In this document: piece by piece, positions 1-64,000 of the stretch
Layout: each line of letters begins with the position of its first letter
How positions within the stretch are numbered: position 1 is the first letter of the stretch
NCBI GenBank assembly: GCA_030692355.1
Contig: JAUYCF010000089.1
Location: forward strand, 1-64,000
Origin: Thiobacillus sp.
Lineage (GTDB): Bacteria > Pseudomonadota > Gammaproteobacteria > Burkholderiales > Thiobacillaceae
Direction: 5' to 3'
Length of the DNA: 64,000 bases
The notes under the pieces: model-generated
What the model saw: only the letters and a program-made list of their open reading frames with translations
What the model was told of the DNA's origin: nothing
Database searches by the model: none
Made by a program: the position numbers and the translations under genes

Positions 1-1087
<1,087 letters not shown>

Positions 1088-1178
1088 GGCAGTGGGGCAG
1101 GGCTGGAAAAGCGGCGATTTTAACACGCGGCGGTTTTCCCAAGCGGCTCGTATAATCGGACAAAACCTGAGTGAAATC

Positions 1179-2267
1179 ATGCAAAGACGAGACTTTCTGA
1201 CTGGCGCCGGCGTGGCCGCGATGCTGCCCCTGGGTGCGGCGCAGGCTGCGCCCGGGGAAGCCAACCCGTTGCCCGCCATCCGCTGGCGGCTGGCGTCGAG
1301 CTTCCCGAAAAGCCTCGACACCATCTACGGCGCGTCGGAAACCCTCTCGAAACGGGTCGCCGCGCTCACCTCTGGCCGTTTCCAGATCCGCGTTTTCGCC
1401 GGCGGCGAACTGGTGCCCGGCCTGCAGGTGCTCGACGCGGTCGGCAGCGGCACTGCCGAGTGCGGCCATTCGGCCGGCTACTACTACGTCGGCAAGAACC
1501 TCGCGCTCGCCTTCGACACCGCCGTGCCCTTCGGCCTCACCGCGCGCCAGCAAAACGCGTGGATGTATGCCGGCGGCGGCATCGAGGCACTGAGAAAACT
1601 TTACGCCAAATACAACGTGGTGCAGTTCCCCGGCGGCAACACCGGCACCCAGATGGGCGGCTGGTTCAGAAAGCCGATCAAGTCGATGGCCGATTTGCGC
1701 GGCCTCAAAATGCGCATTCCCGGCATCGGCGGCCAGATCATGGCCAAGCTCGGCGCGGTGCCGCAGACCCTGCCCGGCGGCGACATCTACCCGGCGCTGG
1801 AACGCGGCGCGCTCGACGCCGCCGAATGGGTGGGGCCGTACGACGACGAGAAGCTCGGCTTCCACAAGATCGCCAAGCACTACTACTATCCCGGCTGGTG
1901 GGAAGGCGGGCCGCAGCTCTCTTTCTACGTCAATCAGGCCAGCTGGCGCGCGCTGCCCGAGACGTACCGCCAGGCCTTCGAAGTCGCCACCGCCGAAGCC
2001 AACCAGCTGATGCTGGCGCAATACGACGCCAAGAACCCCCCCGCGCTGCTGCGCCTGGCCGGGCAGGGCGTCCAGCTGCATCCCTTCCCCAAGGACGTGA
2101 TGCTCGCCGCGCGCCGCGCCACCTTCGAACTGTACGAGTCCGAAGCGAAGACCAACCCCGACTTCGCCGCCATCTACCGTCCCTGGAAGCTGTTCCGCGA
2201 CACCCAGTTCCAGTGGTTCAAGGTCGCCGAAGCGGCATACTCCAACTTCAACTACTACGTGAAATAG
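1179..2267 (+). CDS. TRAP transporter substrate-binding protein (DctP/DctP-like) with RR-type signal peptide
   Basis: [25 protein letters not shown]... then [17 protein letters not shown]...[16 protein letters not shown]..., typical TRAP SBP. Confidence 0.88.
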
Positions 2268-2269
2268 CC

Positions 2270-2893
2270 ATGAACCGACTCGACCAGCTGATCACCACTT
2301 TCGATCTGGGCCTGCGCACCGTCTTCGCCACGCCGCACGCCGGCCGCCCGTATCCCGGCACCGGGCCGGAAGCCGAGCTGAGCGAAGCCGAACGCGCGCA
2401 GGCCGCCGCGCTGATGCGCGTCAACCACGTCGGCGAAGTCTGCGCGCAGGCGCTGTATGCCGGCCAGGCGCTCACCGCGAAAAACGCGTCCGTGCGCGCC
2501 GAACTCGAACAGGCCGCGCGCGAAGAAACCGACCACCTTGCCTGGTGCGAGACGCGCATCAAGGAACTTGGCGGCCGCAAGAGCCTGCTCAACCCGCTGT
2601 GGTTCGGCGGCGCGTTCGGCATCGGTGTCGCCGCCGGCCTCCTGGGCGACAAATGGAACCTCGGTTTCCTCGCCGAAACCGAGCGCCAGGTCGAGGCCCA
2701 TCTCGACGGCCACCTGCAGCAGTTGCCGCAAGCCGACGCCAAAAGCCGCGCCGTCGTCGAGCAGATGAAAACCGACGAAGCGCGGCATGCGCAGACCGCG
2801 GTTGAGCACGGCGGCGCCCCGCTGCCGATGCCGGTGAAGATGGCGATGCAGTTTGCGGCGGATGTGATGCGGCGGACGGCGAGCCGGGTTTGA
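2270..2893 (+). CDS. coq7: Demethoxyubiquinone hydroxylase Coq7
   Basis: [30 protein letters not shown]...[19 protein letters not shown]...EETDHLAWC di-iron motifs. Confidence 0.93.
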
Positions 2894-2976
2894 TCAAGCT
2901 TGGCGGGGGCGCCGGGTTGCGGAGAGCGCTCTGCGCGGCTAGACTTGGTCCACCAGTTAGTCCATAAGGATTTGCC

Positions 2977-3213
2977 ATGGCGATCACGGTCAACGTCCAC
3001 GAAGCCAAAACCCAGTTTTCCCGCTTGCTGGAACAGGCGCACGCCGGCCAGGAAATCATCCTGTCGAAAGCCGGCAAGCCTTATGCGCGCATGGTACCGC
3101 TGGGACAACAGGAAAAACCCAAGCGCATGCCCGGCAGGCTGGCCGGGCATATCGACGAGGCATTCTTCGAGCCCTTGCCCGATGCCGAATTAGACGCCTG
3201 GGAAAAGCCTTGA
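2977..3213 (+). CDS. Type II antitoxin, Phd/YefM family
   Basis: MAITVNVHEAKTQFSRLLEQAHAGQEIILSKAGKPYARMVPL; overlaps downstream PIN toxin. Confidence 0.9.
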   Translation: MAITVNVHEAKTQFSRLLEQAHAGQEIILSKAGKPYARMVPLGQQEKPKRMPGRLAGHIDEAFFEPLPDAELDAWEKP

Positions 3214-3596
3214 AGCTCCTGCTCGATACGCATGCTCTGCTGTGGTGGTGGACCGACGATCCCAAACTGTCGAGCATCGCACGGGAAGCCATCGTCGATG
3301 CGGAGAATCAGGTTCTGGTGAGTGCGGCCAGCGCTTGGGAGATCGCCACCAAATACCGGCTCGGAAAATTGCCCCATGCCGTGCAGGCGCTGGGGCGTTT
3401 CAACGAACTGGTCGCGGCGGACGGCTTTGAGCACCTGTCCATCAGTTACCTGCACAGCCTGAAGGCGGGCGCATATTCCAACGAGCATCGTGATCCGTTC
3501 GACCGCATCCTGGCCGCGCAGGCCAATCTGGAAAGGGCGGTATTGATGACCCTGGACCCGGTTTTCGCAGGGTTTGAATGCCGGGTACTGTGGTGA
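3210..3596 (+). CDS. Type II toxin, PIN-domain (VapC-like), TTG start
   Basis: MKLLLDTHALLWWWTDDPKLS...DPFDRILAAQA, PIN acidic residues. Confidence 0.9.
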   Translation: MKLLLDTHALLWWWTDDPKLSSIAREAIVDAENQVLVSAASAWEIATKYRLGKLPHAVQALGRFNELVAADGFEHLSISYLHSLKAGAYSNEHRDPFDRILAAQANLERAVLMTLDPVFAGFECRVLW

Positions 3597-3879
3597 GTAT
3601 GGTGTCTGCCTGTTCCTGTCCCAACTGCATGTTCTCGCATTTCACTGGGATTGTGCTTTCCCATGAAGCAATATGGCTTTGACGAAGCCTTTTTTGGCAA
3701 GCATATTCGAGGCACCAGAATGACCGTTGTAAAAGACAAGGACTATGACTGTTACCACGCAGCGGCATAGCCACGGGCCGCGGAGGCGCTGAATTCATCA
3801 ACGCTCCCATGAAATCGCGGCCGGCGCACGGCATACCGCCGGACTGAAAACCAGGGTCGCTCACGGCTCACAACCGGAG

Positions 3880-5384
<1,505 letters not shown>

Positions 5385-5388
<4 letters not shown>

Positions 5389-7013
5389 ATCGGGACGAAG
5401 CCATCGAGCGCCTCGCCACCCGCCGCACGCCCTGGGACATGGTCGTGATCGGCGGCGGCGCCACCGGACTGGGCATCGCGCTCGACGCCGCCACGCGCGG
5501 CTATGAAACCCTGCTGCTGGAACGCGACGACTTCGCCCAGGCCACCTCCAGCCGCAGCACCAAGCTGCTGCATGGCGGCGTGCGCTACCTGCGCCAGGGC
5601 AACCTGAAACTGGTGATGGGCGCGCTGCGCGAGCGCGGGCGCGTGCTGGCCAACGCGCCGCACCTGGCCTGCGAACAGCCTTTCGTCATCCCCACCTACC
5701 GGCGCGGCGAAAGCCTGTACTACGGCTTCGGCCTCGGGCTCTACGAACGCCTCGCCGGGCGCGCCAGCCTGGGGCGCTCGCGGCGGCTCGACGCGGCCGA
5801 AACCCGCCGCGAGCTGCCGGGGCTGCGCGCCGATGGCCTGCGCGGCGGCGTGCTGTATCACGACGGCCAGTTCGACGACGCCCGTCTCGCGGTCTGCCTG
5901 GCGGCCAGCGCCTGGGACCACGGCGCGACGCCGATCAACTACTGCCAGGTGACGGGATTGCTGCGCGCCGGCGGTGCCGGCACGCCGGTATCCGGGGTGG
6001 TGGCGCGCGACCGCGAAACCAGTGCCGAGTACGAGATCCCCGCGCGCGTGGTGGTCAACGCCACCGGGGCGTTCTGCGATTCGATCCGTCGCATGGCCGA
6101 ACCCGGCGCCGCCGCACTGGTGGCGCCCAGCCAGGGCGCGCACATTGTGCTCGACCGGCGCTTTCTGCCCGGCCGCAACGCGATCATGGTGCCGAAGACC
6201 GACGACGGCCGGGTGCTGTTCGTCATTCCCTGGCAGGACCGGCTGCTGGTCGGCACCACCGACACGCCGGTCGAGGACGCCGAGGCCGAACCATGCGCGC
6301 ATCCGGCGGAGATCGATTTTCTGCTCGAACACGCCGGGCGCTACCTGCAGGAAGCGCCGCGCCGGCAGGACGTGCTGAGCGTATTCGCCGGGCTGCGCCC
6401 GCTGGTGCGCGCCGGCAGCGGGCGCGCCACCTCGGCGCTGGCGCGCGACCACCTGCTGCGCGAGGAATCCGGCCTCGTCAGCATCACCGGCGGCAAGTGG
6501 ACGACCTATCGCGAAATGGCCGAGCAGGCCACCGACGTCGCCGCGCGCGTCGGTGATCTGCCCAGCCGCCCCTGCCGTACTGCGGACCTGGCGCTGCACG
6601 GCGCCACCACCGACGCCCTGCCGAGTCCGCTGCGATCCTACGGTGCGGACGCCGCGGCGGTGCTGGCGCTGGCGCAGGACCGGCCGGCGTGGGCCGCGCG
6701 CCTGCATCCGCGCCTGCCCTACATCGGCGCCGAAGTGGTGTGGGCGGCGCAGCACGAAATGGCGCGCAGCGTGCAGGACGTGCTCGCGCGGCGCACCCGT
6801 GCGCTGCTGCTCGACGCGCGCGCCAGCATCGAGGCCGCCCCCCGTGTGGCGTCCTTGCTGGCCGGCGCACTGGGCCGCGATGCCGCTTGGCAGACGCACG
6901 AGGTGGCGGCGTTTACCGAGTTCGCCCTCGGCTATCTGACGCCCGAGATCCTGGCGGCGGATTTTCCGTCGACGCCGGCGGCGCGCGCACAGCGCAGGCG
7001 CCACACGAAGTAG
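5385..7013 (+). CDS. glpD: Glycerol-3-phosphate dehydrogenase (FAD)
   Basis: [57 protein letters not shown] overlap with glpK. Confidence 0.96.
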
Positions 7014-7045
7014 GGGCGATGCGGCGGCTGCCCGCACAGGGCCGG

Positions 7046-7077
7046 CGCCGCTTTCCCGTCGGAAGACGGGAGCGGCG
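7046..7077. terminator. Strong hairpin downstream of glpD (no clear U tract)
   Basis: cgccgctttcccgtcggaagacgggagcggcg. Confidence 0.45.
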
Positions 7078-7217
7078 ACCATCGGACGGCCTGTCGGTTC
7101 ACGAACGGCGCTGAATATAAAGCCACGTATTCCCGCGTAAGGGTCTATGATCATTTTGTGCCGTGTCTGCTTCTGCAAACCCGGCCGTATTTCCGGAATT
7201 GTTGCAAGGAGACCCTC

Positions 7218-7346
7218 ATGGCAAAAGGCCAGTTACGTAAAAGCAAGGAAGCAAAGAAACCCAAGAAACCGAAGCAGGTTGTTGTTCCGGTTGGATCGTT
7301 CATCACCCCGCCCAAAGCAGACAAGCCGACAAAAGGCCAACACTGA
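7218..7346 (+). CDS. Small basic Lys/Pro-rich protein (42 aa)
   Basis: MAKGQLRKSKEAKKPKKPKQVVVPVGSFITPPKADKPTKGQH preceded by aaggag; followed by terminator. Confidence 0.75.
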   Translation: MAKGQLRKSKEAKKPKKPKQVVVPVGSFITPPKADKPTKGQH

Positions 7347-7365
7347 TCTTTGCTGGAGCCCCAAA

Positions 7366-7392
7366 CAAACGCCACCGTCGAGGTGGCGTTTG
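7366..7392. terminator. Intrinsic terminator
   Basis: caaacgccacc-gtcga-ggtggcgtttg, perfect 11-bp stem. Confidence 0.75.
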
Positions 7393-7472
7393 TACGTCCG
7401 GGGCCGGCGTCGCAGCTGGACGGAAGTGCCCGGGTTTTCCGGACGGCTTTAATTGGCGACAATGACCTGCGT

Positions 7473-8234
7473 ATGGGTACCGCCACCTTCCGCTTTTATG
7501 AAGAACTGAACGACTTCCTGGCGCCGAACCGGCGCAAGCAGGAATTCACCGTGCCGTGCGCGCGGGCGGCGACCACCAAGCACATGATCGAGGCGCTTGG
7601 CGTGCCGCACACCGAGGTCGAGCTGATCCTGGTCAACGGCGAGTCGGTGGACTTCAACCGGCAGCTCGAGGATGGCGACCGGGTGGCGGTGTATCCCCGC
7701 TTCGAGGCGATGGACGTCACGCCCTTGCTGCGGGTGCGCGAGCAGCCCTTGCGCGAACCGCGCTTTGTGGCGGACGCGCACCTCGGCGGGCTCGCCCACA
7801 TGCTGCGCATGCTGGGGTTCGACACGCTGTACGATAATCACTTTCACGACGACGCCATCGTGGCGATTGCCGAGCGCGACGGCCGCATCGTGCTGACGCG
7901 CGACCGCGAACTGTTGAAACGGCGCGCGGTGACGCATGGCTGCTATGTGCACGCGCTGAAATCCGAGCAGCAGCTGCGCGAGATCGTCGAACGGCTGGAC
8001 CTGGCGCGCGGCGCGCGGCCGTTCACCCTGTGCCTGCACTGCAACGCGCCGCTGCGTGCCGTCGACAAGGCGAGCGTGCTGGATCGCCTGCCGCCGAAGG
8101 TGCGCGAACACTACGAGCGCTTCAGCACCTGCGATGGATGCGGGCGCGTGTACTGGGAGGGCTCGCACTGGCGCAACATGCGGCGCCTGCTGGACGGGGT
8201 GCTGCCCGAAGAACAGGCGGGCGGAGGCGGATGA
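7473..8234 (+). CDS. Mut7-C RNase domain protein with N-terminal ubiquitin-like (Mut7-C_ub) domain
   Basis: MGTATFRFYEELNDFLAPNRRKQEFTV...VNGESVDFNRQLEDGDRVAVYP; FVADAHLGGLAHMLRMLGFDTLY...LTRDRELLKR; CLHCN...CDGCGRVYWEGSHW zinc ribbon. Confidence 0.88.
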   Translation: MGTATFRFYEELNDFLAPNRRKQEFTVPCARAATTKHMIEALGVPHTEVELILVNGESVDFNRQLEDGDRVAVYPRFEAMDVTPLLRVREQPLREPRFVADAHLGGLAHMLRMLGFDTLYDNHFHDDAIVAIAERDGRIVLTRDRELLKRRAVTHGCYVHALKSEQQLREIVERLDLARGARPFTLCLHCNAPLRAVDKASVLDRLPPKVREHYERFSTCDGCGRVYWEGSHWRNMRRLLDGVLPEEQAGGGG

Positions 8235-8269
8235 GCCGCGCCGCGGTGCGTTTTTCGAGGAGGAATGCC

Positions 8270-8737
8270 ATGAATGGAATCGGGACGAACCTGCCTGCGT
8301 TGTTATTTGTCGGGCTGGCACTGTCCGCCTGCGAGCGGCCCGTCCCCGCTGCATCCGGTGCCGATTCCGCCCCGCCTGACCGCTACCGGGACGCGCAGCA
8401 GATCGCGCGCGGGCAGGCCGTGTATGCGCGGCACTGCCTGGAGTGTCACGGCGCGGCGGGCAAGGGATTGCCCGGCGACTGGCGTATCCGCGACGCGGAC
8501 GGCCGCTTCCCGCCGCCGCCGCTGGACGACAGCGCCCACGCCTGGCATCACCCCACCGCGGTGCTGCTGCAGATGATCCGCGAAGGCAGCCCCGGCGGGC
8601 AGGGCAACATGCCTGCCTGGCAGGGCAAGCTCTCCGAGCCGGCCATGCAGGATGTGGTGGCCTACATCAAGTCGCTGTGGTCCGACGAGGCATACCAGCT
8701 GTGGTGGAAGATGGAGCGGCAATCGCTCGAACCCTGA
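8270..8737 (+). CDS. Cytochrome c family lipoprotein
   Basis: LALSACERP lipobox; YARHCLECHGAAGKGLPGDW haem motif; GNMPAWQGKLSEPAMQDVVAYIKSLW. Confidence 0.85.
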   Translation: MNGIGTNLPALLFVGLALSACERPVPAASGADSAPPDRYRDAQQIARGQAVYARHCLECHGAAGKGLPGDWRIRDADGRFPPPPLDDSAHAWHHPTAVLLQMIREGSPGGQGNMPAWQGKLSEPAMQDVVAYIKSLWSDEAYQLWWKMERQSLEP

Positions 8738-8806
8738 TCGCATTGCGGTCTCTGTCACGGCGAAGCAGGTAAAATGCCGCTATTAACCCCAATCAGGAGC
8801 AACACC

Positions 8807-9202
8807 ATGAGCGAATACGGATTCGATACCCAGATCAGCGGCCCCTTCGACGCAGCAGTGGACAAGGTCACCGCCGCACTGAAAGCCGAAGGCTTCGGCG
8901 TGCTGACAGACATCGACGTGCAGGCCACCATGAAGGCCAAGCTCGATGTCGACCTCCGCCCCTACCGCATCCTCGGCGCCTGCAACCCGCCGCTGGCGCA
9001 CCAGGCCATCAGCGCCGAGCCCGACGTCGGCATGCTGCTGCCGTGCAACGTCGTCGTGCGCGAGGAAGCGGACGGCAAGGTGACCGTGTCCTTCCTCGAC
9101 CCCGGCATCATGCAAAAGCTGGTGAGCAATCCGGCCGTGCACGGCGTCGCGACCGAGGCACGCGCGCGTTTGGTGCGGGTGAAGGACAGCCTCGCCGCCT
9201 GA
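8807..9202 (+). CDS. DUF302 domain protein
   Basis: [67 protein letters not shown]. Confidence 0.85.
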
Positions 9203-9217
9203 GCGGTTTGCGCCCAC

Positions 9218-9246
9218 AAAAAAGCCCGCGGACGCGGGCTTTTTTG
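9218..9246. terminator. Bidirectional intrinsic terminator between convergent genes
   Basis: aaaaaagcccgcggacgcgggctttttt. Confidence 0.85.
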
Positions 9247-9247
9247 G

Positions 9248-9562
9248 CTACGAATCCAGTTTCTTCAGCGCCTCCTGCACCAGCACCCACGGCGCCACCA
9301 CCACCGCCCAGAACATCGGCTGGCGCGCATGCCAGTCCTCGGCGTCGGCCAGTTCGGCGCACGCGATGCGGCCGTCGGCCAGCCATTCCTGCACGGTCGC
9401 CGCATCGTTCTCGGCCATGTGCAGTGCGGCATCGATCAGGTCGACGCCAGCGGCGACCTTGATGACGTCACCGCGCGCGAAATGGCGTTCGAGTTCGGAC
9501 CAGCCGAGCTGGGCGGTTTCGAGGTTGAGCTTGGCGCGGAGGAGGTCGCTGGGCGTGGTCAT
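9248..9562 (-). CDS. DUF2288-like small protein
   Basis: MTTPSDLLRAKLNLETAQLGWSELERHFARGDVIKVAAGVDLIDAALHMAENDAATVQEWLADGRIA; internal start of ORF 9248..9844. Confidence 0.75.
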   Translation of the reverse strand: MTTPSDLLRAKLNLETAQLGWSELERHFARGDVIKVAAGVDLIDAALHMAENDAATVQEWLADGRIACAELADAEDWHARQPMFWAVVVAPWVLVQEALKKLDS

Positions 9563-9596
9563 GTCGGAAGCCGGGTTCAAAAAGCGGTGTTGGGTG

Positions 9597-9676
9597 TTGT
9601 GGGAGGGGCGCCCTCGCCCCAGATTTCGCGCCTTTGCAATCAGCAACCATTCGGGGCGAGGGCGCCCCTCCCACAA
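9597..9676. repeat. Long inverted repeat, family A
   Basis: Perfect 24-bp arms ttgtgggaggggcgccctcgcccc (9597-9620) and ggggcgagggcgcccctcccacaa (9653-9676). Confidence 0.9.
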
Positions 9677-9680
9677 AGAC

Positions 9681-11978
<2,298 letters not shown>

Positions 11979-11983
11979 GAAGA

Positions 11984-12238
11984 TTTATCCGCGAAGTACG
12001 CGAAGGGAAACCCTTAAGAAATCGCTGATTAATTTGTCATTGCGAGGAGCGCAGCGTCGTGGCATACGATTCCACATGGGCTTCAGCCCATAGTGGATCG
12101 GAGTCCTTTAGGGCAATCCAGAAATGCCCGCTTGATCGATACGCTGGATTGCTTCGCTGCGCTCGCAATGACGGCCATATCGAAGTAATCGCTTCCTTAA
12201 GAACGCCTTCGCGCCACTTCGCGTCCTTTGCGGACAAA
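11984..12238. repeat. Palindromic element family B (copy 1), interrupted by a family C element
   Basis: Left arm tttatccgcgaagtacgcgaaggg...cccttaag; right arm cttaagaacgccttcgcgccacttcgcgtcctttgcggacaaa. Confidence 0.75.
12036..12172. repeat. Palindromic element family C (copy 1)
   Basis: gtcattgcgaggagcgcagcg ... ctggattgcttcgctgcgctcgcaatgac. Confidence 0.8.
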
Positions 12239-12244
12239 AAAGGT

Positions 12245-12571
12245 TTACCTGACCGCCAGCAATTCGACTTCGAACACCAGCGTCGCGTTGGGCGGGATCA
12301 CGCCGCCGGCGCCACGGGAGCCGTACCCCAGTTCCGGCGGGATGGTGAGCTTGCGCTTGCCGCCGACCTGCATGCCGGCCACGCCCTGGTCCCAGCCGGG
12401 AATGACCTGGCCCGCGCCGAGGCGGAATTCGAACGGATCGTCGCGGTCGAGGCTGGAATCGAACTTCTGGCCGTCGGTGAGCCAGCCGGTGTAATGCACG
12501 GAAACGGATTGTCCGGCGGTGGCGGTGTCGCCGCTGCCGGCGACGAGGTCTTCGATGATGAGTTCGCTCAT
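12245..12571 (-). CDS. FKBP-type peptidyl-prolyl cis-trans isomerase
   Basis: [67 protein letters not shown]. Confidence 0.95.
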
Positions 12572-12671
12572 GGATTCAGTTCCTGGAGTGTGGATGAGAG
12601 GGACGCGCATGGGACAGGCGATGCGCGAAGTCGTTCATTTTCTCACGTTTCCCGTCTTGGGCGAACCCGAC

Positions 12672-14069
12672 TCAGCGCCATTCGGCCGGCAGGTAATAGG
12701 CGTCGGGGTCGACGTCGATGGGGATTTCGGTGACGCTGCTGGCGTCCGGCGGCGCATCGCGCAGCACCACCTGCGGGAAAGCCAGCACCACGGCGACCAT
12801 GATCAGCTGGATGACCAGGAAGGGAATCGCGCCCCAGTAGATGTCGGCGGTGCGAATGCTCTTGGGTGCCACGCTCTTCAGGTAGAACAGGGCGAAGCCG
12901 AACGGCGGATGCATGAAGGCGGTCTGCATGTTGACCGCGAGCATCACGCCGAACCAGATCGGGTCGATGCCGAGCTTGGCGGCGACGGGCGCCACCAGCG
13001 GCACCACGATGAAGGCGATCTCGAAAAAGTCGAGGAAGAACGCCAGGATGAACACCATCAGGTTGACGATGATGAGGAAGCCGAGCACGCCGCCCGGCAG
13101 CTGATCGAACAGGTGCTCGACCCAGACGTCGCCGTCGAGCCCGCGGAACACCAGGGTGAAAATGGTCGAGCCGATCAGGATGAAAATGACGAAGGTGGTG
13201 AGCCGGGTGGTGCTGTCCATCGCCTGCGTTAGTCGCAGGCGGGACAGGCGCCCGCGTAACAGCGCCAGCAGCAGCGCGCCCGCCGCCCCCATCGCGCCGC
13301 CCTCGGTCGGGGTGGCGACGCCGATAAAGATGGTGCCGAGCACCAGGAAGATCAGCACCAGCGGCGGCAGCAGGGTGGTCAGCACCCGCAGCAGCAGCGC
13401 AGGCCCATGCAGGGTGCGGGCCGAGGCCGGCATGGCGGGCGCGGCGTGGGGCCGGAACAGCGTCACGCCGAACACATAGAGCAGATACAGCCCGACCAGC
13501 GCCAGGCCCGGAATGAGCGCGCCCTTGTACATGTCGCCGACCGAGGCGCCGAGCTGGTCGGCCAGCACGATCAGCACCAGGGACGGCGGCACGATCTGCG
13601 CCAGCGTGCCGGAGGCGGCGATGACGCCCGACGCCAGTCGCTTGTCGTAGCCGTAGCGCAGCATCATCGGCAGTGAAATCAGCCCCATCGCGATGACCGT
13701 GGCGGCGACGACGCCGGTGGTGGCGGCCAAGAGGCCGCCGACCAGGATTACCGCGTAGGCGAGACCGCCGCGCAAGGAGCCGAACAGCTGGCCGATGGTG
13801 TCGAGCAGGTCCTCGGCCATGCCGGAGCGTTCGAGGATCAGCCCCATGAAGGCGAAGAAGGGGATCGCCAGGAGCGTCGGGTTGGCAACGATGCCGTAGA
13901 CGCGTTCGGGCAGGGCGGAGAGCAGCGAGAGATCGAACAGCCCGGAAGCGATGCCGATGCCGGCGAACAGGAGGCCGTTGGCGGCGAGCGCGAACGCGAC
14001 CGGATAGCCCAGCAGCAGGAAGGTCACCAGTCCGAGAAACATCAGCGGCGCCAGGATTTCGGCGTCCAT
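12672..14069 (-). CDS. TRAP transporter large permease (DctM)
   Basis: Polytopic protein; FLGLVTFLLLGYPVAFALAANGLLFAGIG...GIATPTEGGAMGAAGALL. Confidence 0.93.
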   Translation of the reverse strand: MDAEILAPLMFLGLVTFLLLGYPVAFALAANGLLFAGIGIASGLFDLSLLSALPERVYGIVANPTLLAIPFFAFMGLILERSGMAEDLLDTIGQLFGSLRGGLAYAVILVGGLLAATTGVVAATVIAMGLISLPMMLRYGYDKRLASGVIAASGTLAQIVPPSLVLIVLADQLGASVGDMYKGALIPGLALVGLYLLYVFGVTLFRPHAAPAMPASARTLHGPALLLRVLTTLLPPLVLIFLVLGTIFIGVATPTEGGAMGAAGALLLALLRGRLSRLRLTQAMDSTTRLTTFVIFILIGSTIFTLVFRGLDGDVWVEHLFDQLPGGVLGFLIIVNLMVFILAFFLDFFEIAFIVVPLVAPVAAKLGIDPIWFGVMLAVNMQTAFMHPPFGFALFYLKSVAPKSIRTADIYWGAIPFLVIQLIMVAVVLAFPQVVLRDAPPDASSVTEIPIDVDPDAYYLPAEWR

Positions 14070-14608
14070 CAGACTTCCTCCTCCGGCGCTTCGCGCGGCA
14101 GTTCCAGATGCCCGGACAGCACGCCGATCCGCTTGATGACCTCGGCCACCCCCTGCAGCGCGAGCAGGGCGAATCCTGCCGGCAGCAGCAGTTTCACCGG
14201 CCAGCGCACGAGGCCGCCGGCATCGGGTGACATTTCGTGCGTCACCCAGGCTTCATGGAACATCGGCCACGCCAGCCAGGCCAGCAGCAGCGCCATCGGC
14301 AGCAGGAATAGCAGGCCGCCGATGAGATCGATCCACGCCTGCCCGCGCGGGCCGAGGCGGTTGTAGAAAATATCGATGCGCACATGGCCGTTGTGCTTCA
14401 GCGTATAGCCCGCCGCCAGCAGGAACATCGCCCCGAACAGATACCACTGGATTTCCAGCCAGGCATTCGAGCTTGCGCCGAGCAGATAACGGCTGAGCGC
14501 GTTGCCTGCCGAAATCAGCGTGGCGACGAGCACCAGCCAGATGACGAGTCGTCCCACGCGCTCGGTCAGCGCATCGATCAGGCGTGCGAGTGCGAGCAGG
14601 TTTTTCAT
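14069..14608 (-). CDS. TRAP transporter small permease (DctQ)
   Basis: Four-TM protein, NALSRYLLGASSNAWLEIQWYLFGAMFLLAAGYTLKHNGHVRIDI; overlaps DctM. Confidence 0.9.
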   Translation of the reverse strand: MKNLLALARLIDALTERVGRLVIWLVLVATLISAGNALSRYLLGASSNAWLEIQWYLFGAMFLLAAGYTLKHNGHVRIDIFYNRLGPRGQAWIDLIGGLLFLLPMALLLAWLAWPMFHEAWVTHEMSPDAGGLVRWPVKLLLPAGFALLALQGVAEVIKRIGVLSGHLELPREAPEEEV

Positions 14609-14625
14609 GCGGGAAAATCTTTTTC

Positions 14626-14718
14626 ATCCGCGAAGGGCGCGAAGGGACGCGAAGTGAAAATCACCAGGATCATTGATCTTCCGGGTTTTCTTCGCGCTGC
14701 TTCGCGTCCTTCGCGGAT
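14626..14718. repeat. Palindromic element family B (copy 2)
   Basis: atccgcgaagggcgcgaagggacgcgaag ... cttcgcgctgcttcgcgtccttcgcggat. Confidence 0.9.
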
Positions 14719-14738
14719 CAAGGTTTTTTGTTTCGCCG

Positions 14739-15350
14739 TCACAGCGCCCCCGCCTCACGCAGAAATTCTGCCAGCCGCTCGGCGACCACGCGGTAGCCGG
14801 CGTCGTTGGCGTGGATGGGGTCGGACTTGAGGCGGTTGTCCTTCAGCACATCGCTGAAGATGTCCTGCTCCAGCGGCAGGCCCATGTCCTCGGCAATGCG
14901 GGCATAGAAATCGGGCGCGCCGCCGAACAGCTTTGGCGCGGGCACGCCGATCAGCACCACGTCGGCGCCGCTGGCGCGGATGGTCTGCACCAGCAGGCGC
15001 AGGTTGTTTTCGGTGGCGGATTCGGGCTGCTTTCTCAGCATGTCGTTGCCGCCCAGGCACAGCAGCACCAGGCGCGGCCGGTGTTCTTCCAGCACTGCGG
15101 GCAGGCGCGCCAAGCCCGAACTTGTGGTGTCGCCGGGCACGCCGGCGTTGATCACGGCGAGTCCGGTGAGCGACGCCAGCACGGCAGGGTAGGCGGTATC
15201 TGCACTCGCGCCGGTGCCGTGGGTGAGGCTGTCGCCGAAGGCGACGATGACGTCGTGCGAGTCGAGTTTGGGCAGCGTCGGCACGCGGTCGCACGCGGCG
15301 AGCAGGAAGAGCGCAAAGAAAACAAGGAGGGCATTTTGGATCAGGCGCAT
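14739..15350 (-). CDS. GDSL-family arylesterase/lysophospholipase (TesA-like) lipoprotein
   Basis: LFLLAACDRV lipobox; IVAFGDSLTHGTGA; GVPGDTTSSG; LCLGGNDML; SDPIHANDAGYRVVAERL. Confidence 0.92.
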   Translation of the reverse strand: MRLIQNALLVFFALFLLAACDRVPTLPKLDSHDVIVAFGDSLTHGTGASADTAYPAVLASLTGLAVINAGVPGDTTSSGLARLPAVLEEHRPRLVLLCLGGNDMLRKQPESATENNLRLLVQTIRASGADVVLIGVPAPKLFGGAPDFYARIAEDMGLPLEQDIFSDVLKDNRLKSDPIHANDAGYRVVAERLAEFLREAGAL

Positions 15351-15370
15351 GCCAACAGCTTGCCGGGTAT

Positions 15371-15796
15371 TCAAAACCGATTCACAGCCAGCCCCATCGA
15401 CTGCGCATTTTTCGCCAGGTTATTGTCTGCGGTAGCAATACCGGCCACACCCGCCTCCAAAGCCATGGACAGATGAAGGGAGTCGCCGGAACGCAGGCCG
15501 CTGGGGACATTGTGAACAAGCTTCGCGGCCTGCGCGAAAGCCTGTCTGCTCACCGGGACAAGCCGCAAACCGGATAGGCAGAAGTTTTCAAAATCCTTCC
15601 ATGCCGCCTGCGCCTGTTTCTGTTCGATTTCCCCGCACCGCACCTTGATCGATAAGGCGCTGGCGAACTCCGTCAAAATCCAGTCCGAGGAAATCAGCGT
15701 GTCATCGCAAGACTCAAGCCACGCATCAACCGCATCGCTTGCTGGCTCGGGCACAAACAGGGGAATTGCCGCACTGGTATCGAGGTAAATCATCAA
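15371..15796 (-). CDS. PIN-domain toxin (VapC family)
   Basis: MIYLDTSAAIPLFVPEPASD...RSGDSLHLSMALEAGVAGIATADNNLA. Confidence 0.9.
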   Translation of the reverse strand: MMIYLDTSAAIPLFVPEPASDAVDAWLESCDDTLISSDWILTEFASALSIKVRCGEIEQKQAQAAWKDFENFCLSGLRLVPVSRQAFAQAAKLVHNVPSGLRSGDSLHLSMALEAGVAGIATADNNLAKNAQSMGLAVNRF

Positions 15797-16041
15797 TAGC
15801 GCTCTTCCTGGCGCATGGTCTCCACCGTGGCCGAGGTCATCGGCATCCCCGCCCGCAGCTTGCGCACTTTTTTGAGAAAGGCTGCCTTGTTGAAGGGTTG
15901 CGCCGGTGTAAGCGTAATTTCCCCCGTCCGGCCGACCTCGGCCTCAACGGAATCGCCTTCCTTCAATCCGGCGGCCCGTATGCATTCCGTCGGCAGGCGA
16001 ACCGCCAGACTATTGCCCCATTTCGCGACTTGAAGCTTCAT
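15793..16041 (-). CDS. AbrB/MazE-type antitoxin (VapB)
   Basis: MKLQVAKWGNSLAVRLPTECIRAAGLKEGDSVEAEV. Confidence 0.92.
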   Translation of the reverse strand: MKLQVAKWGNSLAVRLPTECIRAAGLKEGDSVEAEVGRTGEITLTPAQPFNKAAFLKKVRKLRAGMPMTSATVETMRQEERY

Positions 16042-16054
16042 GATTCACGTCTGA

Positions 16055-16076
16055 ATGTATATTCGTGTAGATACAT
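16055..16076. promoter_or_regulatory. Candidate operator of the vapBC locus
   Basis: atgtat-attcgtgtag-atacat inverted repeat just upstream of the antitoxin start. Confidence 0.4.
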
Positions 16077-16156
16077 CATAGCACGCAAAAAAAAAGCATG
16101 TATGGAATCATTTCATCACCTTTCAGGGCCGTAATTCGAGCCTGGAACCTTTGTTC

Positions 16157-16237
16157 ATCCATCACCACCAGCGCGCCTGCAGGCGCATCCAGGTCCTTCA
16201 GCATGCCTTCCAGGGTACGGCACTCCACCGCGTTGCC
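16157..16237 (-). pseudogene. Short relic resembling an IS1634-type transposase
   Basis: Reverse frame reads GNAVECRTLEGMLKDLDAPAGALVVMD; flanking frame does not continue. Confidence 0.5.
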
Positions 16238-16243
16238 GGTTCT

Positions 16244-17017
16244 CTAGCCGCGATGCAGCGCCCGCAAATAGGCCACGTCGACGAACGGCTGGCCGAGGTC
16301 GGGGCCGGCCAGCAGCCGGTTGGGTGCATCGGGGTCGCCGAGGTCTGACAGCACCACGGCGGCGCCGGTGAAGTCGTGGTCCTGCGTGTAGTCGTTGACC
16401 GTGACCAGTGTTCTCAGTCCGGCGCCCAGGCTTGCGCGCAGGCCGTTTTCAGAGTCCTCGAACGCCAGGCATACGGCGGGTTGCAATCCCATTTTTTCCA
16501 GCGCGTAGTGATAGATGTCGGGTGCGGGTTTCTTCGCCGGAACGATGTCGCCCGCCGCGATGACCTCGAACCAGTCCTGGGTGTCTGGCCCCAGGCTGTG
16601 TTCCAGCAGCACGGTGACGTTTTCCGGGGTGGTGGTGGTGGCAATCGCCAGCCGCAGGCCGGCTGCGCGCGCCTCGGCCAGCAGGCGCCTGACGCCGGGG
16701 CGCATGGGAATGCCGCCCTTTGCGGCCAGCGCGCTGTAATGACGAGTCTTGGCCTGGTGCAGGCCGGCTACCAGTTCGTCAAAGTCGTCCGGCTTCCTGT
16801 AGTCGGGCCGAAAACGGTCGATATAGTATTTCATCCGCTCCTTGCCGCCGGTGACGGCAAGCAGTTTGCCGTAGAGGGCGGCGTCCCAGTGCCAGTCGAG
16901 GCCGGCGTCGGCAAAGGCCTGGTTGAAGGCGGGACGGTGGCCGTCGCGTTCGGTGTCGGCAAGGGTGCCGTCAACATCGAAAAGCAGGGCCTGAAGTGTG
17001 TTTTTTGGTTGCGGCAT
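16244..17017 (-). CDS. HAD-superfamily hydrolase, CbbY-like
   Basis: LQALLFDVDGTLADTERDGHRPAFNQAFADAGLDWHWDAALYGKLLAVTGGKERMKYYI. Confidence 0.88.
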   Translation of the reverse strand: MPQPKNTLQALLFDVDGTLADTERDGHRPAFNQAFADAGLDWHWDAALYGKLLAVTGGKERMKYYIDRFRPDYRKPDDFDELVAGLHQAKTRHYSALAAKGGIPMRPGVRRLLAEARAAGLRLAIATTTTPENVTVLLEHSLGPDTQDWFEVIAAGDIVPAKKPAPDIYHYALEKMGLQPAVCLAFEDSENGLRASLGAGLRTLVTVNDYTQDHDFTGAAVVLSDLGDPDAPNRLLAGPDLGQPFVDVAYLRALHRG

Positions 17018-17085
17018 AAAGAGGATTCTGTTATTAAATCGCGTTGGGCTGGATCCTGAACATCCTATTTTTCAAAGAGAACAAG

Positions 17086-17505
17086 ATGGCTGAAACTTTG
17101 ATGCGCTTTGAGCCTTACAAGGCAAAAAAAGGCGAAGAATACATGAACGCAAAACAGCTCGCGCATTTTCGCAAAATGCTTGAGGCATGGAAAGCCGAGT
17201 TGTCGCAGGACATCGATACCACCCTGCATTCCATGCAGGACGAGCAGACGGTGTTTGCCGATCCCAACGATCGCGCCACCCAGGAATCGGACATGGCGCT
17301 CGAACTGCGCAACCGCGATCGCGAGCGCAAGCTGATCAAGAAAATCGGCGAAACCATCGCCAAGATCGACAGCGGCGATTACGGCTACTGCGAATCCTGC
17401 GGCGTCGAGATCGGCCTGGACCGGATGCAGGCGCGCCCGACCGCAACGCTGTGCATCGACTGCAAGACGCTCGAGGAAATCCGCGAACGTCAGGTCGCCA
17501 AATAA
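17086..17505 (+). CDS. dksA: RNA polymerase-binding transcription factor DksA
   Basis: QLAHFRKMLEAWKAEL...FADPNDRATQESDMALELRNRDRERKLIKKI...GYCESCGVEIGLDRMQARPTATLCIDC. Confidence 0.97.
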   Translation: MAETLMRFEPYKAKKGEEYMNAKQLAHFRKMLEAWKAELSQDIDTTLHSMQDEQTVFADPNDRATQESDMALELRNRDRERKLIKKIGETIAKIDSGDYGYCESCGVEIGLDRMQARPTATLCIDCKTLEEIRERQVAK

Positions 17506-17525
17506 GCCCGCCCGCAAAGTGTGCC

Positions 17526-17969
17526 ATGATCGATACCAGCGAATTTGACCGTAATTTCAATGGACTGCTTTACAGCGTGATGCGCTGGGATCAGTTGACG
17601 GCATTCTGGCAAAAGGTGGACGCCGGCGCAGGCTGGTATCTCTATGCGGTCGGTCAGCAGGTGCCGCAAGAACCTTCCGCTGCCGACAAGGTGCAACAGT
17701 TCACGCGCGAACTGGATGAACTTCTGCGGCGCGAGCATCACGAGGATTACTGTGCGATCGTTTACGCCGACAACCTCGATGCGCCTGGCTTCATCAAGAT
17801 TTACGACCCGAATCATCTCGGCAGTTCGTGTGGATCCAGTTCGGTAAAATCGTCGGTGCTGCCGGGTTGGGTGATGAGTCTCACGCCGCCGCGAGAACTC
17901 GAAATGAGCGGCGTGGTGACAGGCCAGCGCAAGCGATGGTGGCAGGCATTTCTGGGCGAAACAATCTGA
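17526..17969 (+). CDS. Conserved hypothetical protein
   Basis: MIDTSEFDRNFNGLLYSVMRWDQLTAFWQKVDAGAGWYLYAVGQQVP; 20 nt after dksA stop. Confidence 0.75.
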   Translation: MIDTSEFDRNFNGLLYSVMRWDQLTAFWQKVDAGAGWYLYAVGQQVPQEPSAADKVQQFTRELDELLRREHHEDYCAIVYADNLDAPGFIKIYDPNHLGSSCGSSSVKSSVLPGWVMSLTPPRELEMSGVVTGQRKRWWQAFLGETI

Positions 17970-17986
17970 TTGGTGAGTTGATTGGG

Positions 17987-18024
17987 CCAATAAAAAACGC
18001 GCCGGGTGGCGCGTTTTTTATTGG
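17987..18024. terminator. Bidirectional intrinsic terminator between convergent genes
   Basis: ccaataaaaaacgcgcc-gggt-ggcgcgttttttattgg, perfect 17-bp stem. Confidence 0.95.
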
Positions 18025-18061
18025 CAAATGCAAGCCGCACCGGTCGGCGCGGCGTTGCCTT

Positions 18062-20200
<2,139 letters not shown>

Positions 20201-20222
20201 GCGAGTTCCTTTCAAAGCAAAA

Positions 20223-20244
20223 ACGCCCCGCATGGGCGGGGCGT
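20223..20244. terminator. GC-rich hairpin in the rpsO-pnp intergenic region
   Basis: acgccccgc-atgg-gcggggcgt. Confidence 0.6.
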
Positions 20245-20324
20245 GAGAAATTCAGGGGGCAATACGCCCCATCCACTGTGCCGGGGCAGCAGGGTGCTGG
20301 ATCATCACAGTGGCCTTGCCGGAC

Positions 20325-20594
20325 TTACTTACGCAGACTGAGACGTTCGATCAGCGTCTTGTAACTTTCGAGATTGGTGCGCTTCAGGTAATCCAGCAGC
20401 TTGCGGCGGCGGCTCACCATTTTCAGCAGGCCACGACGCGAGTGGTGATCCTTCATGTTGGCCTTGAAGTGGCCGGTCAGGTCGTTGATGCGGGCCGTCA
20501 GCAGGGCAACCTGCACTTCGGGCGAGCCGGTATCGGCGGCGGCGCGCTGATAATCCTGGACGATTTGAGCTTTCTGGGTAACGGTAACAGCCAT
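20325..20594 (-). CDS. rpsO: 30S ribosomal protein S15
   Basis: [71 protein letters not shown]. Confidence 0.98.
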
Positions 20595-20683
20595 GGTGTA
20601 CTCCTTCTGAATCGCGTGGCCTGCGGCTGAGCGGGACACGTTCCGGGGAAACCGCGCATTTTACGCTAAATGGGGGATCCAAC

Positions 20684-21631
20684 TCAAGCCTGATGGGTGG
20701 CGATCAGCCGGTGCGGCAGCAGGCGGCCGGCATTGGCCTCGGCCAGGCCGAGGAAAGCGTGGGGCGCCGCGTAAATCCGTGTCAGCCCTTGATGCTCCGC
20801 GGGGTGCGCCACGCTGCGGCCCTGGCATAGCGCCGCGGCGTCGACGGCATCGAGTTGTACCGCGGGCAGATGCGCCACCAGGCAGTCGGCAGGCAGCAGC
20901 AGGGCGTGGCGCTGGAAAACGTCGAGCGCTTCCAGGTCGGCCAGGGCGTGCGCCTGTTCCAGCCTGAATCCGCCGGCTGCAGAGCGCGTCAGCGCGGTGA
21001 GGTGGGCGCCGCAGCCGAGCACGGCGCCGATGTCCTGCGCCAGGGTTCGAATATAGGTGCCGGCACTGCATTGCACGTCGAGCACCACGCGGGGCGGATC
21101 GCATTCGACCAATTCGAGGGTGCGAATCGTCACCTTGCGCGGCGGCCGGTCGATTTCGATGCCGGCACGGGCGTATTCATAGAGCGGGCGCCCCTGATGC
21201 TTGAGCGCCGAATGCATGGGCGGGATCTGCTCGATTTCGCCGGTGAAGCGGGGCAGCACGGCGCGGATGTCTTCACGGCCCACTTTGACTTCGCGGGTGC
21301 CGAGCACCTCACCTTCCGGGTCGCCCGTAGTCGTGGTGACACCGAGTTGCAGCACGGCGCGATAGTGCTTGTCGGCTTCGAGCAGATAGGCGGAGAACTT
21401 GGTGGCCTCGCCGAAGCACAGCGGCAGCAGGCCGTCGGCGAACGGGTCGAGGGTGCCGGTGTGGCCTGCCTTTTTTGCGTTAAGCAGCCACTTGGCTTTC
21501 TGCAGCGCGGCGTTGGAAGTGATGCCGACCGGCTTGTTCAGTAGCAGCACGCCGTCGATCGGCTCGCGCGTTCGCTTGCCCCTGTTCCCTCCGGGAGAGG
21601 GCTGGGGAGACGGGCTGGCGGGCGGGTTCAC
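20684..21631 (-). CDS. truB: tRNA pseudouridine(55) synthase, GTG start
   Basis: DGVLLLNKPVGITSNAALQKAKWLLNAKKAGHTGTLDPFADGLLPLCFGEATKF; GTGA overlap with rbfA. Confidence 0.96.
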   Translation of the reverse strand: MNPPASPSPQPSPGGNRGKRTREPIDGVLLLNKPVGITSNAALQKAKWLLNAKKAGHTGTLDPFADGLLPLCFGEATKFSAYLLEADKHYRAVLQLGVTTTTGDPEGEVLGTREVKVGREDIRAVLPRFTGEIEQIPPMHSALKHQGRPLYEYARAGIEIDRPPRKVTIRTLELVECDPPRVVLDVQCSAGTYIRTLAQDIGAVLGCGAHLTALTRSAAGGFRLEQAHALADLEALDVFQRHALLLPADCLVAHLPAVQLDAVDAAALCQGRSVAHPAEHQGLTRIYAAPHAFLGLAEANAGRLLPHRLIATHQA

Positions 21632-22002
21632 TCGTCTTTGGGGTGTTTGGCGTCTTCGGCGACGGCTGCTTCAATGAGCTGGCTGAGCTCGATGCCGCGC
21701 TCGACCGAGCGGTCGTAGACGAAGCTGAGCTTGGGCACCACGCGCAACTGCATGCGGCGCGACAGCTGCGTGCGCAGAAAACCGCTGGCACGCTGCAGGC
21801 CCAGCAGGCAGGCGGCATGCTCGGCCTCGCCGCCCAGGGTGGTGAAGTAGACCTTGGCGAACTCCATGTCGCGGTTGACCTCCACCTCGGTGATGGTCAG
21901 CATGCCGACGCGCGGATCCTTCACTTCCTGCCGGATCAACTCCGGCAGTTCACGCTGGATCTGGTCGGCGACGCGACGGGCGCGGGGAAAGTCTTTTGGC
22001 AT
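21628..22002 (-). CDS. rbfA: Ribosome-binding factor A
   Basis: RARRVADQIQRELPELIRQEVKDPRVGMLTITEVEVNRDMEFAKVYFT. Confidence 0.95.
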   Translation of the reverse strand: MPKDFPRARRVADQIQRELPELIRQEVKDPRVGMLTITEVEVNRDMEFAKVYFTTLGGEAEHAACLLGLQRASGFLRTQLSRRMQLRVVPKLSFVYDRSVERGIELSQLIEAAVAEDAKHPKDE

Positions 22003-22010
22003 GGTTGTTA

Positions 22011-22123
22011 GGGGCCGGGAGTTAGGAATTAGGGGGTAGGGGCTAGGGGCTAGGGGAAGAAGGCGCGCGGCTCGCCGCGCACATTCCCTAAATCCTAGAC
22101 CCTAGATCCTAGTTCCTCGGTCC
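22011..22123. repeat. Imperfect palindromic element, family H
   Basis: ggggccgggagttaggaattagggggtaggggctaggggctagggg ... ccctaaatcctagaccctagatcctagttcctcggtcct, with internal gcgcggc-tc-gccgcgc hairpin. Confidence 0.75.
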
Positions 22124-24913
<2,790 letters not shown>

Positions 24914-24922
24914 GCAATCCTC

Positions 24923-26404
24923 TTAGCCTTGGGCGAACCAGGGCGCGCGTGCGGCCATGATCAATTGTTTGGCGCGTTCGGCATCCATGGCGGACATTTC
25001 GGTCAGTTCGTCGACTGCCAGTTCCGCCAGATCCTCGGTGGTGTGGATGCCTTTGCTGGCAAGCATGCGTGCGGTTTCTGCGTCCATGCCTTCGAGCGAC
25101 AACAGGTCGCCGGCGGAGGCTTCGACCTGCTCCTCGCCGACAATGGCGGCGGTCAGCAACGCGTTGCGGGCGCGGTTGCGCAGTTCGTTGACCAGGTCTT
25201 CGTCGAAGGCCTCGATCTCGAGCATTTCGTTGAGCGGGACGTAAGCGACTTCTTCCAGCGTGGAGAAGCCTTCGTCGACCAGAATCTGGGCGACTTCCTC
25301 GTCCACATCGAGCTTCTCGACGAAGAGCGCGAGGGTCTTGCCGCTTTCGCTCGACTGCTTCTCTTCTGCCGTTTCACGCGACATGATGTTGAGCTCCCAG
25401 CCGGTCAGCTCGGACGCCAGGCGCACGTTCTGGCCGCCGCGGCCGATGGCCATCGCCAGTTGTTCCTCGTCCACCACCACGTCCATGCTGTGCTTGTCTT
25501 CGTCCACCACGATGGAACTGACTTCGGCGGGTGCCAGCGCATTGATGACGTACTGCGCGGGGTCGGACGACCAGTGGATGATGTCGACGCGCTCGCCCGC
25601 CAGTTCGTTGGTCACCGAGGTGACGCGCGAACCGCGCATGCCGATACAGGTGCCGATCGGGTCGATGCGCGGGTCGTGCGATACTACGGCGATCTTGGCG
25701 CGCAGGCCGGGGTCGCGGGCGGCCGCCTTGATTTCCAGCAGCTCTTCCTCGATTTCCGGCACTTCGAGCTCGAACAGCTTCATGATGAATTCGGGCGCGG
25801 TGCGCGACAGCACCACCTGCGGGCCGCGGGCGCCGCGGTCGATGCGCAGCAGGTAGGCGCGGACGCGGTCGCCGACGCGCAGGTTTTCGCGCGGGATCAT
25901 CTGGTCGCGGTGCAGGAAGCCCTCGATGCGGCCCGATTCGATGATGGCGTTGCCGCGGTCGATGCGTTTCACCACGCCGCTGACGAGGTGTTCCTTGCGG
26001 TCGAGGAAGTCGCTGATGATCTGTTCGCGCTCGGCATCGCGGATCTTCTGCAGGATGACCTGTTTGGCCGCCTGTGCGCCGATGCGGCCGAACTCGACGT
26101 TCTCCAGCGGCTCTTCGATGTAGTCGCCGATTTCGATGTCGGGAATCTTGTCCTGCGCGTCGATCAGCAGAATCTGGTAACCCTCGGATTCGAGGTCGGC
26201 TTCGGACACCACCTGCCAGCGGCGGAAGGATTCGTATTGGCCGGTTTCGCGGTCGATCGCCACGCGCACGTCGGCCTCTTCCTTGAAGCGCTTCTTGGTG
26301 GCGGACGCAAGCGCCTGCTCCAGCGCTTCGAACACCACATCCGGGCCCACGTTTTTTTCGCGCGCCAGCGCGTCGGCCAGCATTAACAATTCACGACTCA
26401 TCAT
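24923..26404 (-). CDS. nusA: Transcription termination/antitermination protein NusA
   Basis: [39 protein letters not shown]...[14 protein letters not shown]. Confidence 0.98.
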
Positions 26405-26418
26405 TCCCTCCAGCCCGC

Positions 26419-26847
26419 CTAAACCTTGGGGTTCAGGCGGGCAGCGTCCACATTCCCTAAATCGACCGACACTTCCGTGCCATCGACGATCAACTTCACT
26501 GCATTTTCTTCCAGGCCGAGCAGCCGGCCGCTGAGGCGCCGCCGGTTGTCCATCGGCACCCGCAGCTTGAGCGTCACCGGCTCACCGGCAAAGCGTACGT
26601 AGTCCTGCGGCTTGACCAGCGGCCGGTCGATACCGGGCGAGGACACTTCCAGCCTGTCATAGTCGATGTTCTCGACGGTGAACAGGTGGCTCAGGTGATT
26701 GCTCACCGTTACGCAATCCTCGATCGTGATGCCACCCGGCTTGTCGATGAAAATCCGCATCAGCCCGCGCCCGGCGCGTTCCAGCGTCACCAGCTCGTAA
26801 CCGAGTCCGGCAAGTACAGGCTCCAGGCGGGCGGGCAAATCCATCAT
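26419..26847 (-). CDS. rimP: Ribosome maturation factor RimP
   Basis: [70 protein letters not shown]. Confidence 0.95.
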
Positions 26848-26997
26848 TACAAATCCATCTTCGTGCCGCTGCGCGGCGCAAACGAAACCGCATGAACGTA
26901 GGGCGCAGCACAAATAAAAAATGGGCGAACCGCCCATTGTTGTTAATAATCAAGCGCCGGAATTATACCACTCGGGCAGGTAGTCTGAAAGACAAGA

Positions 26998-27084
26998 TGG
27001 TGCCCGGAACCGGGGTCGAACCGGTACGCCATCGCTGGCGAGGGATTTTAAGTCCCTTGTGTCTACCAATTTCACCATCCGGGC
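26998..27084 (-). tRNA. tRNA-Leu (TAA)
   Basis: gcccggatggtgaaattggtagacacaagggacttaaaatccctcgcc...ggttcgaccccggttccgggcacca. Confidence 0.95.
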
Positions 27085-27107
27085 GAAACGGACAGCTGGC
27101 TTGAGTC

Positions 27108-27181
27108 TGGAGGCGCGAGCCGGAGTCGAACCGACCTACACGGATTTGCAATCCGGTGCATAACCGCTTTGCTATCGCGCC
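27108..27181 (-). tRNA. tRNA-Cys (GCA)
   Basis: ggcgcgatagcaaagcggttatgcaccggattgcaaatccgtgtaggtcggttcgactccggctcgcgcctcca. Confidence 0.95.
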
Positions 27182-27250
27182 GTCGCGGTGAACTGCTTAA
27201 ACGAAAAAGGGAAAACATCCGGACTACGCCATCTGTTTTCCCCAGAATAC

Positions 27251-27326
27251 TGGAGCGGGAAAGGAGGCTCGAACTCCCGACCTCAACCTTGGCAAGGTTG
27301 CGCTCTACCAGCTGAGCTATTCCCGC
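27251..27326 (-). tRNA. tRNA-Gly (GCC)
   Basis: gcgggaatagctcagctggtagagcgcaaccttgccaaggttgaggtcgggagttcgagcctcctttcccgctcca. Confidence 0.96.
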
Positions 27327-27376
27327 GTTTCAAGGCTGCGCATTATGGGGATTCCGCTTTTTTCTGTCAACAATTT

Positions 27377-27946
27377 TCATGAAGTTTTTTGCAGCGCGCG
27401 CGCTGCCATCACAAGGTAATACGCCATCGACACCAGGGTGAGCAGCGCGGCAATCCAGATCAGCAGCGTGCCGATGCCGGCAATGGGCAGGCCGGCGGCC
27501 GGGTCGAAATACAGCAGCAGCACGATGGCGATCATCTGCGCCGTGGTTTTCAGCTTGCCGACGAAGGACACCGCCACGCTGGCGGATTTGCCTTCCCTGG
27601 CCATCCACTCGCGCAGGGCCGAAATGGTGATTTCGCGGCCGATGATGATGAGCCCGATGAGCGGCGCCACGCGGCCGAGGTCGATCAGCACGATCAGCGC
27701 GGCGGCGACCATCAGCTTGTCGGCCACCGGGTCGAGAAAGGCGCCGAAGGCCGAGGTCTGGCCGAGCGCGCGCGCCAGATAGCCGTCGAGCCAGTCGGTC
27801 AGCGCCGCCACCCCGAAAAATGCCGCAGCCAGCAGGTTGGCTTCACGCGGTGTCACCCAGCCGTCCGGCAGGTAGAAGACGCCCGCCATCAGCGGAATGA
27901 AGAGGATGCGCAGCCAGGTGAGCAGGTTGGGGAGATTGAGGGGCAT
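27377..27946 (-). CDS. pgsA: CDP-diacylglycerol-glycerol-3-phosphate 3-phosphatidyltransferase
   Basis: NLPNLLTWLRILFIPLMAGVFYL...DWLDGYLARALGQTSAFGAFLDPVADKLMV. Confidence 0.96.
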   Translation of the reverse strand: MPLNLPNLLTWLRILFIPLMAGVFYLPDGWVTPREANLLAAAFFGVAALTDWLDGYLARALGQTSAFGAFLDPVADKLMVAAALIVLIDLGRVAPLIGLIIIGREITISALREWMAREGKSASVAVSFVGKLKTTAQMIAIVLLLYFDPAAGLPIAGIGTLLIWIAALLTLVSMAYYLVMAARALQKTS

Positions 27947-27951
27947 CAGTG

Positions 27952-29754
27952 TTAATGGAGGGCGTTGTAGATGGTTTCCGCCAATTCTCGACTGATACCG
28001 TTCACCGTGGCAAGCGCGTCGACGCCGGCGTCGCGCACGCCCTGCAATCCGCCGAAGCGTTCCAGCAGCTGTTTGCGGCGCTTGGGGCCGATTCCGGCGA
28101 TGTTTTCCAGGGTCGATTGCAGACGTGCCTTGCCGCGTTTGGCGCGGTGGCCGGTGATGGCGAAGCGGTGCGCTTCGTCGCGCACCTGCTGGATCAGGTG
28201 AAAGCCGGGGTGGTCCTTGGCGAGCCTGAGTTCGCGGCCGTCGGCGAAGATTAGCGTTTCCAGGCCGGGCTTGCGCGCCTCGCCCTTGGCGACGCCGAGC
28301 AGCAAAATATCGCTCAGGCCGAGTTCGGTCATCGCCTCGACCGCGCTCGAAATCTGACCTTTGCCGCCATCGATCAAGAGCAGGTCGGGCAGCACGCCGT
28401 TTTCCTCCACGCTCTTGCGGAAGCGCTTGGTCAGCGCGGCGCGCATCGCGGCGTAGTCGTCGCCCGGGGTGATGCCGCCGATGTTGTAGCGGCGGTAGTC
28501 GGATTTCTTCAGGTCGTCGCCTTCGTAGACGACGCACGAGGCGATGGTGGCTTCGCCCATGGTGTGCGAGATGTCGAAGCATTCGATGCGGTTCAATTGC
28601 GGCAGGTCGAGCGTATCGCGCAGTGCCGCCAGCCGCTGCGACTGGTTGGCGCGGTCGGCGCTGCGGCGTGCGGCGGACAGGCGCGCGTTGGCCTGCGCCA
28701 TGCCTATCCAGACTTTTCGCTCGCCGGTGACGCGGTGCAGGAGCGAGACTTTTTTGCCGGCCTGTTCGGACAGCAGCGCTTCCAGCGCGTCGGTCTCGAT
28801 CGCTTCGCTGATCAGGATGCGCGCCGGGACCGGGTGCTCGAGGTAGTGCTGGGCGATGAAGGCCTCCAGCGCTTCGGCCGGCGTCGCGCCCTCGCCGTGC
28901 TGCGGGAAGAAGCTGCGGTCGCCGAGATGGCGGCCGCCGCGGATCATGGTGAGGTTGACCGCGATCACCCCGCCGGCCTCTGCCACCGCCACCACGTCGG
29001 CATCGGCCTCGCCGCCGGTGGTGTCGACGAACTGCTTTTCGCGCACCGTCGCCAGCATGCGCAGGCGGTCACGCAGCAGGGCGGCAGTCTCGAAATCGAG
29101 CGTGGCGGCGGCGGCGTTCATCTGTTCGGTGATCAGCTCGGTCAGCGCGGAGGCCTCGCCGTGCAGCAACCGGGCGGCCGCGCTGACGTCGCGCGCGTAG
29201 GCTTCGGGCGTGACGAGCTTGACGCAGGGCGCGGTGCAGCGCTTGATCTGATGCAACAGGCAGGGGCGCGAGCGGTTGGCGAACACGGTGTCCTCGCAGG
29301 TGCGCAGCTGGAACACTTTCTGCAGCAGCTGGATGCTCTCGCGCACCGCGTAGGAATTGGGGTAGGGACCGAACGCCTGGTCGCTCTTTTTCGGCGTGCC
29401 GCGAAAATAGGCCAGCCGCGGAAAGCGGTGCCCGGTCAGCAGCAGGTAGGGGTAGGACTTGTCGTCGCGGAACAGGATGTTGAAGCGCGGCTTCAGCCCC
29501 TTGATCAGGTTGTTCTCCAGCAGCAGCGCCTCGGCCTCGGTGCGCGTCACCGTGGTGTCGATGTGATCGACGCTTTTCAGCATCAGCCGGATGCGCGGGC
29601 TCTGGTCGGTTTTCTGGAAATAGCTGGTGACGCGCTTCCTGAGGTGTTTCGCCTTGCCGACGTAGAGCACCGCGCCGGCCGCGTCGATCATGCGGTAGAC
29701 GCCGGGCAGGGTGGGCAGCGAGGCGAGAAAGTCCTTGTCGACGCTCACACGCAA
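27952..29754 (-). CDS. uvrC: Excinuclease ABC subunit C (start TTG at 29754 or GTG at 29748)
   Basis: [35 protein letters not shown]...[22 protein letters not shown]. Confidence 0.97.
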
Positions 29755-29763
29755 AAACCTCTT

Positions 29764-29839
29764 ATCCGCGAAGGACGCGAAGATGCGCGAAGCAAGACCT
29801 TAAAGATTTTCTTCGCGTCCCTTCGCGTCCTTCGCGGAT
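29764..29839. repeat. Palindromic element family B (copy 3)
   Basis: Perfect 19-bp arms atccgcgaaggacgcgaag / cttcgcgtccttcgcggat. Confidence 0.92.
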
Positions 29840-29846
29840 GAAAAAA

Positions 29847-30032
29847 TCATTCCTCATCGAGCAGCTTGCCGGCGATCGCCCAGTTCTCGTCGGGCAGTTC
29901 CTCGAACGCGATATACGTGTAGGAGGCCGGCTTGCCTGCATGGCGCTCCAGCGTGGCGGTGATTTCCTCGGCGACTTTCTGCTTCTGCTCGCGGGTCAGC
30001 GTGCCGGCGAGCTTGATGGTGACGACGGGCAT
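29847..30032 (-). CDS. 4-oxalocrotonate tautomerase family protein
   Basis: MPVVTIKLAGTLTREQKQKVAEEITATLERHAGKPASYTYIAFEELPDENWAIAG; Pro-1 after Met removal. Confidence 0.88.
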   Translation of the reverse strand: MPVVTIKLAGTLTREQKQKVAEEITATLERHAGKPASYTYIAFEELPDENWAIAGKLLDEE

Positions 30033-30658
30033 GATCGGTTCTCGCTTTGAATCAGGGTGAACACCGCCGCGAACATTTCCGGGGTGAGGCGGCGCGTCTG
30101 GGTATTGTAGCGGGAGCAGTGGTAGCTGCTCACCAGCCGCCGTCCGCCGGGCAGGCGGTAGTCGCTGGCGTGGGCGAAGGGATAGTCCTTGAGCTTCAAC
30201 CCCAATGCGCGCAGAACGGCCTGATGCGCGATCTGGCCCAGCGCCAGGATGCTGGCGTGCGCCGGCAAGGCGGCAATTTCGGCTGCCAGGAAACGGTTGC
30301 ATTCGCGGATCTCGCCCGGTTCCGGCTTATTGGCCGGCGGCAGGCATTTCACCGCGTTGGTGATGCGGCAGCCGGTGAGCGTCAGGCCGTCGTCTGCCGA
30401 GATCGATTCCGGTGCGCTGGCGTAGCCGAAGCGGTGCAGGGTCTGGTACAGCAGCACGCCGGCGGTGTCGCCGGTGAACGGCCGGCCGCTGCGGTTGGCG
30501 CCGTGCATGCCGGGGGCGAGACCGACGATCAGCAGGCTCGGTGCCGGGTCGCCGAAGGCGGGCACCGGGCGGGCGTGGTAATCGGGGTGGCGCGCGCGCA
30601 CCTCGTCCAGAAAGGTGGAAAGGCGTGGGCAGGCGCGGCAGTCGAGGTCGAAGTTCAT
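29996..30658 (-). CDS. Uracil-DNA glycosylase superfamily protein (family 4/5-like)
   Basis: CRACPRLSTFLDEV...PSLLIVGLAPGMHGANRSGRPFTGDTAGVLLYQTLHRFGYAS...NAVKCLPPANKP. Confidence 0.9.
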   Translation of the reverse strand: MNFDLDCRACPRLSTFLDEVRARHPDYHARPVPAFGDPAPSLLIVGLAPGMHGANRSGRPFTGDTAGVLLYQTLHRFGYASAPESISADDGLTLTGCRITNAVKCLPPANKPEPGEIRECNRFLAAEIAALPAHASILALGQIAHQAVLRALGLKLKDYPFAHASDYRLPGGRRLVSSYHCSRYNTQTRRLTPEMFAAVFTLIQSENRSCPSSPSSSPAR

Positions 30659-31596
30659 TGCGAATGCGGTGTGAAGGTGCCGCGCAGCAGTAGCTGCGCC
30701 GTCAGCACTTCCGGCTGCAAAGTGACGTGGCGGATGCCGTGCCGCGTGTCCATCAGCTGGCGGGCGGCGGCGAGGATGCCCGGCCAGTCGGCCAGGCTGC
30801 GGATTTCCAGGTGGGCCGACAGTGCGATGGTGTCGGACGAAAGGGTCCACACGTGCAGGTCGTGCACCCGCAGCACGCCGTCGAGCCTGGCCAGATCCTG
30901 GCCGATAGTGTCGAGCCGGAGATTGAGCGGCACGCCTTCCATCAGCACGTGCACGACTTCGCGCAGCAGGCGCAGCGCCGAAACCAGAATCAGTGCCGCC
31001 ACCAGCAGGGACAGCAGCGGGTCGATCGGGGTCCAGCCGGTGGTGACGATGACGATGCCGGACGCAATCGCCGCCACCGAGCCGAGCGCGTCGCCCAGTA
31101 CATGGAGCAGCGCGGCGCGGCTGTTGAGCGTGTGTTCGCCGCGGCTCAGCACCCAGGCGACGGCGAGATTGATCGCGAGACCGATGACCGCGACGGTGAT
31201 GACCGTGCCGCCGGCGATGTCGCGCGGGGCGCCGATGCGCTCGATGGCTTCGCGCACGATGAAACCGATCAGCACCAGCATCAACAGGCTATTGAACAGC
31301 GCGGCCATCACTTCGGCGCGCACCAGACCGTAGGAATGCCGCATGCTGGGCGGACGCCGCGCCAGCCAGGCAGCAGCAGCAGCCAGCCCCAGCGCGGAGC
31401 TGTCGGTGACCATGTGGGCGGCGTCGGCCAGCAGCGCGAGCGAGCCCGACCACCAGCCCGCCGCAGCCTCGACCCCGGCGAAGGCCAGCGTCAGCAGCAG
31501 GGCGACGATCAGGGTGCCGTTTTGCGCCGTGTGAGTGTGGCTGTGGCCTGCACCGTGGCCGGACGCAGCATCGTGGTCGTGTTTATGCGCGGCCAC
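30655..31596 (-). CDS. Cation diffusion facilitator transporter, GTG start
   Basis: VAAHKHDHDAASGHGAGHSHTH...WWSGSLALLADAAHMVTDSSALGLA...HVLGDALGSVAAIASG. Confidence 0.92.
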   Translation of the reverse strand: MAAHKHDHDAASGHGAGHSHTHTAQNGTLIVALLLTLAFAGVEAAAGWWSGSLALLADAAHMVTDSSALGLAAAAAWLARRPPSMRHSYGLVRAEVMAALFNSLLMLVLIGFIVREAIERIGAPRDIAGGTVITVAVIGLAINLAVAWVLSRGEHTLNSRAALLHVLGDALGSVAAIASGIVIVTTGWTPIDPLLSLLVAALILVSALRLLREVVHVLMEGVPLNLRLDTIGQDLARLDGVLRVHDLHVWTLSSDTIALSAHLEIRSLADWPGILAAARQLMDTRHGIRHVTLQPEVLTAQLLLRGTFTPHSQ

Positions 31597-32662
31597 AGTA
31601 ATCGGTCGGATCGGTCTGCAGGTTGAGGTCGGCGGAATCCTGCCCCAGCCCGGCGATGTGGTGCAGCGCGTTGGCGTAGCGCGCCGATTCGCGCAACTGG
31701 ACCAGCGTCGGCGGGTGCGGGTGGCCGTGCATGCGCGCCAGCCGCGCGCGGGCGGGCGCGGGCCAGTCAACCTTCAGATTGGCCAGCACCTCGTCCGCCA
31801 GGTCGGGCCGGTTGCAGACCAGCGCCATGTCGCAGCCGGCGTCGAGCGCTGCGGCCACCCGCTCGACTACGCCACCCGCCACGGCGGCGCCTTCCATGCA
31901 CAGGTCGTCGCTGAAAATCGCGCCGCCGAAACCCAGCTGGCGGCGCAGCAGTTTTTGCAGCCACACTTTGGAAAATCCGGCGGGCCGGTCGTCGACCTCG
32001 GGGTAGATCACGTGCGCCGGCATCACCGCGGCCAGCCCCGCCTCGATCATCAGCCGGAACGGCACCAGGTCGGTAATCGCCATGTCGGCCAGGGTGCGCT
32101 CGTCCATCGGGATCGCCACGTGCGAATCCGCCTTGACGAAGCCGTGGCCGGGGAAGTGCTTGCCGCAGGCGGCCATGCCGGCGTCCTTCATGCCAAGCAT
32201 CACCGCCTGGCCCAGCTGAAAAACGGCGTGCGGGTCGGCATGGAAGGCGCGGTCGCCGATCACCGAGGAGGCGCCGTAATCCAGATCGAGCACCGGCGCA
32301 AAGCTGAAGTCGACGCCGTGCGCGCGCAGCTCGCTCGCCAGCACGAAACCGGTTTCGCGTGCCAGTTCGCGGGCGCGCTGCGGGTGGTTGTTCCAGATTT
32401 CGCCGAAGGCGCGCATCGGCGGCAGGCGGGTGAACCCTTCGCGGAAGCGCTGCACCCGGCCGCCCTCCTGATCGGCGCCGATCAGCAGCGGCGCGGGCTT
32501 GAGCGCGTGGATCTCGGCGGTCAGCGCGGCCAGCTGCGCCGGATCGCGGTAGTTGCGGGAAAACAGGATCACACCGCCGACGAGCGGATGGGCGAGGCGG
32601 CGGCGGTCGTCGTCGGTGAGTTCGGTGCCCGCCACGTCGAGCATCAAGGGGCCAAGGGTCAT
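31583..32662 (-). CDS. nagZ: Beta-N-acetylhexosaminidase NagZ
   Basis: GPLMLDVAGTELTDDDRRRLAHPLVGGVILFSRNYRDPAQL...LLIGADQEGGRVQRF...KHFPGHG. Confidence 0.96.
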   Translation of the reverse strand: MTLGPLMLDVAGTELTDDDRRRLAHPLVGGVILFSRNYRDPAQLAALTAEIHALKPAPLLIGADQEGGRVQRFREGFTRLPPMRAFGEIWNNHPQRARELARETGFVLASELRAHGVDFSFAPVLDLDYGASSVIGDRAFHADPHAVFQLGQAVMLGMKDAGMAACGKHFPGHGFVKADSHVAIPMDERTLADMAITDLVPFRLMIEAGLAAVMPAHVIYPEVDDRPAGFSKVWLQKLLRRQLGFGGAIFSDDLCMEGAAVAGGVVERVAAALDAGCDMALVCNRPDLADEVLANLKVDWPAPARARLARMHGHPHPPTLVQLRESARYANALHHIAGLGQDSADLNLQTDPTDYCGRA

Positions 32663-33063
32663 GTTGCGTTCTCCGAAGAAGAATTGGACTGCTCGAGCAC
32701 GACAAACGCCAGCACCAGGTCGCCCTCGTCCGACAGCGAAACATGATGCGCCGTGACGCCGCGCGCGGCCAGCCACTCGGCGAGTTCGGGCGCGCATTGA
32801 AGGAAGGGCTTGCCGCGCGGGTCGCGCAGTACGGCGATGTTGCGCAGCGATACCGGCGCGCGCAGCCCGGTTCCCGCAGCCTTGGCGAACGCCTCCTTGG
32901 CGGCGAAGCATTTGGCGAGGAAGCGCGCCGGGTCGCGGCTGGCTTCATATCCTGCGTATTCGGCCGGGGCGAGGATGCGGTTTGCGTAGGGCTCGCCAAA
33001 GCGCGCGAGGCCGCTGCGAATCCGCCTGGCGTCCAGCAGGTCGGTGCCGATGCCGTGGATCAC
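32659..33063 (-). CDS. acpS: Holo-[acyl-carrier-protein] synthase, GTG start
   Basis: IHGIGTDLLDARRIRSGLARFGEPYANRILAPAEYAGYEASRDPARFLAKCFAAKEAFAKAAGTG. Confidence 0.96.
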   Translation of the reverse strand: MIHGIGTDLLDARRIRSGLARFGEPYANRILAPAEYAGYEASRDPARFLAKCFAAKEAFAKAAGTGLRAPVSLRNIAVLRDPRGKPFLQCAPELAEWLAARGVTAHHVSLSDEGDLVLAFVVLEQSNSSSENAT

Positions 33064-33893
33064 AATGAAACTTTCACGGGTAAACCAGCCGCGCGGATTT
33101 TTTCGGCGAAGGCTTCGAGCCATTCGGCGGGCAGCGCCGACAGCCGGCCTGCCTGCGGCTGCATCGATGGCCGCGCCAGACCATACAGCAGCACACCCTG
33201 CACCGGAATGGATTGCTGCCGGATACGCGCCACCGCATCCAGATAGGCCGCCTGTTCCGCTTCCGACGGCGGCTTGCCGTCGAGCGCGAACACGCAGGTT
33301 TGCAGCCAGGTCGGGCACAGCCGCGCGGCTACGGCCAGCCGCTCGAACTGCCTGTCGGGTGAAACCCGCGTCTGGTTGACGCTGCGCATGCCGGCGGCGG
33401 TCGCGCTATCGAACTTGAACCAGACCTCGCCGTTCAGCGCCGCCATTTCCCCGATGCCCTCCTGCACGCGTGGCCGGTCGGCCAGGCTGCCGTTGGTGAT
33501 CAGCACCAGCTTGGCTGTTTTTCTTTCAGGATTGCCTTCGGGTCCGGCCAGATCAAAGTCCTTCATCACCCGGCCGATCAGCTCGATGACTTGCGGAAAG
33601 GCCTTGGCGCTGGTCGGCTCGCCGTTGCCCGACAGCGCAATGTCGTTCAGCCGCCGTGCGCCCTCGGGTACGCGCGTTTGCATGAAGTCGCCGTGGACGA
33701 TGTCGGCGAGCATCGCGCGCAGCTCGGCTTCCAGTTGCGCCAGATCGATCTCGGGCGCCGTGCCGCGCGTCAGGCCCGGCACCTGGCAATACACGCACGC
33801 CCAGTTGCAGGCGTTGTTCGGATTGAGGTTGACCCCCACCGAGACGCCCCCCGCACGGCGCGAGACCACGGGATAGACATAGGTCATCCCCAC
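33060..33893 (-). CDS. Radical SAM protein
   Basis: CNWACVYCQVPGLTRG (CxxxCxxC), SGNGEPT, LITNGS. Confidence 0.88.
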   Translation of the reverse strand: MGMTYVYPVVSRRAGGVSVGVNLNPNNACNWACVYCQVPGLTRGTAPEIDLAQLEAELRAMLADIVHGDFMQTRVPEGARRLNDIALSGNGEPTSAKAFPQVIELIGRVMKDFDLAGPEGNPERKTAKLVLITNGSLADRPRVQEGIGEMAALNGEVWFKFDSATAAGMRSVNQTRVSPDRQFERLAVAARLCPTWLQTCVFALDGKPPSEAEQAAYLDAVARIRQQSIPVQGVLLYGLARPSMQPQAGRLSALPAEWLEAFAEKIRAAGLPVKVSL

Positions 33894-33953
33894 GGTGTCG
33901 CGGTTATGGTTGACGGGGGTGAGTAATGCAGGTTTTTTGATGATGCGCTCGCT

Positions 33954-34337
33954 TTAAGCAACTTTTCTGCCGTCACCCGCCTCGTAAGGCTGGATCAGCA
34001 CATCGGCTGGCAGGCCGAGACCGGATGACAGATGGCGGATCATCTCCAGCGATAGCGGCCGCACACGATTGAGGATTTCCGCCACGCGTGCCCGGCTTCC
34101 AATATAAGGTTCCATATCCTTGCGGGTCAGTCCGCGTGCCTCCATCACGTGCAGCAGGAAAGCGACGGGATCGGGATCGGGGATGGGATGATGCCGGGCC
34201 TCGTAGTTCTGAATCAGCAGGCTGAGTACTTCCAGCCAGTCGGCCTCGGGGCTTTTTTCCGGGGCATCCCACAGCGCCTCGGCTTCGGCCAGCGCCATTT
34301 TGTACTCTGCCTTGGTGCGTATCGGTTTCAGTTCCAT
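33954..34337 (-). CDS. HigA-type antitoxin (HTH)
   Basis: IRTKAEYKMALAEAEALWDAPEKSPEADWLEVLSLLIQNYEARHHPIPDPDPVAFLLHVMEARGLTRKDMEPYIGSRARVAEILN. Confidence 0.93.
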   Translation of the reverse strand: MELKPIRTKAEYKMALAEAEALWDAPEKSPEADWLEVLSLLIQNYEARHHPIPDPDPVAFLLHVMEARGLTRKDMEPYIGSRARVAEILNRVRPLSLEMIRHLSSGLGLPADVLIQPYEAGDGRKVA

Positions 34338-34348
34338 TGTGTGGCCTT

Positions 34349-34642
34349 TCATATCGTGCTGGCGTCTATGCGGTCATATTCCGCGTGGGTGCCGACAAAG
34401 CGTATAAACATCATGCCCCGGTTGTAATGCATGGCCACGATCAGCCGGTAGTCATTGCCCTTGATGTTGAATACCACGCGGTTGTTGGGCAAAAAACTGG
34501 CATTGCGATAGGCCGCCTTGATATCCGCCGGGCTTTTCCAATCGGCACGGCTGGCATCGGCGTACCAGGCCCTGAGCGGCAACTCGGCCTGGGGATGCTT
34601 GTTCCAGAATGCCCGTAGCTGGCTGATCGCGATGATGTGCAT
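34349..34642 (-). CDS. HigB-type mRNA interferase toxin
   Basis: MHIIAISQLRAFWNKHPQAELPLRAWYADASRADWKSPADIKAAYRNASFLPNNRVVFNIKGNDYRLIVAMHYNRGMMFIRFVGTHAEYDRID. Confidence 0.93.
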   Translation of the reverse strand: MHIIAISQLRAFWNKHPQAELPLRAWYADASRADWKSPADIKAAYRNASFLPNNRVVFNIKGNDYRLIVAMHYNRGMMFIRFVGTHAEYDRIDASTI

Positions 34643-34746
34643 GGCACAATGTAGCACGCTCCCATGCCGGGAGCAAGCCGTTCTTGTTGCACTGCGGACG
34701 TGTCAAGGTTTTGGTGGGAAAGCACGCTGTCGTCGATGAACTGCCG

Positions 34747-34892
34747 ATACGCCAGAATCCAGTCGCGGGTGCGGAAGCTGTCGAACGCCGCCAGGTCTTT
34801 TTCGCGCACGATGGGGAAGGTCGAGAGGATGTAATCCGCGTCAGGCTCGGACAGCCGTACAGGTGCATGAACAGCGCATCCAGCAGTGCCAT
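34747..34892 (-). pseudogene. Frameshifted relic resembling the C-terminus of an Eco57I-like/N6-methylase restriction protein
   Basis: LLDALFMHLYG in one frame continues as LSEPDADYILSTFPIVREKDLAAFDSFRTRDWILAY in another. Confidence 0.6.
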
Positions 34893-34967
34893 GCATGGGC
34901 GCGGTCGTCGCAGGTTGGTGCAGCGCAGGCCAGCGGATGCTTTATTCGCACAAGTTATTGTTTATAT

Positions 34968-35055
34968 TGGCGGAAGCGGTGAGATTCGAACTCACGAACG
35001 GTTGCCCGTTGCCGGTTTTCAAGACCGGTGCAATCGACCACTCTGCCACGCTTCC
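34968..35055 (-). tRNA. tRNA-Ser (TGA)
   Basis: ggaagcgtggcagagtggtcgattgcaccggtcttgaaaaccggcaacgggcaaccgttcgtgagttcgaatctcaccgcttccgcca. Confidence 0.95.
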
Positions 35056-35300
35056 CCGGCGCGCATTGTAGCGGGTTCGCCCTGCTTTGTGAGGCGAACC
35101 CGATGGCAATCCGTGCGTCGGGACGAATTGACGCGGCTTCAACAGCGGGTGTCGGGTTTTCGTTAATTCGCCGAAAAGCCGCCACGCGCAAACCTTGCAA
35201 ACCCGAACAAAACCAATGCATTGAAATAAATGCGCTACGGTCACGGGTTTGGCATGAACGGTGCTTGTCTGCAGGCATCCGAAACAAGCTGACACCAGCC

Positions 35301-36809
35301 ATGACCGATTTCTTCGATATGTTGAATGTGATCGCCCATCGCAGAAAAGTCGGAGAAGGCTCGCCGTTTGCTTCCGCGAAGGCCACCGATAAATGGCTGA
35401 AGGCCTTGCCTGCCGGCTCTGATTACGATGCGCATCATGTACTGGTCGAGGGGCTGGAGCGTTTCAATGCGGAAAATGAAGCGGCTTCGCTCAGCCGCAT
35501 GAAATCATTGATGAGGCTGGAAGAGGCGGGCCTGCCCCTGCAACGGCGCGTCGTCGAACAGTATGTGCGCAACCAGTCCTCGTTCCGGATGGCGCGCCAG
35601 GCCTTATGGCGCGAATCGTGGGTGTTCTGGTCGCTGCTGGCGGAAGCCTGGCTTACGATGCTGAAGCAGGCTTACCGTACGCCGGCCACTACGGAACTGA
35701 AGCCTTTTGCCGCCGAGATTGCCGCCCGTGTGCTGCGCTACGCCGGCCTGGTCATGCGCTGGAACTATCATCAGGCGCGCACGCCGTCCGCATTGGCCTG
35801 GCGCCGCATGCACAAGATCTATCGCCTGGTCGAGCGCGACGGTTTTGCGACGCGGACGGTGCGGATCGACGCGCGGCCCACCCACTGCGCACGCGAATAC
35901 ATGCTGGTGGTGCTGATGGGGTTGGTGCATCCGCTGGGCTACCGTACCCAGGAAATCGAGTCCGTTGCGCAGATTTTTGAAGACTGCGAGCCCTTGCCCC
36001 TGCCCGCAATCGTGCCGCAGAGCGGGGTGGACACGCACATGGTGGACCTGTCGCGAAGCAACGGCGCCTGCGTGCTGGACCATGACTGGGTACGGGGCCG
36101 TCGCCTGCGCTACCTGGCCTTGCGCCCGTTGATCGATCATCTGAAAACGCTAGACCAGACCCCGGCTGCAGAGGGAAATAACGGGCTCGCCCTGCAGGTG
36201 GCGAGCCTGATCGAACGCGGCGGCATCCGCCGCAACCGTCAGCGCACGCACCGCATTGGCCGGGTATGGGTGGCGGCGGGAATTGACAATATCCTGGCAG
36301 CCCTGGTTCGCCCCGACGCGGCCAGGCCCCAGCCTGCCCTGGAGCCGTGGATGCTGCGTGACGAGAGTACGGAGGGCATGGGCTTTGCGCTGCCCGAGGC
36401 GCCGGCGCTGCCGCATGGCCGCCTGGTGGCGGTGAGCTGGGATCCGTCCGAGAACGGCTGGCAATTGCTGGCGATTCGCTGGAACCGTGAGGAAGACGGC
36501 CAGCACCTGGTCGGCACTCAGCGCCTGTCACGTCACCCCAAGCGGGTGGAAATTTATTTCGAGCCGGATGAGCAGGGCGGGGCGCAGGACAAGACCTGGG
36601 CCGTATTCATGCCGATGACCCATCTCGACCAGGGCATCAGCAACCTGCTGATTCCCAGGACGCATTACCGGCTGGGTGCGCCGCTGATGCTGCGCGACGG
36701 CGACATGATTTATCGCCTGCGGCTGGGTGAAGTTCAGGAAGCCCACGAAGGCTGGCTGCGCGTGAGCATGGATGTGCTCGGGCGGGAGCAGTTCGCCGTC
36801 GCTGCCTGA
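35301..36809 (+). CDS. Hypothetical protein (502 aa)
   Basis: Long ORF MTDFFDMLNVIAHRRKVGEGSPFASAKATDKWLKALPAGSDYDAHHVLVEGLERFN...; no family recognised with confidence. Confidence 0.82.
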   Translation: MTDFFDMLNVIAHRRKVGEGSPFASAKATDKWLKALPAGSDYDAHHVLVEGLERFNAENEAASLSRMKSLMRLEEAGLPLQRRVVEQYVRNQSSFRMARQALWRESWVFWSLLAEAWLTMLKQAYRTPATTELKPFAAEIAARVLRYAGLVMRWNYHQARTPSALAWRRMHKIYRLVERDGFATRTVRIDARPTHCAREYMLVVLMGLVHPLGYRTQEIESVAQIFEDCEPLPLPAIVPQSGVDTHMVDLSRSNGACVLDHDWVRGRRLRYLALRPLIDHLKTLDQTPAAEGNNGLALQVASLIERGGIRRNRQRTHRIGRVWVAAGIDNILAALVRPDAARPQPALEPWMLRDESTEGMGFALPEAPALPHGRLVAVSWDPSENGWQLLAIRWNREEDGQHLVGTQRLSRHPKRVEIYFEPDEQGGAQDKTWAVFMPMTHLDQGISNLLIPRTHYRLGAPLMLRDGDMIYRLRLGEVQEAHEGWLRVSMDVLGREQFAVAA

Positions 36810-36840
36810 GCGGGTAATTCCAATTTTGAATAGAGAAATG

Positions 36841-36895
36841 TCGTAGGGTGCGCTATGCGCACCAGCAATAACGGTGCGTATGACGCACCCTACGA
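36841..36895. repeat. Palindromic element family E, flanked by outer arms 36817-36825/36917-36925
   Basis: tcgtagggtgcgctatgcgcacc-agcaataac-ggtgcgtatgacgcaccctacga; outer attccaatt/aattggaat. Confidence 0.88.
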
Positions 36896-36941
36896 AAACA
36901 AGCCGCTTCGAATGAGAATTGGAATAAGCCGGCCAGGTGAT

Positions 36942-37475
36942 TCAGCGGGTGCGGATGTCGCCGAAATGAAAGTCGAATGAGCCTGTGCGACGGTCGCTGA
37001 AATACTGTTCCAGCGTGGCGCGCACGGTGCGGAAGGCGATTTCGTCCCAGGGGATTTCGGCTTCGGTGAACAGTTGGGTTTCCAGCGATTCGATGCCGGG
37101 CTGAAAATCAAGATCGAGCAGCCGGGCACGGAACATCAAGTACACCTGGTTGATGTGCGGCAGGTTGTAGAGGGTATAGAGTCCGCCGATTTCGATGCGT
37201 GCCCCGGCTTCTTCCCAGGTCTCGCGCGCGGCGCCTTCGAGCGTAGTCTCGCCGTTTTCCATGAAGCCGGCCGGCAGCGTCCACAGCCCGTATTTGGGTT
37301 CGATGGCGCGGCGGCACAGCAGCACCTTGTCTTCCCATTCCGGGATACAGCCGACCACCATCTTGGGGTTCTGGTAATGGATGGCGCCGCAGCCGGGACA
37401 CACATGGCGCGGCAGATGGTCGCCTTCGGGCACGCGCAGCGCCACGGCGCTGCCACATTCACTGCAAAAATTCAT
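36942..37475 (-). CDS. NUDIX hydrolase with N-terminal zinc ribbon
   Basis: FCSECGSAV...HVCPGCGAIHYQNPKMVVGCIPEWEDKVLLCRRAIEPKYGLWTLPAGFMENGETTLEGAARETWEEAGA. Confidence 0.93.
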   Translation of the reverse strand: MNFCSECGSAVALRVPEGDHLPRHVCPGCGAIHYQNPKMVVGCIPEWEDKVLLCRRAIEPKYGLWTLPAGFMENGETTLEGAARETWEEAGARIEIGGLYTLYNLPHINQVYLMFRARLLDLDFQPGIESLETQLFTEAEIPWDEIAFRTVRATLEQYFSDRRTGSFDFHFGDIRTR

Positions 37476-37547
37476 GCTGCTTCCAATCTGCCGGGTTGCG
37501 CGCCACGGTAACAAAATCCCCCCACATCGAGCAAGGTGAAACTGGTG

Positions 37548-37583
37548 CGTGGTTGTTGACACTTTAGTGGCTTTACAACCACG
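37548..37583. promoter_or_regulatory. Inverted repeat upstream of the MoxR-like ATPase gene
   Basis: cgtggttgt (37548-37556) / acaaccacg (37575-37583). Confidence 0.35.
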
Positions 37584-37659
37584 GCCTACCCTTTACGGGT
37601 GGAAGCGAGTGGCGCGAGCGATTATCATTCAAGACCATTTACCGTTGTACCGATTATCC

Positions 37660-38703
37660 ATGCGACCCTCCCACATCGAAACCATCCTCGACCGCGAATT
37701 CGAAAGTACCGCCGACGGCTATCACACGCCGGTGATGCTGTGGGGCCCGCCGGGTGTCGGCAAGTCGCAGATCGTTGCCAATATCGCCTTGCGGCACAGC
37801 GTGCCGCTGATCGACATCCGTTTGTCGCAAATGGAGCCGACCGATCTGCGCGGCATTCCGTTTCGCAGCGGCCAGCTGGTGGAGTGGTCGATCCCCTCGG
37901 TGCTGCCCGATGCCGGGCGTCACGGCCCGGCAGGCATCCTGTTCCTGGATGAAATCACCTCGGCGCCGCCCACCGTGTCGGCCGCGGCCTATCAGCTGAT
38001 CCTCGACCGCCGCCTGGGCGAATACCAGGTGCCCGACGGCTGGGTGATCTTCGCCGCCGGCAACCGCCAGGGCGACCGCGGCGTGACCTACGCGATGCCG
38101 GCGCCGCTGGCCAACCGCTTCACCCATTACGAAGTCGAGGTGAACCTGGACGACTGGGTGGACTGGGCGCACAACGAGGACATCGACCCGCGCGTGATCG
38201 CCTTCCTGCGTTTCCGCCCCGACCTGCTGTTCAGCTTCGACCCGGCGCACACGCCGATCGCCTTTCCCAGCCCGCGTTCGTGGGAATTTGCCCACCGCGC
38301 GCTGCAGAAATTCGACCGCACCGCCTTGCTCGCCGACGCGTTGATGGCCTGCGTCGGCCAGTCGGCCGGGCTGGAGCTGAAAACCTTTGTCGACAACATG
38401 GCGCAGATGCCGGATCTCGACGCCATCATCGCCGGCCATGAGGCGGAAGTGCCCCATGGCATCGACCTGCAGTACGGGGTTGCCGCCGCGCTGGTGCGCC
38501 GTGCGCTGCAGGCCGCCGACAGCGCCAACGCTGCGGAGGTATACGGCAATATCCTCAAATACGCACAGCGCTTTCCGCAGCGCGAAATGGGCGTGATGCT
38601 GGTGTCCGACCTGCACCGTGCCGTCGGGCGGCCGCTGTTTGCCGTGCCGGCGTTTGCCGAGTGGGCCAACAGCATCACCGATCTGGTCCTGTATGAGCAC
38701 TGA
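37660..38703 (+). CDS. MoxR-type AAA+ ATPase
   Basis: VMLWGPPGVGKSQIVANIALRHSVPLIDIRLSQMEPTDLRGIPFR...GILFLDEITSAPP. Confidence 0.9.
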   Translation: MRPSHIETILDREFESTADGYHTPVMLWGPPGVGKSQIVANIALRHSVPLIDIRLSQMEPTDLRGIPFRSGQLVEWSIPSVLPDAGRHGPAGILFLDEITSAPPTVSAAAYQLILDRRLGEYQVPDGWVIFAAGNRQGDRGVTYAMPAPLANRFTHYEVEVNLDDWVDWAHNEDIDPRVIAFLRFRPDLLFSFDPAHTPIAFPSPRSWEFAHRALQKFDRTALLADALMACVGQSAGLELKTFVDNMAQMPDLDAIIAGHEAEVPHGIDLQYGVAAALVRRALQAADSANAAEVYGNILKYAQRFPQREMGVMLVSDLHRAVGRPLFAVPAFAEWANSITDLVLYEH

Positions 38704-39949
38704 GCAGCCCGACGCCCTGCAGCCGATTCTCACCAAGCTTTCGGCTGCGCGCACCCGCCTCATCATGGAGCGCCCCTTCCTCGGCGCGCTGGTGATGCAC
38801 CTGCCGCTGAAACCCGGCGGCGACTGGTGCACCACCACCGGCACCGACGCGCAGGCGTTCTATTTCAACCCCGGCTTTATCGAAAACCTGTCGCTGGCGC
38901 AGACGCAATTCGTGCTGGCGCACGAGGCGATGCACTGCGCCATGGGCCACCCCCACCGCCGCAACCACCGCGTCAAGCGACGCTGGGATGTCGCCTGCGA
39001 CCATGCGGTCAACCTGATGCTGATCGAGGAAGGCCTGAAGCCGCCGCTGCACGGCATCCTCGCCGACCAGAACTTCATGACGCTGTCGGCGGAGGAAATC
39101 TATCCGCTGATTCCGGAGGACACGCCGGAAGAATCCTTCGATCAGCACCTGTTCGACAGCGACAACGAGTCGGGCGCGAGCCCTGACGAGAACCAGCGCC
39201 AGGACAATCCCGATGCCGGCGAATCTGGCGGCCAGGGCAAGGAAGGCCAGAGCGAAGCCGAGGAAAAGGAGGGCAGCGGCAGCCAGGCCTCGCAGAAGCC
39301 CAGCGAACTGTCGCCGTCCGAGCGCGAGGAACTCGCCGAGCAGTGGAAAAACCGCCTCGCCGCCGCCGCCCAGGCCGCGCGCCAGGCCGGCAAGCTGTCG
39401 CAGTCGATGATGCGCTGGGTCGACGGTCTGCTGGCACCGAGCCTGCCGTGGCGCGCGCTGCTGGCGCGCTTCTTCGCCGTCAACCAGCGCGACGACTATT
39501 CGTGGCGGCGGCCGTCACGGCGCGAGGGCGACGCGCTGCTGCCGCGCCTGTCGAGCGAGGGCATCGAGGTGGTGGCGGCGATCGACACCAGCGGTTCGAT
39601 CGGTGACGACGAACTGCGCCAATTCGTCTCCGAACTCGACGCGCTGAAAGGCCAGGTGCGTGCGCGCGTGACGCTGCTGGCGTGCGACGACCACATTGCC
39701 GAAAATGCGCCGTGGGAATTCGAGCCGTGGGACACCATGCAGTTGCCGAGCGAACTCTCAGGGGGCGGCGGCACCGATTTCCGCCCGGTGTTCGACTGGG
39801 TCGAACACGAAAATCGCAGTCCCAACATGCTGGTGTATTTCACCGATGCCGAAGGCGATTTTCCCAAGACTCCGCCGAATTACCCGGTCATCTGGCTGGT
39901 CAAGGGCAAGGGTGCGGTGCCCTGGGGCGAGCGGGTGCAACTCAATTGA
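38693..39949 (+). CDS. VWA-like/putative metallopeptidase domain protein (DUF2201-like)
   Basis: AQTQFVLAHEAMHCAMGHPHRRNHRVKRRWDVACDHAVNLML (HExxH-type) and C-terminal VVAAIDTSGSIGDDELRQFVSEL (MIDAS DxSxS). Confidence 0.9.
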   Translation: MSTEQPDALQPILTKLSAARTRLIMERPFLGALVMHLPLKPGGDWCTTTGTDAQAFYFNPGFIENLSLAQTQFVLAHEAMHCAMGHPHRRNHRVKRRWDVACDHAVNLMLIEEGLKPPLHGILADQNFMTLSAEEIYPLIPEDTPEESFDQHLFDSDNESGASPDENQRQDNPDAGESGGQGKEGQSEAEEKEGSGSQASQKPSELSPSEREELAEQWKNRLAAAAQAARQAGKLSQSMMRWVDGLLAPSLPWRALLARFFAVNQRDDYSWRRPSRREGDALLPRLSSEGIEVVAAIDTSGSIGDDELRQFVSELDALKGQVRARVTLLACDDHIAENAPWEFEPWDTMQLPSELSGGGGTDFRPVFDWVEHENRSPNMLVYFTDAEGDFPKTPPNYPVIWLVKGKGAVPWGERVQLN

Positions 39950-39967
39950 ACGCAAAAACAGCTTTGA

Positions 39968-40081
39968 ACCACAGAGGCACAGAGAACACAGAGGAAAACC
40001 AATGGGTCGCAGAATGCTGAAGCCTCATCCCGGTAAGCCCTTTTTTCTTTTGTGTACTCTGTGCCTCCGTGCCTCTGTGGT
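39968..40081. repeat. Palindromic element family D (copy 1)
   Basis: accacagaggcacagagaacacagagg ... tgtactctgtgcctccgtgcctctgtggt. Confidence 0.88.
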
Positions 40082-40093
40082 AAGGGGTTTGAT

Positions 40094-40945
40094 TTGAACC
40101 CGGCCGACGCCCAGTCCAGCCGCGTGCGCGGTTTCCTGTTCGAGCAGCTCGACATCCGTGGCGCCTGGGTACAGCTCGGTCCCGCCTGGCGCGAGATGAT
40201 TGCGGGGCGCGATTATCCCGAACCCGTTGTCGAACTCCTCGGCCAGCTGGGGGCGGTGGCCACGCTGATCACCGCCAACCTCAAGCAAGCCGGACGACTG
40301 ACCTTTCAGTTGCGCGGCGAAGGCGCGGTGTCGTTGCTGGTGATGGACTGCGACGAGCAGTTGCGTTTGCGCGGCATGGCGCGCAGCGCGCCGGAAGTCT
40401 CCGCGGGCAGCCTGCCCGCCCTGCTGGGCGACGGCGCCTTGACCCTCACCCTCGACACCGCCGGCATGCGCCAGCCCTACCAGAGCCATGTGCCGCTGCA
40501 GGGCGATAGCGTGGCGGCGGTGTTCGAGCATTACCTGACGCAGTCCGAGCAGACGCCTACCCGCCTGTGGCTGGCCGCCAGCCACGAGACCGCCGCGGGC
40601 CTGTTCCTGCAGGCGCTGCCGGGCGCGGATGAGCGCGACGCCGACGGCTGGAACCGGGTGCAGATCCTGGCCGGCACCGTGCGGGCGGAGGAGCTGCTCG
40701 GCCTCGGCTCGATCAAGCTGATCGAGCGGCTGTTTCCGGAAGAGGACGTGCGCGTTTACGACCCGCGCCCGGTCAGCTACCACTGCCCGTACGACCCGGC
40801 CAAGATCTATTCCATGCTGCGCGGCGTGGGACAGGCCGCATGCGAGTCCATCCTCGCCGAGCATGGCGAAATCCGGGTGCACGACGATGTCTGCAACCAT
40901 GAATATGTGCTGGATGCGGAGGCCGTGGCCACGCTTTTCAAATGA
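40094..40945 (+). CDS. hslO: Hsp33 redox-regulated chaperone, TTG start
   Basis: VRGFLFEQLDIRGAWVQLGPAWREM...GEGAVSLLVMDCDEQLRLRGMAR; lacks a canonical CxC..CxxC reading except C-terminal SYHCPYDPAKIYSML. Confidence 0.88.
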   Translation: MNPADAQSSRVRGFLFEQLDIRGAWVQLGPAWREMIAGRDYPEPVVELLGQLGAVATLITANLKQAGRLTFQLRGEGAVSLLVMDCDEQLRLRGMARSAPEVSAGSLPALLGDGALTLTLDTAGMRQPYQSHVPLQGDSVAAVFEHYLTQSEQTPTRLWLAASHETAAGLFLQALPGADERDADGWNRVQILAGTVRAEELLGLGSIKLIERLFPEEDVRVYDPRPVSYHCPYDPAKIYSMLRGVGQAACESILAEHGEIRVHDDVCNHEYVLDAEAVATLFK

Positions 40946-41229
40946 CATGATTCCGGATGTCAATTGAGCCCGAAAACCGCAGTCGACCGCTCATCACTTC
41001 AATGGAAGCCACGTGAATACTGGGTTTTCCGCCTTCGTTCACATTTGCCTTTTGGGTGACACCGCTGCGCACCCGATGGCACGCCTGCTCGTGCGCCGGC
41101 CTTTGTGCCCGCAAGGAGAAGGCCGGAGTCGTTGCTTCGCGGCAGACACCCGATCGGACGCGCCCTCGGGCGCGTCCAACTGCGGTTTCCAGGTTCAAGT
41201 GGGAGTTCCCAAAGCCGGATGGATTCATC

Positions 41230-41470
41230 CGGCGACGACTACGGGCGATCCTGCGCAAACAGGAGAGGCGACCGGGTATCGGGAAATGTCACGCCGATCA
41301 CAAACGCTGGCCAAATGCCTGCTTCGCTGCATTGGGGCTGTTCACCGTGACAGAAGCCCGAATGTCGGCGAGCCAATCCCGATGAGGAAACCACTGACTG
41401 GAGAGCCGTGTGCGGGAGAACCGCACGCACGGTTCGGAGGGAGGGGAGGGCGAGAGCCTTTCTCTACCCC
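41230..41470 (+). pseudogene. 3' relic of a group II intron: maturase/RT C-terminus (41230-41385) plus domain V/VI
   Basis: RRRLRAILRKQERRPGIGKCHADHKRWPNACFAALGLFTVTEARMSASQSR; then gagccgtgtgcgggagaaccgcacgcacggttc (domain V, 41403-41435). Confidence 0.85.
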
Positions 41471-41493
41471 GGCCCCGATCCGTGCAATGGACA

Positions 41494-44232
41494 TCAGCCC
41501 AGCCGCGCGTGCTGTGCTTCCAGCTTCTGCAGCATGGCGGCGAAGTCGGCCAGTCGCGCCTGCTCCTGCTGCACGACGGCGGCAGGGGCGCGGTCGACGA
41601 AGCTGGCATTGGCCAACTTGCCCTGTGCCTTGGCGATTTCGCCCTGGATGCGGGCGATTTCCTTGGCGAGGCGGGCGCGTTCTTCGTCCTTGTTGATTGC
41701 GACCACCAGCATCATCCGCATGTCGCCAACCAGGGCCACCGGGGCATCGGCTTCCGGCAACTCAGGCACGGCGCTGACTTCGCTGAGTTTTCCGAGTGCA
41801 ACGATGTAGGGCGCCAGTGCGTTGATCACGGCGGCATCGCCCTCGATCACCAGTGGCACGCGTTGTGCGGGCGACAAATTCATTTCGCCGCGCAAGGTGC
41901 GGCAGGCGTTGACCAGCTCCTTCAGCAACTGGATTCGCGCGACGCTGTCGGGGTGGCGTTGCGCTTCGTCGATCTGCGGGTAGGCGGCGAGCATGATGCT
42001 GTCGCCGGAGACGCCGGCGAGCGGCGCCACCTTCTGCCACAGCTCCTCGGTGATGAAGGGGATGATGGGGTGGGCGAGGCGCAGCGTGCTTTCCAGCACG
42101 CTGGCCAGGGTGCGGCGAGTGGCCCGCTGCTGTTCGGGCGTGCCGTTGTTGAGCTGCACCTTGGCGAGTTCCAGATACCAGTCGCAGTATTCGTCCCACA
42201 CGAATTCGTAGACTGCGCGCGCGGCCTGGTCGAAGCGGTACGCGTTGAATGCTGCGTGCACTTCGCCGACGGCCTGCTGCAGGCGGGCGGTGATCCAGCG
42301 GTCGGCGTCGGAGAATTCCATCGGCTGGCTGGCATCCTGCCCGCAGTCGTGGCCTTCCAGGTTCATCAGCGCGAAGCGGGTGGCGTTCCACAATTTATTG
42401 CAGAAGTTGCGGTAGCCTTCGGCACGCTGCAGGTCGAATTTGATGTCGCGGCCGTGCGTGGCCAAACTCGCGAAGGTGAAGCGCAGCGCATCGGTTCCGA
42501 ATGCGGCGATGCCGTCGGGGAATTCCTTGCGGGTGCGCTTCTCAATGCTGGTGGCCTGCTTGGGGTTCATCAGCCCAGTGGTGCGCTTGGCAACCAGTTC
42601 GTCGACCGCGATGCCGTCGATGAGGTCGATCGGATCGAGCACGTTGCCCTTCGACTTGCTCATCTTCTGGCCTTCGGAGTCACGCACCAGACCCGTGACG
42701 TAGACTTCGCGGAACGGCACTTTGCCGGTGAGGTGCAGCGACATCATCACCATGCGCGCAACCCAGAAGAAGATGATGTCGAAGCCGGTGACCAGCACCG
42801 AGGTCGGCAGGAAGCGTTCGAGTTCCTTTGTCTGTTCTGGCCAGCCGAGGGTGGAAAACGGCCACAGCGCGCTGGAAAACCAGGTATCGAGGACGTCGTT
42901 GTCCTGCGTCAGCTCGCGGCCGCCGGCCTGCTTCCTGGCTTCTTCTTCCGTGTAGGCGACGTAGAAATTGCCGTCGGCGTCGTACCACGCGGGGATGCGG
43001 TGGCCCCACCACAGCTGGCGCGACACGCACCAGTCCTGGATGTTTTCCAGCCACTGGCGATAGGTGGTGGTCCAGTTTTCCGGCACGAATTTCAGCTCGC
43101 CCGAATCGACTGCGGCCAAGCCCTGTTTGGCGAGGCCTTCCATGCTCATGAACCACTGGTCGGTGAGCATCGGCTCGATCGCCGCGTGGGTGCGGTCGCC
43201 GCGCGGGATCATCAGCTTGTGTGGCTTGGCCGAGACCAGCAGGCCTTTTTCCTGCAGCGCGTCGAGCAGTTTCTGGCGCGCGTCGTAGCGGTCGAGCCCC
43301 TGGTATTCGGTGGGGCACAGCTCGTTCATTTTGGCGTCGAGCGTCAGCACGCTGATCGCCACCAGCTGGTGACGCTGGCCGACCTGCCAGTCATTGAAGT
43401 CGTGTGCCGGGGTGATCTTGACCACCCCGGTGCCGAATTCGCGGTCGACATAGTCGTCGGCGATGATGGGGATGCTGCGCTCGGCGATCGGCAGGCGCAC
43501 CTGCTTGCCGATGAGATGCTTGTAGCGCTCGTCTTCCGGATGCACCGCGACGGCGCTGTCGCCGAGCAGGGTCTCCGGGCGGGTGGTGGCGACGGTCAAA
43601 AATCCTGAGCCGTCTTCAAGCGGATAGTTGATATCCCACATGAAGCCGTCTTCCTCCGTGCTCACCACTTCGAGGTCGGACACCGCCGTACCGAGCACCG
43701 GGTCCCAGTTCACCAGCCGCTTGCCGCGGTAGATCAGCCCCTCGCGGTAGAGCCTCACGAACACCTCGGTGACCGCCTTCGACAGGCCCTCGTCCATGGT
43801 GAAGCGCTCGCGGCTCCAGTCCGGGCTGGTGCCCAGCCGGCGCATCTGCTGGGTGATGGTGGATCCGGAGTGTTCCTTCCACGCCCACACCTTTTCGAGA
43901 AACTTCTCGCGGCCGAGGCCGTGTCGGGAGATGCCCTGCGCGTCGAGCTGGCGTTCCACCACGATCTGGGTGGCGATGCCGGCGTGGTCAGTGCCGGGCT
44001 GCCACAGCGTGTTGTCGCCCGCCATGCGGTGATAGCGGGTGAGGGCGTCCATCAGGGTGTGCTGGAAGGCATGCCCCATGTGCAGCGTGCCGGTGACATT
44101 GGGCGGCGGCAGCATGATGCAGTAGGCGGGCGCGTCGGTCGCATCCCCAGCCTTGAAGTAGCCGGCGCTTTCCCACTGGGCGTACCAGCGTTTTTCGATG
44201 TCAGCCGGTTCGAAGGATTTGGCGAGTTCCAT
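41494..44232 (-). CDS. valS: Valyl-tRNA synthetase
   Basis: [26 protein letters not shown]...[29 protein letters not shown]...[18 protein letters not shown]. Confidence 0.98.
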
Positions 44233-44348
44233 GGCGTGCGCGCAAAGGCGGCATTATCCCAAAAAACCCTGGGACACGTCCCAAAAACCTTTGGACACCG
44301 CCTGAAAACCTTAAGCCCCGTTTTGAAAAACGATGCCGAAACGCAGTT

Positions 44349-44837
44349 TCAGCTTGACGGGTCGCGCGGTTGCCTGAGTTTTTCGGCGATGGCCTCGCGC
44401 ACGATTTCCCGCACGTTGACATCAAGCTGGGAGAGCAGTGTGGCTACGGTCTGGTCGAGGTTCTTGCGCAGTTCGGCGGCGACCTGCCTTTCCATCACTT
44501 CGGACAATCTGGGTGCCAGTTCGCTCATCAACTGCTCGGCCAGGGTGTCGCTGACGATGGAAGAGGGCGCCTCGGCTAGGGGCGCTACGGGTTCGGCGGA
44601 CTGCGCAGCCGGGGGACGCGCTGCGGTCGCAGGCGCGGACGCGACCGGGGGCGTGCCGCGCTCGATCACATCGGTCAGCACCGGCAGCCAGGCGTCGGCT
44701 GGCGGCATGTGCCGGGGGGCTTCGGGAGCCGTTGCGGAGCCGGACGATGCGTCCGTGTCGGCATCGTTGCCGCCGCGATGCTTTTTCAGCAGCGCATCCA
44801 TCTTGCTTAACAGGGGGCTCTCGCTCATCGATGTCAC
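44349..44837 (-). CDS. Hypothetical protein, Ala/Pro-rich with helical C-terminus (alternative start 44828)
   Basis: MSESPLLSKMDALLKKHRGGNDADTDASSG...LAEQLMSELAPRLSEVMERQVAAELRKNLDQTVATLLSQLDVNVREIVREAIAEKLRQ; adjacent to holC. Confidence 0.7.
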   Translation of the reverse strand: MTSMSESPLLSKMDALLKKHRGGNDADTDASSGSATAPEAPRHMPPADAWLPVLTDVIERGTPPVASAPATAARPPAAQSAEPVAPLAEAPSSIVSDTLAEQLMSELAPRLSEVMERQVAAELRKNLDQTVATLLSQLDVNVREIVREAIAEKLRQPRDPSS

Positions 44838-45263
44838 CTAGCCAGGTTGACGCAGATCGTGCGATTGCAGGGCGTAGCCGCGCGCCTTGTAAAAGCGCCA
44901 GCGCTCGCGTCCTTGTTCGACGCCGGCTTCATCCGGGCCGACGATCTCGACCAGACGCTCGAAGCGGGCAAAGGCGGGCGGCTGTTCGGTGTGCAGGTTG
45001 ATCATCACGTCGGCGCTGCGCAGGGCATTGGTGTCGGTTCCGATCAGTACCGGCGTTTCGCCGGCCAGCGGGTCGGTGTCGCGACAGTGCGGCACGAAGC
45101 CCGGCGCGGGCGTCGTCCACAGCAGGCGGTCGATGGCGTCGGCCACCGCCGCGTCCGGCGCGTAAATCATCACCTGCCTGCCCTGGCTGTGCGCCTTGGC
45201 GGCGATGCGGCGGGCGACATCGAGCGGGTCGTCGGCGAAGGTGTAAAACAGGATTTCGGTCAC
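44838..45263 (-). CDS. holC: DNA polymerase III subunit chi
   Basis: TEILFYTFADDPLDVARRIAAKAHSQGRQVMIYAPDAAVADAIDRLLWTTPAPGFVPHC. Confidence 0.93.
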   Translation of the reverse strand: MTEILFYTFADDPLDVARRIAAKAHSQGRQVMIYAPDAAVADAIDRLLWTTPAPGFVPHCRDTDPLAGETPVLIGTDTNALRSADVMINLHTEQPPAFARFERLVEIVGPDEAGVEQGRERWRFYKARGYALQSHDLRQPG

Positions 45264-45273
45264 GTCCGCCGGA

Positions 45274-46788
45274 TTATTTCTGTGCGCGGTTCAGCAGAAA
45301 ATGTACCAGCAGCGAGACCGGGCGTCCGGTCGAGCCTTTCTTCTCGCGGCCGCCCTTCCAGGCGGTGCCGGCGATGTCCAGATGCGCCCAGTGGTATTTC
45401 CTGGCGAAGCGCGACAGGAAGCAGGCGGCGGTGATCGAACCGGCCGGGCGGCCGCCGATATTGGCCATGTCGGCGAGGCTGCTCTTTAGCTGCTCCTGGT
45501 AGTCCTCCCATAGCGGCATGCGCCAGACGCGGTCCCACGCATGGTCGGCGGCGTGCTCGATCTCGCGCGCCAGCGGGTCGTGGTTGCTGAAGAGCGCGCT
45601 GGGGTGGGCGCCCAGCGCGATCACGCAGGCGCCGGTGAGGGTGGCCAGGTCGATCACCGCATCGGGTTCGAAGCGCTCGGCGTAGGTCAGCGCGTCGCAC
45701 AGGATCAGGCGGCCTTCGGCATCGGTGTTGAGGATTTCGATGGTTTGGCCGGACATCGAGGTCACGATATCGCCCGGCTTGTTGGCGTTCGCATCCGGCA
45801 TGTTCTCGCAGGCCGGGATGAGGCCGACGACGTTGAGCGCCAGCCCCAGTTCGCCGATGGCGCGGAAGACGCCGATGACCGCGCCGCCGCCGCTCATGTC
45901 GTAGTTCATCTCGTCCATTTCGGCGGGCGGCTTGAGCGAAATGCCGCCGGCGTCGAAGGTGACCGCCTTGCCGACCAGCACCACGGGTTTGTCGTCTTTT
46001 TTGCCGCCCTCGTGCTTCAGCACGATGAAGCGCGGCGGCTTGTCGCTGCCCTTGCCAACCGACAGGAATGAACCCATGCCGAGCTTCTCGCAGGCCGCGT
46101 AATCGAGGATCTCGCAGCCGAAGCCGTGGGACTTGGCCAGCTTTTTCGCCTCGTTGGCCAGGTATTCGGGGGTGCAGATGTTGGACGGCGTGTTGCCCAG
46201 ATCCTTGGCAAGGTCGATGCCGCGGGCGATGGCCAGGCCGTGCGCGAGGCCGGTGTCGCCGAATTTGAGCTCGCCGCGCCGCGACACGGCGAAGGTGATG
46301 CGCTTCAAGGGGCGGCGCGCCTCGTCCGGCTTGCTCTTCATGCGGTCGAAACGGTACAGCGCGTCGTGCGCGCTGATCACCGCCTGCTCGATGTTCCAGG
46401 TCACGTCGCGCTTCTTCACCGGGATTTCGGAAAGCGTGATGGCCGCTTCCATCGAGCCGGTGTCGCGCAGGGTCCTGACGGCGCAGGCGATGGCGTCGCG
46501 GTAGGCTTTTTCGTGGAAGTCGCGCTCCTTGCCGAGGCCGACCAGCAGCACGCGGTCGGCCAGAATGTTGGGCACCCTGTGCAGCAGCAGCGTGCTGCCG
46601 GCCTTGCCTTCCATGTCGCCGCCGCGCAGGATCTCCGACAGATAACCGTCGCTGGCGCGGTCGATGTCGATGGCAGGCCCGGACAGCTTGCGGCTTTCGA
46701 AGACGCCGACGACGACGCAGGCGCTGCGCTGCTTTTCGGGGGCGCCGCTTTTTATGCTAAATTCGAGTTCGATTTCCCGGTTTTTCAT
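45274..46788 (-). CDS. pepA: Leucyl aminopeptidase
   Basis: NTPSNICTPEYLANEAKKLAK...VGKAVTFDAGGISLKPPAEMDEMNYDMSGGGAVIG...NTDAEGRLILCDALTYAERF. Confidence 0.97.
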   Translation of the reverse strand: MKNREIELEFSIKSGAPEKQRSACVVVGVFESRKLSGPAIDIDRASDGYLSEILRGGDMEGKAGSTLLLHRVPNILADRVLLVGLGKERDFHEKAYRDAIACAVRTLRDTGSMEAAITLSEIPVKKRDVTWNIEQAVISAHDALYRFDRMKSKPDEARRPLKRITFAVSRRGELKFGDTGLAHGLAIARGIDLAKDLGNTPSNICTPEYLANEAKKLAKSHGFGCEILDYAACEKLGMGSFLSVGKGSDKPPRFIVLKHEGGKKDDKPVVLVGKAVTFDAGGISLKPPAEMDEMNYDMSGGGAVIGVFRAIGELGLALNVVGLIPACENMPDANANKPGDIVTSMSGQTIEILNTDAEGRLILCDALTYAERFEPDAVIDLATLTGACVIALGAHPSALFSNHDPLAREIEHAADHAWDRVWRMPLWEDYQEQLKSSLADMANIGGRPAGSITAACFLSRFARKYHWAHLDIAGTAWKGGREKKGSTGRPVSLLVHFLLNRAQK

Positions 46789-46917
46789 GTCTGTGCTCAA
46801 AAAAATACAATTTGCCGATGCGCCGATGGCCGGCGTTGCCGATTCGGCGATTATTGGCGCAGGCGCGGCTGCTTGTCAAAACCCGCGCGTGCCGCACGCC
46901 TTCACCCCGACGCTTTC

Positions 46918-47997
46918 ATGCTGTACCGCCGCGCACTGACCCGCGAGATGGGCCTCACCACCGGCGCCGTACTGACGGTGCTGGTGGCGATTGCATTGGT
47001 GGTGCTGTTTATCCGCCTGCTCGGCGACGTGGCACGCGGCGAACTCGCCAACGAGGCGGTGTTCGTCTTTCTCGGCTTCTCGCTGCTGTATTTTCTGCCG
47101 GTTTTGATGACGATTGCGCTGTTTGCGGGCGTGTTGCTGCCCTTGTCGCGCATGTGGCGCGACAGCGAAATGGTGATCTGGTTCAACGCCGGTCTGTCGC
47201 TCACCCAATGGATGCGGCCGGTGCTGATTTTCGCGGTGCCGTTTTCACTGGTGATCCTGTTGCTGACGCTGGTGCTCAATCCGTGGGTGCAAACCAAGAA
47301 AAGCGAATATGGCCAGGAACTGAAGAGCCGCAGCGAAAGCGCGCTGATCGCCCCCGGCCTGTTCGCCGAATCCAGCGCCGGCCAGCGCGTCTATTACGTC
47401 GAGTCGCTCAACCCGCTGACCGGCATCGTGCGCAACGTCTTCATGCAGTCGCGCATCGACGGCCAGCTCGGCCTGGTGGTCGCGCGCGAAGGCGATTACA
47501 CCCAGCTGCCGGACGGCTCGCGCTACCTGGTGTTCAAGGAAGGTCGCCGTTACGAAGGCACGCCCGGTCAGCTCGATTACCGCGTCGTGCGGTTCGAGCG
47601 CTACTGGATGCGGCTCGATCCGGTCGCCGTGGGCGCCAGGGCCACCAGCATCCGCCAGATGTCGGTGGCCGAACTGCTGGCGGATGCCACCCCCCCGGCG
47701 CGCGCCCAGTTGCTGTGGCGGCTGGGAGTGCCGCTTTCCGCGCTGATTCTCGCCGTGATGGCGATTCCGCTCAGCTTCGTCAACACGCGGGCGCGTCGCT
47801 CCTGGGGGCTGGTGATCGCGCTGCTGCTGTATTTCGTCTACAACAACCTGCTGTCGCTGTCGCAGGCCTGGGTGGCGCAGGACAAGCTGAATCCCCTGGT
47901 CGGGATGTGGGCGTCGCATCTGCTGATGCTGTTCGCTGTAGTCGTTCTGTTTTACCGGCGCTCGCGCCAGCATGCCCCGCGCCGGAGGCGACCGTGA
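46918..47997 (+). CDS. lptF: LPS export permease LptF
   Basis: MLYRRALTREMGLTTGAVLTVLVAIALVVLFIRLLGDVARGELANEAVFVFLGFSLLYFLPVLMTIALFAGVLL. Confidence 0.94.
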   Translation: MLYRRALTREMGLTTGAVLTVLVAIALVVLFIRLLGDVARGELANEAVFVFLGFSLLYFLPVLMTIALFAGVLLPLSRMWRDSEMVIWFNAGLSLTQWMRPVLIFAVPFSLVILLLTLVLNPWVQTKKSEYGQELKSRSESALIAPGLFAESSAGQRVYYVESLNPLTGIVRNVFMQSRIDGQLGLVVAREGDYTQLPDGSRYLVFKEGRRYEGTPGQLDYRVVRFERYWMRLDPVAVGARATSIRQMSVAELLADATPPARAQLLWRLGVPLSALILAVMAIPLSFVNTRARRSWGLVIALLLYFVYNNLLSLSQAWVAQDKLNPLVGMWASHLLMLFAVVVLFYRRSRQHAPRRRRP

Positions 47998-49070
47998 GTC
48001 TGCTGGCGCGCTATCTGGCGGGGCAGGTGCTGATGGCATCGGGATTCGTCCTGCTGGCGCTGGTGGTGCTGTTTGCGTTTTTTGACGTGATGCAGGAGCT
48101 CGGCAACCTGGGCCGCAACAACTATGGGCTGGGGCAGGCCGCCGTCGTGGTGTCGCTCAGCGTTCCCGGGCATCTGTATGAAATCCTGCCGGTGGCGGCA
48201 CTGATCGGTACGCTGTTCGCGCTGTCGCGCCTGGTGGGTAATTCGGAATACGCGGTGATGCGTGTATCGGGCCTCTCCAACTGGCGGGTGGCGGGATATT
48301 TCGCGGTCATCGGGACGTTGCTGTCGCTGCTGGTGCTGGTGCTCGGCGAATACGTGGCGCCATGGTCGGAGCAGGCGGCGCAGCGCTACAAGCTGTCGGC
48401 CACCCGCTCGGTGGTCGCGCAGCAATTCCGCTCCGGGCTGTGGGTCAAGGACGGCAGTGCCTTTATCAATGTGCGCGAAGTGATGCCCGACAACACGCTG
48501 CGCGGCATCGAGATTTACGGCTTCGACGCTGAAGGCCAGCTGGGCTGGATCCGCGCCGCCGAGCAGGCCGGCTGGCGCGGCAATCAACAGGCCTGGGATC
48601 TGCGGCAGGTGGTGGAAACGCGGTTTGATGCGGACGGCATTCGCGCCGAACGTCGCGCCAGCCAGGAATGGCAGTCGGTGCTCACACCCGATATCCTTGG
48701 CGTGCTGCTGGTCGCACCGGAAAAAATGTCGGCGCGCACCCTCTGGCGCTACATCGCGCACCTCAAGCAAAACAACCAGAAAGCGACGCGTTACGAACTT
48801 GCGCTGTGGTCGAAATTCTTCAGTCCCTTCGTCATCCCGATCATGATGCTGGTTGCCATGCCGTTCGCCATCCGGGGGCCGCGCTCGGGCGGCACCAGCG
48901 GCATGATTTTCCTCGGTATTCTGGCTGGCCTCGGCTTCCATCTGCTGAGCCGGCTGTTCGGCCACCTGGGCCTGCTGAACAATTGGCCGGCCGTGGCGGT
49001 ATCGGTGCTGCCGCTGCTGATTTTCCTGGTCATCGCGCTGGCAGGCATTCGCTGGGTGGACCGGCGCTGA
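47994..49070 (+). CDS. lptG: LPS export permease LptG, GTG start
   Basis: SLLARYLAGQVLMASGFVLLALVVLFAFFDVMQELGNLGRNNYGLGQAAVVVSLSVPGHLYEILPVAALIGTLFALSRL; GTGA overlap. Confidence 0.94.
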   Translation: MSLLARYLAGQVLMASGFVLLALVVLFAFFDVMQELGNLGRNNYGLGQAAVVVSLSVPGHLYEILPVAALIGTLFALSRLVGNSEYAVMRVSGLSNWRVAGYFAVIGTLLSLLVLVLGEYVAPWSEQAAQRYKLSATRSVVAQQFRSGLWVKDGSAFINVREVMPDNTLRGIEIYGFDAEGQLGWIRAAEQAGWRGNQQAWDLRQVVETRFDADGIRAERRASQEWQSVLTPDILGVLLVAPEKMSARTLWRYIAHLKQNNQKATRYELALWSKFFSPFVIPIMMLVAMPFAIRGPRSGGTSGMIFLGILAGLGFHLLSRLFGHLGLLNNWPAVAVSVLPLLIFLVIALAGIRWVDRR

Positions 49071-49095
49071 GCCGATTGCCGCGGTCCCCGAAAAT

Positions 49096-49605
49096 TCACA
49101 AACCCAGCGTCGTCGCGGATACGCTGGCCTGCGAACGCTGCCACATGCCCTCGAAATTCTGATTCAACCGCACCGCATTGCGCGCGTCATCGAGGTGGAG
49201 CGTGCCACGCACCGCAGCCTTGTCGGCGCGCAGCGCCACGCCCTGGCGGTCGGCGAGCACAAACGCCTCATCGGGACGCGGCGCATCGGGGTCGGCCTGG
49301 CGAATTTCGAGGACGTGGCCGAAGTTGCGCACCAGTTGCATCAGGTGGGGATGCCTGCGTGCCACGAGGCTGATGTCGTCGAGCAGCAGCTCGATTCGCC
49401 GCCCGCCGCCGGCGACGCACAACGCGCGCAGGCTCGCGTGGCGCGGCGCATGGTCGAGTTCCAGCAGGCCCAGGTCGTGGTCGTATAAACGCAGCTGGCG
49501 ATGCGTGCCGGCCAGCAAGGCGTCGAATGCGGCACGGAATTCGGCGGGGGTTTCAAAAGTGCTCGTGGACTGGTTTGGGGACACGTCGGTTTCCTGGGTT
49601 GTCAC
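49096..49605 (-). CDS. Conserved hypothetical protein
   Basis: FETPAEFRAAFDALLAGTHRQLRLYDHDLGLLELDHAPRHASLRALCVAGGGRRIELLLDD. Confidence 0.72.
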   Translation of the reverse strand: MTTQETDVSPNQSTSTFETPAEFRAAFDALLAGTHRQLRLYDHDLGLLELDHAPRHASLRALCVAGGGRRIELLLDDISLVARRHPHLMQLVRNFGHVLEIRQADPDAPRPDEAFVLADRQGVALRADKAAVRGTLHLDDARNAVRLNQNFEGMWQRSQASVSATTLGL

Positions 49606-49688
49606 CTTTAGGAAATAATTATAACGATACGAGACGAGCGGGTGCGCCCTGTTAAAATGCTGCCGAAAAATAGAGGATAGCGTTTCGC

Positions 49689-50153
49689 ATGTTGAAAGCA
49701 GGAGATCGCGCGCCGGGTTTTTCCAATCCCGACGCGGACATGAATATCATCGAATCGTCCCAGTTCCGGGGGAAGAACCTCGTGCTGTTTTTTTACGTGC
49801 GCGATGACACGCCGGGCTGCACCGCCGAGGCGATCGAGTTTTCCGAACTGGAAAACGACTTCGCCAAACGGGGCGCCAGTGTGCTCGGGGTGTCGCGCGA
49901 CGACTGCATCAAGCATGGCGAGTTTCGCGACAAGCACGGCATCGGCGTGCGCCTGCTGGCCGACAAGGAACACGCGACCAGTGAGGCTTATGGCGTGCTG
50001 CAGGACAAGGAAGTGGACGGCGTCATGCGCCGGAGCGCGGTGCGTGCCACTTTCATCATCGACAAACAGGGCGTCATTCGTCACGCCCTGTACGGCGTTC
50101 CCAGCCGCGGTCACGCGGCGGAAGTGCTTCAACTTGTAAAGGACCTCAATTGA
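49689..50153 (+). CDS. bcp: Thioredoxin-dependent peroxiredoxin (Bcp/PrxQ)
   Basis: MLKAGDRAPGFSNPDADMNIIESSQFRGKNLVLFFYVRDDTPGCTAEAIEFSEL. Confidence 0.94.
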   Translation: MLKAGDRAPGFSNPDADMNIIESSQFRGKNLVLFFYVRDDTPGCTAEAIEFSELENDFAKRGASVLGVSRDDCIKHGEFRDKHGIGVRLLADKEHATSEAYGVLQDKEVDGVMRRSAVRATFIIDKQGVIRHALYGVPSRGHAAEVLQLVKDLN

Positions 50154-50632
50154 TTATCAGCAAAGACACCGTCGTCACCCTTACCTACATCGTCCGTGAC
50201 CTGGAAGGCAAGCTGCTGGAGGAAAGCGACGAGCCCGTCAGCTATCTGCACGGCGGCTATGACAATATCTTTCCGTTGGTGGAAGAGGCGCTGGAAGGCA
50301 AGGCCGCGGGCGATACGGCCGACCTCAAACTGCAGCCCGCCGATGCTTTCGGCGAGTACGAAGATGAGCTGGTGCGGCTGGAGCCGCGCGAGGGTTTCCC
50401 CGATGACATCGAGGTCGGCATGCAGTTCGTTGGATCGCCGGTCGACGGCAGCCAGGAAATGCTCTACACCGTGACCGACATTGCCGAAGACAAGGTGGTG
50501 GTTGACGGCAATCACCCCTACGCCGGGCAGGCGGTGCATTTCCGGTGCGTGGTGTCCGACGTGCGTGCGGCGACGCCGGACGAGATCCAGCATCGCCATG
50601 CGCACGGCGCCCACGGCCATAACCATCATTGA
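50150..50632 (+). CDS. slyD: FKBP-type isomerase SlyD with His-rich tail
   Basis: ISKDTVVTLTYIVRDLEGKLLEESDEPVSYLHGGYDNIFPLVEEALEGKAAGD...HRHAHGAHGHNHH. Confidence 0.92.
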   Translation: MIISKDTVVTLTYIVRDLEGKLLEESDEPVSYLHGGYDNIFPLVEEALEGKAAGDTADLKLQPADAFGEYEDELVRLEPREGFPDDIEVGMQFVGSPVDGSQEMLYTVTDIAEDKVVVDGNHPYAGQAVHFRCVVSDVRAATPDEIQHRHAHGAHGHNHH

Positions 50633-50720
50633 GCTGCGGCGCCGATCCGGCGGTAAATGGCGCCGGGCTGTTAAAATCCCCGGCTAACCTGTTTTCGTGA
50701 CAGCTTGATGAAGACCATCG

Positions 50721-51689
50721 ATGAAAACCACCTTCCTCGACTTTGAGCAGCCGATCGCCGAGCTCGAAGCCAAGATCGAAGAACTGCGCTTCGTGCAGGA
50801 CGACTCCGCCCTCGATATTTCGGAGGAAATCCGCCGCCTGCAGAAAAAAAGCCAGACACTGACCAAGGATATCTACGCCAAGCTCAACGCCTGGCAGGTG
50901 TCGCAGGTGGCGCGCCATCCGCAACGGCCCTATACGCTCGATTACGTGCAGGGGCTGTTCACCGATTTCGCCGAACTGCACGGCGACCGAGCCTACGCCG
51001 ACGACGCCGCGATTGTCGGCGGCATGGCGCGCTTCAACGGCGAGCCGGTGATGGTGATCGGTCACCAGAAAGGCCGTGACACCAAGGAAAAGATCGTCCG
51101 CAATTTCGGCATGCCGCGTCCGGAAGGCTACCGCAAGGCCTTGCGGCTGATGCGCCTGGCGGAAAAATTCCGGCTGCCGATTTTCACTTTCATCGACACC
51201 CCCGGCGCCTATCCCGGCATCGGCGCCGAGGAGCGCGGGCAGTCCGAGGCGATCGCGCGCAACCTGTATGTGATGGCCGAGTTGCAGACGCCGATCATCT
51301 GCTCCATCGTCGGAGAGGGCGGCTCGGGCGGCGCGCTGGCCATTGGCGTCGGCGATCGCACGATGATCCTGCAATATTCGACCTATTCCGTGATTTCGCC
51401 CGAAGGCTGCGCCTCGATTCTGTGGAAGAGCGCCGACAAGGCTTCGGTTGCCGCCGAAACCCTGGGCATCACCGCCGACCGCCTGAAGGCCAACGGGCTG
51501 GTCGACCGCATCATCGAAGAACCACTGGGTGGTGCGCAGCGCGACTGGGACGCCATGTTCCAGTCGATGCGCCGCGCGCTTACCGACACTCTGGCCGAGT
51601 TGCGCAAGCCGTCACTCGATGCCCTGCTGGCCGCGCGTTACCAGCGCCTGCGGGCATATGGCCGCTTCAAGGAAACCCCTGCCAAATAG
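50721..51689 (+). CDS. accA: Acetyl-CoA carboxylase carboxyltransferase subunit alpha
   Basis: [55 protein letters not shown]. Confidence 0.98.
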
Positions 51690-53001
51690 GCCGGTCAGCG
51701 CAGTCGCGGCGGACGCGCTTGCCCGCCACGTTCCGCCGCATGCACGGCTGGTGCTGGGGCTCTCGGGCGGGCTCGATTCGGTGGTCCTGCTGCATGTCCT
51801 GCTTTCACTGCGCGATCGACATCCCTTTGAACTGTGGGTCGTGCATGTGCACCACGGGCTGTCGCCCCATGCCGACACCTGGGCCGATTTCTGCGCGCGG
51901 CTTTGCGCATCGCACGGGCTTGAATCCAGCATCCATCATGTAGTGATCGCGCGCGACGATGCGGCGGGTATCGAAGCCGCTGCGCGGCGCGAGCGCCAGC
52001 GCATCTTTGCCGCGCTGGACGCGGACTTTCTGCTCACTGCGCACCAGCAGGACGACCAGGCCGAAACCCTTCTGTTGCAGTTGCTGCGCGGCGCCGGACC
52101 GAAAGGCCTGGCGGCGATGGCCGAACTGCAATCCCGGCCCGGCTGGCGCGCAGCGCAACTCAGGCCGCTGCTGGGCGTGACGCGTGCCGGGCTGCTGGAT
52201 TATGCGCAGTCACACGGCCTGACCTGGGTCGACGACGAGAGCAATCGCGACATCCGCTACCGCCGCAATGCGCTGCGCCGGCAGGTGATGCCGCTCCTGG
52301 CTGCGCATTTTCCCGGCAGCAGCGCCACCCTCGCGCGCGCGGCCGCGTTGCAGGCCGATGCTGCCGACTTGCTGGACGACCTGGCGCGGCTCGATGCGGA
52401 GACAGCCATTGCCGGCGAACGGCTCGATTGCGCGCTGCTGGCCGGCTTGTCCCGCGCGCGCGCGCGCAACCTGCTGCGCTATTTCATTGAGCGGCACGGC
52501 CAGCCCATGCCCAACGCCCGGCGGCTCGACGAGGCGCTGCATCAGTTGCGGGACGCGGGTCGCGATGCGCGGGTGTGCGTCGGGCTGGGGACGGTGGAAT
52601 TGTGGCGCTTTCGCGGCGGCGCATATCTGGTTCCGCCGGCGCCCGCCCCGGCCGCGCCGGTTCGCTGGCAGGGCGAGGCGTCGCTCTGGGTGGCCGCCGC
52701 CGGGGTGCACGTGCGGATGGAAGCGGTGACCGGCGCCGGCCTGAAGCGCGACGTGCTGGCAGCAGGCGAAGTGACGCTGGGGGTGCGGCAGGGCGGCGAA
52801 CGCCTGCGCCTGCATCCCGGCGGCCCTCATCGCAGCCTGAAGAACCTGCTGCAGGAACAGGCGATCCCATCCTGGCAGCGCGATCGTTTGCCGCTGTTGT
52901 GGTGCGACGGGCGGCTGGCGTGGGCGGCGGGGATCGGCCTTGAAGCCGATCTGCTTGCCGCACCTGGTGAAGCCGGGGTGCTGCCGCGCGTCGCGGACTA
53001 G
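51658..53001 (+). CDS. tilS: tRNA(Ile)-lysidine synthase
   Basis: [50 protein letters not shown]...[30 protein letters not shown]. Confidence 0.96.
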
Positions 53002-53097
53002 CTGTACAACAAGACAGTCCAGGGTGGGGCATGTTATGCTAGCGGGCTGATTTTCATGGTTTTTTAAACGTTTTTTCTCATTTTCCGGAGCATACAC

Positions 53098-53526
53098 ATG
53101 GCTGTTCAGCGCACCTTTTCCATTATCAAACCCGATGCCGTCGCCAAAAACGTGGTCGGCAAGATCGTCAGCCGCTTCGAGAGCAATGGTCTCAAGGTGG
53201 TGGCATCCAGGATGAAGCACCTGTCGCGTCAGGAAGCCGAAGGCTTCTACGGGGTGCACCGCGAGCGTCCCTTCTTCAAGGATCTGGTCGAGTTCATGAT
53301 CTCCGGCCCGGTCGTTCTGCAGGTGCTGGAAGGCGAAGACGCGATCGCCAGGAACCGCGAGCTGATGGGCGCGACCGACCCGAAGAAGGCCGAGGCCGGC
53401 ACCATTCGCGCCGATTTCGCCGAGAGCATCGATGCCAACGCGGTGCATGGCTCCGACGCGCCGGAAACCGCTGCGATCGAAATCGCCTATTTCTTCCCCG
53501 CCTGCGAAGTCTACGCCGGCCGCTAA
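53098..53526 (+). CDS. ndk: Nucleoside diphosphate kinase
   Basis: [43 protein letters not shown]...[18 protein letters not shown]. Confidence 0.98.
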
Positions 53527-53536
53527 ACGCATACGC

Positions 53537-54655
53537 ATGCCGCAAAACCTGCTTGATTTCGACCTCGACGGACTGACCGCCTGGTTCGGCGAACTCGGCG
53601 AAAAGCCGTTTCGCGCCAGGCAGGTGTTCCACTGGGTGCATCAGGCTGGGGTGGCGGATTTTGCGCAGATGACCGATATCGCCAAAAGCCTGCGCGAGAA
53701 GCTGCAGCAGCAGGCGGTGGTGGCGCCGCCTGCGATCAGCTACGCGCATACCTCGACCGACGGCACGCGCAAGTGGCTGTTCGATGTGGGGGTGGCAAAC
53801 GGCATCGAGACCGTATTCATCCCGGAAGAGGATCGCGGCACCCTGTGCGTGTCGTCGCAGGTTGGCTGCGCGCTGGAGTGCACCTTCTGCTCGACCGGAC
53901 GGCAGGGCTTCAACCGCAATCTGACGGTGGCCGAAATCATCGGCCAGCTGTGGGTGGCGCATCACGGCCTGAAGACCGAGCCCAACCGCACCGCGCTCAA
54001 TCACGGCGCAGGCGAAATTTCCGACCGGCCGGTGACCAATGTGGTGATGATGGGCATGGGCGAGCCGCTGGCGAATCTGGAGAATGTGGTGACCGCGCTC
54101 GGCATCATGCTCGACGACCATGCCTATGGCCTTTCGCGGCGGCGGGTGACGGTGTCGACCTCGGGGCTGGTGCCGGCGATGGACCGGCTGGCCGAACGCT
54201 GCCCGGTGGCGCTGGCGGTGAGCCTGCACGCGCCCAATGATGCGTTGCGCGACCAGATTGTGCCGATCAACAGGAAGTACCCGTTGCGAGAGCTGATGGC
54301 GGCATGCCGGCGCTATCTGGTGCATGCGCCGCGCGATTTCATTACCTTCGAATACGTGATGCTGGCCGGGGTGAACGATGCGCCCGAGCATGCGCGCCAG
54401 CTGATCGAACTGGTGCATGACGTGCCGTGCAAATTCAATCTCATTCCGTTCAATCCGTTTCCGGATTCCGGTTATGAAAAGCCCCGCGCCGAGGCGATGC
54501 GCGTATTCCGCGAGATCCTGCAGGACGCCGGACTGGTGGTCACCACGCGCAAGACGCGCGGCGACGACATCGACGCCGCGTGCGGCCAGCTGGCAGGCAA
54601 AGTGGCCGACAAGAGCGGGCGCGTGATGAAACGAATGCACAAGGAGACGGCGTGA
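53537..54655 (+). CDS. rlmN: 23S rRNA (adenine2503-C2)-methyltransferase
   Basis: [42 protein letters not shown]...[16 protein letters not shown]. Confidence 0.97.
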
Positions 54656-55425
54656 AAAAATGGATGGGCATACTGGCAGCGGCGCTGCTGGCGGGCTGTG
54701 CGCAGCAGCCGGCGGATAGCGGCGGCGGTGTCGCCGGCACGCAGGTCGACAGCGAAAGCCGTCAGCGCGCGCGTGCCTTCACCGACCTGGCCGGGGCCTA
54801 TTTTTCCCGCGCCCAGTACAAGGTCGCGCTCGACGAGCTGCGCAAGGCGATTACCGCCGACAACCGTTTCGGCCCGGCCTACAACGTCTACGGCCTGATC
54901 TACATGGAGCTGGCCGAAGACAAGCTGGCCGAGGAAAATTTCCGCCGCGCCATCGATCTGGATCGCGGCGACTCGGTAGCGCGCAACAATTTCGGCTGGT
55001 TCCTCTGCACTCGCGGCCGTTACGACGAAGGGCTCGAACAGTTCAGCATCGCCCTGCGCAATCCGCTGTACGCCTACCCCGAGCAGGCCATGGCGAACGC
55101 CGGCCTGTGCGCCGAAAAGAAAGGCGACCTCGCGCTGGCCGAAGCCAATCTGCTGAAGTCGCTCAAGCTGCAACCCGACAACCCCAACACCGTGCTGAAG
55201 CTGGCCGGGCTGAATTTCCGTCAGGGCCGGATCATGGAAACGCAGCGCCTGCTTGGGCGCCACGCCGAGCTGGCGCCGCCGACCGCGGAAAGCCTGTGGC
55301 TGGGGGTGCGGCTGGAGCGCAAACTGGGCGACCGCGCGCAGGAGGCGGCTTACGGCCTGCAGCTGCGCAAGCGCTTCCCCGATTCGAATGAGGCGCGGCT
55401 GCTGCTGACGGGGCAATACGAATGA
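54652..55425 (+). CDS. pilF: Type IV pilus biogenesis lipoprotein PilF/PilW (TPR), GTG start
   Basis: [18 protein letters not shown] lipobox; TPR repeats; between rlmN and rodZ. Confidence 0.9.
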
Positions 55426-56245
55426 GCGAGAGCGGGCAACCCTCGGTCGGGCAGATTTTGCGTGATGCGCGCGAAGCGCAGGGCATCACGCTGGAAGATG
55501 CCGCTATGCGCCTGCGCCTGATGCAGCGCCAGGTCGAGGCCATGGAGACGGATGATTTCGAGAGCCTCGATCCGCCCGTGTTCGCCCGCGGGTTTGTCCG
55601 CAACTACGCGCGCCTGTTGGGGCTTGCGCCCGAAGCGCTGCTGGCATGCATGGCAGGTGCACCGGCCGAGCCGGCCGAGGTCAGTCATGCCGCGCCGCCC
55701 CCGCCGCATTCCTGGTTGAGTTCGCCCTGGCTGATCCCGCTGCTGCTGGGTTTGCTGGTGCTGGTGGCGGTGCCCGTGGCGCTGTATTGGTGGCTCAACA
55801 GCGCGGGAGAGGATGACACGGGCAAGCAGGCGTCGTCCGCTGCGCAAACCCGTTCCACACCGGTCGCGGTTCCCGCGCCCGTTACGGAACCGGCGGAAGC
55901 CGCACTCCCTGCCGTTGAAGTTGCCCCCGTAGCGCCGGCCTTACCTGCGGCCGGGACCAGCGAGCCGGCCGCGGCTGAAGCCCCCGTGGCGCCCGAAGCC
56001 CCGGCGATCAACGGCGTGCTGCATCTCGAATTCGGCGACGAGGCCTGGGTCGAAATCAAGGATGGCAGCGGCCGCATGCTGCATCGCCAGCTCAACCCGG
56101 CCGGTACGAAGGCCGATATCCCGGGCCAGCCGCCGTTCGAGGTGGTGATCGGCAACGCAGCGCAAGTGCGCCTGACGTACAACGGCCGCCCCATCGACCT
56201 GGAGCCCTTTATTGAGGTGACGGTCGCCCGCTTTACTCTGGAAGA

Positions 56246-56249
<4 letters not shown>
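55422..56249 (+). CDS. RodZ-like HTH/DUF4115 protein
   Basis: [41 protein letters not shown]; single TM; C-terminal [45 protein letters not shown]. Confidence 0.92.
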
Positions 56250-57472
<1,223 letters not shown>

Positions 57473-57479
57473 ACCATTA

Positions 57480-57566
57480 ACCACAGAGGCACAGAGACAC
57501 AGAGACACAGAGGAAAGCGGTTGGATATCACGCACAGTTTTCTCCGTGCCTCTGTGTCTCTGTGGT
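57480..57566. repeat. Palindromic element family D (copy 2)
   Basis: accacagaggcacagagacacagagacacagagg ... ctccgtgcctctgtgtctctgtggt. Confidence 0.92.
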
Positions 57567-57577
57567 GAGATTTTTAG

Positions 57578-58852
<1,275 letters not shown>

Positions 58853-58857
58853 ACGCA

Positions 58858-59499
58858 ATGGCAACCTACGATCTCGACGAACAGGAACGGCTGGACGAAC
58901 TGAAGGCCTGGTGGAAACGCTGGGGCAACCTGGTGATGGTCGGACTCGCCGTGGCGGTTGCGGCGGCGGCGGGCTGGCGCTACTGGCAGAACCAGGTGGT
59001 GACGCAAAGCCTGGAAGCCGCAACCGTGTATGAAAAGCTCACCCAGTCGCTGGAGGCCAACGATGTCAAGGCGGCGCGCGACGCGGGCGCGATGCTGATC
59101 GACCAGTACAAGGGCACCGCCTACGCGCCGCGTGCGGCGCTGTTGCTGGCCAGGCTGAACGTCGGCGCCAAGGATCTGAAAAGCGCGCAGGCCCAGCTGG
59201 AATGGGCGGTGGCCAACAGCAAGGAACCCGCGGTCAAGGATCTGGCGCGCCTGCGGCTGGGCGGAGTGCAGCTCGACCAGAAGCAATATGACGCCGCCAT
59301 GAAAACCCTGTCCGCCACCCATAGCGATGCATTTGCCTTCCGCTTCCATGACCTGAAAGGCGACGTGCTGCTGGCGCAGGGCAAGCCGGCCGAGGCGCGT
59401 GCCGCCTACCAGGCCGCCTTCGGCAAGATGGCGGCAGACAACGCGTATCGCAACATCGTCGAATTGAAGCTCGACGCGCTGGGAGGGGAGGCCAAATGA
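58858..59499 (+). CDS. YfgM-like tetratricopeptide protein
   Basis: MATYDLDEQERLDELKAWWKRWGNLVMVGLAVAVAAAAGWRYWQNQ; between hisS and bamB. Confidence 0.92.
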   Translation: MATYDLDEQERLDELKAWWKRWGNLVMVGLAVAVAAAAGWRYWQNQVVTQSLEAATVYEKLTQSLEANDVKAARDAGAMLIDQYKGTAYAPRAALLLARLNVGAKDLKSAQAQLEWAVANSKEPAVKDLARLRLGGVQLDQKQYDAAMKTLSATHSDAFAFRFHDLKGDVLLAQGKPAEARAAYQAAFGKMAADNAYRNIVELKLDALGGEAK

Positions 59500-60635
59500 A
59501 GATGCGTTGGATGGTCGTCGGCCTGGCGCTGGCTTTGTCGGGGTGCGGCACGGTCGGTGGCTGGTTTGATTCCGGTCCGGCCAAGGCGAAGCCGGCCGAA
59601 CTGGTCGAGTTCAAGCCGACCGTCAGCCTTGACCCGGCCTGGAAAGTCGAAACCGGCGATACCGCCGGCTATTTGTTTCACCCGCAGGCCGAGGGCGATG
59701 ACGTCTTCGCCGCGGGCGGCAGCCGGGTGGTGCGCATTGCCGTGGCAAACGGTCGGACGGTGTGGAGCACCGATGCCGGCGTGAAGCTGTCCGCCGGGGC
59801 CGGTGCGGGCCAGGGACTGGTGCTGGCGGGAAGCGGCAAGGGCGATTTGCTGGCGCTGGATCGGGCCAGCGGCGCGGTGCGCTGGAAAGTGGCGCTGTCG
59901 AGCGAGGTGACCGGACAGTTGCTGGCCGTCGCCGACATGGTGATTGCCCGCACTGGCGATGGCCGCGTGCATGGCCTCGCCGTGGCCGACGGCAGCCGCA
60001 AGTGGCTGTACAGCCGCAGCCTGCCGGCACTGAGCCTGCGCGGGTCGGGCGGCATGGTGGTGCGCGACGAGGTGCTGTACGCCGGCTTCCCCGGCGGCAA
60101 GCTGGTTGCGCTCAATGCCGCCAACGGCGCGCAGCTGTGGGAGGCCACGGTGGCATTGCCGCGCGGGGCGACCGAACTCGAACGGGTGGCCGATGTGATG
60201 GGCCATCCGGTGGTGGACGAACGCCAGGTGTGCGCCGTCGCCTACCAGGGACGCGTGGCCTGCTTCGACCGCCAGAGCGGTTCGCCGCTGTGGGCGCGCG
60301 ACACTTCCAGCAACAGCGGGCTGGCGATGGACGAACGCAATGTCTACGTCACCGACGACAAGGATGCCGTCACCGCCTACGACAAAGCCAGCGGCCGCGC
60401 CGGCTGGCGGCAGGACACGCTGGCGCGCCGTCAGGTGACCGCGCCGCTGGCGCTTGGCGACTGGGTGGTGGTGGCCGACGGCGAAGGGGTCGTGCATGTG
60501 CTGTCGGCCGATGACGGCAGCTTCGTTGCGCGCGCCAGGGTCGACAGCAGCGTGCGCACGGCGCCGGTCGACATCGGGCCGGGTTTCGCGGTGCAGACCG
60601 ACAAGGGCAGCGTCGTCGCGTTCAGACTCAGGTGA
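59496..60635 (+). CDS. bamB: Outer membrane protein assembly factor BamB
   Basis: LALALSGCGTVGGWFDSGP lipobox and PQQ-like beta-propeller repeats. Confidence 0.95.
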   Translation: MKMRWMVVGLALALSGCGTVGGWFDSGPAKAKPAELVEFKPTVSLDPAWKVETGDTAGYLFHPQAEGDDVFAAGGSRVVRIAVANGRTVWSTDAGVKLSAGAGAGQGLVLAGSGKGDLLALDRASGAVRWKVALSSEVTGQLLAVADMVIARTGDGRVHGLAVADGSRKWLYSRSLPALSLRGSGGMVVRDEVLYAGFPGGKLVALNAANGAQLWEATVALPRGATELERVADVMGHPVVDERQVCAVAYQGRVACFDRQSGSPLWARDTSSNSGLAMDERNVYVTDDKDAVTAYDKASGRAGWRQDTLARRQVTAPLALGDWVVVADGEGVVHVLSADDGSFVARARVDSSVRTAPVDIGPGFAVQTDKGSVVAFRLR

Positions 60636-60726
60636 GTCTTGAGCGACTTGATGATTGATCGATAAGGCGGACGCAGCTGTTTTTGGTGGCCGCCTTGCAA
60701 ATGTTTATGGATTCGAATTTTAGCTA

Positions 60727-62133
60727 ATGCTCCCTACCCTGGTTCTGGTCGGCCGGCCCAACGTCGGCAAGTCCACCCTCTTTAACCGTCTCACCGGCAC
60801 GCGCGACGCGCTGGTGCACGACCTGCCGGGGATGACGCGCGATCGCCATTACGGGCGCGGGCGCCTCGGTGAAAAGCCCTATCTGGTGGTCGACACGGGC
60901 GGTCTGGAGCCGGTCGTCACCGACGGCATCCTCGCAGAAATGGCGCGGCAGACGCTGCAGGCCATCGACGAGGCCGACGCCATCATTTTCCTGGTCGATG
61001 CGCGGGCAGGCCTGACGCCGCAGGACAAGTTGATCGCCGACCGCCTGCGCCGCGCGTCATGCCCGGTGCTGCTCGCGGTCAACAAGGCGGAGGGCATGAA
61101 CGCTGCCGTGATCACCGCCGAGTTTCACGAACTGGCGCTGGGCCAGCCGCTGGCCATTTCCAGCGCGCATGGCGACGGCGTGTCCGACCTGGTGGCCGAG
61201 GCGCTGGCGCCGTTTTCCGAAGAGGAAGAGAAACGCGACGATTTTGGCATCCCCAAGATCGCGCTGGTGGGGCGCCCCAACGTCGGCAAGTCGACGCTGG
61301 TCAACACGCTGGTGGGCGAGGAGCGCGTGATCGCGTTCGATCAGCCGGGCACCACGCGCGATTCGATTTACGTCGAGTTCGAGCGCGACGGCAAGCCCTA
61401 CATCCTGATCGACACCGCCGGCCTGCGCCGTCGCGGCAAGGTGTTCGAGACGGTGGAAAAATTCTCCGTCATCAAAACCCTGCAGGCGATCGAGGATGCC
61501 AATGTGGTGGTGCTGGTGCTCGACGCGCACGAGAACATTTCCGAGCAGGACGCGCATCTGGCCGGATTCGTGCTGGAAACCGGGCGCGCGCTGGTGGTCG
61601 CGGTCAACAAGTGGGACGGGCTTTCTGCCGAGCAGCGCGAGGACGTCAAGCGCGACATCGGGCGCAAGCTGGCGTTTCTCGACTTTGCCCGCTTCAACTA
61701 CATTTCGGCGCTGAAGGGCAAGGGCCTGGAAAACCTGCTGAAGGACATCGAAGCCGCGCACGCCGCCGCCTTCATCAAGCTGTCGACGCCCAAGCTCACG
61801 CGGGTGCTGGAGATGGCGGTGGAACAGCACGCGCCGCCCAAGAACGGACTGTTCCGCCCCAAGCCGCGCTACGCCCACCAGGGCGGCAAGAATCCGCCGG
61901 TCATCATCCTGCACGGCAATGCGCTGGAAGGCCTGCGCGACGATTACAAGCGCTATCTGGAAAGCAGTTTCCGCAAGGCGTTCAAGCTGCAGGGCACGCC
62001 GTTGCGAATCCAGATCAAGGAAGGCGGCGCCAGCAATCCGTTTGCAGGCAAGACACGCGGCCCGCTGAACGAAAGCGAAGCAACGCGGATGCGGCGCAAG
62101 AAGCGGGTGCGGCGCAAGGTCTACGGCAGCTGA
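60727..62133 (+). CDS. der: Ribosome-associated GTPase Der (EngA)
   Basis: [42 protein letters not shown] and a second G domain [36 protein letters not shown]. Confidence 0.98.
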
Positions 62134-62217
62134 ATATCCATCCGCAAGGGGCAGACCGTGGTTGTCCCCGCGAGGGGGAGGCCATGTCTGTAAGCTGCTA
62201 AAGCAGCAACAGCCATG

Positions 62218-62335
62218 CACTATTGATCCGGCCAGATTTATCCGTGAGTTCGTTCGTGCTGAGCCTGTCTGCGCAGCCCTTCGACAGGCTCAGGGCGAAC
62301 GGTAGTCATGTTTAATTCGTGCCGGATCAATAGTG
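62218..62335. repeat. Nested palindromes, family F (inner 62252-62300)
   Basis: Outer perfect 15-bp arms cactattgatccggc/gccggatcaatagtg; inner gttcgtgctgagcctgtc/gacaggctcagggcgaac. Confidence 0.9.
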
Positions 62336-62374
62336 TAGTGCTGCATTCTTGACGGCACTTATGTGCAATCCCTT

Positions 62375-62420
62375 GTAGGTCGGGCTTCAGCCCGACATGT
62401 CGGGTTAAAACCCGACCTAC
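62375..62420. repeat. Palindromic element family G (double hairpin)
   Basis: gtaggtcgggcttcagcccgac-at-gtcgggttaaaacccgacctac. Confidence 0.9.
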
Positions 62421-62469
62421 GAGGCCGTTATTACATGGCTATAAGTTCCAAACAGAATGCAACGCAACA

Positions 62470-62779
62470 CTAGCCGTCCAGGTCGGACAGTAAATCGGCC
62501 TCATAATCCTGTCCCCCGTAGAACACGCCAATGATGGATACCCTGTCCGCGTCCACCGCAAAGGCGATCACGGGCCGTTTTTTGTAGTTCGTGATGCGCA
62601 GGCCAGTACGAATGTCATCGCGGCGGGTGCCTCGATGCGGGAAGGACTGCATCGCCTCGCAATACGAGACAATGGCGTTGGTATAGCGCTCCGCGGTTTC
62701 TGGCGATGCCCTGGCCGCGACGATAGATTGCAGCCAGTTATTCCTCCGCCTCTGGCGTGAAAACGACGGTAAACGGCAT
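62470..62779 (-). pseudogene. RelE/ParE-type toxin pseudogene (nonsense at codon 14 plus frameshift)
   Basis: ATG at 62779 reads MPFTVVFTPEAEE*LAAIYR; conserved remainder ARASPETAERYTNAIVSYCEAMQSFPHRGTRRDDIRTGLRITNYKKRPVIAFAVDADRVSIIGVFYGGQDYE lies in another frame. Confidence 0.85.
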
Positions 62780-63066
62780 CACGTCTTTGCAGTGGCGGTT
62801 TTGTGTTCGGCTGCGAGCCTGGCTCTCACCCCGTTAACAGCAACCACTCGTGTTGGATCGGCCTTCAGTGCGTCATAGGCCGCCCCCACTTGCTCCTGAA
62901 GCCAGTTTTCCATGGCGCGGTCGCGAGCCATCAGGACGCGCAATCCGTCCCGGATGACTTCGCTTTCCGTAGCGTACTCGCCGGCCGCCACCTTGGATTT
63001 CACAACGTCTGCCATCTCGTTCGGCAGGGTGATGCTGAATTGCCTGGTCGTGCGCATGATAGACAT
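62779..63066 (-). CDS. ParD-like/CopG-family antitoxin
   Basis: RTTRQFSITLPNEMADVVKSKVAAGEYATESEVIRDGLRVLMARDRAMENWLQEQVGAAYDALKADP. Confidence 0.9.
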   Translation of the reverse strand: MSIMRTTRQFSITLPNEMADVVKSKVAAGEYATESEVIRDGLRVLMARDRAMENWLQEQVGAAYDALKADPTRVVAVNGVRARLAAEHKTATAKT

Positions 63067-63147
63067 TCCTTTGAAGCTGAGTAGGGTTTAATCCTGCCCA
63101 ATTCGCGGTCTATGCACCACTCCCAGCATAAGCAGCACAACAGCTCA

Positions 63148-64000
63148 TCACCAATGCCTATCCAAAGCCGCCTGCCATCGATACGGCGCCGGGTCCAGCG
63201 CGGGCGCCTTGCCCTCCATCACGTCGACCAGCAGTTCAGCCGAGGCCGGCGCCAGCGTCACCCCGTAGCGGTAATGCCCCGTGTTGATGAACACATTGTC
63301 GAAATCGGGGTGGCGGTCGATGACCGGGATATTGTCCGGCGAACCGGGGCGCAGCCCGGCCCAGTGCTGCACCGGTTCGACCCCGGCCAGCGCGGGCAGC
63401 AGCTCGGCAGCTTCGTCATGCAGGCGCTGGCGCGTGGCAGCGTCGGTCGACTTGTCGAAGCCGGCGTCTTCCAGCGTGCTGCCCACCAGCACATGGCCGT
63501 CCCGGCGCGGAATCAGATACAGCCCGTTGCGATACACAATCGTATCCAGCACGCCCGGCGCCAGTTTGAACAGCAGCATCTGCCCGCGAACCGGGCGAAT
63601 GTTTGGCGTCGCCGCCAGCCCGGCCAGCCCCAGCCCCGACCACGCCCCGGTGGCCAGCACCACGCTGTCCGCCGGAAAAGTCTCCGCTGCCGTCTGCACC
63701 GCCGTCACCCGCCCGCCCTGCGTCAACACCCCGGTGGCCGGGCAGTGTTCGCGTATCGCCCCGCCCAACTGCATTACCGCCGCGCGCAGTGCCGCCACCA
63801 GGCGCGGGTTGCGCACCTGCGCGATGCCGGGCAGCCAGATGTGATTTTCTTTGGGAATGTATGGAGCAATTCCGTCATCGCGAGGAGCGCCTTTAGCCGC
63901 GAGGCCGCTGGCCGTGGCGGGACGCGGCGATCCGGAAGCCTTCGATTTCGCCGACATTCTGGATTGCTTCACTTCGTTCGCAATGACGGAGGGTGAATCT
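63148..64000 (-). CDS. Glycine oxidase/FAD-dependent oxidoreductase ThiO-like, 5' end beyond window, with in-frame palindromic element
   Basis: HIWLPGIAQVRNPRLVAALRAAVMQLGG...VVLATGAWSGLGLAGLAATPNIRPVRGQMLLFK...GHVLVGSTLEDAGFDKSTDA...GHYRYGVTLAPASAELLVDVMEG. Confidence 0.88.
   Translation of the reverse strand, partial: DSPSVIANEVKQSRMSAKSKASGSPRPATASGLAAKGAPRDDGIAPYIPKENHIWLPGIAQVRNPRLVAALRAAVMQLGGAIREHCPATGVLTQGGRVTAVQTAAETFPADSVVLATGAWSGLGLAGLAATPNIRPVRGQMLLFKLAPGVLDTIVYRNGLYLIPRRDGHVLVGSTLEDAGFDKSTDAATRQRLHDEAAELLPALAGVEPVQHWAGLRPGSPDNIPVIDRHPDFDNVFINTGHYRYGVTLAPASAELLVDVMEGKAPALDPAPYRWQAALDRHW
63872..63989. repeat. Palindromic element family C (copy 2) inside the thiO reading frame
   Basis: ccgtcatcgcgaggagcg ... 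ggattgcttcacttcgttcgcaatgacgg. Confidence 0.82.

Follow-up and report, generated by a model that had tools for sequence, protein, structure and literature searches.

Palindromic elements translated inside conserved enzymes have been documented mainly in Rickettsia, where small populations and relaxed selection offer a natural explanation. The Rickettsia palindromic elements (RPE; Ogata et al. 2000, 2002; PMC2229807, PMC10969869) are genome-scattered repeats of ~105-150 bp with terminal inverted repeats and an open frame for a conserved peptide, which sit in frame inside unrelated metabolic genes and are tolerated by the enzymes; Ogata et al. 2002 described the phenomenon as 'unique but recurrent'. 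As cited in PMC2229807, a guanylate kinase bearing an RPE was shown to keep its activity, with its affinity for the substrate altered (Abergel et al. 2006), and a 2024 review (PMC10969869) called a similar mechanism in other prokaryotes conceivable. The element that we describe here, from the thiO gene of a Thiobacillus, resembles RPEs in size, terminal repeats, scattered copies, open frame and in-frame placement within unrelated enzyme genes, which probably tolerate it, and differs from them in others: its peptide showed no similarity to any NCBIfam or Pfam family when compared at the peptide level, it is hosted by a free-living betaproteobacterium, while RPEs belong to an obligate intracellular alphaproteobacterium, and TA flanks most of its canonical copies, whereas it flanks some RPEs only (PMC2229807).

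Other described repeats share parts of this behavior. The ERIC/IRU (RU-1), RU-2 and RU-3 elements of enterobacteria (Delihas 2007, PMC2759123; PMC2229807) are likewise MITEs, of 103-168 bp, with open frames fused to genes and in some cases conserved; their sequence is different, and the Thiobacillus case adds clean internal insertions in conserved enzymes, seen against ~30-50 congeneric orthologues, together with selection measured on both insert and host gene. QMITE1 and QMITE2 of Coxiella burnetii (PMC5896051) are MITEs that overlap genes, sometimes in frame, but there the overlaps lie at the 3' ends of functional genes and the internal in-frame cases in hypothetical genes, whereas the Thiobacillus element is internal to conserved enzymes. 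Correia/NEMIS and RUP (PMC2229807) are short TA-flanked palindromic MITEs of similar length with other sequences and hosts, RUP being without an open frame in that source. We file the Thiobacillus element as a 'protein-coding MITE' and not as an RPE, with RPE behavior the closest parallel and ERIC-type behavior less close. A literature search (for the repeat sequence and for Thiobacillus with MITE), which left most subscription journals outside its reach, found no description of the element.

The DNA analyzed (the window, 64,000 nucleotides) opens a contig of 66,340 bases from a 3.27-Mb Thiobacillus genome and is followed by a further 2.3 kb of that contig. We consider it very likely that a MITE-like palindrome has inserted in frame in a loop of ThiO, where it would be translated as a near-neutral passenger that leaves the fold intact, and that the same route has led it into other enzyme genes. 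The features of the locus are as follows.

63148..64000 and onward to the ATG at contig position 64401, minus strand: thiO (glycine oxidase ThiO), an open frame matching TIGR02352 and PF01266 DAO.
63849..64000 and onward to 64017 (169 nt), minus strand: the full palindromic element, a decayed copy in the thiO frame, with outer repeats CTTGAAGCAGCGCTGAAAGATTC and GGAATTGCTCCATACATTCCCAAAG recognized against canonical copies.
63872..63989, minus strand: the inner palindromic core CCGTCATTGCG...CGCGATGACGG, encoding SVIANEVKQSRMSAKSKASGSPRPATASGLAAKGAPRDDG with its edges included.
63872..63883, plus strand: inner arm CCGTCATCGCGA, from the pattern search.
63978..63989, minus strand: inner arm CCGTCATTGCGA, from the pattern search.
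63849..63873, minus strand: the right outer terminal repeat, decayed, encoding GIAPYIPKE.

Between its ATG at 64401 and its stop at 63148, the thiO frame is unbroken and encodes 417 aa. An earlier note on this DNA had placed a palindromic element at 63872-63989, where both inner arms were found, and had read the reverse-strand thiO frame as open across it to the window edge; the peptide it quoted is indeed that of the open frame. Past position 64000, where the note had suggested looking for the N-terminal FAD-binding half, that half is present upstream of the insert and in the same frame, with its N-terminal FAD motif MPNLLIIGTGVSGLG. Both a score above the curated equivalog cut-off (TIGR02352, 269.1 bits vs 250.8) and the DAO fold of the structure model (below) identify the product, which also matches PF01266, as ThiO, whose named relatives belong to Thiobacillus and other Hydrogenophilales. 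A working gene is supported by two further results, namely that thiO is the sole close match in its own genome and that no thiH scored above its cut-off in the eight genomes that bear the insert (below). Just downstream of thiO, a ParD-like antitoxin gene (PF03693) and an adjoining probable toxin gene occupy window positions 62470-63066 on the minus strand.

The element adds ~59 residues to the protein (SLEAALKDSP...IPKEN, ThiO residues 128-186). The earlier estimate of 118-120 nt and about 40 residues thus describes the inner core and falls short of the full element. The thiO copy is longer than canonical copies, having a longer center and small indels, and its fold is decayed (DNA z -0.54). 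An automated inverted-repeat search of 63850-64000 returned no pair, as the arms differ at one base within the search seed; the pattern search of the same region did show them.

Elsewhere in the genome the element is a repeat family. Canonical copies are 139 nt long, with outer terminal inverted repeats (CTAGGGAA.CGCTGATTAATTC / GAATTAATCAGCGCTTCCCTAG) enclosing the inner arms. The outer repeat pattern, with at most three mismatches, occurs at at least 47 sites in the 3.27-Mb genome, many of which pair at 135-140 nt, and a backwards control pattern occurs at none; the core stretch 63872..63989 has 43 matches in its own genome (copy numbers there are lower bounds, taken from searches). TA stands at both ends of most canonical copies, as read in filled sites alone, and counting it as a target duplication gives a net insertion of 135 nt, or 45 codons. 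Short and multi-copy, with terminal inverted repeats and no transposase gene, the element is a non-autonomous, MITE-like, TA-flanked palindrome; its copy number and anatomy point to mobility. One canonical copy folds strongly as RNA (z -7.5). Frame 1 is stop-free in copies with 90- or 117-nt cores and in canonical copies reads VIASEAKQS...SGSPR...PRDDGINQRFP. Because this frame is stop-free wherever a canonical element is placed, the open frame of any one copy is unremarkable by itself. The insert peptide had no match at E up to 10 in NCBIfam or Pfam, libraries that presumably hold RPE models, and the sole match in a plasmid collection was a weak one in Methylosinus. A further copy of the same repeat superfamily, of a subtype whose frame is not kept open, lies at window positions ~12035-12173, and a hairpin near the contig end (66193-66243) gave sub-threshold Rfam matches on both strands.

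Turning to orthologues, ThiO was matched in 107 of the 118 genomes of the family. An insert at the same place, always in frame, was found in eight Thiobacillus genomes (G000, G090, G082, G068, G055, G106, G062 and G078) out of ~50 congeners, between the helix end AWC..HG(M/V) and the strand WLP(D/G)(I/V)AQVRNP; in some 30 others this place is taken by a short loop of roughly 10-20 residues, from which the insert residues are absent, as expected of the clean insertion that the earlier note had proposed looking for. Its suggestion that a palindromic element has become a protein insert is supported by this absence, by the in-frame upstream half and by the sharing of the insert by eight genomes. 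Within the carriers the insert varies: 16 of its residues are lost in G090 and its first half in G082, while G055 has gained 11 residues and G078 five, and all length changes between species are multiples of three (whole codons). In sister species of the carriers it is absent altogether. A ninth thiO insert occurs in G431 (G431:C188:310-411), a genome assigned to another family; the ThiO is Thiobacillus-like and its insert has the extra five residues of G078, so that either contamination or transfer could account for it. The same loop in two other congeners (G101 and G100) carries a translated copy of a different palindromic repeat, CCCTCTCCCC..CCCTCCCCC..CAAGGGGGAGGG, which reads LSP.LP.QG.GG and has several copies in G100 and G066, with shorter versions in the ThiO loop at loci L058 and L065. 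Perhaps this loop is a site where insertions land in general.

An AlphaFold2 model built on 29 ThiO sequences has the ThiO fold (TM 0.75 to glycine oxidase 4ysh). Residues 121-181 fall below pLDDT 50, a stretch with which the insert (128-186) almost coincides. With a moderate mean pLDDT of 71, the model can be trusted for where the loop lies and for its disorder but not for details. The insert is thus predicted to be a disordered loop in an otherwise normal ThiO fold.

All eight carriers fall inside one 18-row part of the ThiO tree, and this part needs more than one change in insert state: three are forced by well-supported branches, and the best tree has six. In the tree of the elements themselves, the inserts of G000, G090, G082 and G106 form a supported group and those of G068 and G055 another, while the G078 and G062 inserts lie near other copies. 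The codons AAC GAA GTG, or close variants, are common to the thiO copies of G000, G090 and G106 and partly to those of G068 and G055, and they occur in no standard-core genomic copy among those listed. From these sequences, the insert may have been gained once and later lost in some species, or gained at this site two to three times over.

Selection acts very differently on the two parts of the gene. Outside the insert, ThiO is under strong purifying selection (omega 0.13), whereas the residue sequence of the insert evolves almost neutrally, at an omega of 0.83 that is no different from 1 (log-likelihood -827.34 vs about -827.95). We rejected selection on the residue sequence as the main explanation: the raw pN/pS of 0.67 had hinted at weak constraint, and an omega below 1 was not supported. 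The synonymous difference is nearly the same in the insert (0.365) and in the rest of the gene (0.381), hence the insert is about as old as the divergence of the carrier species. What exceeds chance is the conservation over eight species without a stop, together with the length changes in multiples of a codon; with ~191 codon substitutions estimated on the insert tree, neutrality predicts 5.7 stops and none was observed (P about 0.0035). Taken with the omega of 0.83, the missing stops indicate an insert constrained to stay open and hardly to keep its residues. These values bear on whether the insert has been exapted, in the sense that its sequence provides the enzyme with a new trait under selection, for instance regulation or the binding of a partner. 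Retention in eight species, most with a recognizable VIANEVKQS...SAKSKASGSP...APRDDG motif, speaks for such a role, but the near-neutral omega, the truncations in G090 and G082, the insert-free sister species and the predicted disorder all speak against it, and we regard exaptation as improbable.

The earlier note's alternative, that thiO is disrupted or decaying and its frame open by accident, draws on the long open frames common in GC-rich DNA and on the one stop-free frame that a canonical element has anyway. It fares badly against the constraint on the rest of the gene, the lack of stops and frameshifts in the eight species that share the insert, the intact family motifs and the absence of a thiH over its cut-off; disruption is unlikely from the sequence data, and we would allow it a very small chance. 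Also highly improbable is excision of the element from the transcript or the protein, in an intron- or intein-like manner, to leave a mature enzyme without the insert. The strong RNA folding of canonical copies is the sole support for removal, yet no Rfam family matched within the element, little of the fold is left in the thiO copy, an open frame that RNA removal would not need has been kept, and known inteins are far larger than the ~59-residue insert. An assembly or binning artefact, conceivable in that short repeats can be assembled wrongly and most of the sources are drafts or MAGs, is hardly credible given eight genomes with diverged versions at the same site and flanks diverging in step with them.

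The element also sits in further genes. The element peptide was found in 27 of 57 congeneric genomes, and in-frame insertion into several unrelated conserved genes, missing from other orthologues, is what we observed. In an ELM1-family protein (G067 and G090) the element is internal and in the same frame as in thiO, at a place where the congeners examined have a clean ~42-residue gap. It is likewise internal, again in the thiO frame, in an acyl-AMP ligase of G000 and G090 and absent from five close orthologues (G104, G082, G068, G055 and G101); the ligase loop in which it sits (L231, G000:C4:13000-20000; L216, G090:C101) holds repeated GDRVAPxPxT units whose number varies between species. Copies in the same frame also stand at the N-termini of phosphoketolase (G000 and G055), FolC (G000, G082 and G090) and a BioH-like protein (G104), where the start codon is uncertain and the real one may follow the copy. 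As a control, frame 2, the other mostly open frame, also falls within long open frames; among those examined none was internal to a real gene, and two lay just upstream of start codons. Long frame-1 matches at an NHL-repeat lipoprotein, an MltB-like protein and MetK were dropped as non-coding or upstream of signal peptides. In G106 (C177, L217 1739-3328) two copies stand in tandem within a single open frame, immediately ahead of the signal peptide of an NHL-repeat-like lipoprotein and probably upstream of the real start of that gene.

To put the proposed events in order, the non-autonomous element would borrow a transposase acting in trans, probably a TA-targeting enzyme of the IS630/Tc1 type, and jump to TA-containing sites. 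One such jump, in an organism ancestral to some members of Thiobacillus, would have placed it in a variable loop on the surface of ThiO. One in six combinations of orientation and phase would add 45 codons without a stop, and the thiO copy appears to have landed in this way. At so flexible a site the protein could still fold, allowing the insertion to persist as a near-neutral passenger, presumably translated as part of ThiO into a disordered loop that directly precedes the strand WLP(D/G)IAQVRNP. Enzyme activity was probably retained. Residue sequence and palindrome strength would then have drifted nearly neutrally, with shortening or loss in some species, the main constraint on the insert being to stay open and in frame. 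The same route would have taken the element into several further enzyme genes in Thiobacillus.

The likeness to Rickettsia drawn in the earlier note therefore survives as a likeness of mechanism and not of element family, host (here a free-living betaproteobacterium) or insert size (~59 residues rather than 40). It seems possible, and we say so tentatively, that protein-coding palindromes are not peculiar to Rickettsia or to intracellular life: a free-living genus would have its own family, repeatedly entering enzyme loops through one stop-free frame with a net 135 nt that is already a multiple of three, possibly since selection at the level of the element favors variants that spare the genes they hit. 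As for the ThiO loop, it may even be a hot spot, entered two or three times by this element and in other congeners by an unrelated palindromic repeat. Now that the same behavior is seen in a free-living genus that has an element family of its own, an appeal to small populations and relaxed selection would not suffice as an explanation. With dozens of insert-free congeners as controls, the drift of a near-neutral insert inside a conserved host enzyme becomes a measurable case, and the old question of whether such inserts are passengers that the protein tolerates, or material from which new protein parts arise, can be put to a direct test.
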